Shown here: one piece after another, positions 1-38,254 of the stretch | How positions within the stretch are numbered: the first letter of the stretch is position 1 | How the letters are laid out: each line of letters begins with the position of its first letter | DNA from: Robertmurraya massiliosenegalensis JC6 | GTDB taxonomy: Bacteria; Bacillota; Bacilli; Bacillales; Cytobacillaceae | Length of the DNA stretch: 38,254 bases | Direction of reading: 5' to 3' | NCBI RefSeq assembly: GCF_000311725.1 | Contig: NZ_HE978511.1 | Location: forward strand, 1,025,789 to 1,064,042 | Program-made: the position numbers and the translations under genes | Notes under the pieces: generated by a model | Seen by the model: only the letters and a program-made list of their open reading frames with translations | Database searches by the model: none | Told to the model about the DNA's origin: nothing

Positions 1-1
1 A

Positions 2-268
2 AGACCGCTGAAACAAATGATTGAGAGACTAAATCGTACCTTTAAGGGCAATTATCGCTCTACTCATGGATTCGGCTCTGAACAGGGTTCCGTTTCTTAC
101 GTCACCTTATTTACGGCTTACTTTAACTTTCTACGCCCTCATGCCGCATTAGAAGGGAAAGTGCCTGTGGTGAATCCTGAGCTTAAGGGTCTTCCTACTA
201 TGCCTGCACGTTGGACAAAGCTCATTGGATTAGCTCAACAATGGATAGTGGAGCAGAGAGCCGCCTAA
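2..268 (+). CDS. DDE-type transposase, C-terminal part (5' end outside window)
   Basis: The reading frame is open to the left edge of the window (RPLKQ precedes the first Met at 17), so this is the last ~88 codons of a longer gene. The segment IERLNRTFKG contains the Glu expected for the third acidic residue of a DDE/rve catalytic domain, followed by YFNFLRPHAALEGKVP, the usual 'YNF.RPH.AL.GKTP' tail of integrase-core transposases. It would catalyse DNA strand transfer for an insertion sequence. The family cannot be fixed from this fragment; an IS240-like DDE domain is possible. Inverted repeats lie just downstream, and the next gene may be damaged. Confidence 0.75.
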   Translation, partial: RPLKQMIERLNRTFKGNYRSTHGFGSEQGSVSYVTLFTAYFNFLRPHAALEGKVPVVNPELKGLPTMPARWTKLIGLAQQWIVEQRAA

Positions 269-283
269 CTTTTTGTTTAGCTG

Positions 284-444
284 AGCCCTTGGCTAAATAA
301 GCAATCGGCGGAGCGAACTCTTGACAAACCGAACTGGCCAATGGTTTAAAATGGAAAGAACCAAGGGCTTATTTGGCATGCCTTCTTTTTGTCCCCTTCG
401 CCCTTGTCAAGGTAAAGTCAAACCATTGGCGTGTTTGTCAAGAG
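284..444. repeat. Nested inverted repeats downstream of the transposase
   Basis: Two inverted pairs are visible. AGCCCTTGG (284-292) matches CCAAGGGCT (361-369). A longer pair is 318-347 against 420-444, with CTCTTGACAAAC and GCCAATGGTTT in the left arm and AAACCATTGGC and GTTTGTCAAGAG in the right. They could be the end of the insertion sequence or a hairpin-forming non-coding part of it. Positions 269-639 hold no convincing gene apart from a possible extension of the lipoprotein frame. Confidence 0.55.
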
Positions 445-639
445 CGATTGCGAGGCCTTCCCACCTAATAAGTAGAAAAGAACCTACACACCTAGTTAGT
501 TTTCATAGATCTTTTGACACTACCGATTAACACAACGACATTCCTTTTTCTCTCTTTCGTCTCTACAGTATCCTCACCCGTTGGTAGTTCAGGCATTTCA
601 AAACCATGTTCATAGTTCACTAACTTATCATAATAATCT

Positions 640-1014
640 TCATAGATAATCATAAACCTCATCCTTGGTTAACTCTTGATGTTCTTCAAAGTATGTAAGA
701 AGTTCTTTCTCGATTATAGCCTTAAATTCAGAATCGTAAAATTTACCATAATCGCCAACATTCCACCCATGGCCCACCTCTAATTCCTTATCCAAATGTT
801 CTTTTACTAATATACCTTCTGATTGTTTTATCATTGTTTCTACTGTTGTCGGCGCTTTTGGAATTTTAACTGACTCCGTTTCCTTTTCTTCTTCTGTATC
901 TGCTACTTTCACCTCTTGTTCTTTTTTCGGTTCTTCTGTTTGGGTTTGATTCGAACAGGCTATCATGAGCAGCATGGATGAAAAGAACAGAAGTAATCGT
1001 AATTTTTTTCTCAT
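640..1014 (-). CDS. Small lipoprotein, probably truncated by a frameshift
   Basis: The 124-residue product begins with MRKKLRLLLFFSSMLLMIAC, a signal peptide ending in a lipobox with Cys20, followed by a Glu/Lys-rich linker (about 21-55) and a soluble domain containing VGHGWNVGDYGKFYDSEFK. It is expected on the outer face of the membrane. The function is not recognised. After EVYDY the frame stops at 640-642, but the neighbouring frame continues without a stop to 492 and begins YEDYYDKLVNYEHGF, which resembles the Tyr/Asp-rich sequence before it. A one-base indel near 643 would join the two. The RBS (AGAGGAGG) lies just upstream of the start. The nearby insertion sequence suggests an eroding region. 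Confidence 0.7.
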   Translation of the reverse strand: MRKKLRLLLFFSSMLLMIACSNQTQTEEPKKEQEVKVADTEEEKETESVKIPKAPTTVETMIKQSEGILVKEHLDKELEVGHGWNVGDYGKFYDSEFKAIIEKELLTYFEEHQELTKDEVYDYL

Positions 1015-1125
1015 CGCTTTCCTCCTCTCTTTTGTATAAATAGGTTTACGATAGATAAACCAAGTTAGTTTCTGGGATAATATTCCTGTTTTTTATTTCC
1101 AAATAGGAAAAATGGCATAAAAAAT

Positions 1126-1148
1126 CCCGCTAATTAGAGATTAGCGGG
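1126..1148 (-). terminator. Intrinsic terminator after yheA
   Basis: The stem CCCGCTAA/TTAGCGGG (1126-1133 and 1141-1148) has a 7-nt loop. Read on the minus strand it is followed by a run of T at 1120-1125, just past the yheA stop. Confidence 0.8.
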
Positions 1149-1157
1149 GAATAATTC

Positions 1158-1508
1158 TTATTGTCCAGCTCCGTAAAGCTCTTCAAGAGGCTTCATGATG
1201 ATTTGGTTTAATTCATTAATAATAACGCTCATACGTTGTTCTGCTTCCATCAGCTTCCCAATCACTTCATGCTGCTGTACAAGAGCAACTGTTTTTTGGG
1301 CTTGTTCAACCTCATCTTGTGTGATCTCTTCACCCATCATTTGCTTCTGTTGCAATTGTAATTGAATGTTACGGAAATTCTCGAACATGTTTCGAGCTGT
1401 TTCATCTGCATTCACAAGATCATACATTTTCTTAAGATCGCTTAATTCATCACTATTGCGAATTGCTCTTTCTAGCTCATATGCTGCATCATGTAAATTT
1501 ACTGCCAT
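1158..1508 (-). CDS. yheA: YheA, YlbF/YmcA-family protein (UPF0342)
   Basis: This 116-residue, almost entirely helical protein (MAVNLHDAAYELERAIRNSD at the start) matches YheA in length and position next to yheB. The family (Com_YlbF) includes YlbF and YmcA, which act with YaaT on RNase Y; whether YheA does the same is not known from the sequence. It has no signal peptide or membrane segment and should be cytoplasmic. The RBS AAAGGAGTG is upstream, and the gene has its own terminator. The 160 bp between it and yheB hold no other gene. Confidence 0.9.
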   Translation of the reverse strand: MAVNLHDAAYELERAIRNSDELSDLKKMYDLVNADETARNMFENFRNIQLQLQQKQMMGEEITQDEVEQAQKTVALVQQHEVIGKLMEAEQRMSVIINELNQIIMKPLEELYGAGQ

Positions 1509-1672
1509 TTTAAATATCCACTCCTTTTTTAGAACTCAGGTCCTACTTCATCCATAGGCTTCAACTATGAAATGTCAATCCATACAACTATAACAAACTA
1601 TGAAAGAAATTGCACATATGTGTGGATCGCTCTCTTTTCCATAACATACTAAAAGCCATGTTTCCATTTCGA

Positions 1673-2812
1673 TTAGCCAATGACGAGGACAATGATTCCT
1701 TGAAGTAGGCCGATTGCCCCACCAAGTAATGCTCCTAAATAGGTGATCATTTTCAATTCTCGTCTCGTAATAAGAAGAACCATTTCTTCCAACCTTTCGA
1801 CCGAGAAAGATTCGACTTGTTCACGAACGACGTCAGCTAGATGCAATCTTTCCATCATCTCTTCCATTTTATTTGAAAGCCAGTTTCCAAGCATGAGCAC
1901 TGCTTGAGGGGCGATATTATCAATTATTTTATCTCGATAAGGCTCAGCCAAAACAGCAATAGGTGTTGCTAGGATTCGATCAACACGAATAACCTTCTTA
2001 ACTGTTCTCTTTATCGTATTTAAAAGTTGTTCCCTTCCGAACTGTTCTTCAATTGTTTCAGCCTGCCATTCTAACACCTTATCCCATTCTTTTCTTAAAA
2101 GTGTTGTGACAAGCTCTTCTGTGCCTTCATTATTTAAAAACTTCAATAATTCCTTTTGAATGATTCCCGTCAGGCTCACGTTTCCCAAAAACATTTGCAT
2201 CATGTTTCCAAGCATCCCGCCGCGTCCTTTCACAAAATCATCGACCATTCTTTCAATCCGAAGTTCCCCTTCTACACTGGAGAAATACTCTACTCCCTTT
2301 TGAAGAATATAGTGACTAATTTGCGGGATTTTCGAGTTCATTTTCTCTAATAATTCCTCTGACAATATCGATTTAATCGGAACTTCTCTGTATTTTTCCA
2401 TCAATTGGTCATATTTGTTTTCAAGAAAACGTTCAAAATTCTCTTCAATCCACTCTTGCCCATTTTCATATCCAAGCTTTGAAAACAGTTCATCAAGATT
2501 TTCTTCTCTCGATAAAAGTTGTTCCAGCTCCTTTTGAGCCAATTTTGTCATTTCTTGCTGAAAGCTTTCATTCATAAACTTCTTTTGAATGCTTTCTGGC
2601 GTTAACAGATGTTCTACGACCATCACTCCGAGCTGAGTAGCCAATTCATCTCTACGTTTTGGGATAAGTCCTGGGGTGAACGGGACTCTCCAGCTACCAA
2701 TATAGATTGGTTTGTATGGGCGAAAGAGCATTTTTATCGCAATGGAGTTTGTAAATCCTCCAATAATCGCTCCAATGACAACCATTAACACAATAATTAA
2801 AACTGTATTCAT
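1673..2812 (-). CDS. yheB: YheB, DUF445 membrane protein
   Basis: About 379 residues. The N-terminal membrane segment ([20 protein letters not shown]) is followed by the family signature [15 protein letters not shown] and [16 protein letters not shown] long, charged helical domain follows, and a final membrane segment ([21 protein letters not shown]) closes the protein. This is the DUF445/YheB layout; the biochemical function is unknown. The open frame reaches back to 2875, but GGAAGG lies 9 nt before the ATG at 2812. The ATG at 2818 is an alternative start. The yheC/yheD cluster is divergently transcribed beside it. Confidence 0.9.
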
Positions 2813-2990
2813 ATTCATCAACCTTCCATCCTCTTCTAAAAGGGAGCCCTTCTGCCTAGAATAGGCACAACTCAACGTTTTTTTTCATACGATACTCATA
2901 ATCAGCTTTTGCCTATATGAAGTAAAAGAACATATATCCAATATGGCTATTATATATGGAGCTACAAAGACGAGCAAATGAGGAATGCTT

Positions 2991-4376
2991 ATGTCATCAA
3001 CTTCTTATCTACCTATTACGATCATACCGACCAAAACGTTTCATGATCCGTACAATACGATTTTTTTCTCTAGCTCCTTGCTGAATTTTTGGGGGATGAA
3101 ACCCGGTCAAGAAGTCACTCTCTGTATCGGTACGAAAGCAAGACTTGTCACTGTTGATACAAAAGCTTTAGAGAAAGAGCAAATTCTGATCAATGAACAA
3201 CTGCTCTTAGAATTCCCCTTACCACTCAAACGTCTTTCATTTTTAAGCCAATTCGATAAAAAACAACAACGTCTGTTCATAGGGCCCATATTTGCGCTAG
3301 TGACCGAAATTCATGAAAGTGAAGAGAATGAGCCGAGTTTTCGATCCATACATTCATTCGCTGAGGAGCTTCATTATACCGTCGAGACGGCTGGAGGATT
3401 ATTTTATATATTTCATATTAAAGATTTTTCGCTTGATGAAATGAATGGTTATTTTTACGACAAAGATCACTGGAAAAAAAGTAAATTTGTCTTACCTAAT
3501 GTCATTTACAATCGAATCCATTCTCGAAAATTGGAATCGAGCTCCTTTTTTAAAAGCAAGATGGAGGAAATCAATCTAAAACAGATTGCTATTTTTAATG
3601 AACGCTTCTTATCAAAATGGGAAGTCCATAATCTTTTAATTCAAGAAACACATTTACATCCATTCCTACCGGAGACAGCTTTATATGAAAGTCATACATT
3701 CCCGGCCTTTCTTGAAAAACACAAAACTCTTTTTATAAAACCATTGAATGGCAGTCAAGGACGGAATATTTTCAAAGTTTCCCTTGAGGACCATCATATT
3801 CTCGTAAACACTACTTCGATAAGGGAGCATGAACAAATAAAAAGCTTTCAGCATATAGAAGAGTTTATAAATTGGTTTCAAAAACGTCAAAAACAGACCC
3901 CGTTCATTATGCAGCAAGGAATTCCGTTAGCAATGTACGTAAATCGGCCACTTGACTTTCGAATCCTCTGTCATAAGGATCACAGCGATTCATGGAGAGT
4001 GACCTCGATTGTCGCAAGGGTTTCCGCTAAAACCGAATTCGTCTCAAATCTAGCTCGTGGTGGAGAAATGATGAAGGCTGCCAAACCTTTAACCCATTTA
4101 TTTGACCACCAGACAGCCCGATCCCATATATCATTTATGAAGGAACTCTCTATAGAGGTTTGTAAAATCATCAGTCAATCCTCTCAAGGAATCGTTGGTG
4201 AACTTGGGATTGATATCGGCATTGATTCGAACGGAAGGATTTGGATTATTGAAGTCAATTCAAAGCCCTCGAAAAACATGGAAGAACAGCAAACAAAAAT
4301 CAGACCATCAACAAAGGCGATCTATGAGTACGGAACAGCACTCGCTTTCCAGCATTTAAAAAGGAAAAATGAATAA
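2991..4376 (+). CDS. YheC/YheD-family ATP-grasp protein (copy 1)
   Basis: The product of about 461 residues is the first of four tandem relatives. The C-terminal half is an ATP-grasp domain: LFIKPLNGSQGRNIF is the nucleotide-binding Lys/Gly loop, DFRILCHKD a core strand, and GELGIDIGIDSNG...IIEVNSKPSK the Mg-binding strand with Glu and Asn. The N-terminal half resembles the YheD N-domain and carries PNVIYNRIHSRKLE. Family members are annotated as endospore coat-associated; the ligated substrate is unknown. GAGGA sits 6-7 nt before the ATG at 2991, so the ATG at 2985 was rejected. A weak sigma-E-like pair (GCCTATA...CATATATC, 2911-2938) lies upstream. Confidence 0.85.
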   Translation: MSSTSYLPITIIPTKTFHDPYNTIFFSSSLLNFWGMKPGQEVTLCIGTKARLVTVDTKALEKEQILINEQLLLEFPLPLKRLSFLSQFDKKQQRLFIGPIFALVTEIHESEENEPSFRSIHSFAEELHYTVETAGGLFYIFHIKDFSLDEMNGYFYDKDHWKKSKFVLPNVIYNRIHSRKLESSSFFKSKMEEINLKQIAIFNERFLSKWEVHNLLIQETHLHPFLPETALYESHTFPAFLEKHKTLFIKPLNGSQGRNIFKVSLEDHHILVNTTSIREHEQIKSFQHIEEFINWFQKRQKQTPFIMQQGIPLAMYVNRPLDFRILCHKDHSDSWRVTSIVARVSAKTEFVSNLARGGEMMKAAKPLTHLFDHQTARSHISFMKELSIEVCKIISQSSQGIVGELGIDIGIDSNGRIWIIEVNSKPSKNMEEQQTKIRPSTKAIYEYGTALAFQHLKRKNE

Positions 4377-4446
4377 TTTTCATATAAAATTTCATAAAAA
4401 AACACAATGAAAACAGCTTGAGAAGCAATGACTGGGGGAAATGAAC

Positions 4447-5541
4447 ATGCCTACTACTCTTGGAATAATGACGTTAAACTTACAAAATGAACAGGGGTAT
4501 TTTACCGAAATGGCAAAGCGTGCAAAACATTTTAATATCGATTGCTACCGCTTCATCCCATCTAATATCAATCCTCAATCCGAAATGATTCAAGGTGAGG
4601 AATTTGACAGTAACCAAGAAATATGGAAGAAAAAACTTTTTCCACTTCCATCGATACTTTACGATCGATGCTTTTATGGTGATGATTTTCATTCAAAGCA
4701 ATGTAAAGCAATTGTCGATTGGCTAAAGACAAAGAAATCCGTTCACTTTCTCGGTTACGGATTGCCTAATAAACTGAAACTTTACGATGTCTTAAGTCGT
4801 TCATCCCTATCTCCCTATTTGCCGAAAACCGTTAAAGTAACATCTCCAGAAATGGTGCACCGACTCTTACAAACCATGAAAGCAATCATTATAAAGCCCA
4901 TTAATGGTTCACAAGGAAACGGTGTCTATTATATTGAAAAAACCGAGAAATTTTGGATAGTGAGGACAGATAAAACAGAAATTCAGGCTTCCCGTTCTTT
5001 CTCCGATATGTCACAGTTTATTCTTTGGCTCGAAAGACTTCTTCTAAAAAAGGAATTTATTCTTCAGCCTTATTTACCTTTATTCAATGAATTTAATCAG
5101 CCCTTTGATATCCGTTCCCTTTTACAAAAGGATGCAGAGGGTGAATGGCTTACTGTTGGGAAAGGCATCCGCATGGGAAAAGTGAATGGCATTATCTCAA
5201 ATTTAAGTGGCGGGGCATCAGTAGTTGATTTTGAATCTTGGCTAAGAGCGATTCCAATTCAAAAAAGAGCATTTATTAAGGAAGAAATTGAGGATATTCT
5301 AAGGAATCTTCCCCTTATTCTCGAGCAACATTTTCCACCCTTATTTGAACTTGGGGTTGATATAGGGATGGCTCGAGACTACTCTCTGTGGATTCTGGAC
5401 GTCAACTCCAAACCAGGGCGAAAAGTATTGTTGCAAAGTATGCCTGAATCAAGCGACTACCTTTATGAAAGCCCCTTACTGTACGCAAACACCATATTAA
5501 AAAGGAGCAAATGGTCTCATGAGAAAACATTATCAGATTGA
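4447..5541 (+). CDS. yheC: YheC, ATP-grasp endospore coat-associated protein (copy 2)
   Basis: The 364-residue protein is the short form and matches YheC in length. ATP-grasp motifs are IIIKPINGSQGNGVYYIE, DIRSLLQKD, ISNLSGGASV and LFELGVDIG...WILDVNSKPGRK. It lacks the extended N-terminal domain of copies 1 and 3. The start at 4447 is favoured because GGGGGA lies 7 nt upstream; the ATG at 4441 is too close. It overlaps the next gene by 23 nt, which suggests translational coupling. A role in spore coat assembly or modification is family knowledge, not visible here. Confidence 0.85.
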   Translation: MPTTLGIMTLNLQNEQGYFTEMAKRAKHFNIDCYRFIPSNINPQSEMIQGEEFDSNQEIWKKKLFPLPSILYDRCFYGDDFHSKQCKAIVDWLKTKKSVHFLGYGLPNKLKLYDVLSRSSLSPYLPKTVKVTSPEMVHRLLQTMKAIIIKPINGSQGNGVYYIEKTEKFWIVRTDKTEIQASRSFSDMSQFILWLERLLLKKEFILQPYLPLFNEFNQPFDIRSLLQKDAEGEWLTVGKGIRMGKVNGIISNLSGGASVVDFESWLRAIPIQKRAFIKEEIEDILRNLPLILEQHFPPLFELGVDIGMARDYSLWILDVNSKPGRKVLLQSMPESSDYLYESPLLYANTILKRSKWSHEKTLSD

Positions 5542-6883
5542 CATCATGGAGGATGCCAAAAACATATTTTACCTTCCCGCAGATATTCAAAAAACGAACG
5601 TCCAAAAAATCGCTTACGGTACTTTTTCAGTCGAAGTTCGAGGTATTCGTCATCCTAAGGGGCAGAACAGGTTAGTCATTAGCCAAGACATCGCCACAAA
5701 GTTAAAGCTACCTAATCTACAGACACCACTCCATCTATTTCTACACGATCAAACGCTCTATTTAGGACCACTCGTTGGGATCTTTTCATCTGGATTTACT
5801 CCGTTTCCATTAAGACCGATCGGCGAACGTTCCTTGTTTTTTTCTAAGCTACTTTCTGTAGAGAAATTAGTTGGGGCACACGCCTTCATCTTTGGGGAAG
5901 AGCATATCAACTGGGAAAACGGAACGATCGAAGGTCTTTTCTATTTAGAAAATGGCTGGGAAAAGATAGAGGTTCCTTTTCCAAACGTGATTTACGACCG
6001 CCTTCCAAACCGTCGTAGTGAAAAGAAAGCCATCCTCTCAAAAATAAAAGATAGATTACAAAAGGAATACTTAATTCCGTGGTATAACCCAGGATTTTTT
6101 AACAAGATGGATGTTTATGAACGCCTTCAACAAGATTCTGCAAGCTCGCTTTATTTACCTGAGACCCATCCTTTCACTTCTTTTTCTATGATTGAAAAAA
6201 TGCTTGCCGATTATGGGCATGTCTACATTAAACCAATCAACGGAAGTCTCGGACTTGGCATCCATCAAATCATCTATGACCGTGAGTCTCAAACTTATTA
6301 CTGCCGTTATCGGGAAAAGAATGGCGAAAACAAGTTGAGGAAATATCAAACGCTCGAAGCGCTCTTTAAGCATGTATTTAGAAACCGCAACCTCTCTCAT
6401 ATGCTTGTACAACAAGGAATCCATTCGATACGAGTCGATAAGCGAACCGTTGATTTTCGCATTCATACGAACAAAGACACGGAAGGAAATTGGCAAGTAA
6501 CAGCCCTTGCTGCCAAGGTCGCTAGTCCTGGAAGTGTGACCACCCATATCAATAATGGTGGAGTTATTAAAACCTTGGAAGAATTATTTGCTTCTCCCGA
6601 AAAAGAAAAAGAGGCAGTCAAGAAATTAAAAGAAGCTTGTCTAACACTGAGTCATGCGTTAGAGAATTATATGGAAGGAATCATCGGAGAAATTGGTTTT
6701 GATATGGGGATTGATCGAGACGGAAATGTCTGGCTTTTCGAAGCAAACTCTAAACCAGGACGCTCTATATTCAAGCATCCTCATTTAAAAGAGTTTGATC
6801 TTTTAACAAGAAGACTCTCATTAGCCTTTTCAATCTTTCTAACAGAACAAGCAATCATCAATCCTGAGGAAGTCTTCAAATGA
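5519..6883 (+). CDS. yheD: YheD, ATP-grasp endospore coat-associated protein (copy 3)
   Basis: The 454-residue product matches the usual YheD length. The N-terminal domain contains LGPLVGIFSSGF and PNVIYDRLPNRRSEK. The ATP-grasp part shows VYIKPINGSLGLGIHQI, DFRIHTNKD, THINNGGVI and IGEIGFDMGIDRDGNVWLF followed by EANSKPGR. The start lies inside the end of yheC, with AAGGAG 11 nt upstream; the stop overlaps the start of copy 4 by 4 nt (ATGA), so copies 2-4 form one operon. By family it is linked to spore coats; its substrate is unknown. Confidence 0.85.
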   Translation: MRKHYQIDIMEDAKNIFYLPADIQKTNVQKIAYGTFSVEVRGIRHPKGQNRLVISQDIATKLKLPNLQTPLHLFLHDQTLYLGPLVGIFSSGFTPFPLRPIGERSLFFSKLLSVEKLVGAHAFIFGEEHINWENGTIEGLFYLENGWEKIEVPFPNVIYDRLPNRRSEKKAILSKIKDRLQKEYLIPWYNPGFFNKMDVYERLQQDSASSLYLPETHPFTSFSMIEKMLADYGHVYIKPINGSLGLGIHQIIYDRESQTYYCRYREKNGENKLRKYQTLEALFKHVFRNRNLSHMLVQQGIHSIRVDKRTVDFRIHTNKDTEGNWQVTALAAKVASPGSVTTHINNGGVIKTLEELFASPEKEKEAVKKLKEACLTLSHALENYMEGIIGEIGFDMGIDRDGNVWLFEANSKPGRSIFKHPHLKEFDLLTRRLSLAFSIFLTEQAIINPEEVFK

Positions 6884-8069
6884 TCGTTTATTACGATGCT
6901 CGAACTGAATCGTGGTTTCATACGGTCCAACATCAACGATATACGTTTGGTTCTGAGGAGATCCCTCTATTATTTCGAGAATCTCCGACTCCCACTTCCA
7001 TTCCCTTTACGGTAGAATCAAGTCAGCTCAACCTTGGCCCGCTTGTCGGTATATTAGCGGGCCGGAAAGGGAAGGAATCCGTCGTTGGAAATGGCACTCT
7101 TTTTAAAAAAATACAAGAAAGCATGGCCGAACATCATGGTATAGCGTTCATTTTTACATTAGACGATATCGAGCAAAACAGAATAAAAGGTCATGTATAT
7201 TTACCCGAGAAAAAGAGCTGGTTCAAAGTGTATAGTCCGTTTCCCCATATTGTCTACAATCGACTACCTTTTCGAAAACTGGAAGAGTCAGTTAAATATC
7301 AATCAGCACGCAGGCTCTTTCAAGAAAAAAAGTCTGTTTTTTTAACCCTTCTTTTATTGATAAGTATGAGCTCTATAAAATCTTAAAAAAAGAGCCTACA
7401 CTAGAGAAGTTTTTGCCTAAGACCATTCTCGTAGAAGATAAGGAAATGTTAAGAAATTTCTTGGATAAATATGAACAAATTTATCTAAAACCAGCTAACT
7501 CAGCAAAAGGAAAAGGAATTTTCAAAATACGTAAAAACGCTGCAACAATTGTTGTGACTGAGTATTCACGCAAACTGTTCTTTCCTAGCTTGGAAGCATT
7601 TTGGACAGAATATGAGAGTACCTTCCTAAAGAAAAATTACATTGCTCAAGAAGAGATTACTCCTCTTTTATATGAGGGAAATCGATTTGATTTTCGAATT
7701 CTTGCCCATTTTGATGGTCAATCCTACCAAGTTTCGGGTGTGGGAGTTCGTCAATCTGGAAAGCAAAATGTAACAACCCATGTCCCGAACGGAGGAAGAA
7801 TACTTGATTTTAATGAAGTAAAAAGACCTGGAGATGAACAGTTTATAGAGAAAATCGTCAATCTTTGTGGCGAAATTCTTTCACAGCAATTAGGCTTTTT
7901 TGGAGAGTTTTCGATCGATGCAGGGCTGACAGACAAAAGAGAATATGTCATTTACGAAATAAATTCTAAGCCCATGAGTTTCGATGAAGAGCATATTGAA
8001 AAAGAAAGAATTGACTCTTTAATGGCTTTATTTTATCAGCTTTTTAGATCGCAGCTATTTTCGGATTAG
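6880..8069 (+). pseudogene. YheC/YheD-family ATP-grasp gene (copy 4), broken by a -1 shift in a T run
   Basis: The first part (6880-7386) starts MIVYYDARTESWF and carries NLGPLVGILAGRKG and PHIVYNRLPFRKLEE. It then runs into unrelated residues after the seven T at 7337-7343 and stops at 7386. The other frame continues from that run as FFNPSFIDKYELYKILKKEP and FLPKTILVED, then has a complete ATP-grasp core: IYLKPANSAKGKGIFKI, DFRILAHFD, THVPNGGRI, FGEFSIDAG and YEINSKPM. Eight T would restore one frame of about 396 codons. The downstream part has a TTG at 7413 but no RBS, so it probably depends on the upstream start. The cause may be mutation, slippage or sequencing error. Confidence 0.8.
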
Positions 8070-8086
8070 AAAATAGCTATTTTTTT
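8053..8086 (+). terminator. Intrinsic terminator of the ATP-grasp operon
   Basis: AGCTATTTT (8053-8061) pairs with AAAATAGCT (8070-8078), followed by seven T at 8080-8086. The stem includes the last codons and its loop the stop codon of copy 4. Confidence 0.8.
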
Positions 8087-8153
8087 GCAGTCGTATCCCC
8101 CACCCTCATGATAAAATGATTTTAAGACAGTTGTTAAAATGGAGGGTTCCGGC

Positions 8154-8363
8154 ATGATTACACATTTTCAATTCAAATCTTTATATGAGCATCAAGAAAT
8201 ACCTGGATGGAGATTTTCTTTTTACTTTGATAAAGTGAAATATCTCGGTACTTATCTGCCAGATGGAACGATTGAATGGACAACCCCACCAGCATCAGAA
8301 AACAAAGAAATTATCACGAAACAAGTTCATGAAATTATGACCTTTCATGTTTATGACCATTAA
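8154..8363 (+). CDS. yheE: YheE family protein (DUF5342)
   Basis: The product is 69 residues starting MITHFQFKSLYEHQEIPGWR, with the WRFSFYF...YLGTYLPDGTIEWT pattern I associate with YheE; its place between yheD and the SASP gene matches B. subtilis. Its function is unknown. GGAGGG lies 6 nt before the ATG at 8154, which excludes the in-frame ATG at 8139 that overlaps this RBS. It has no membrane segment or signal peptide. Confidence 0.8.
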   Translation: MITHFQFKSLYEHQEIPGWRFSFYFDKVKYLGTYLPDGTIEWTTPPASENKEIITKQVHEIMTFHVYDH

Positions 8364-8364
8364 T

Positions 8365-8385
8365 AAGCGGTTTGTTCAACCGCTT
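8365..8385. terminator. Hairpin between convergent genes
   Basis: AAGCGGTT (8365-8372) pairs with AACCGCTT (8378-8385) around a 5-nt loop, in the junction of yheE and the minus-strand zinc-ribbon gene. The T tract is weak on both sides, so it may work as a modest bidirectional terminator. Confidence 0.5.
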
Positions 8386-8723
8386 TACTCCTGAATAAAT
8401 ACTACTTCAACCGTTCCACAATGTGTACATTTGAGAAGATGGGGACATTGTTCATGATGATAATCATTTGCATAGCCATCCTCAAGCTTCATTTGGTCAA
8501 TCGGCATGTACGGACTATAATCATCATAATAATCCATCACTCTTCCAGCATCTTCTAATAGAGCCCCACATACACCACATGTTTTTTCTACATTTTGAAA
8601 CCCATTGCAGATTGGACATACTCCCATTTCATTTCCCTCGACTTTCCCTTTAAGAACTTGATGTAATAGCTTATTAATAGTGTGTGTTGTTTTTTCACTT
8701 GTATAAGCGATCGATTCGTTCAT
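8385..8723 (-). CDS. Putative zinc-ribbon protein of unknown function
   Basis: The 112-residue soluble protein has three Cys clusters: CPIC (about 36-39), CGVC (49-52) and CPHLLKCTHC (93-102). This is enough for one or two zinc knuckles. The middle is acidic and Tyr-rich (DYYDDYSPYMPID). I do not recognise the family. The ATG at 8723 is preceded by an in-frame TTG at 8726; neither has a good Shine-Dalgarno sequence. Its 5' end lies only 31 bp from the -35 box of the divergent sigma-G-type promoter, so joint expression in the forespore is possible but unproven. Confidence 0.65.
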   Translation of the reverse strand: MNESIAYTSEKTTHTINKLLHQVLKGKVEGNEMGVCPICNGFQNVEKTCGVCGALLEDAGRVMDYYDDYSPYMPIDQMKLEDGYANDYHHEQCPHLLKCTHCGTVEVVFIQE

Positions 8724-8753
8724 CAAAAGGAAAAAATTCCCGCAAAAAATAAT

Positions 8754-8783
8754 CGAATAAAACGGTTCAAAGATTCCATACTA
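8754..8783 (+). promoter_or_regulatory. Sigma-G (forespore) type promoter of the SASP gene
   Basis: CGAATA (8754-8759), a 17-bp spacer and CATACTA (8777-8783) fit the sigma-G consensus TGAATA/CATACTA with one mismatch. Transcription should start near 8790, giving a 5' UTR of about 125 nt before the SASP start codon. Confidence 0.75.
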
Positions 8784-8815
8784 TAAGTAAACACCGAAGC
8801 ACCAATACAATTCAC

Positions 8816-8881
8816 TGGGTTAAACCAAGTAAAGGTAGCAAGTTCACTTGCTTGCTGGTGCAATTCCAGCTAACCCAACCA
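8816..8881 (+). ncRNA. tRNA-like cloverleaf in the SASP 5' UTR (no anticodon loop)
   Basis: TGGGTTA (8816-8822) pairs perfectly with TAACCCA (8871-8877), as a 7-bp acceptor stem. It is directly preceded on the 3' side by a T-arm-like hairpin: GCTGG/CCAGC, 5 bp, with the 7-nt loop TGCAATT (8859-8865). After the acceptor come A (8878) and CCA (8879-8881), as in a tRNA 3' end. The middle arm AGCAAG/CTTGCT (8837-8842, 8847-8852) is closed by the tetraloop TTCA, so there is no anticodon loop. ACC/GGT (8824-8826, 8834-8836) gives a 3-bp D-like arm. At 66 nt it is too short for a working tRNA. It may be a pseudo-tRNA or a leader structure of the SASP mRNA. Confidence 0.55.
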
Positions 8882-8914
8882 TTATTCAAAAATCATGAAG
8901 GAGAGTGTACATCA

Positions 8915-9115
8915 ATGGCTAACAACAATTCTTCAAATCAACTTTTAGTACCTGGGGTATCTCAAGCACTAGACCAAATGAAGTATGAAATCGCTAACGA
9001 ATTTGGTGTAAACTTAGGTGCTGACACTACATCTCGCGCTAACGGTTCTGTTGGTGGAGAAATTACAAAGCGCTTAGTTCAAATGGCTGAGCAACAATTA
9101 GGCGGCAGCTTCTAA
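8915..9115 (+). CDS. Small acid-soluble spore protein, alpha/beta type
   Basis: The 66-residue protein begins [20 protein letters not shown] and contains [20 protein letters not shown] and [15 protein letters not shown]. These are the two conserved SASP blocks, including the EIA/EF germination-protease site. Such proteins coat and protect DNA in the dormant forespore and are degraded at germination. AAGGAGAG lies 10 nt before the ATG at 8915. The position corresponds to sspB in B. subtilis. Transcription is expected from the sigma-G-type promoter at 8754. Confidence 0.95.
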
Positions 9116-9160
9116 TAATTAGTATGTGAATAGATAGTACAATTTAATAAATATGGCTTT

Positions 9161-9185
9161 AGCCCCCTTCTTCATGAAGGGGGCT
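9161..9185 (+). terminator. Intrinsic terminator of the SASP gene
   Basis: AGCCCCCTTC (9161-9170) pairs with GAAGGGGGCT (9176-9185) around the loop TTCAT, followed by CCATTTTGTT. Confidence 0.85.
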
Positions 9186-9197
9186 CCATTTTGTTGG

Positions 9198-9287
9198 TTA
9201 TTTTTCTACGTTTGTCAGTGCGTTGCCGATAAAGTATACGAGGATCATCAAACTTGCAATGGCTAATGTAACACTTAATTCTTCCAT
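9198..9287 (-). CDS. 29-residue membrane micro-protein
   Basis: The ATG at 9287 is preceded by a strong RBS (AGGGGGAG, 5 nt upstream). The peptide starts MEELSVTLAIASLMILVYFI and ends GNALTNVEK, a single membrane segment with charged ends. It lies between the SASP gene and bmrD, where B. subtilis carries the small gene yheF, but sequence identity with YheF cannot be judged here. It is too short for usual gene finders. Confidence 0.55.
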   Translation of the reverse strand: MEELSVTLAIASLMILVYFIGNALTNVEK

Positions 9288-9428
9288 CTTTTCTCCCCCT
9301 TTTTGCTATGTACTTATTCATTTTTAAAGTACCACAGCAAAAGGGAGAGGCTCCGTAACATTTCGCACTATTTTGTGTCAATAATTTGTATTTTTGTTGA
9401 ACATTTTTCAAACGACCTGTGATTTACA

Positions 9429-11447
9429 TTACCCCGCTTTTGTCGACTGCCCTTTTTGTAATTGATACATTTGGTAATACTTTCCTGCCAATTCCATTAG
9501 CTCATCATGGGTTCCACGTTCTACGATTTCCCCTCTATCTAACACGATAATTTGGTCAGCATTACGAATCGTCGATAATCTGTGAGCAATGACAAAAGTC
9601 GTCCTTCCCTTCTTCAAAACATCCATTGCCTCTTGAATGATGACCTCTGTTTCTGTATCAATACTTGAAGTCGCTTCATCCAATATTAAAATAGCTGGAT
9701 CAAAGGCAAGGGCTCGGGCGAATGAAATGAGTTGTCTCTGTCCACTAGAAAAAGTACTCCCTTTTTCTAGAACAGGTTCATCAAACCCTTGTTCTAAATT
9801 CCGAAATACTTTATCTGCACCAACATCCTTCAACGCCTTTTCAACTTTTTCCCTTGAAATCGAAGGGTCATCAAGGCTGACGTTTGAAGCAATTGTTCCG
9901 GTAAATAAATAAGGATCTTGAAGAACAATGCCCATATGTTTACGTAACGTTTGATGAGGAATATCTTGAATATTAATTCCATCTATAGAAATTGAACCTT
10001 TTTGACAATCATAAAAACGAAATAGCAAGTTGATGATTGAACTTTTTCCTGAACCAGTATGACCGACAAGAGCGACAGTTTCTCCCTGTTTCGTCTCAAA
10101 ATCGATATCCTTTAGCACATATTCATCTTCCTTATAACCGAAATAAACGTTTTGAAAAGAAACATTTCCTTTGTATCTTGGAATCATTTGATCAACCACG
10201 TCAATTCCCTCTTCATCTAAAAGCTTGAAGACTCGTTCACCTGCCACTAATGCTTGTTCTAAATTAGCAAGCTGATTAACAATCCCTTGCACCGGTTGGA
10301 AAAGACGAGTGATATAATCGACAAACGCATAAAGCATCCCCAGCGAAATAACAGAGCTCGCACTTAAGGCTTCTCCTCCAAAATACCAAATAAAAGCAAC
10401 AAACACGATATTACGTAACACACCCGCTAAATTATGGGAAGTTAACGAGTTTAAATTAAGAAGTTTATTTTGGAATGTAAAATGTTCATGATTTAACTTT
10501 TCAAAATCAGCCTTAATCTCTTTTTGACGATTAAAAGCTTGAATCACGTTCATCCCTTGAATCGATTCATTAACCATCCCATTAATATCACTGTTTCGAG
10601 CACGAATGACGCGATTATACTTGGAAGCAAACTTGCGATAAAGAATAATCCAAGCATACAATATCGGCATCAGCAGTATACAAATAAGAGCTAATTTCAC
10701 ATTTAAAATAAACAGGGCAACATAAATACCTGTAATGTAAATGATGCTTGTAAAGAAAGTCGAAAGTACAGTTACATATAGTTCTCGAATCGCTTCCGTA
10801 TCATTCGTAATTCGGGCGACGACTTTTCCTGCTGGAAGATTATCAAAATACTGGATTCTCAACCTTTGAATTTGAGCAAAAACGTCTTCACGCATTTTCT
10901 GAATGATTCGATTGGCGGTTTTCTGCAACACATATCGTTGACCATATTGGAAGAAGGCCGCAATAATGAGTAATCCAAAAAATAAACCTAATAATTTCAA
11001 CATTTTCGGCACTTCTGGCAAGTAGAATTGCAACAGTTCAGCACCACTAATCGCCGTTGCCTCATAGGTTACACTTTGTGAGCCATTTGCTATCGTAAGT
11101 AACCCCTTCTCAAAGGTACGTCCCCCGTCGAATTCAATAGTTCCCTCCACGAAAACAAAGCTCCTATTTACCTGGAGAATCCGTGCACTCCCCAACCTAA
11201 CATCGTTCACATCAAGATAGTCTTCTCTTTTATAAAAATGTCCATTGTACTCAACCGTATCTTTTCCACTTTCTGTTTGAACCCAATTCGATTCAATTCC
11301 AAGCACATGATTATCGATTAAATGTTTGGCAATGAAGGGACCAGACAAATCAGTCGCAACAGATACAGTGAGCATCAATAAAGCGGCAATGATCATCTTC
11401 TTATAAAGAAGGGCATAATCCACTAAGCGTCTTCCCGTTGTTTTCAT
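9429..11447 (-). CDS. bmrD: ABC multidrug exporter subunit BmrD (YheH)
   Basis: The 672-residue half-transporter has an exporter membrane domain (about 1-370) and a nucleotide-binding domain (about 430-660). A large extracellular insert between TM1 and TM2 (about 50-145), as in YheH/BmrD, accounts for the length. The NBD has Walker A ALVGHTGSGKSS, Walker B ILILDEATSSID with the catalytic Glu, and switch His in VIAHRLSTI. The signature is FSSGQRQL instead of LSGGQ, so the ATP site it completes with BmrC should be the degenerate one. Its ATG overlaps the bmrC stop by 4 nt. Together they should form a drug-exporting heterodimer in the membrane. Confidence 0.9.
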   Translation of the reverse strand: MKTTGRRLVDYALLYKKMIIAALLMLTVSVATDLSGPFIAKHLIDNHVLGIESNWVQTESGKDTVEYNGHFYKREDYLDVNDVRLGSARILQVNRSFVFVEGTIEFDGGRTFEKGLLTIANGSQSVTYEATAISGAELLQFYLPEVPKMLKLLGLFFGLLIIAAFFQYGQRYVLQKTANRIIQKMREDVFAQIQRLRIQYFDNLPAGKVVARITNDTEAIRELYVTVLSTFFTSIIYITGIYVALFILNVKLALICILLMPILYAWIILYRKFASKYNRVIRARNSDINGMVNESIQGMNVIQAFNRQKEIKADFEKLNHEHFTFQNKLLNLNSLTSHNLAGVLRNIVFVAFIWYFGGEALSASSVISLGMLYAFVDYITRLFQPVQGIVNQLANLEQALVAGERVFKLLDEEGIDVVDQMIPRYKGNVSFQNVYFGYKEDEYVLKDIDFETKQGETVALVGHTGSGKSSIINLLFRFYDCQKGSISIDGINIQDIPHQTLRKHMGIVLQDPYLFTGTIASNVSLDDPSISREKVEKALKDVGADKVFRNLEQGFDEPVLEKGSTFSSGQRQLISFARALAFDPAILILDEATSSIDTETEVIIQEAMDVLKKGRTTFVIAHRLSTIRNADQIIVLDRGEIVERGTHDELMELAGKYYQMYQLQKGQSTKAG

Positions 11448-13204
11448 GATGATACTACCTCCCCTTCAATTGCTGATTGCACCAGCTGTCTATCGTGTTG
11501 CTCCTTATACCAACCATTATGCGCAAGCAATTGCTCATGAGTCCCTTCTTCAATGACTTTTCCATCATCGAAAACAAGAATTCGATCTGCATGCTGAACA
11601 GCAGACATTCGATGCGTACTAATAATCGTCGTTTTTCCAGAACGCTCTTGACGGATATTTTCAATGATTTTTTGCTCCGTTTTGGCATCAACAGCAGACA
11701 AGGAGTCATCGAGAATTAAAATTTCTGGGTTCTTAATAAGAGCTCGGGCAATTGAGATTCTTTGCTTTTGTCCTCCTGATAAGGCAACCCCTTTTTCTCC
11801 AACCAGTGTTTCTAATCCTTCTGGCAACATTTCTAAATCCTTTTTAAAATCAGCCAACTCAATCGCTTTATTTAGTTCCTCTTCAGTTGCTCCTATTTTT
11901 CCAAAAAGGATATTTTCTTTTACAGACTTCGAGAATAGAAAATGATCTTGAGGAACATATCCAATCCATTTCCTTGTATCCTCTAATCTTTGTTCATCCA
12001 GTGAAACTCCTGCTACTGTAAGCTCTCCTGAACCACTTGGATATTCTCGTAAAAGCTGCTTAATAAACGTCGTTTTTCCACTTCCTGTCTTTCCAACAAC
12101 ACCTAGCGTCTCTCCCCGATTCAAGTTCACTTGAACATGCGCTAAATTTTCAACCTTTGATGAAGGATATTGAAATGTCACATCCTTAAAATCAATTGAT
12201 CGTGGTTCTTCTACATTTGTTGGATTTTGCGGATTCTTCACATCCTGCTGATACGCCAATGTTTCCTCCACTCGATCTAGAGACGCATTTCCTCTTTGCA
12301 TGACGTTAATTAGTTCACCAAATGCAAACATGGGCCAAATGAGCATCCCTAAATACACATTAAAAGAAACAAGCTCTCCTAAAGTAATCGTTTGATGAAA
12401 AACGAGATAGGAGCCATAACCAAGTCCAATAATATAACTTAATCCCACTAAAATATGAATCGTCGGATCAATAAGGGAGTCAATTTTAGCAACCTTTATA
12501 TTTTTCCGATACACATCTTCTGTCATCGTATGGAATCGATTCTCATCTGCCCGCTCCTGCACATATGCACGAATCACGCGCACACCTGCGACAGACTCTA
12601 ACACTCGATCATTTAGTTCTCCAAATGCATCTTGTGCCTCAGTAAATCTTTTATGAATCCTATCACCATACACCTTCATTAACCAAGCCATTATCGGCAA
12701 TGGAAGAATCGCTGCCAGTGTCAGCTTCCAACTCACCAAGATGGCCATTGTACAAAGAATCGTTAACATAAACACACTGGAATCAATGAGGGTCAAAATG
12801 CCAAACCCAGCGGTAATGGATATTGCCTTTAAATCATTGGTTGCTCTCGCCATTAAATCACCCGTCCGATTTTTCTCAAAAAAGGTCGGTGTCATTTTTA
12901 ATAAATGATTCATAAATCTAGAGCGAAGCTTCCTTTCAACGAGGTAGGCACCACCAAATAGCTGGTACATCCAAATATAAGTGACCCCGTAGGAGACAAC
13001 GGTGATTACAACAAAGATTCCCATATATTGAAAAATCTTTTCACTTGTCATACTTCCAACATGCATATCGTCAATTGCCATCCCCACTAGTCTTGGTGGC
13101 ATCACATCTAAAATTCCTACAAAAATGAGTAAAGTGATCGCAACTGTGTATCTTTTCCAATTTTCTTTAAAAAACCAGCTTAACTTCTTAAGTATTGAGA
13201 ACAA
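11444..13204 (-). CDS. bmrC: ABC multidrug exporter subunit BmrC (YheI)
   Basis: The 586-residue protein has a six-helix exporter domain (about 1-310) and an NBD with Walker A GVVGKTGSGKTT, signature LSGGQKQR, Walker B ILILDDSLSAVD and STHRMSAV. Asp replaces the catalytic Glu of Walker B, the expected partner defect to the altered signature in BmrD. The start codon is TTG at 13204, preceded by AAAGGAG, giving MFSILKKLSWFFKENW as in YheI. The 5' leader with a small peptide and terminator resembles the ribosome-mediated attenuation known for B. subtilis bmrBCD. Confidence 0.9.
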   Translation of the reverse strand: MFSILKKLSWFFKENWKRYTVAITLLIFVGILDVMPPRLVGMAIDDMHVGSMTSEKIFQYMGIFVVITVVSYGVTYIWMYQLFGGAYLVERKLRSRFMNHLLKMTPTFFEKNRTGDLMARATNDLKAISITAGFGILTLIDSSVFMLTILCTMAILVSWKLTLAAILPLPIMAWLMKVYGDRIHKRFTEAQDAFGELNDRVLESVAGVRVIRAYVQERADENRFHTMTEDVYRKNIKVAKIDSLIDPTIHILVGLSYIIGLGYGSYLVFHQTITLGELVSFNVYLGMLIWPMFAFGELINVMQRGNASLDRVEETLAYQQDVKNPQNPTNVEEPRSIDFKDVTFQYPSSKVENLAHVQVNLNRGETLGVVGKTGSGKTTFIKQLLREYPSGSGELTVAGVSLDEQRLEDTRKWIGYVPQDHFLFSKSVKENILFGKIGATEEELNKAIELADFKKDLEMLPEGLETLVGEKGVALSGGQKQRISIARALIKNPEILILDDSLSAVDAKTEQKIIENIRQERSGKTTIISTHRMSAVQHADRILVFDDGKVIEEGTHEQLLAHNGWYKEQHDRQLVQSAIEGEVVSS

Positions 13205-13238
13205 AAAAACACGCTCCTTTCATCTGTCAAAAACTTCA

Positions 13239-13289
13239 CTAACCACCTTCAAGCTCCACCGTTGATACGATTCGGACAATTTGCAACAT
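13239..13289 (-). CDS. 16-codon mini-ORF before bmrC
   Basis: The ATG at 13289 follows AAGGAGGA with 6 nt spacing and encodes MLQIVRIVSTVELEGG. It ends 34 nt before the bmrC start codon. The RBS is stronger than that of bmrC, so it may be a second leader peptide or couple translation to bmrC. No homologue is recognised. Confidence 0.45.
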   Translation of the reverse strand: MLQIVRIVSTVELEGG

Positions 13290-13320
13290 ATTCATTCCTC
13301 CTTATCATTTTAAAAAACTA

Positions 13321-13385
13321 TAGTAAACGAGTTACCTCGTTTGCTAAAACAACTATTAGTAAACGAGTTACCTCGTTTGCTAAAA
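13321..13385. repeat. Two identical 29-bp dyad repeats in the bmr leader
   Basis: The same 29-bp sequence occurs at 13321-13349 and 13357-13385. Each copy contains AAACGAG-TTAC-CTCGTTT inside a longer imperfect dyad (TAGTAAACGAG / CTCGTTTGCTA). They lie between the leader terminator and the mini-ORF. As DNA they look like tandem operators for a TetR-type dimer; as RNA they would form two successive hairpins. Confidence 0.75.
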
Positions 13386-13393
13386 ATGGGATC

Positions 13394-13426
13394 AAAAAAA
13401 GGCATATCGAACTCATGCGACATGCC
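13394..13426 (-). terminator. Attenuator terminator in the bmr leader
   Basis: Read on the minus strand, GGCATGTCG pairs with CGATATGCC (9 bp, one G-T) over an 8-nt loop, followed by seven T (13394-13400). It lies 74 nt past the leader-peptide stop and about 190 nt before bmrC, so transcription of bmrC must pass it. Confidence 0.8.
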
Positions 13427-13499
13427 TTTTCTCATATAAGTGCACACGCTACAGGAAATCGTAGACCAGTGCCTTTAATTAAAGATCAATAATATTAGA

Positions 13500-13568
13500 T
13501 CAAATACTAGGTATGGTTACGTTTTGGTTGTATTTAGTTTGAGCTTGAAGTTGAATTCTTACAATCAT
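13500..13568 (-). CDS. 22-codon leader peptide of bmrCD (BmrB-like by position)
   Basis: GTAGGAGG is followed 8 nt later by the ATG at 13568, encoding MIVRIQLQAQTKYNQNVTIP plus SI. It lies directly downstream of a good sigma-A promoter and upstream of the intrinsic terminator. In B. subtilis the leader peptide BmrB controls bmrCD by ribosome-mediated attenuation in response to translation inhibitors. The peptide here is shorter and not obviously similar, so the role is inferred from layout. Confidence 0.6.
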   Translation of the reverse strand: MIVRIQLQAQTKYNQNVTIPSI

Positions 13569-13609
13569 GTTCGTAACCTCCTACCTTTTCATATTTTTTC
13601 CACTTTGTT

Positions 13610-13638
13610 AGCTTATCACTGTAAATATTAAAAGTCAA
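13610..13638 (-). promoter_or_regulatory. Sigma-A promoter of the bmr leader
   Basis: On the minus strand, TTGACT (13633-13638), a 17-bp spacer and TAAGCT (13610-13615), with TG one base before the -10 (extended -10). The leader peptide RBS follows about 25 bp downstream. Confidence 0.65.
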
Positions 13639-13664
13639 TTCCCATTTTTCTAAAAAGTCACAAC

Positions 13665-13979
13665 CTATTCGACGTAAACAGCTGTTCCATATGCAATAAT
13701 TTCTGAAGCATTTTGCATAACAGTTGAGCTTTCCAGCCGAGTAGCAATAATCGCATTCGCACCCTTTGCCCTTGCATCTTCCACCATACGGCCAATTGCT
13801 TTTTGACGAGCTTCATCCATCATTTCGGTGTATTCGCTAATCTCTCCACCGACAATTGTTTTCAATCCTGCTAAAATATCTTTCCCTATATGCTTCGATT
13901 GGATCGTATTCCCTCTTACAAATCCTTTAAGTTCCTTCACTTCTTTTCCTGGTACAAAATCAGTAGTTACGATAATCAT
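13665..13979 (-). CDS. YbjQ/UPF0145 family protein
   Basis: About 104 residues. The motifs IIVTTDFVPGKEVKELKGFV, VGGEISEYTEMMDEAR, KGANAIIATRLESS and IIAYGTAVYVE are those of the YbjQ_1 family, which forms pentamers and is sometimes annotated as heavy-metal binding; no metal-binding Cys is present here. GAGGAGG lies 9 nt before the ATG at 13979; the ATG at 13988 is flush against the RBS and was rejected. It overlaps the end of the small membrane protein gene by about 20 nt, so they are co-transcribed. Confidence 0.85.
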   Translation of the reverse strand: MIIVTTDFVPGKEVKELKGFVRGNTIQSKHIGKDILAGLKTIVGGEISEYTEMMDEARQKAIGRMVEDARAKGANAIIATRLESSTVMQNASEIIAYGTAVYVE

Positions 13980-14163
13980 TTTCATCATCCTCCTCTTTCT
14001 CTTTTATTCTTTCTACAATTAAGACAATAAAGATCGCAAGCATCGCTAAGCCCGACAAAATAAATATTAAGATTCCGGCAGTAATGTTGAAAAAAAGGAT
14101 GCCGAAACCAAGTAGTTGCCCAAGAACGCTTAAACTTAATAATAATTGCTTTAGTTTCCCCAT
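13960..14163 (-). CDS. Small two-helix membrane protein
   Basis: A 67-residue protein: a basic N-terminus (MGKLKQLLLSLS), two hydrophobic segments (GQLLGFGILFFNITAGI and ILIFILSGLAMLAIFIVLIV) and a charged tail (ERIKEKEEDDENDYRNY). The family is not recognised. Of several in-frame starts, the ATG at 14163 has AAGGA 9 nt upstream. It overlaps the following YbjQ gene and probably shares its promoter. Confidence 0.6.
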   Translation of the reverse strand: MGKLKQLLLSLSVLGQLLGFGILFFNITAGILIFILSGLAMLAIFIVLIVERIKEKEEDDENDYRNY

Positions 14164-14458
14164 TTTCATCAGTCCTTCGATTTCCTTCACCTAATAGGTA
14201 GTTCTTATTTAGTCTCCACTTTTACATACGATCCTAGTTGGAGAATAGGTTCAAATTTTATAAAAAAAAAGACTGGGACATAACCAGCTTCACCTTTCTC
14301 TATTTTTGTATATGTTAATTTTGCCTTAGCGCAAGACTTTCGATTTTCCTCGTACAAAAAAATCGAGGGAAACTCAAATTCGCCTTCAAGAATCCAATCG
14401 ATTTCCACTTTGTCAAAATTTCAACTATAAGACCCTGTTTTGCTCCAACCATCACTCA

Positions 14459-14566
14459 CCCTTAAGCGGAATTTTTCCTGTTATCTTTTCATACCGCTCC
14501 GCCAACTGCGGCGGAATTTATACACTCCAAACTAGAATCAAAAAGTTGTTACCACCGACTTTTTGA
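14459..14566. repeat. Dispersed intergenic repeat, copy A
   Basis: CCCTTAAGCGGAATTTTTCC followed by TGTTAT (14459-14484) recurs at 22342-22367, and 14538-14566 forms a hairpin (TCAAAAAGT/ACTTTTTGA) like that at 22630-22658, each followed by CCCAGC. Both copies lie downstream of a minus-strand gene. The gap 14164-14585 otherwise holds no gene I can support; a 67-codon GTG frame at 14205-14408 has no RBS. Confidence 0.6.
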
Positions 14567-14585
14567 CCCAGCCTCTCAAATAAAA

Positions 14586-15863
14586 TTAAGCTTTACTTTC
14601 TTTAACCTCTGCTAACATAATTTCATTTTCTCTTGTGTATTTTGGAAGGGTGAATAAATAAAATACGCCAACTAAAATGATACAGACTCCAACTAGCCAA
14701 TAAAGAGCGTCGATTGATAAAAATGTTGGAAAACTAATGGTGACAAATCCTAATGTTATTGATTGGGAAAGCATCATAAGTGGAGTGATCATCCCTTGTA
14801 CCCTTCCCATCATCTTTGGATCGACGATGCTTGGCATCCAACCGCCAATTCCAATATTAACGAGCGGAAGTGCTAAAGCAGAGACAAAAATGACGGCCAT
14901 AAATAGGATAATATGATTCGGTATGGATGATGCGATGACAAACACTCCTGTAATAAAGAGGCCAATAATAATTAAATGATACAATTTTATTTTCTGACTT
15001 AAAAGGGAGGCAATGAGACTTCCAATTAACACACCAGCTCCAAATACAATGCCAATGATAATTGAGAATTGTTCATACGTATCAGGTGCAAGCTTAAATT
15101 TAAGCATAAAAATCGGCATGACAGAAAAACCGCCATTTACAATACCAAGGACAAAGAAGCCAATTAATAAAGTTCTTAACAGCTTATTTTTCATAATATA
15201 CGAAAAACCAGATTTAAAGTCTCCGATCATCATTTTACTAGTTAAATCTTTGATGCGATGTTTTCCATTAGGCATTCGAACGAGATCACTGATTTTGCAT
15301 GCTCGAATTAATAGCGCGCTGATCACAAATGATAAAAAATCCACTACTAATGCTCCATATACTCCCACCGTCCAGTATGCAAAAACACCCAGACCATTCC
15401 CAAATAACATAAACAAACTCATAACGAGTTGATTTAACCCTGCAGCTGTCGTGTAATCATCCTTCTCGAGTATTCCTTGTACCATTCCATGTTCGGCAGG
15501 AAAAAAGAATTTTTGCACAGCACTTCGAAGAAAGAGGACGGCAAAAATGAGAGGCATCCAACCAACATAAATCGTAATGATTAAGGATAACGATAAAAGG
15601 GCACTAATCCAATCACAGTAATAAGCTATTTTCTGTCGGTCCATTCGGTCAGCTAATACTCCCACCATAAAAAAGACGGCCAATGTTGGCAAAGAGTACA
15701 TCAGTTCCGTAATCGAAGCATATGCAGGTTGATCAGTAAACCGATCCAATAAATAAAACATAAACGCTGTTAATCCAATTGTGCTTCCTAACTGTGAAGT
15801 GAAATTCGCCAAAAACAAACGCATGTAATTACGGTTTTGAAAGATTTCTTTAAATTTCTTCAT
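14586..15863 (-). CDS. MFS transporter (drug efflux type)
   Basis: The 425-residue protein has about 12 hydrophobic segments and the MFS loop GVLADRMDRQK between TM2 and TM3. The N-terminus NYMRLFLANFTSQLGSTI and the stretch KFFFPAEHGMVQGILEKDD are typical of MFS_3/MefA-like exporters. The substrate cannot be told. GGGAGAAACGAG precedes the ATG. It lies 112 bp downstream of an XRE regulator on the same strand, which may control it. Confidence 0.85.
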   Translation of the reverse strand: MKKFKEIFQNRNYMRLFLANFTSQLGSTIGLTAFMFYLLDRFTDQPAYASITELMYSLPTLAVFFMVGVLADRMDRQKIAYYCDWISALLSLSLIITIYVGWMPLIFAVLFLRSAVQKFFFPAEHGMVQGILEKDDYTTAAGLNQLVMSLFMLFGNGLGVFAYWTVGVYGALVVDFLSFVISALLIRACKISDLVRMPNGKHRIKDLTSKMMIGDFKSGFSYIMKNKLLRTLLIGFFVLGIVNGGFSVMPIFMLKFKLAPDTYEQFSIIIGIVFGAGVLIGSLIASLLSQKIKLYHLIIIGLFITGVFVIASSIPNHIILFMAVIFVSALALPLVNIGIGGWMPSIVDPKMMGRVQGMITPLMMLSQSITLGFVTISFPTFLSIDALYWLVGVCIILVGVFYLFTLPKYTRENEIMLAEVKESKA

Positions 15864-15944
15864 CTCGTTTCTCCCATCAGCTTTTTATATCTCTATGTTA
15901 AGGGAGAATTTTTCTGCTATTAAGAGACCGATGATGGTTTCTAC

Positions 15945-15962
15945 TTCCGTCTCCAGACGGAA
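15945..15962. other. Perfect hairpin between the XRE and MFS genes
   Basis: TTCCGTC (15945-15951) pairs with GACGGAA (15956-15962) around TCCA. There is no T run on either strand, so it may be an RNA processing or stability element rather than a terminator. Confidence 0.4.
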
Positions 15963-15975
15963 AAGAGGTGGTTCG

Positions 15976-16428
15976 CTAATCCTTTGCTAATTCGTGAAAT
16001 CTTTCTAATGAGGCTTTCTCATCCGTGCTACTGAAGATTCGAAAATACTCTTCATCAAGTATTCGAAAATGTTGGCTAAGAATATTTTGCTGGAGAATGA
16101 AGCCATTTTTCTTCGCAATTTCTCTCCACCAAATCTTTCCACCTAAAGTTTTTTCTTTGCGATAATCAATTCCGTCCCGCGCTACTGTCTCAAGTACTTC
16201 AAGTGGTTCATTTCCAAAAAGATACTGAACCGTTTCCGTTTCACGAAAAAGGGCTGAAATCGTCACAACTGTTGGCCAGTTGGCATACATTCGCCCTTTT
16301 TCAATTTGGACTAACGTCTTTTTCGATACACCGATAATTTCTGCCATTTTATCCTGTGTATAGCCTGCTTCTGTCCGAATAAGTCTTAATTTTTCAGATA
16401 CCTTCAAAATAATCTCTTCTCTTGTCAC
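15976..16428 (-). CDS. XRE-family helix-turn-helix regulator
   Basis: The 150-residue protein has an N-terminal HTH (about 12-65): LRLIRTEAGYTQDKMAEIIG followed by VSKKTLVQIEKGRMYANWPT. The C-terminal half (WWREIAKKNGFILQQNILSQ) is of unknown type and may sense a ligand. The start is GTG at 16428, with AAGGA 12 nt upstream. An ATG at 16432 has better spacing but is out of frame and gives a 12-codon peptide. A perfect dyad about 50 bp upstream (16475-16498) could be its own operator, and the downstream MFS gene a target. Confidence 0.8.
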   Translation of the reverse strand: MTREEIILKVSEKLRLIRTEAGYTQDKMAEIIGVSKKTLVQIEKGRMYANWPTVVTISALFRETETVQYLFGNEPLEVLETVARDGIDYRKEKTLGGKIWWREIAKKNGFILQQNILSQHFRILDEEYFRIFSSTDEKASLERFHELAKD

Positions 16429-16474
16429 CCATCGTCATTCCTTTACGCAGATTTCTCTAAATTTGTTGTTTTCA

Positions 16475-16498
16475 TAAATGTCCAAAGGTCGACATTTA
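16475..16498. promoter_or_regulatory. Perfect 8-bp dyad upstream of the XRE gene
   Basis: TAAATGTC (16475-16482) and GACATTTA (16491-16498) are exact inverted copies 8 bp apart, 47 bp upstream of the XRE start codon. A candidate autoregulatory operator. Confidence 0.4.
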
Positions 16499-16646
16499 CA
16501 CCCCACACTTAGTTCAGAGGACAAATTTTTCTTGCGCAGCACTTTTCTTCGTTACAATGAAGTAAATTATGAATAAGACCATTCTTAGCAATGAGATACT
16601 GATTATAACCAAGTAATAGAAAGTGCCTTCCTTATGTATAATTTGG

Positions 16647-16660
16647 TGTAAATTTACACT
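16647..16660. promoter_or_regulatory. 14-bp palindrome GTGTAAATTTACAC
   Basis: A perfect palindrome in the 278-bp gap between the Feo accessory gene and the XRE gene, in AT-rich, promoter-like DNA. A regulator-binding site is possible; nothing else in the gap looks coding. Confidence 0.35.
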
Positions 16661-16706
16661 ATATACACCTATTATACAAGATAGGTGACCTGCTATTCAA
16701 GGGAAA

Positions 16707-16868
16707 CTAGACTTGTTTCTCCTTTCCCTCACAACATGAACTACTTGAACATGAGCTTTTAATCTCACAACTTGCGCATTTCCCTTGCTTTGACCGTTTA
16801 ATAAATCTCCAAAGCGCCCAGCTTGCATATCCAAATATAAGTCCACCAATGACCACATTTGCCATCAT
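16707..16868 (-). CDS. FeoB-associated Cys-rich membrane protein
   Basis: A 53-residue protein too short for most gene finders: one membrane segment (ANVVIGGLIFGYASWALWRF), a basic stretch (IKRSKQGK), then a Cys-rich tail CASCEIKSSCSSSSCCEGKE. This is the FeoB-associated family pattern; the Cys may handle Fe2+ next to FeoB. AAGGAAGGCGG precedes tandem ATGs (16868 and 16865). It starts 75 bp after feoB and is probably the third gene of the feoAB operon. Confidence 0.85.
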   Translation of the reverse strand: MMANVVIGGLIFGYASWALWRFIKRSKQGKCASCEIKSSCSSSSCCEGKEKQV

Positions 16869-16943
16869 TTTACCGCCTTCCTTTATGGATTTACTGGATG
16901 TTTTCGCACTAAATTCGTGAAGTAATGAGCATTCATTCGTTTT

Positions 16944-18947
16944 CTAAAAACCGACTAGACTTCCAATCTGATAAATGACTAGAGAGAGTACATAGGCAAT
17001 AAATAGAGCATACCCCATCGAAAAAGCGGTCCATTTATACGATCCTGTTTCTTTTTTGATCGTCGCAACTGTCGCTAAACATGGAATATAAAGAAGAATA
17101 AAGACCATAAAGCTGTACGCTGCAACAGGTGAAAAGCTATTGATCAATAATCCTTGTAAGCTTGCTTCATCAGGAACAAAGTAAATAATATTCATCGTTG
17201 AAATAATTGCTTCTTTTGCTAAAAAGCCTGTTAAAAGTGATGCTCCTGCCTGCCATGTCCCAAATCCCAAGGGCGCCAATAGCGGTGCAAACACGCCACC
17301 AATCATCGCTAAAAAGCTGTCATCCATCTCTACATTCACACCTTGAGGTCCAGCGTAAGACAATAACCAAATCAGGACTGAGCCAGCAAAAATAAAGGTA
17401 CCTGCCTTTTTAACAAAACCCTTCCCTTTTTCCCATGTACTCTTCCAAAGAGCTTTTCCTTGTGGAAGTCGATATGGTGGAAGTTCGATCACGAAAAAGG
17501 ATGTTTCACCCTTTAAAATCGTAGCTGAAAATAATTTCGCCAAAATAAGTGCAACAACAATGCCAAGAATATAAAGTGATAATACAATAAGTGCTTTATG
17601 ATAGGCGAAAAAAGCTCCAACGAATAAAGCATAAACTGGTAATCGAGCGGAGCAAGACATTAAAGGTGTCAGCAATACGGTTAACATTCTTTCTCTAGGT
17701 GTTTCAATTGTTCTCGCTGCCATCACACCAGGCACATTACATCCAAATCCAATCATCATCGGAATAAAAGCTTTTCCGTTCATCCCAACCAGTTCCATTA
17801 ATCGATCCATCACCAATGCGACACGAGCCATATAGCCTGAGTCTTCCAATAATGAAATAAAGAAGAACAGAATAAAGATCTGTGGTACAAAGACTAGAAC
17901 TCCTCCTACTCCAGCTACGATGCCATCAAGCACTAAAGCATGGATAAAGGATGAGGCGCCGATAAAGGTTAAAAAGTTTTCAAGTCCCGATGTGATTGGT
18001 CCTGAAATCAATCCATCAAGTAGATCAGAAAGCGGAAAGCCAAGCCAATCAAATGTAAGCATGAACAAGAAATACATAACAACAAAGAAAATCGGCAATC
18101 CCAACCATTTATTAGTAATAATCATATCGATTTTTTCAGAGAGTGGTTGTCTATTTTCTCCTTGTAAATAGGTAGACTTTTGTAAAAGCTCCGAAATCGC
18201 TGCTTGTCTTTTCCTATAAATATATTGTTCTATCGTTCTTTCCTGCTGTTGTAAAAGTACTGCTGTTGTTGTTTCGTGAACAAAGGCCTCTAACACTTCT
18301 TTCTCAATAAAATCTTGTAAATACGTTCTGACATCTTGATTTCCTTCTAATAATTGCAGTGTTAACCATCTAGCAGAATGCGGTGATTTCCCTTGAAGTA
18401 ATTGCTCGAATTGACTAATTGCCGCATTCATTTCGTCGCCATACGGTACACTGAAATGACTAGTGCCTTCCGTTTTGACGGTTGTCGCCATTTCGGCTAG
18501 TTCCTCACAGCCTTTTCCACTACGTGCGATAACTGGTATTGTTTTAGCACCAAGATGGGAAGAGAGTTTGACCACATCGATTTCAATTCCACGTTTTGAT
18601 GCCACGTCTACCATATTTAAGCCAATTATGATTGGCTTACCGAATTCAAGAAGTTGAATCGTCAAATGTAAATTTCGTTCTAATTGGGAAGCATCGACAA
18701 TGTTTAGCATTCTATCAAATGAATCATGAAGCAAAAAGTGGGTAACGACTCCCTCATCCTTTGATAGTGGATTAAGTGAGTACACTCCTGGCAAATCAAT
18801 TAAAGAAGCTTTTCCCTTTTTAAAAACTCCGACCTTTTTCTCTACCGTTACGCCGCTCCAGTTTCCAACATATTCATAAGACCCCGTCAAATGGTTAAAC
18901 ATCGAAGTTTTTCCTGTATTTGGGTTTCCTAAAAGGGCAATATCCAT
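16944..18947 (-). CDS. feoB: Ferrous iron transporter FeoB
   Basis: The 667-residue protein has an N-terminal G domain with G1 GNPNTGKTS (7-15), G3 DLPGVY and G4 NMVD. A helical spacer follows, then a membrane domain with GFGCNVPGVMAARTIETPRE and the second Gate motif (MSCSARLPVYALFVGAFF). It imports Fe2+ across the cytoplasmic membrane. Its ATG overlaps the feoA stop (TAATG), and GAAGGA lies inside the end of feoA, so translation is coupled. The Fur box upstream of feoA should repress the operon in iron-replete cells. Confidence 0.96.
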   Translation of the reverse strand: MDIALLGNPNTGKTSMFNHLTGSYEYVGNWSGVTVEKKVGVFKKGKASLIDLPGVYSLNPLSKDEGVVTHFLLHDSFDRMLNIVDASQLERNLHLTIQLLEFGKPIIIGLNMVDVASKRGIEIDVVKLSSHLGAKTIPVIARSGKGCEELAEMATTVKTEGTSHFSVPYGDEMNAAISQFEQLLQGKSPHSARWLTLQLLEGNQDVRTYLQDFIEKEVLEAFVHETTTAVLLQQQERTIEQYIYRKRQAAISELLQKSTYLQGENRQPLSEKIDMIITNKWLGLPIFFVVMYFLFMLTFDWLGFPLSDLLDGLISGPITSGLENFLTFIGASSFIHALVLDGIVAGVGGVLVFVPQIFILFFFISLLEDSGYMARVALVMDRLMELVGMNGKAFIPMMIGFGCNVPGVMAARTIETPRERMLTVLLTPLMSCSARLPVYALFVGAFFAYHKALIVLSLYILGIVVALILAKLFSATILKGETSFFVIELPPYRLPQGKALWKSTWEKGKGFVKKAGTFIFAGSVLIWLLSYAGPQGVNVEMDDSFLAMIGGVFAPLLAPLGFGTWQAGASLLTGFLAKEAIISTMNIIYFVPDEASLQGLLINSFSPVAAYSFMVFILLYIPCLATVATIKKETGSYKWTAFSMGYALFIAYVLSLVIYQIGSLVGF

Positions 18948-19171
18948 TATAATCCTTCCACCTTTATCGAATATGCTTCACGACGTCTGATTCCAACACA
19001 TTGCCCACATGATTCAAGCATAACTGGTCCACCAAAAGGCATTTTGCACTTGATACATATTTCTGAACCTTCTGTTATGCCTAAATCAAGGAGACGTCTG
19101 CGAACTAATTGATCAGCACTTGAAATATCAATAATCTTAGCTCGTTCACCTGTTCCTAACTTCGACAACAT
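18947..19171 (-). CDS. feoA: FeoA, small SH3-like partner of FeoB
   Basis: The 74-residue product MLSKLGTGERAKIIDI...RRRLLDLGITEGSEI...SIKVEGL has the FeoA fold pattern. It carries four Cys in CIKCKMPFGG and CGQC, which is unusual for such a small FeoA and could bind a metal. FeoA is thought to help FeoB function at the inner face of the membrane. The ATG at 19171 follows AGGTGA; the GTG at 19180 overlaps that RBS. Confidence 0.92.
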   Translation of the reverse strand: MLSKLGTGERAKIIDISSADQLVRRRLLDLGITEGSEICIKCKMPFGGPVMLESCGQCVGIRRREAYSIKVEGL

Positions 19172-19195
19172 CTTAATCACCTAATTTCATTTAAT

Positions 19196-19219
19196 TGAGA
19201 ATGATTCTCTTTCGTTATA
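19196..19219 (-). promoter_or_regulatory. Fur box overlapping the feoA promoter
   Basis: TGAGAATGATTCTCT (19196-19210) fits the 7-1-7 Fur box of Bacillus. On the minus strand TATAAC (19214-19219) is a possible -10, so Fur would sit at the transcription start. Confidence 0.75.
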
Positions 19220-19402
19220 GCACGATTTTTTCAATAGAACAGTGTGAAAAGTCACTCCAATTAGACTAAAAACCTTTAAATCACTCCAATCCTTATGAGT
19301 ACTACATGTTTGGGTAATATGGAATTTTTTTGAACTTTTCATTTATCCAAGATTTTTCTTTTCAATTCGACGCATAGGATAGTCATATAAAGGAGGAGAC
19401 GT

Positions 19403-19948
19403 ATGTTTACTATGAAAATTGATCATGAAATAGAATTACAACTGCTCCAGCCCCATCATGCTGACGAGTTTTTTCATTTAATAGATTCAAATCGTTCTTA
19501 TTTAAAAGAATGGCTTCCTTGGGTAAATGAAGTGATCTCCCCAGTGCAAACCCATCGGCTTATTTCACACTGGATCATGCAATTTAGTGAGCAATCCGGA
19601 TTTAGTTTAGGGATCCGTTACAGAGGTAGATTAGTTGGCAACATCAGCTCGCAATTTATAGATTGGAATAATCGTCAAACATCGATAGGCTACTTTATTG
19701 CAAAAGATGCACAAGGTCACGGAATCATGACCAAAGCTGTGCGAGCTGTATTGAATTATTCCTACTTTCAATTAGGTCTTAATCGGATTGAAATTCGTTG
19801 TGGAGAAAAAAATGCTAAAAGTCGAGCTATTCCAGAAAGATTAGGTTTTACGTATGAAGGCTTCGTTCGAGATGGAGAGTATTTGAATGGACGTTTTCAT
19901 AATTTACTTATGTATAGCTTGCTCGCACGGGAATGGACTAGACAGTAA
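19403..19948 (+). CDS. GNAT acetyltransferase, YdaF/RimL-like
   Basis: The 181-residue protein starts MFTMKIDHEIELQLLQPHHA and contains NRSYLKEWLPWV, IGYFIAKDAQGHGIMTKAVR (acetyl-CoA loop Q-G-H-G) and CGEKNAKSRAIPERLGF followed by YEG. This is the RimJ/RimL class; it resembles B. subtilis YdaF in length and N-terminus. It probably acetylates an alpha-amino group of a protein or a small molecule. AAGGAGGAG precedes the ATG, and a terminator follows at 20035. It is transcribed alone. Confidence 0.85.
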   Translation: MFTMKIDHEIELQLLQPHHADEFFHLIDSNRSYLKEWLPWVNEVISPVQTHRLISHWIMQFSEQSGFSLGIRYRGRLVGNISSQFIDWNNRQTSIGYFIAKDAQGHGIMTKAVRAVLNYSYFQLGLNRIEIRCGEKNAKSRAIPERLGFTYEGFVRDGEYLNGRFHNLLMYSLLAREWTRQ

Positions 19949-20034
19949 AGGTAAAGAGGAGAATGCTTTTTTACCATGTGATTTGAGCGTACGATTTTTG
20001 TAAGATCTCGATATAAAAGCTCTCATTCTCTAAG

Positions 20035-20062
20035 TCTGTTAAGAATTTTAACAGATTTTTTT
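20035..20062 (+). terminator. Intrinsic terminator after the acetyltransferase
   Basis: TCTGTTAA (20035-20042) pairs with TTAACAGA (20048-20055), followed by seven T. Confidence 0.8.
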
Positions 20063-20152
20063 GTATTTTCTAAGAAATTTCCAGAGAACCGTTCATATTC
20101 ATGGCAATTTATAATAAACTAAAGGTAACATATTTTTTCATAACCACAACGT

Positions 20153-20182
20153 TTGACTGTATGGTTTTGCATCCTTTATAAT
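20153..20182 (+). promoter_or_regulatory. Promoter of the MerR regulator gene
   Basis: TTGACT (20153-20158) and TATAAT (20177-20182) are separated by 18 bp, slightly long as in many MerR-controlled promoters. It lies 27 bp before GAGGTGAT. Confidence 0.6.
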
Positions 20183-20220
20183 CATATAATAGGAATAGAT
20201 TGAGGTGATATGATGGGGCA

Positions 20221-20631
20221 TTGTATCGTATTGGCGAACTAGCAAGTATTGCACATGTATCAAAAAGAACGATTGATTATTATACAAGTATTGGACTTTT
20301 AAAAGCTCAACGCTCAAAATCCAATTATCGGATTTACACAGAACAAACTTTAGAGGATTTACGGTTTATTGAAGAATGCAAAAGTCTTCATATTCCACTT
20401 GAAGAGATTAAGAGAAAACTAGAAATTAAGAAAATAAAAGAAGTCCAAGAAGGGGAACTAAAGAAACATATCCTTTCGGTAACACAGCAAATGAAGCAGC
20501 TTCAAATCGATTTAAATGTTCTCATTCCATTGATCGAAAATCTTGAAAACGGTCAAGCGGAGAATTATTCCAAGTTGCTAAATACTGAAGGTGAAGTGTT
20601 ATTAAAGTCCCTTTCCGAATTACATGGTTAG
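20221..20631 (+). CDS. MerR-family transcriptional regulator
   Basis: The 136-residue protein has the MerR HTH (YRIGELASIAHVSKRTIDYY, TSIGLLKAQRSKSNYRIY), then a coiled-coil dimer helix (about 70-120). It lacks the paired Cys of copper or mercury sensors; a single Cys lies at about 59. The frame has only a TTG start (20221), while ATGs at 20210 and 20213, ideally placed after GAGGTGAT, are in another frame and stop after about ten codons. So the start is non-standard, or a base is missing in the GGGG at 20215-20218. The next gene encodes a CNNM protein, a likely target. Confidence 0.8.
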   Translation: MYRIGELASIAHVSKRTIDYYTSIGLLKAQRSKSNYRIYTEQTLEDLRFIEECKSLHIPLEEIKRKLEIKKIKEVQEGELKKHILSVTQQMKQLQIDLNVLIPLIENLENGQAENYSKLLNTEGEVLLKSLSELHG

Positions 20632-20696
20632 ACTAAATTTTTGAATTTATTGGGAGGTGACTCCTTACTCGTTTCTTGCGAGATAAGGAAATTTAT

Positions 20697-22049
20697 TTGG
20701 ACATATTTAACTTGGTTTTATTAGCCATTTTGATTGCTTTAACGGCATTTTTTGTCGCTTCAGAATTTGCGATCATTAGGATAAGGAGCTCAAGAGTAGA
20801 GCAGTTAATTGATGAAGGAAGTAAAAGTGCAATTGCTGCGAAAAAAGTTATCACTCATCTTGATGAGTACTTATCGGCTTGTCAGCTTGGGATTACTGTT
20901 ACAGCTCTAGGAATTGGTTGGTTAGGAGAACCGACTATAGCAAAAATGCTAACTCCTATATTTACGGAGTTTAATATTCCTTCTGCTTTATCCCATGTTG
21001 TTTCAGTCGCGATAGCTTTCTTATTTATCACATTTCTCCATGTGGTTGTTGGTGAGCTTGCTCCTAAAACCGTTGCTATCCGTAAGGCAGAACAAGTCAC
21101 ACTTGTTGTGGCGAGACCACTCATATGGTTTTACCGCCTGTTTTATCCATTTATTTGGACATTAAATGGGTCAGCACGAATCATTGTGGGATGGTTTGGT
21201 TTAAAGCCTGCTAAAGAGAGCGAAGAAGCACATTCTGAAGAAGAACTTAGACTGATTTTGTCTGAAAGTTATAAAAGTGGTGAGATTAACCAATCTGAGT
21301 TTAAGTATGTAAACAAAATCTTTGAATTTGATGATCGAATCGCAAAGGAAATCATGGTTCCTCGAACCGAAATTGTTTCCTTATCAAAGGATGACACGCT
21401 AAAGACATTTTTAGAGGTCATGTATGTCGAAAAGTTTACCCGTTATCCTATCATTGATGGAGATAAAGACCACATTATTGGCCTGGTAAACTTAAAAGAA
21501 ATCATGACCGATTTATTAAATCATCCTGAAATTGCCGCACAGACACTAGAATCCTATATTCGACCAATCATCCGTGTCATTGATACAGTCCCTATTGGAG
21601 ACCTATTGGTCAAAATGCAAAAGGAGCGTATTCATATGGCCATTTTAATGGACGAATATGGCGGGACATCTGGTCTAGTTACTGTTGAAGATATCATTGA
21701 AGAAATTGTTGGTGAAATTCGCGACGAATTTGATATGGATGAAATATCTGAAGTACGTAAGATCAATGAAGACCATTACATCCTTGACTCTAAGGTACTT
21801 GTCAGTGAAGTAAATGATTTGTTTAATCTCAATATTAATGATGAAGATGTGGATACCATCGGAGGCTGGATTTTAACAGAAAATTATGAAGCCCAAGAGG
21901 GTGACACAATTGAAATAGAGTCTTACTCTTTTAAAATCATTGAGATGGAAGACCATCATATTAAATATATTGAGGTAACACGATTAGCTGAAGAAACGGG
22001 TGGGAATATTGAACAATTTCCCTTAACCAATTCTTCCATCGTTTCATAG
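20697..22049 (+). CDS. CNNM/CBS-domain membrane protein, MpfA (YhdP)-like Mg efflux type
   Basis: About 450 residues. The N-terminal DUF21/CNNM domain has four hydrophobic segments (IALTAFFVASEFAIIRIRSS; LHVVVGELAPKTVAI). A tandem CBS pair follows (EIMVPRTEIVSL...; MAILMDEYGGTSGLVTVEDI) and a CorC_HlyC C-terminal domain. SESYKSGEINQSEFKYVNKI strongly recalls B. subtilis YhdP/YhdT; YhdP (MpfA) exports Mg2+. The paralogue cannot be decided. I chose the TTG at 20697, which has AAGG 9 nt upstream and gives MDIFNLVLL; a TTG at 20676 has poorer spacing. A MerR gene immediately upstream, as with yhdQ/yhdP, suggests a shared operon. Confidence 0.88.
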   Translation: MDIFNLVLLAILIALTAFFVASEFAIIRIRSSRVEQLIDEGSKSAIAAKKVITHLDEYLSACQLGITVTALGIGWLGEPTIAKMLTPIFTEFNIPSALSHVVSVAIAFLFITFLHVVVGELAPKTVAIRKAEQVTLVVARPLIWFYRLFYPFIWTLNGSARIIVGWFGLKPAKESEEAHSEEELRLILSESYKSGEINQSEFKYVNKIFEFDDRIAKEIMVPRTEIVSLSKDDTLKTFLEVMYVEKFTRYPIIDGDKDHIIGLVNLKEIMTDLLNHPEIAAQTLESYIRPIIRVIDTVPIGDLLVKMQKERIHMAILMDEYGGTSGLVTVEDIIEEIVGEIRDEFDMDEISEVRKINEDHYILDSKVLVSEVNDLFNLNINDEDVDTIGGWILTENYEAQEGDTIEIESYSFKIIEMEDHHIKYIEVTRLAEETGGNIEQFPLTNSSIVS

Positions 22050-22068
22050 AAATTTACAGAGTACATTG

Positions 22069-22105
22069 AAAAACCCATTTCTAGTTCCTCTAGAAATGGG
22101 TTTTT
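22069..22105. terminator. Strong terminator after the CNNM gene
   Basis: A 16-bp perfect stem (22069-22084 with 22090-22105; core ACCCATTTCTAG) with a 5-nt loop and T-rich flanks on the plus strand; A-rich on the other side, so it could act in both directions. Confidence 0.85.
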
Positions 22106-22285
22106 CCCTTTTTTCATGACTACTAAACCTTTTCTTTTATATAAAACTCGCATTTAAAAATATGGCAACTTCCCACCTATAAGTAAAAGACAGATGAAAT
22201 ATCTCTCACGTAGTTGGATAGCCGTCTAAATCGATTTTTTTCCCTAGATTTCGGTTTAAGTACAAAAATGATCTTAAATAACAAA

Positions 22286-22309
22286 AGCTCCTACAAAACG
22301 TAGGAAGCT
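22286..22309 (-). terminator. Possible terminator downstream of glpK
   Basis: On the minus strand AGCT-CCTAC pairs with GTAGG-AGCT (one bulged base), followed by TTTTGTTATTT. It lies about 370 bp past the glpK stop, beyond the repeat block. Positions 22106-22285 show nothing else recognisable. Confidence 0.4.
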
Positions 22310-22341
22310 TCCGGTTTATCTAATTCGATTCCAACATCTCT

Positions 22342-22658
22342 CCCTTAAGCGGAATTTTTCCTGTTATCTTCTCAATGAAATCCCTTTTAGGGGAAATAGC
22401 GGAAGATTTTCCGCTTATGGAAGGCAAAAGCGTTTATTTTGGCATTTTTTGAGGGAATAGCAGGAATTTTTCCTGTTATTTCGGCTCTTTTTCATGATAC
22501 TTGCTCATTAAGCGGAATTTTTCCTGTTATTTTTTCATGCCGATACTCCTACCATTTATCCGAACCTTTTATCAAACACTTATCCACATGTTCCAGGGAA
22601 TTTATAAATTTCTGGACAAAAAAACTGAATCAAAAAGTCAGTACATTCGACTTTTTGA
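22342..22658. repeat. Dispersed intergenic repeat, copy B, with internal copies
   Basis: The motif AAGCGGAATTTTTCCTGTTA occurs at about 22347 and 22509, with a variant AGCAGGAATTTTTCCTGTTA at 22459, and a palindromic relative AGCGGAAGATTTTCCGCT at 22398. The block ends with the hairpin TCAAAAAGTC/GACTTTTTGA (22630-22658) and CCCAGC, as in copy A at 14459-14566. It fills most of the 626-bp gap between the CNNM gene and glpK; no gene is supported here. Confidence 0.65.
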
Positions 22659-22675
22659 CCCAGCTCCATTATTTC

Positions 22676-25007
<2,332 letters not shown>

Positions 25008-25055
25008 CCTTTTCTCTCCTCACTAATAAAATGTAATCGGTTTACTTCGATGACG

Positions 25056-25114
25056 AAAAAAAGGAGACACGACAGATCACCCTATTATCTAATAGGCGCT
25101 GTGTGAGTCTCCTT
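25056..25114 (-). promoter_or_regulatory. GlpP-type antiterminator/terminator leader of glpFK
   Basis: On the minus strand AAGGAGAC (25107-25114) pairs with GTCTCCTT (25061-25068), closing a long interrupted hairpin with an inner stem CCTATT/AATAGG (25081-25096) and ending in a T run (25056-25062). It lies 50 nt before glpF. In B. subtilis such a leader is read through when GlpP binds with glycerol-3-phosphate. Confidence 0.75.
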
Positions 25115-25147
25115 ATCTCCATCACAATTGCATTAACTTATAGCATT

Positions 25148-25176
25148 AGTATACGTATTCTTGAAAGCGGTGTCAA
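25148..25176 (-). promoter_or_regulatory. Sigma-A promoter of glpFK with cre site
   Basis: TTGACA (25171-25176), a 17-bp spacer and TATACT (25148-25153) on the minus strand. TGAAAGCGGTGTCA (25162-25175) matches the cre consensus TGWAANCGNTNWCA at every fixed position and overlaps the -35, so CcpA-HPr(Ser-P) should block RNA polymerase. Confidence 0.85.
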
Positions 25177-25313
25177 TAATAGATTTGTAGATTTTTGGAT
25201 AAATGTTACAAAAAATTGACAAACAACATGCGGATATTGAAAACCTTTTCTTTCCATTAAATTGTATTAGCATTAGGCTACTCTAACCAATACATAAAAA
25301 TTCCGCACAGAAA

Positions 25314-25342
25314 AAAGATCTGAGCCATTCACTCAGATCTTT
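25314..25342 (-). terminator. Intrinsic terminator after glpC
   Basis: AAAGATCTGAG pairs with CTCAGATCTTT (25314-25324 with 25332-25342) followed on the minus strand by T. It separates glpABC from the glpFK promoter. Confidence 0.9.
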
Positions 25343-25346
25343 CGTA

Positions 25347-26585
25347 CTATGATTTAGAAGAAACAAGCGAGTCATCTGCCAGACTCTTAGAGTAGGATTC
25401 TGCTAGAATTTGCATGGGGTGTATAACCGTTTTCGGTGTCAACTGTTCTAGTTGATTCTTACACATACCACATTCTGTTACTGTATAATCGGCATTTGCG
25501 TCTGCAATGGCATCAGCCATCGTTTTACCAATTTTCATAGAAATATCATATTTTTCTTCTTTGAATCCGAAGGTTCCACACTGACCACAGCATCCTGCCG
25601 CAACATCTTGAATTTCATAGCCTGGAATAAGTCCAAGAATGTCCATAGCAGGGTTACCTATTCCTTGACCTTTCATATGACATGGTGCATAATAGCCTGC
25701 TTTCACATTCATTGGAGCAAAATCCGTATTCAGCTCCCCACATTCATGTAGAAGTCGTAAATATTCATCAGCGTCATACACATGCTTTGCTAGCTCGATA
25801 GCGCCCTCTGATTTCAAATAATTGACATATTCTTTTTTAAATGCAAACGTACAACTCGTACATGTTAAAACAATGTCATACCCTTGCTCTGTATACTCAA
25901 GCAAACTTTCAATATTGTAATTTGCGTTCTTGAGCCCTTGCTCCATTTTTCCGTTTGCAAACATAGGAACTCCGCAGCATTTCTGCTTAGGTACAGCGAC
26001 TTCAATGCCATTATATTTCATGACTTCAACAAAAGAATCTGCCACCTCTGGTGCATTGTACGTAGCATAACAGCCAACAAAATAAGCAACCTTACGCTTT
26101 GTTTGAGCGGTTGTTTTTTTGTATTTTCTTTTAAAATTATTAAAACGATACTTTGGAAACTTTCGTTCAGCAGGAATACCCATCACCAATTCCATCGCTT
26201 TGCGGACTGGCTTCATCGTCATCGCAACATTCGTAATCGGGGCAAAAGCTGAAGCAGCTATTCCAACCAATTCTGCATTACTTAACACCTGATCGCGAAG
26301 TTTTGTTCCTTCAATATCAGCATGGATTGCCTTTGCATAAGCAGTTAATGTCGAAACATGGACATTCTCTGGACATGAGATATCACAATTCCCACATAAA
26401 GTACACAGCTCAATTCGCTTGTCATCTATCATTTGTTGATTATCTGTAAGCCTTTTTAACTCTGGACCTAAATGCTTCGGTCCACCAAACTCCAATGAGA
26501 CGCTTGAAACCGGACAACTTACTGTACAGGCATTACACTTGAGGCAGGCATCAAACGAACGGTCTAAGAAGCTGTAATCAAGCAT
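25347..26585 (-). CDS. glpC: Anaerobic glycerol-3-phosphate dehydrogenase subunit C (GlpC)
   Basis: The 412-residue iron-sulfur protein has two [4Fe-4S] motifs, CLKCNACTVSCPVSS (about 16-30) and CTLCGNCDISCPENV. Two CCG domains follow (CYATYNAPEVADS...QKCCGVPMF; YYAPCHMKGQG...GCCGQCGTFGFKEEKY). It passes electrons from GlpA/GlpB to the membrane quinone pool. The ATG overlaps the glpB stop by 8 nt, with GGAGGG just upstream. Such a three-subunit enzyme is less usual than aerobic GlpD in bacilli. Confidence 0.92.
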   Translation of the reverse strand: MLDYSFLDRSFDACLKCNACTVSCPVSSVSLEFGGPKHLGPELKRLTDNQQMIDDKRIELCTLCGNCDISCPENVHVSTLTAYAKAIHADIEGTKLRDQVLSNAELVGIAASAFAPITNVAMTMKPVRKAMELVMGIPAERKFPKYRFNNFKRKYKKTTAQTKRKVAYFVGCYATYNAPEVADSFVEVMKYNGIEVAVPKQKCCGVPMFANGKMEQGLKNANYNIESLLEYTEQGYDIVLTCTSCTFAFKKEYVNYLKSEGAIELAKHVYDADEYLRLLHECGELNTDFAPMNVKAGYYAPCHMKGQGIGNPAMDILGLIPGYEIQDVAAGCCGQCGTFGFKEEKYDISMKIGKTMADAIADANADYTVTECGMCKNQLEQLTPKTVIHPMQILAESYSKSLADDSLVSSKS

Positions 26586-27720
26586 GTTGAAGCCCTCCTA
26601 ATTTCATATTTTCGTTCAGTTCTAAAAGAGTTTCATAGCTCGATAAAATCGAAAAGACACCGCCCGTAATTCCGTGTTGAATCACTTTTGTCCCATTACT
26701 TGCACCGACAAGAAAAACATTATCAGGACAGTTTATAAAACGGGCAAAATCATCAAGTTCCCTACTAAGTACTTTATCTTTAAAGCCTTTTGCAGTTTGC
26801 TCAACACCACCACCTAAAATACCACCTGTTGCCAATACAAATCGCTCAGCCTTTATCTTCATATTTGTGCTGGTGATCACAGATTTGACAACATTATTCT
26901 CGACTTCTGCATCTTCAATGGTCGTGTTCTCATAAAATCTTACTCCAAGTTTTATCGCTTCTCGTTTTAAATTTTCATGCAACCGAATTGCTGTTGCGTT
27001 TGGTGGCATCCCAGAAGCTTCAGTAACAGCTGTGTTTAATTCTCTAGTTAACTGTTCTAACACGGCCTGCCAATTGTGGAAACCTAATGAGGCTGGAAAA
27101 ATAAAAAGATCTGGCATGGCTATTTGTTTATTTGCCATCTCCTTCTTGATTTCATTTACGACATTCTTACAAGACGTTTCTTCATCAAGTAAGTGAGCGG
27201 CATCAAGTTGTGACATCGTTCTGGATGAACTTTTTCCGAGTGAGATGGTTATCGGATCAATTTTCAATAGAGGTCTACTTTTTTCTAGATTTCCCTTTAT
27301 ATACATTGGAAGGAAATCAACTACCTCTTCAAAGCCAACGATCACGACATGCCCTTTGTCAGGTATTGGTTTGACTGTTTGAGGATAAAAGGCGGTTTTC
27401 TTAACATGACCGGAACCAGTTACAATGGTAACAAGGGTCTCTACATCGCCTTGATATGGGTATCCAATGCGCTCTGTTACCTGAAAGAATTTCTTCATTG
27501 CTTCATTAATATTTAATCGTGAACGACTATCTAACTCATATTTTGAAATTAAGTCAGTGAATGTCCCATCTTGTCCAGGGATGACATCCATTACGCCTGA
27601 CGATTGAATAATTTTTCCTAAGCCTGAGGAAACGAGTGCGACACGTTTTCCTTGCTCACGACTCCAAATGGCTGTTAACAACCCGGTTAAACCTTGTCCG
27701 ACAATGACTTCATCATACAT
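26578..27720 (-). CDS. glpB: Anaerobic glycerol-3-phosphate dehydrogenase subunit B (GlpB)
   Basis: About 380 residues. The N-terminal nucleotide-binding fold YDEVIVGQGLTGLLTAIWSR has the GxGxxG pattern, SGVMDVIPG follows, and near the end RFVLATGGILGGGVEQ. This fits the GlpB flavoprotein, which links the catalytic GlpA to GlpC. The ATG at 27720 overlaps the glpA stop by 8 nt and has GAGGGAG 9 nt upstream; the ATG at 27729 is flush with that RBS. The same 8-nt overlap recurs at glpB/glpC. Confidence 0.9.
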   Translation of the reverse strand: MYDEVIVGQGLTGLLTAIWSREQGKRVALVSSGLGKIIQSSGVMDVIPGQDGTFTDLISKYELDSRSRLNINEAMKKFFQVTERIGYPYQGDVETLVTIVTGSGHVKKTAFYPQTVKPIPDKGHVVIVGFEEVVDFLPMYIKGNLEKSRPLLKIDPITISLGKSSSRTMSQLDAAHLLDEETSCKNVVNEIKKEMANKQIAMPDLFIFPASLGFHNWQAVLEQLTRELNTAVTEASGMPPNATAIRLHENLKREAIKLGVRFYENTTIEDAEVENNVVKSVITSTNMKIKAERFVLATGGILGGGVEQTAKGFKDKVLSRELDDFARFINCPDNVFLVGASNGTKVIQHGITGGVFSILSSYETLLELNENMKLGGLQHA

Positions 27721-29335
27721 GTTGTTCATCTCCCTCTTTTAGACGTAATGAAACATTGTAAATGGCATCCATTAACTGAGCCTGTTTCGCTGTCTCTCCC
27801 GTTGCCACAACCGCCATGCCCTTTTTTCGTTCATGGAGTGCATCGTTCAATGCCCAAGATACTTCATCCGAAGTTGCTACTCCTTTTTCCACTGCTACTG
27901 CAGCAGCTCGAAAACTACAAAATGTCCCTTGACAAGGGCCCATCCCTAAACGTGTTCTTCTTCTAATATCACCAAGATTAAAATGTCCATCTTTTGTTAA
28001 CGTCGATTCAATTTCTGCCCAAGTGACCTGTTCACATTCACAAATGACCGTTCGATCCATTTGTTTCTCTTTTAATGACTGCTCAATTTTTGTAGCCTTT
28101 GTTCCCGCCCAATGAAACAATTTTGTTTTAGCTGCAGGTGCCATATCGACTTCTTTAAAGAAATTACTAGCTTCACGATGAGGGACGACCTCTTCATCTG
28201 TTGTACATTTAGTCGACATATTCATTTTTTCACAGACCATGTCTACTGTTTTTTCTGCCATAAATCGGAATGTCGTTAACTTCCCACCTGTGATTGTCAT
28301 AAATCCATCGACACCATCTCTTTTTTGATGGTCTAATAAAGCAATTCCCCGTGTTACTGACCTACCACTATCATCAGCAACACTGGATTCTTGATAAAGA
28401 GGACGACTTCCACTAAACGCGCGAATGAGGCGCATCTCCTTTAAATCTGGAATAAGTGCCAGACCCTCCTCGATCATTTCTTCCAACTCTTGACGATTCA
28501 AGCTAAAGTCATTCGGATCATCAACATTGATCCCCGTTGTTCCAAAAATGGTTACATTATGGGCGGGAACAAAAATATCTGCATCTCCTGGAAGTCTTAA
28601 TCGATTGATTACCTGTTTATTGAAACGATGATTAAGGACTGCAAGCATTCCTTTATTGTTGATTAGATGTAAGGAAATCCCCGCCATCTCAGCCATTTTT
28701 GCTCCCCATGGGCCCGCTGCATTAATGACGATGTCCCCATGAATTTCCGTTTCTTCACCTGAATAACGATTCCTTACGATAACACCTGTGACACGATTCG
28801 TTTCTCTAATCACATCGATGACTTCATGATAGGTTAATGCTCTCGCACCCCTTGACACGGCATCTGCCACCACATCTACTACTAGAGTAAAGCAATCAAT
28901 AGAACCATCTGGTACAGAATAGACGGATTGAATGTTTTTATTTAAATAAGGTTCATCTTTAAACGCCTTTTCAAGGGGAATATTCGATACAGGAATCCCC
29001 ACCTTTTCACACGCTTTCACCCATTTCTGAACATAGGCATCATCATCTTCTGGCACCTTTGCAAAAAGACCACCTGTTTGCTCGACTGAACCAGGAATGG
29101 TTTTTTTTATAATCATATTTTCTCGGTAACTCTCAATCGCAGCTTCCTCATCTCTTACCGCATACCTAGCTCCTGAGTGAAGGAGTCCATGATTTCGAGA
29201 GGAAGTTCCATGGCCAAGATCCCGCTGTTCCACTAAGATTGCTTTAATTCCACGGACTGCTAAATCTCGGAGAACACCTGCTCCTGTTGCACCTCCGCCT
29301 ACGACAATCACTTGAGTTTCAATCATTTTTCTCAT
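27713..29335 (-). CDS. glpA: Anaerobic glycerol-3-phosphate dehydrogenase subunit A (GlpA)
   Basis: The 540-residue catalytic flavoprotein oxidises glycerol-3-phosphate to dihydroxyacetone phosphate. FAD fold: QVIVVGGGATGAGVLRDLAV near residue 7; then RGIKAILVEQRDLGHGTSSR and TITGGKLTTFR. A C-terminal BFD-like [2Fe-2S] domain has CECEQVTWAEIE and GMGPCQGTFC, which separates GlpA from GlpD. The ATG at 29335 has GGGGGA 7 nt upstream. It is the first gene of glpABC, behind its own GlpP-type leader, so it should respond to glycerol-3-phosphate together with glpFK. Confidence 0.94.
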   Translation of the reverse strand: MRKMIETQVIVVGGGATGAGVLRDLAVRGIKAILVEQRDLGHGTSSRNHGLLHSGARYAVRDEEAAIESYRENMIIKKTIPGSVEQTGGLFAKVPEDDDAYVQKWVKACEKVGIPVSNIPLEKAFKDEPYLNKNIQSVYSVPDGSIDCFTLVVDVVADAVSRGARALTYHEVIDVIRETNRVTGVIVRNRYSGEETEIHGDIVINAAGPWGAKMAEMAGISLHLINNKGMLAVLNHRFNKQVINRLRLPGDADIFVPAHNVTIFGTTGINVDDPNDFSLNRQELEEMIEEGLALIPDLKEMRLIRAFSGSRPLYQESSVADDSGRSVTRGIALLDHQKRDGVDGFMTITGGKLTTFRFMAEKTVDMVCEKMNMSTKCTTDEEVVPHREASNFFKEVDMAPAAKTKLFHWAGTKATKIEQSLKEKQMDRTVICECEQVTWAEIESTLTKDGHFNLGDIRRRTRLGMGPCQGTFCSFRAAAVAVEKGVATSDEVSWALNDALHERKKGMAVVATGETAKQAQLMDAIYNVSLRLKEGDEQHV

Positions 29336-29552
29336 GCCATTTCCCCCTTTATTTATTAAGCTCTTTTCGCTAACATTGTTGCAACCTATCAATAAAATCT
29401 AATAGAAAATCGTTTTATTTATCCTAGCAAGCATACAAACAACAGAGAAAAGAGCTTGCTTATTCCATTCGTGGTACTACGCTACGTATAAATCGGAATG
29501 GTTGGATTAGGACCATTCTAAAAACCATAATCCATATGAAAACAGCCTTATT

Positions 29553-29621
29553 AAAAAAAGAAACCGCAAAAAATCTGGTGGTATAAGTCATACTTATCCC
29601 TAACAGATTTCTTGCGGCTTC
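29553..29621 (-). promoter_or_regulatory. GlpP-type leader terminator of glpABC
   Basis: On the minus strand GAAGCCGCAAGAAATCTG (29604-29621) pairs with CAGATTTTTTGCGGTTTC (29560-29577) with few mismatches, followed by seven T (29553-29559). The loop holds an inner stem GATAAGT/ACTTAT. It lies about 220 nt before glpA. TATAAT (about 29639) may be the -10. The gap 29336-29869 otherwise holds no supported gene. Confidence 0.7.
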
Positions 29622-29869
29622 TCCAATTCTCCAGCCAACTATTATATTTTCACTATAAGAATACTATAAATTCCAGCGATAATACGGAGGATTTCATGGC
29701 AATATTGTGAAATGGTTCTGTTGTCCAAATTTCATCCAACTAATCATCCAATTAGGAGAGACTCGAATGATGCACCACATTATTTTTTTCTCTAAATTTA
29801 TCATAATTTAACAAATTTTGGGTACCATAACTCTCGTGGTTATTTTCTACATAAAGGAGAGATTCAACA

Positions 29870-30490
29870 GTGAAAAAAATAAGAGTTCTAATAGCGATCC
29901 TTTTCATTACGCTTACATGGGACCAGTCCGTACCTGTTCATGCAGAAAAGGAGCTTTACAAACATGGACATCACCACAAATTGATCGAACATGAAAAAGC
30001 AGAGCAGCTAAGAGAAGAAGGTTATTCGAAACAGGATATCTTCATGGCAGCGATGTTAAGTAAAAAAGCAGAGAAAGACATTGATGACGTTCTAGCTCTA
30101 TACAAAAAAAATGAGTCTTGGGAAAAAACAGCTACAGAACTTGGAATCGATATGGAGGAATTTAAACGAATTGATTCGATGCGCCAATGGGAACAATTTG
30201 TTAAGGAAAATAAAAAGGAAGTAAAAGCTTATTTAGCCGGATACGCAAATAAGACGGAAGCAGAAATTGATGCTTATATGAAAGAAGGAATCCCATTACG
30301 ATTTTTAATTGGGGCTGCGGCAATTGCAAAGCTTAGTGATAAATCCATTGATGAAATCATCACTTATAAAAAGGAAGACAAACCTTTCCATGAAGTGATG
30401 GAGACACTTGATATTAGTAAAGAAGAGCTTCATAAAGAACTTAAACAGTTTAAGGAAGATGTGAAAAAATCAGTCGAAAAAGACGATTAA
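29870..30490 (+). CDS. Secreted helical repeat protein of unknown function
   Basis: The start is GTG at 29870, preceded by AAGGAGAG. The 206-residue product has a signal peptide with probable cleavage after VHA (residue 25) and a HGHHH stretch at 32-36. Two copies of a ~50-residue unit lie 89 residues apart (about 50-98 and 139-187); each has a Gly, an AA pair, D-IDxxhxxYKK, and L-I--EE. The protein is highly charged and helical. No family is recognised; a secreted or wall-associated role is inferred from the signal peptide. A terminator follows. Confidence 0.75.
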   Translation: MKKIRVLIAILFITLTWDQSVPVHAEKELYKHGHHHKLIEHEKAEQLREEGYSKQDIFMAAMLSKKAEKDIDDVLALYKKNESWEKTATELGIDMEEFKRIDSMRQWEQFVKENKKEVKAYLAGYANKTEAEIDAYMKEGIPLRFLIGAAAIAKLSDKSIDEIITYKKEDKPFHEVMETLDISKEELHKELKQFKEDVKKSVEKDD

Positions 30491-30497
30491 CTACAAA

Positions 30498-30545
30498 GAG
30501 GCTAGCCGAAAGGTGGTAACCAACTACTCATTCGGCTAAAGCCTC
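30498..30545 (+). terminator. Terminator after the secreted repeat protein
   Basis: GAGGCTAGCCGAA (30498-30510) pairs with TTCGGCT-AA-AGCCTC (30531-30545; two bulged A) followed by CCATTTTATAT. It also faces the convergent htrA gene. Confidence 0.65.
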
Positions 30546-30590
30546 TCCATTTTATATAAAAGGTCTAAAGAAAGACCTATATTTGGAACA

Positions 30591-31910
30591 TCAGCTAGCT
30601 TGAATATTATTTGCTAACGTCATTTTTTCTGTCAATAACTTTCCTTCACGATAAATCTTTAATTCTATCTCATCGCCTACTTTTGCTTCAGTATATAAAT
30701 ATTTTCGTAAATCATTGGATGTCTCTACTTTTTGATCATTAATTGCCACGATCACATCTTGTGCCTTAATACCTGCCTCAGCTGCCCCTGATGCTGGATC
30801 CACATATGTCACCATCACACCACCAGTGACATCATCCGGAAGATCCTGATAATAAGCGGATGGAATTTCATTTAGACTAGCCAAACTAACCCCCATATAT
30901 GGTCGACTAATCTTTCCTGACGAAATAATTTCATTTACAATTGGAACGACATCATTACTAGGAATGGCAAAGCCAAGTCCTTCTACTCCGCTTTCGGAAA
31001 TTTTTAAACTATTAATCCCAATGAGCTGTCCTTGCGAATTAATCAAAGCCCCACCACTATTACCTGGGTTAATAGCTGCATCGGTTTGGATGACATTTAG
31101 ATCCCATTCACCAGCAGAAGTGGAGACTGAGATTTCTCGATCAACCGCACTAACAATCCCTTGTGTCACGGTTCTTGAAAATTCTAGTCCAAGTGGATTT
31201 CCAATCGCTAAGACTTGTTCACCAGCTCTTAAAGTGGATGAATCTCCGAATGAAAGTACATTATCTGCATATTTGCCATCAATCTTCAATACTGCTAAAT
31301 CAGTAAGTGCATCGGCGCCAATTAACTGTGCTCCCACTTTCTCCCCATTATGAAGAGAAACTTCAATTTCTGCTGCTCCTTCAATGACATGGTTATTGGT
31401 AACAATGTATGCCTCATCATTTGTCTTCTTAAAAATAACACCTGAACCAGAACCGCTTTCGACCACTTCTGAAGTTCTAGAAAATGGATTGTTCTGTTGC
31501 TGCTTATTTACAATTCCTACGATAGCTGAAGATGTTTTATCAACAATATCTGCTACAGATGCAGAAGCATTAGTCGTGGAAGTCGGAACAATATTTACTG
31601 CATTCCCCTGAGAAGAAGCTTCAGCAACTGCACCACTTGAAACTGGCTGATAGTATTCTTGGAAAAAATCCGTTTGTGGAATAACGGTCATGGTTAATAC
31701 TGAGCCAACAACCCCAGCTGCAACCATTCCGAAAAATCCCTTTAGCTTTGGTTTTGATTTTTTATTCTTAGCAGATCGATTTTCTGCTTCTTGAATCTCT
31801 TCCTTTTGAGATTCGACGACTGGAGTTTCATCCTCATGAATCGTTTCTTCATGCGTATCCACTTCTTTCGTTTCGACCTCATGGTTTTCGTCTTTATGTA
31901 AATCACTCAT
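30591..31910 (-). CDS. HtrA/DegP-type membrane-anchored serine protease
   Basis: The 439-residue protein has an acidic cytoplasmic tail (1-50), one membrane segment (about 58-78), a linker, a trypsin-like domain and a C-terminal PDZ domain (about 335-430). The catalytic triad is His174 (TNNHVIEG), Asp204 (LTDLAVLKI) and Ser285 (NPGNSGGALI). It should degrade or refold misfolded proteins outside the membrane. B. subtilis has three such genes (htrA, htrB, yyxA), and which this matches is unclear. The kinase gene ends 199 bp upstream, separated by a terminator. AGGAGGAAT precedes the ATG. Confidence 0.92.
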   Translation of the reverse strand: MSDLHKDENHEVETKEVDTHEETIHEDETPVVESQKEEIQEAENRSAKNKKSKPKLKGFFGMVAAGVVGSVLTMTVIPQTDFFQEYYQPVSSGAVAEASSQGNAVNIVPTSTTNASASVADIVDKTSSAIVGIVNKQQQNNPFSRTSEVVESGSGSGVIFKKTNDEAYIVTNNHVIEGAAEIEVSLHNGEKVGAQLIGADALTDLAVLKIDGKYADNVLSFGDSSTLRAGEQVLAIGNPLGLEFSRTVTQGIVSAVDREISVSTSAGEWDLNVIQTDAAINPGNSGGALINSQGQLIGINSLKISESGVEGLGFAIPSNDVVPIVNEIISSGKISRPYMGVSLASLNEIPSAYYQDLPDDVTGGVMVTYVDPASGAAEAGIKAQDVIVAINDQKVETSNDLRKYLYTEAKVGDEIELKIYREGKLLTEKMTLANNIQAS

Positions 31911-32067
31911 TCTAATTCCTCCTCAACTTCTTACGTTGAATTCATTTTATCCCGAAAATATGAACAAAAAGTGACAAAACTTTTAAGAAGAGTGGAATGA
32001 ATTAGGAAAATATGATGAAAAAGGCTTTGGACCATTTCCAATAACTCCAATCCTTACCAAAAGCCAT

Positions 32068-32094
32068 AAAAAAAGAACCACATGTCTGTGATTC
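32068..32094 (-). terminator. Terminator after the histidine kinase gene
   Basis: GAATCACA pairs with TGTGGTTC (32075-32082 with 32087-32094, one G-T) followed by seven T (32068-32074) on the minus strand. Confidence 0.8.
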
Positions 32095-32108
32095 TATCAT
32101 TTTGCTCC

Positions 32109-33521
32109 TTATTGATAGGGAATGTGAATGACGAACTTTGTTCCCTTACCTTTTTCACTAAATACCTCAATTGAACCTTGATGCAGATGAATTAACTGTT
32201 TTACAATCGACAAACCTAAACCAAATTCACCGTACGGGTTATTCGTTCTTGAAATTTCAGCTTTATAAAATCTGTGCCAAATCTTTTCAATCTCCATCGT
32301 ATCAATACCAATACCAGTATCTTCAATTTCAATTATCGTCTGATTTTGCTCCATTTTTCCCCGTAACCAAATATGACCATTCTCGGTAAATTGAATACTA
32401 TTTTTTGTAATATTAATTAAGATTTGTATCAGCCTGTCATAATCAGCCAGAATTCGAACATCTTCCTCAACTTCAATCTCAATGTGATTGTCTTTCTCAG
32501 CTGCTTGTAAATGAAGCTGTTCTTGAATAATTTCAAATACTTCTTGTAACTGTACATCTTCTTTATTTAGTTTAATTTGATTGGACCTTATTTTATCGTA
32601 ATCAAGATTTTCATTGACTAAGCGAATCAATCTCTTTGTTTCTTGACTAACTAAGTTAATGCCCTTTTCTTTTTCTTCTTCAGCTATCATTCCGTTTTTT
32701 AATCCTTCAATAACTCCACTAATTGTCGTTAATGGTGTTCTTAACTCATGGGAAACATCTGACATGAAATTCCGCCTTCGATTATCGAGACTCTCTATTT
32801 CCTCAGCAGCGGTGTTTAACTTTTTCACCATATGATTAAAATCTTGAGCGAGTTCTCCGATTTCATCAAAGTTTGATGGCGGCAGGTTAACAGAATAATC
32901 ACCTGCTGACACCATTGAAGTCGCTTCCTGTAGTCGTTTAATCCGATTGACATGAACTTTTGATAATAACCAACTTGGAAGAATAGCGAGTGCAAATGCT
33001 AACAATGCGGTAAAAAATAAGTATTGATTGATTTGACTAATCATTTCTCTAGAGCCACTAATGGGGGAAGTCAACAAAATAACTCCTATTAGCGTATCAT
33101 TCATGATATATGGAAGAGCCAATAACGTAACTTCCTGATTCGAATGTTTAATTTTATTTCTTACAACATGTGGATTACCTTCAGCAATTTGATCTAGCAC
33201 TTCGTCTACAAGTTTCAAGTTCCCGCTTGGGTAAAGAAGATTCCCTTCTTCATCAAAAATACTAAAGCTAATTTTTCTTCCTTTTAGAACATTGCTATAT
33301 TCATTCACGATATTTGTGGCAGAGCGTGTCCCCCTTGTAATATCGGTAAGAATATTTTCCCCATAGGATACGAGCTCGTCTACCGTATCTTGATAAACTA
33401 ACCGTTCAACATAATGGGCAAAGACAATACTCATGATTAGGAAAGCCACTAAAAGGACACCCATATGACTAATAAGTTGTTGATATAAATATTTAATTTT
33501 CACTGGTCTGGATCGTTTCAT
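32109..33521 (-). CDS. Sensor histidine kinase (YkoH-like architecture)
   Basis: The 470-residue kinase has a membrane helix at about 16-38, an extracytoplasmic sensor loop (39-160), a second helix (about 165-188), HAMP, then HisKA with MSDVSHELRTPLTTISG (phospho-His) and HATPase with NITKNSIQF, EIEDTGIGI and FGLGLSIVKQL. It should phosphorylate the regulator encoded upstream, whose gene it overlaps by 29 nt. The downstream gene is htrA, so an envelope-stress signal is a reasonable guess. The sensor does not look like CssS. The ATG at 33521 has a weak RBS; a GTG at 33503 is possible. Confidence 0.88.
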   Translation of the reverse strand: MKRSRPVKIKYLYQQLISHMGVLLVAFLIMSIVFAHYVERLVYQDTVDELVSYGENILTDITRGTRSATNIVNEYSNVLKGRKISFSIFDEEGNLLYPSGNLKLVDEVLDQIAEGNPHVVRNKIKHSNQEVTLLALPYIMNDTLIGVILLTSPISGSREMISQINQYLFFTALLAFALAILPSWLLSKVHVNRIKRLQEATSMVSAGDYSVNLPPSNFDEIGELAQDFNHMVKKLNTAAEEIESLDNRRRNFMSDVSHELRTPLTTISGVIEGLKNGMIAEEEKEKGINLVSQETKRLIRLVNENLDYDKIRSNQIKLNKEDVQLQEVFEIIQEQLHLQAAEKDNHIEIEVEEDVRILADYDRLIQILINITKNSIQFTENGHIWLRGKMEQNQTIIEIEDTGIGIDTMEIEKIWHRFYKAEISRTNNPYGEFGLGLSIVKQLIHLHQGSIEVFSEKGKGTKFVIHIPYQ

Positions 33522-34197
33522 CGAACTTATACCCTACTCCCCAAACGGTATGGAAAAATGGTTGGTGATCGGTACCGATTTTTTTTCTGAGTCTTTTGAT
33601 ATGAACGTCAACCGTGCGCTCATCTCCATAGAAATTATAACCCCACACGCGATCAAGAAGCTGTTCTCTCGTGAACACTTGCTTAGGATGCTGAACAAAA
33701 TAGTAAAGAAGGTCGAATTCCTTTGGGGTCAAATTAGAGATAGCCTCTCCATCCAAATAAACTTCCCTTTTTTCCTTGCTAATTTGAAAATGCTTTGTAA
33801 CCAATAAACCTTTTTCTGCCTTCTCAACAGGACCGGCATGGACTCTTCTTGTAATCGCGCGAATACGGGCCATTAAAGCTAGTGGACTAAACGGCTTTGT
33901 TACATAGTCATCTGCACCCATTTCTAAACCAAGAACTTGATCAGACTCACTATCTTTTGCCGTTAGCATAATGATTGGAATCGAATCTCCTTCAGCTCTT
34001 ATTTTTCTACAGATGGTGACGCCATCCATCCCTGGTAACATCCAATCAATAATGAGGAGATCCCAATTCCCTTCCTTATATCGTTCGAATCCTTTAAGTC
34101 CGTCATGGACATATTCACCATTTATTCCTTCTTTTGAAAAAAACATATCAATCATTGAACAAACACTTTCATTATCCTCTATCACTAAAACATTCAT
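33493..34197 (-). CDS. OmpR-family response regulator
   Basis: The 234-residue protein has a receiver domain (MNVLVIEDNESVCSMID; phosphoacceptor Asp in LLIIDWMLPGMDG; Thr in MLTAKDS; Lys in YVTKPFSP). The winged-helix domain (about 135-230) includes LTPKEFDLLYYFVQHP, FTREQLLDRVWGYNFYG and ERTVDVHIKRLRKKIG. GGGAG lies 8 nt before the ATG at 34197. The cognate kinase follows. Possible targets are its own operon (dyad at 34310) and htrA. Confidence 0.92.
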   Translation of the reverse strand: MNVLVIEDNESVCSMIDMFFSKEGINGEYVHDGLKGFERYKEGNWDLLIIDWMLPGMDGVTICRKIRAEGDSIPIIMLTAKDSESDQVLGLEMGADDYVTKPFSPLALMARIRAITRRVHAGPVEKAEKGLLVTKHFQISKEKREVYLDGEAISNLTPKEFDLLYYFVQHPKQVFTREQLLDRVWGYNFYGDERTVDVHIKRLRKKIGTDHQPFFHTVWGVGYKFDETIQTSEN

Positions 34198-34309
34198 GTT
34201 TTCCACTCCCAAAGAACGGTTTCTTCTGCTGCAATTTCTCTCTCAAACTTAACATAAGACTATTTTGTTATTTTAGCAACTCTTTGCAAATATTTTATCT
34301 TTATTTTTG

Positions 34310-34333
34310 TGAAACACCCATAGTTTTCACATT
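34310..34333. promoter_or_regulatory. Perfect dyad TGTGAAA-N10-TTTCACA
   Basis: Exact inverted heptamers at 34310-34316 and 34327-34333, between the response-regulator gene and the divergent small ORF at 34434. It could be an operator for one or both. Confidence 0.45.
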
Positions 34334-34433
34334 CAATGCGAAGTATATAGTAACGATTTCAAAAAAATAGGTTTGAATACACAAAAAACGGTGAATAAAA
34401 CAGTATCGAATAAATAAGGAGGTCACATTCATG

Positions 34434-34628
34434 ATGAAAACAGACATCGACCAACTACTTGAAGCAACAGAAGACCTAGATATGGATGTCAATCACCTTA
34501 TTCTAGGAGACTTTGAAATCGATTGGCTATTAGAGTACACTCAAGATGGATCAAAAAAGAGCTACTCATGGAGTAACCCTTACTTGTTGACTAGCGCTAG
34601 TAACAGAAATCGATTCAGGACGATCTGA
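34434..34628 (+). CDS. Small acidic protein, unknown
   Basis: The 64-residue frame starts MKTDIDQLLEATEDLDMDVN, with AAGGAGG about 9-10 nt upstream of the ATG pair at 34431/34434. It has no membrane segment or recognised motif. Its last 63 nt overlap the end of the convergent MshEN/CheX-like gene, so the tail composition is constrained. The RBS supports it; the overlap weakens it. Confidence 0.45.
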   Translation: MKTDIDQLLEATEDLDMDVNHLILGDFEIDWLLEYTQDGSKKSYSWSNPYLLTSASNRNRFRTI

Positions 34629-35489
34629 CAAAATTAATTGGAACGGTCCCTTTGTAGTATGAACTGTAACAACGAAGTGTTCTCCTTCTACTTGGCCATT
34701 TTGAAGAACACTTTGAGGACGCATATTTAATTCTACTCCTTCGTTCGACATATTTACGAGATAGATTCCATTATGTAAGTTTAAAAATTCACTAATAGAA
34801 GCTTCTGCAAGCTCATCCATTTCTGTTAACTCTTCTTCAGCATAGGCAGATGCGATATAAAGAAATGCACTCTTATCAGCTGATATTCCAGTAAATAGTG
34901 GAGCTTCCCCAACTACCTCTTGATGAACGAGCCATACATCATCTTGTCCTTTTTTCGAGTCATCTGCAAAAAACACCTGGTCGTCAATAAAGCGGATCAT
35001 ATTTTTTGCGAATAGAGATAAGTACTTACTATATTTCTCAACTTTCGCTTCATCTTTATTCTTTAAAATGAGTTTAACAAGTTCATCGATATCTCCACGC
35101 TTAATTGCCTCAAATTTTTCATCTGATAAACTATAACCTTTTTTATATTGATCCAAGGCTTTAGAAAATGATTCAATCGACATATACCCTTTATCAACTA
35201 ATGCTTGGGCTAATAATAGATGATTCTGCTTTTGAACACTTAACATGGATTCTACTTGTTCATTCGTTAAGTAGCCGAAATCAACGGCAATTTCACCAAA
35301 ACGTTTGTCTACTTGCTTTTGCTTTTCATGGATTTCTTCTACCTGCTCAGGGGTTAAAAATCCCTCATCAACCGCAAGAACGCCAAACTTCACATGAACT
35401 GTTTTTTGCGCATCAAGGGCGTCGATAAGCTGAGTTCTCGTTAATAACCCTTCATTCAATAGATAATGGCCAAAATATTGACTAAACAT
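34566..35489 (-). CDS. MshEN-repeat / CheX-like protein
   Basis: The 307-residue protein has four tandem half-motifs of exactly 29 residues in its first 115: FGHYLLNEGLLTRTQLIDAL, FGVLAVDEGFLTPEQVEEI, FGEIAVDFGYLTNEQVESML and LAQALVDKGYMSIESFSKAL. The central Gly fall at 14, 43, 72 and 101. This is the MshEN (GspE N-terminal) pattern, which binds cyclic di-GMP in some proteins. The C-terminal half looks like a CheX/CheC-type domain (SEFLNLHNG with E-x2-N, and a Pro 21 residues later). The ATG overlaps the CheY-like stop by 8 nt. It probably dephosphorylates or binds that regulator. Confidence 0.65.
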   Translation of the reverse strand: MFSQYFGHYLLNEGLLTRTQLIDALDAQKTVHVKFGVLAVDEGFLTPEQVEEIHEKQKQVDKRFGEIAVDFGYLTNEQVESMLSVQKQNHLLLAQALVDKGYMSIESFSKALDQYKKGYSLSDEKFEAIKRGDIDELVKLILKNKDEAKVEKYSKYLSLFAKNMIRFIDDQVFFADDSKKGQDDVWLVHQEVVGEAPLFTGISADKSAFLYIASAYAEEELTEMDELAEASISEFLNLHNGIYLVNMSNEGVELNMRPQSVLQNGQVEGEHFVVTVHTTKGPFQLILSDRPESISVTSASQQVRVTP

Positions 35490-35868
35490 TTACGCTTCCC
35501 TCCTTCAAAATCTTTTCAACGAGATTCGTTATTGCTTCTAAAGAGATCGGCTTTTGGATAAAATCATAAGCCCCTTTTTCAATTGCCTTCTTCAAATGTT
35601 CTTTTGTTCCAGCTGATGATGCCATAACCACTTTTGCATCAGGATTATGTGTAATGATTTCTTCTAATGCTTCAATTCCATCCTTTTCAGGCATGACAAT
35701 ATCCATAAAAATCAAATCTGGATTCTTTTCTTTAGCCAACTCAACCGCCAATATTCCATTTTCGGCTTCAAAAATGTCCCCACATTTACATTTTTCCAAA
35801 GTGCCTCTAAGTTTTTTACGAATTAATACAGAATCATCACAAATCAATACATTTAATGGCTTTCCCAT
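35482..35868 (-). CDS. CheY-like single-domain response regulator
   Basis: The 128-residue receiver has NVLICDDSVLIRKKL (acidic pocket), phosphoacceptor Asp in DLIFMDIVMPEKDG, Ser in VVMASSAG and Lys in DFIQKPIS. There is no output domain, so it acts by protein contact, as CheY does. It is co-transcribed and translationally coupled (ATGTTTAG overlap) with the MshEN/CheX-like gene. No kinase or flagellar gene lies nearby, so its phosphodonor is unknown. AGAGGGA precedes the ATG. Confidence 0.9.
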   Translation of the reverse strand: MGKPLNVLICDDSVLIRKKLRGTLEKCKCGDIFEAENGILAVELAKEKNPDLIFMDIVMPEKDGIEALEEIITHNPDAKVVMASSAGTKEHLKKAIEKGAYDFIQKPISLEAITNLVEKILKEGSVNV

Positions 35869-35997
35869 ACTCTTTAGTCCCTCTTTTCTTAAGCTGGATA
35901 TTCTACTTTTTTCAACAATTAATTTTATAGTTCTACAGACCTATGACAAAATCCTCTATAATTTTGAAATTTTTACACTCTTATGATCAACAAAAGA

Positions 35998-36017
35998 GAT
36001 TGTCGATCCTGACAATC
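35998..36017 (-). terminator. Terminator after the GNAT gene
   Basis: GATTGTC (35998-36004) pairs with GACAATC (36011-36017). The minus strand continues TCTTTTGTTG and the plus strand CCTTTTATTTTTC, so it may work both ways. The 225-bp gap to the CheY-like gene shows no other feature. Confidence 0.6.
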
Positions 36018-36093
36018 CCTTTTATTTTTCTATTAAAGCATTACCTTCTAATACATCAAATGTGGAGAATGCGCCCCCATCACGAATTGGAGC

Positions 36094-36498
36094 TTATATG
36101 CCTGACTGCCTTTCATAATTTCTGATGAGCATTCCATTTGCTTTAATCATCCCAAACTTTTCATAATAAGGCACCAAGCCATCATCACAACATAAATCAA
36201 TCATATAAATATCATTTAGTTCTGTTAACATTTGCTTTACCAATTCCTGACCAATTCCTCTATTTTTGAATGCTGGTAATACTTCAAGGAACGGGATATA
36301 AGCAGACAAGACTCCATCGCTAATGGCAGTAATAAATCCAACTACTTGATTCGTTTCAACATCATAGGCAATAACCACTTTGCTACTGTTCTTTAATAGC
36401 CTTAAATGAGTTTGTGGGCTTGGTGGATTTGGCCAATCCACAAAAAAGCCAGCTAACATCTCAGAAGAAATACCATCAAGAGATTTTTTGTATAACAT
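36094..36498 (-). CDS. GNAT-family acetyltransferase
   Basis: The 134-residue protein shows the GNAT core: VVGFITAISDGVLSAYIPFL, EVLPAFKNRGIGQELVKQML (acetyl-CoA P-loop R-G-I-G) and CCDDGLVPYYEKFGMIKANG. The substrate is unknown. TTAGGAG lies 10 nt before the ATG. It is probably monocistronic, with a DUF4395 gene and its terminator upstream. Confidence 0.88.
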   Translation of the reverse strand: MLYKKSLDGISSEMLAGFFVDWPNPPSPQTHLRLLKNSSKVVIAYDVETNQVVGFITAISDGVLSAYIPFLEVLPAFKNRGIGQELVKQMLTELNDIYMIDLCCDDGLVPYYEKFGMIKANGMLIRNYERQSGI

Positions 36499-36656
36499 TA
36501 TTTATCAACTCCTAATTTAAATTTTGGTAGTTGATAAGGATCAATAGAATAGTAACAACAATTAAACCTCCACGCTTTAAAGTTACTATAAAAGATTCGA
36601 CTACAATTTTGAAAATCCTTTTTTTTAGAATTGCATAGAACATATTTATAACTAAA

Positions 36657-36682
36657 AAAAGCCAGCTTCAAGGCTGACTTTT
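36657..36682 (-). terminator. Terminator after the DUF4395 gene
   Basis: On the minus strand AGTCAGC pairs with GCTGGCT (one G-T) and is followed by a run of T at 36654-36660, directly past the stop. Confidence 0.8.
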
Positions 36683-36685
36683 TTA

Positions 36686-37111
36686 TTAGCTCATTGATTT
36701 CCGATATTGATATTGCTGCCATTGGAATCGAATATAACATCCGACACAAAATCCAAGAATCGCAATAAAGGCTGCCAATGCTACCATAATTGTAAACATC
36801 CATCCAATTACTTCCCAACCAAATACATAACCACCAAACCCGATCCCTAAGCAAATAACAGATATCACTTGATTAAATTGCTGTTGTTCAAAATCTTCAG
36901 GGATATATGCCGATGGTTCTTTCCTTAAAAATCGGCTTCCTACAATTATTATTGGATTTACTTTAAAAATGAGCCCCATGAGTCCACAAAGTAACGGAAA
37001 CAACAAAATAAATTCTTGCTGTGAGATCCAAGTTAAAACAACACTTAGAACGATAACCCATTGATTTAATCTTACAAGCGGCCTTGGAATTGATTTAGGT
37101 TTTTCATTCAT
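36686..37111 (-). CDS. DUF4395 membrane protein
   Basis: The 141-residue protein begins with IPRPLVRLNQWVIVLSVVLT, typical of DUF4395, and has four hydrophobic segments (about 17-32, 33-52, 83-100, 104-125) with AYIPEDFEQQQFNQ between pairs. The function is unknown. GCYIRFQW near the end carries one of three Cys. GGTGGG lies 6 nt before the ATG at 37111. Confidence 0.8.
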   Translation of the reverse strand: MNEKPKSIPRPLVRLNQWVIVLSVVLTWISQQEFILLFPLLCGLMGLIFKVNPIIIVGSRFLRKEPSAYIPEDFEQQQFNQVISVICLGIGFGGYVFGWEVIGWMFTIMVALAAFIAILGFCVGCYIRFQWQQYQYRKSMS

Positions 37112-37205
37112 TCAAAACCCACCTATCATATAAGAATTATAAGTTATAGTGAGTATACTTGATTTAATGATATTTGTGAAGTAAAAGAAGTTCAAAAACG
37201 CAAAG

Positions 37206-37246
37206 AAAAAAGGATGTTCTAGTGATAACCTAGAACATCCTTTTTA
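37206..37246 (-). terminator. Terminator of the tRNA cluster
   Basis: AGGATGTTCTAG (37211-37222) pairs with CTAGAACATCCT (37230-37241) with A/T runs on both sides, just past tRNA-Gly on the minus strand. Confidence 0.9.
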
Positions 37247-37249
37247 GGA

Positions 37250-37320
37250 AGCGGGTGATGGGAATCGAACCCACGACAACAGCTTGGAAGGCTGTGGTTT
37301 TACCATTAAACTACACCCGC
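37250..37320 (-). tRNA. tRNA-Gly (anticodon TCC)
   Basis: On the minus strand GCGGGTG pairs with CACCCGC as the acceptor stem. The anticodon arm ACAGC-CTTCCAA-GCTGT gives TCC, and the T-arm has GTTCGAT. The gene is 71 nt, discriminator T, with CCA not encoded. It is the last tRNA of the cluster. Confidence 0.95.
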
Positions 37321-37801
37321 ATATTTATTGAGATAATATTTATTTTTATTCACCTTATTTTGGCCTTACATGCCTCTAACTCTTATAGCAAATTCGAGGA
37401 TGCCTTGTCGTCGAGGCAACTCGCAGTCGATTCACAGATGCTTTGCTCGTGGCTGTGGTTTTACCATTAAACTACACCCGCATATTTATAGAAATTTTAT
37501 TAAGTCTTGTTTCCCATTTTTGGCCTTACATGCCTCTAACTCTTATAGCTAATTCGAGGATGCCTTGTCGTCGAGGCAACTCGTAGTCGATTCACAGATG
37601 TTTTGCTCGTGGCTGTGGTTTTACCATTAAACTACACCCGCATATTTATAGAAATTTTATTAAGTCTTGTTTCCCATTTTTGGCCTTACATGCCTCTAAC
37701 TCTTATAGTTAATTCGAGGATGCCTTGTCGTTGAGGCAACTCGTAGTCGATTCACAGATGTTTTGCTCGTGGCTGTGGTTTTACCATTAAACTACACCCG
37801 C
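37321..37801 (-). repeat. Three 160-bp tandem units each carrying a 5' half of tRNA-Gly
   Basis: The first 31 nt of tRNA-Gly recur exactly at 37451-37481, 37611-37641 and 37771-37801, spaced 160 bp. Each copy has the acceptor 5' strand, the D-arm and the 5' anticodon stem, and stops at C32, just before the anticodon. Each is followed on the minus strand by the same ~129-bp segment with a hairpin (TTGCCTCGA...AGGCA flanked by CGAG/CTCG) and GGCATGTAAGGCCAAAA. The unit next to the intact tRNA is more diverged; the outer two are nearly identical. None can fold as a full tRNA. Confidence 0.9.
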
Positions 37802-37832
37802 ATATTTATTATTGATAATTCTTATAAGGAAA

Positions 37833-37909
37833 TGGGGCGATCGATGGGAATCGAACCCACGAGTGTCGGAGCCACAATCCGATGCGTTAACCACTTCGCC
37901 ACGACCGCC
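37833..37909 (-). tRNA. tRNA-His (anticodon GTG)
   Basis: The minus strand begins GGCGGTCGTGGCGAAGTGG, with the extra G at -1 opposite C73. The anticodon arm TCGGA-TTGTGGC-TCCGA gives GTG. The 3' end encodes CCA (37833-37835). Confidence 0.95.
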
Positions 37910-37974
37910 ATTATTCTATTATTAAACTATACCCTTGCTCGGTTAGCTCTATACTTTCGCTACCGCGAAAACTT

Positions 37975-38112
37975 AATGAAAGCTATTTTACTTCGCTACG
38001 CTTCGTAAATAATGGTGCCTTATTTTCGCTATCGCGAAAAATCAATGAAAGCTATTTTACTTCGCTACGCTTCGTAAATAATGGTGCCTTATTTTCGCTA
38101 TCGCGAAAAAAG
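37975..38112. repeat. Two 69-bp tandem repeats between tRNA-His and tRNA-Tyr
   Basis: Units 37975-38043 and 38044-38112 are nearly identical, and a partial third copy (TTTCGCTACCGCGAAAA) precedes them at about 37955. Each contains a small hairpin TTTTCGC-TATC-GCGAAAA and the string ACTTCGCTAC, which also occurs in the complement of tRNA-Tyr (5' part), so a tRNA origin is possible. Confidence 0.8.
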
Positions 38113-38114
38113 GT

Positions 38115-38198
38115 TGGTGGAGGGGGACGGATTCGAACCGCCGAACCCGAAGGAGCGGATTTACAGTCCGCCGCGTTTAGCCACTTCGCTACCCCTCC
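38115..38198 (-). tRNA. tRNA-Tyr (anticodon GTA)
   Basis: The minus strand begins GGAGGGGTAGCGAAGTGGC. The anticodon loop CTGTAAA gives GTA. There is a long variable arm (CTCCTTCGGG) as expected for bacterial tRNA-Tyr, and CCA is encoded at 38115-38117. Confidence 0.96.
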
Positions 38199-38208
38199 AA
38201 ATAAAAAG

Positions 38209-38254
38209 TGGCTCAGGACGGAATCGAACCGCCGACACATGGATTTTCAGTCCA
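38209..38254 (-). tRNA. tRNA-Phe (anticodon GAA), 5' part outside window
   Basis: The 3' part is present: anticodon loop CTGAAAA (GAA), T-arm GGCGGTTCGATTCCGTC, acceptor strand CTGAGCC and discriminator A (38209). No CCA is encoded. The 5' half lies beyond the right edge. Confidence 0.9.

Follow-up and report, generated by a model that had tools for sequence, protein, structure and literature searches.

A conserved tRNA-like structure in the leader of an sspB-like spore protein gene of Bacillales, and RNase P as its candidate reader

Background

The stretch of DNA analysed here (the window) is 38,254 nucleotides of Robertmurraya massiliosenegalensis JC6, and it includes an alpha/beta SASP gene whose leader had been read, from the letters alone, as a tRNA-like cloverleaf ending in CCA. 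Such a structure in an mRNA leader raises two questions: is it a real and maintained RNA element, and if so, which property of a tRNA is being imitated and to what end? A search of the open-access literature, with subscription papers on sspB lying outside it, found no report of a tRNA-like element in a SASP leader, and the available portions of PMC3871023, PMC4634765, PMC4919913, PMC12016569, PMC7407066, PMC9040804 and PMC10731613 make no mention of it.

Results and Discussion

The window element and its gene

All the cloverleaf parts named in the sequence-only reading are present in a 66 nt element on the + strand (8816-8881) by sequence reading and RNA folding, and the T-loop TGCAATT and the CCA end are as it described them (Table 1). 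The parts abut one another except for a single A after the first acceptor strand and a single T before the T-like arm, and the AG in the D-like loop is the putative partner of G55. Folded in isolation, the element adopts this cloverleaf as its minimum free energy structure (-23.5 kcal/mol); 200 shuffles average -14.8 kcal/mol and one of them folds as well (z -3.16). The minimum free energy structure of the longer leader 8790-8935 contains the same cloverleaf, with a whole-leader z of only -1.45. Chance is excluded as the source of the fold because the element is conserved in the genus and covaries across the order (see below).

Table 1. Features of the SASP leader and gene in the window
Feature	Position	Strand	Basis
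Possible sigma-G -35 element CGAATA	8754..8759	+	direct sequence reading
Sigma-G-like -10 element CATACTA	8777..8783	+	sequence reading, CATNNTA count in relatives
Acceptor-like stem, 5' strand TGGGTTA	8816..8822	+	fold, gap-free pair counts, covariation
D-like arm ACC-AAGTAAA-GGT, 3 bp	8824..8836	+	fold, covariation, elbow counts
Middle arm AGCAAG-TTCA-CTTGCT, 6 bp + tetraloop, in the place of the anticodon arm	8837..8852	+	fold
T-like arm GCTGG-TGCAATT-CCAGC, 5 bp, directly adjoining the acceptor stem	8854..8870	+	fold, covariation
Acceptor-like stem, 3' strand TAACCCA (7 bp with 8816-8822)	8871..8877	+	fold, covariation
Discriminator base followed by CCA (ACCA), closing the conserved element	8878..8881	+	RCCA in 130/135 relatives
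Ribosome binding site GAAGGAG	8897..8903	+	direct sequence reading
Alpha/beta SASP gene, 66 aa, sspB-like	8915..9115	+	PF00269, 85.5 bits, E 2.5e-24
Likely intrinsic terminator of the SASP mRNA	9161..9185	+	consensus scan alone

The placement first proposed, between a sigma-G-type promoter and a SASP ribosome binding site, agrees with the -10 element, ribosome binding site and PF00269 reading frame found here. The -35 and -10 elements were called by the sigma-G consensus; a CATNNTA motif precedes the element by no more than 80 nt in 149 of the 187 distinct relatives, where 16% would be expected by chance. The SASP gene is flanked by YheC/D-type ATP-grasp, DUF5342 and ABC transporter genes, an arrangement that resembles the yhe-sspB neighbourhood of B. 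subtilis. By an approximate count (n=132) the element ends 21-102 nt (median 32) before the start codon. A terminator scan of the window found nothing terminator-like on the + strand from the element to the start codon, and transcription attenuation was dropped on that ground; an upstream reading frame ATG GGT TAA, which needs A at positions -1 and 8, was also dropped, as neither position is conserved.

ARAGORN does not report the window element. At gathering thresholds Rfam leaves it unreported as well, giving only four tRNA matches in the window (37250-38254); no Rfam 15 family at curated thresholds matches the window copy, and at permissive E-values the window and 20 relatives gave weak matches only, apart from one borderline tRNA match in a relative (L249). 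A Plastid-ycf2 match is at chance level and on the opposite strand; we read it as resembling an antisense tRNA T-arm. We note three tandem repeats elsewhere in the window: a 160-bp unit in 3.2 copies (37290-37809, - strand) beside an intact tRNA-Gly(tcc) gene, each unit holding the 5' part of tRNA-Gly(tcc), which accounts for three weak 49-nt tRNA matches; a 69-bp unit in 2.3 copies (37955-38110) between the tRNA-His and tRNA-Tyr genes; and a 36-bp unit in 2.2 copies (13311-13386).

Distribution and linkage to one SASP gene

The element belongs to an RNA family conserved across Bacillales, which sits in the 5' UTR of a single alpha/beta SASP gene, the sspB-like one. A DNA query made from the window finds the leader in all seven genomes of the genus (its own included) and in 71 of 193 family genomes at E<=0.001, two of the weakest of these (G011 and G014) being covered mainly 3' of the element. 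Thirty family loci were inspected and all 30 have the element with a SASP gene downstream. A covariance model, R1, was made from 22 of these loci with the acceptor, D-like stem and T-arm pairs modelled and the middle arm excluded. The 397 genomes of the order carry 47 family labels, and R1 matches of about 39 bits or more, 75-nt tRNA genes excluded, are present under at least 23 of them; the loci inspected, from 22 of these 23 (all save f32), have SASP downstream. A covariance search over relatives had been proposed in the sequence-only reading, which named the lack of stem conservation or of compensatory changes as an observation that would speak against it; the search recovers the element across the order, and both conservation and compensatory changes are present. 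The R1 tallies at E<=0.01 (188 of 193 family and 350 of 397 order genomes) include tRNA-Gln genes and are not element counts; matches of about 33-39 bits and 75 nt were tRNA-Gln genes wherever the sequence was inspected, and were rejected. In a class sample of 398 genomes all 16 R1 matches at E<=8e-6 come from the window's own genome, family or order. An exact 3'-half pattern (G55 plus RCCA) matches 100 stretches in 84,980 genomes, and the titles of 80 of these carry Bacillaceae-type names except for Sporosarcina globispora (L167), Paenibacillus bovis (L206) and Chryseobacterium (L213), the last two being presumed mislabelled; one of the 100 stretches (L182) is a tRNA-Gln gene.

Within 600 nt downstream, a SASP signature follows 246 of the 248 loci in the collection, which comprises 189 distinct elements (188 if L182 is set aside); the figure describes model, DNA or pattern matches and not all SASP genes. 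The two exceptions are L156, whose contig ends after 44 nt, and L182, a tRNA-Gln gene. Two of a batch of 60 stretches, L296 (a tRNA-Gln gene) and L305 (no SASP found downstream), were left out before this count, and the family loci L089-L118, many of which repeat L059-L088, were not added. Judged by the upstream 40 nt plus the element there are 199 distinct places, several loci being the same place reached twice (e.g. L136/L302/L173). The counts that follow omit L182 and L328 (where the element was found afterwards), and the gap-free ones also L087. The D-arm counts, the information profile, the counts of the base before CCA and of -3/-2, and the elbow counts also omit L256 and L281, in which positions cannot be taken at fixed offsets from the ends. 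L305 itself (G104:C4:314683-315950) is a 68-nt R1 match of 37.7 bits with a tRNA-like look.

In the window's genome one of the five SASP genes found bears the element, and there is one strong R1 match. Six genomes from families without a strong match have 16 SASP matches (one with an internal stop), the best R1 score there being 8.9 bits (E 4.1, filters off), and their SASP leaders look short by eye; SASP synthesis therefore does not need the element in general. R1 matches 35 of the 44 genomes in the genus to which G403 belongs at E<=1e-4. In G961 the element is at complement(1050261..1050332), before a SASP protein; this genome appears to be B. subtilis strain 168 and the protein SspB, so that the B. 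subtilis sspB copy seems to carry the tRNA-like leader too.

Covariation of the stems

The acceptor, D-like and T stems covary. In an alignment of 83 matches, which was fitted to the structure and includes two second, weaker copies from loci already present, 96.8% of the cells at the 15 modelled pairs hold a standard pair (86.1 when shuffled), 11 pairs have changes on both sides (7.6; 1 of 500 shuffles as high), double-change cells number 127 (26.5), and the covariation score is 0.335 against 0.135 (0 of 500 as high), in shuffles that leave relatedness among the sequences in place. Pairing in this alignment falls to 19-49% when the partners are slid by 1-3 columns. Since the acceptor, T-arm and tail are adjacent, positions could also be numbered inward from the ends, which gives a count free of fitting. 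Over 186 distinct sequences lacking gaps, compensated changes are found in many rows at pairs 4-69, 5-68, 6-67, 50-64 and 51-63, and pair 1-72 flips from T-A to A-T in five.

The D-loop and T-loop also vary together. With the D-like arm parse fixed to NCC-loop-GGN (found in 148 of 184 sequences, 36 being left out, and scoring a loop with both GG and AG as GG), sequences with G55 have AG in the D-loop in 125 of 133 cases (56% with shuffled loops), GG in five and neither in three; those with U55 have GG in 8 of 15, AG in three and neither in four. Among distinct loop pairs, by which relatedness is partly removed, GG accompanies U55 in 8 of 15 and G55 in 3 of 95 (Fisher p 2e-6). An initial automatic parse was replaced as unreliable; it had given GG with U55 in 10 of 16 and with G55 in 32 of 168 (Fisher p 4e-4), five of the 168 having no parse and relatedness not being fully corrected. 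A simple reading is that G19-C56 is kept and position 18 follows 55, as G18/U55 or A18/G55, with 7 of the 15 U55 sequences lacking GG. The covariation indicates that a tRNA-type elbow has probably been kept.

The constant ends and the variable middle

RCCA ends the element in 130 of 135 distinct sequences whose loci did not come from the exact CCA pattern, a set obtained with a DNA query and R1 that both contain CCA. Information per position is 1.94 bits at the final A and drops to 0.69 one base further on (n=132), and the base before CCA is a purine in all 180 sequences with CCA (137 A, 43 G). At the other end, position -1 is A in 87, T in 61, C in 29 and G in 9 of 186 sequences (C in the window), while a pyrimidine at -3 and a purine at -2 are conserved upstream of the acceptor stem (window 8813-8814). 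The five RCCA exceptions, L252, L256, L257 (AAAA), L312 (ACCC) and L346 (GCAA), keep the element with RCCA lost or altered and are natural test cases for the role of the CCA.

These results bear on two rival explanations. The element might be a decayed, functionless tRNA gene, as the sequence-only reading had allowed and as its sequence likeness to tRNA-Gln (see below) would suit, but a covariation score above all 500 shuffles, RCCA in 130 of 135 sequences and SASP downstream in 246 of 248 loci contradict this, and we give it almost no credence; the element is a maintained tRNA mimic. Alternatively the leader could act uncut, as a passive fold close to the 5' end which impedes RNase J1 or offers a standby site to the ribosome; this accords with the stable local fold (z -3.16) and with its place close to the 5' end, 21-102 nt before the start codon. 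A passive hairpin would not need the T-loop, the elbow covariation or the unpaired RCCA, and we think this explanation rather doubtful.

The acceptor, T-arm and RCCA are constant, and the arm in the "anticodon" place takes very different lengths and sequences in different relatives. Elements of 52-57 nt under genus label g19, taken as Neobacillus, have hardly any middle arm (L286-L291, L295), and the element of L067, a member of the window's genus, is 128 nt in all. The stretch after the D-like arm, delimited by the initial automatic parse, folds more than 0.5 kcal/mol below its shuffled mean in 147 of 184 sequences. Separately, a second, weaker tandem copy precedes one SASP gene in L136 (= L302 = L173), L174, L180, L213, L288 and L289, in records of Mesobacillus, Cytobacillus and Neobacillus type; the second copy of L136 has a canonical T-loop TTCAATT and GG near the D-arm.

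Kinship to tRNA and to known tRNA mimics

R1 scores the window element at 84.8 bits, and among 30 tRNA-bearing loci of the same genome its best tRNA scores are 33.1 for tRNA-Gln(TTG), 25.6 for tRNA-Trp and 19.5 for tRNA-Cys. When whole sequences are aligned with 37 tRNA sequences from those loci, tRNA-Gln is closest for 123 of 135 elements; with acceptor and tail removed it is closest for only 50 of 135, and tRNA-Cys for 29. Descent from tRNA-Gln is thus likely on these alignments, resting largely on the acceptor stem. With tRNA-Gln(UUG) of the same genome the element shares U1-A72, G2-C71, G3-C70, G4-C69, U6-A67 and A7-U66, the 5-bp T-stem, NCCA and, in many relatives, a GCCAAG start of the D-arm; it differs in having no anticodon loop, a shorter D-loop and mostly G55 in place of U55, and in lying inside an mRNA. 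L182, the tRNA-Gln gene of Alkalihalobacillus sp. YIM B00296, also has G55 in its T-loop (TGCGAAT), like the SASP leaders.

The element is not a canonical tRNA (RF00005). Besides being passed over by ARAGORN, it scores below the Rfam gathering threshold, which among 20 relatives scanned is barely passed by one, L249 (29.1 against 29); the 7-nt anticodon loop is replaced by 6 bp and a tetraloop in the window and by arms from nearly absent to very long in relatives, and in place of the G18-G19/U55-C56 elbow it has mostly AG with G55-C56, with GG in 8 of 15 U55 cases. It does have the features of tRNA-like structures as a general kind: a 7-bp acceptor adjoining a 5-bp T-stem, a 7-nt T-loop, NCCA and, by covariation, an elbow. 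According to PMC4919913 and PMC12016569, the tmRNA precursor and MALAT1/mascRNA are tRNA-like structures processed by RNase P. Plant-virus 3' ends belong to this group as well. All of these share with the element the acceptor/T half and a CCA-type end on a longer RNA, but they are 3' ends or separate RNAs, whereas the element lies in a bacterial mRNA 5' UTR.

Two kinds of 5' leader invite comparison. The T-box riboswitch of Bacillota leaders binds tRNA, whereas the SASP leader element resembles one; the window has no Rfam T-box match and no terminator-like site before the gene. The E. coli thrS operator mimics the anticodon arm of tRNA in a 5' leader, the very arm that is the variable part of the SASP element. 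A similar regulatory site in which the other half of tRNA is mimicked, and a tRNA-binding protein (e.g. GltX or GatCAB) sets SASP translation, would fit the strict acceptor sequence, the whole-sequence closeness to tRNA-Gln, the kept elbow signature and the lack of a terminator-like site. On the other hand no anticodon is kept, its arm being variable or nearly absent, the closeness to tRNA-Gln falls away for most elements without acceptor and tail, U1-A72 flips in one clade, and the free 3' end needed for charging is absent. We consider such a site unlikely, and retain it because both the strictness of the acceptor sequence and the conserved -3/-2 bases hint at something more.

A candidate RNase P substrate

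The likeliest function is RNase P trimming, because the constant features of the element are those that bacterial RNase P reads. By the rules given in the available part of PMC10731613, these are a 12-bp acceptor/T stack, the T-loop and a 3' RCCA whose RCC pairs with GGU of L15, and all occur in the element; bacterial RNase P also prefers, and does not strictly need, U at -1 (T in 61 of 186 sequences here, C in the window), and pairing of the leader with RCCA is inhibitory. The same part of that source lists hisCD and the pbuE adenine riboswitch as mRNA substrates of bacterial RNase P; for hisCD cleavage is proposed to stabilise the mRNA, and the RNase P consensus is matched only partly. In those two RNase P cleaves an mRNA region, while the SASP leader, for which cleavage is only predicted, conserves stack, T-loop and RCCA together.

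Other tRNA enzymes fit less well. Aminoacylation and CCA addition, like EF-Tu, depend on a free 3' end. CCA is an antideterminant for RNase Z (PMC4919913). Because of these two points RNase P is the best-fitting tRNA enzyme. The RNase Z point also weighs on the idea that a small tRNA-like RNA is released from the leader and acts in trans; tandem copies in some genomes do imply that the element can multiply apart from the gene, but it goes with a single gene type and stays within a limited distance of the start codon, and we regard a trans-acting RNA as very improbable.

We therefore return to RNase P, and tentatively propose, at somewhat less than even confidence, that it trims the 5' end of sspB-type mRNA and leaves a nuclease-resistant tRNA-like cap. 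RNase P would read the acceptor/T stack, T-loop and RCCA of the leader and cut before the first acceptor base, and the tRNA-like end left on the mRNA would protect it against 5' nuclease, so that a housekeeping tRNA enzyme would set the 5' end and the life of a developmental forespore mRNA. Protection of the 5' end is the likeliest benefit of the leader; the behaviour of RNase J1 that underlies this idea is well established. A fuller version, which we hold a shade more cautiously, is that a tRNA-Gln-like module became an mRNA cap in Bacillales, with forespore RNase P cutting the sspB leader and an A18/G55 elbow replacing G18/U55. The functions listed in the sequence-only reading are thus partly upheld, in that a maintained mimic with features read by RNase P stands and the decayed tRNA does not.

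Several observations sit awkwardly with RNase P trimming. Conservation of the acceptor TGGGTTA is stricter than RNase P would call for, the conserved pyrimidine at -3 and purine at -2 have no known RNase P reason, -1 is not mainly U, 5 of 135 sequences are without an intact RCCA, and the 16 SASP matches in six genomes show no element. The available part of PMC10731613 also doubts that alternative mRNA substrates compete with abundant pre-tRNAs. According to PMC7407066, sspA and sspB transcripts are not among the abundant dormant-spore mRNAs, an earlier study differing, and a role as a long-lived message in the dormant spore is therefore weakened.

Conclusions

The SASP-leader tRNA-like RNA is ancient and conserved in Bacillus and its relatives. 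With sspB being one of the classic genes of sporulation and its B. subtilis copy apparently carrying the leader, an unrecognised tRNA mimic seems to lie in a textbook mRNA. The family is a natural test of which half of a tRNA a cellular RNA must imitate, and tRNA tertiary structure can usefully be tested on its A18/G55 elbow variant. Whether RNase P shapes the ends of mRNAs in development can also be asked directly with this leader; if the proposal is true, a tRNA-processing enzyme would trim and protect the message of a major DNA-protecting spore protein.
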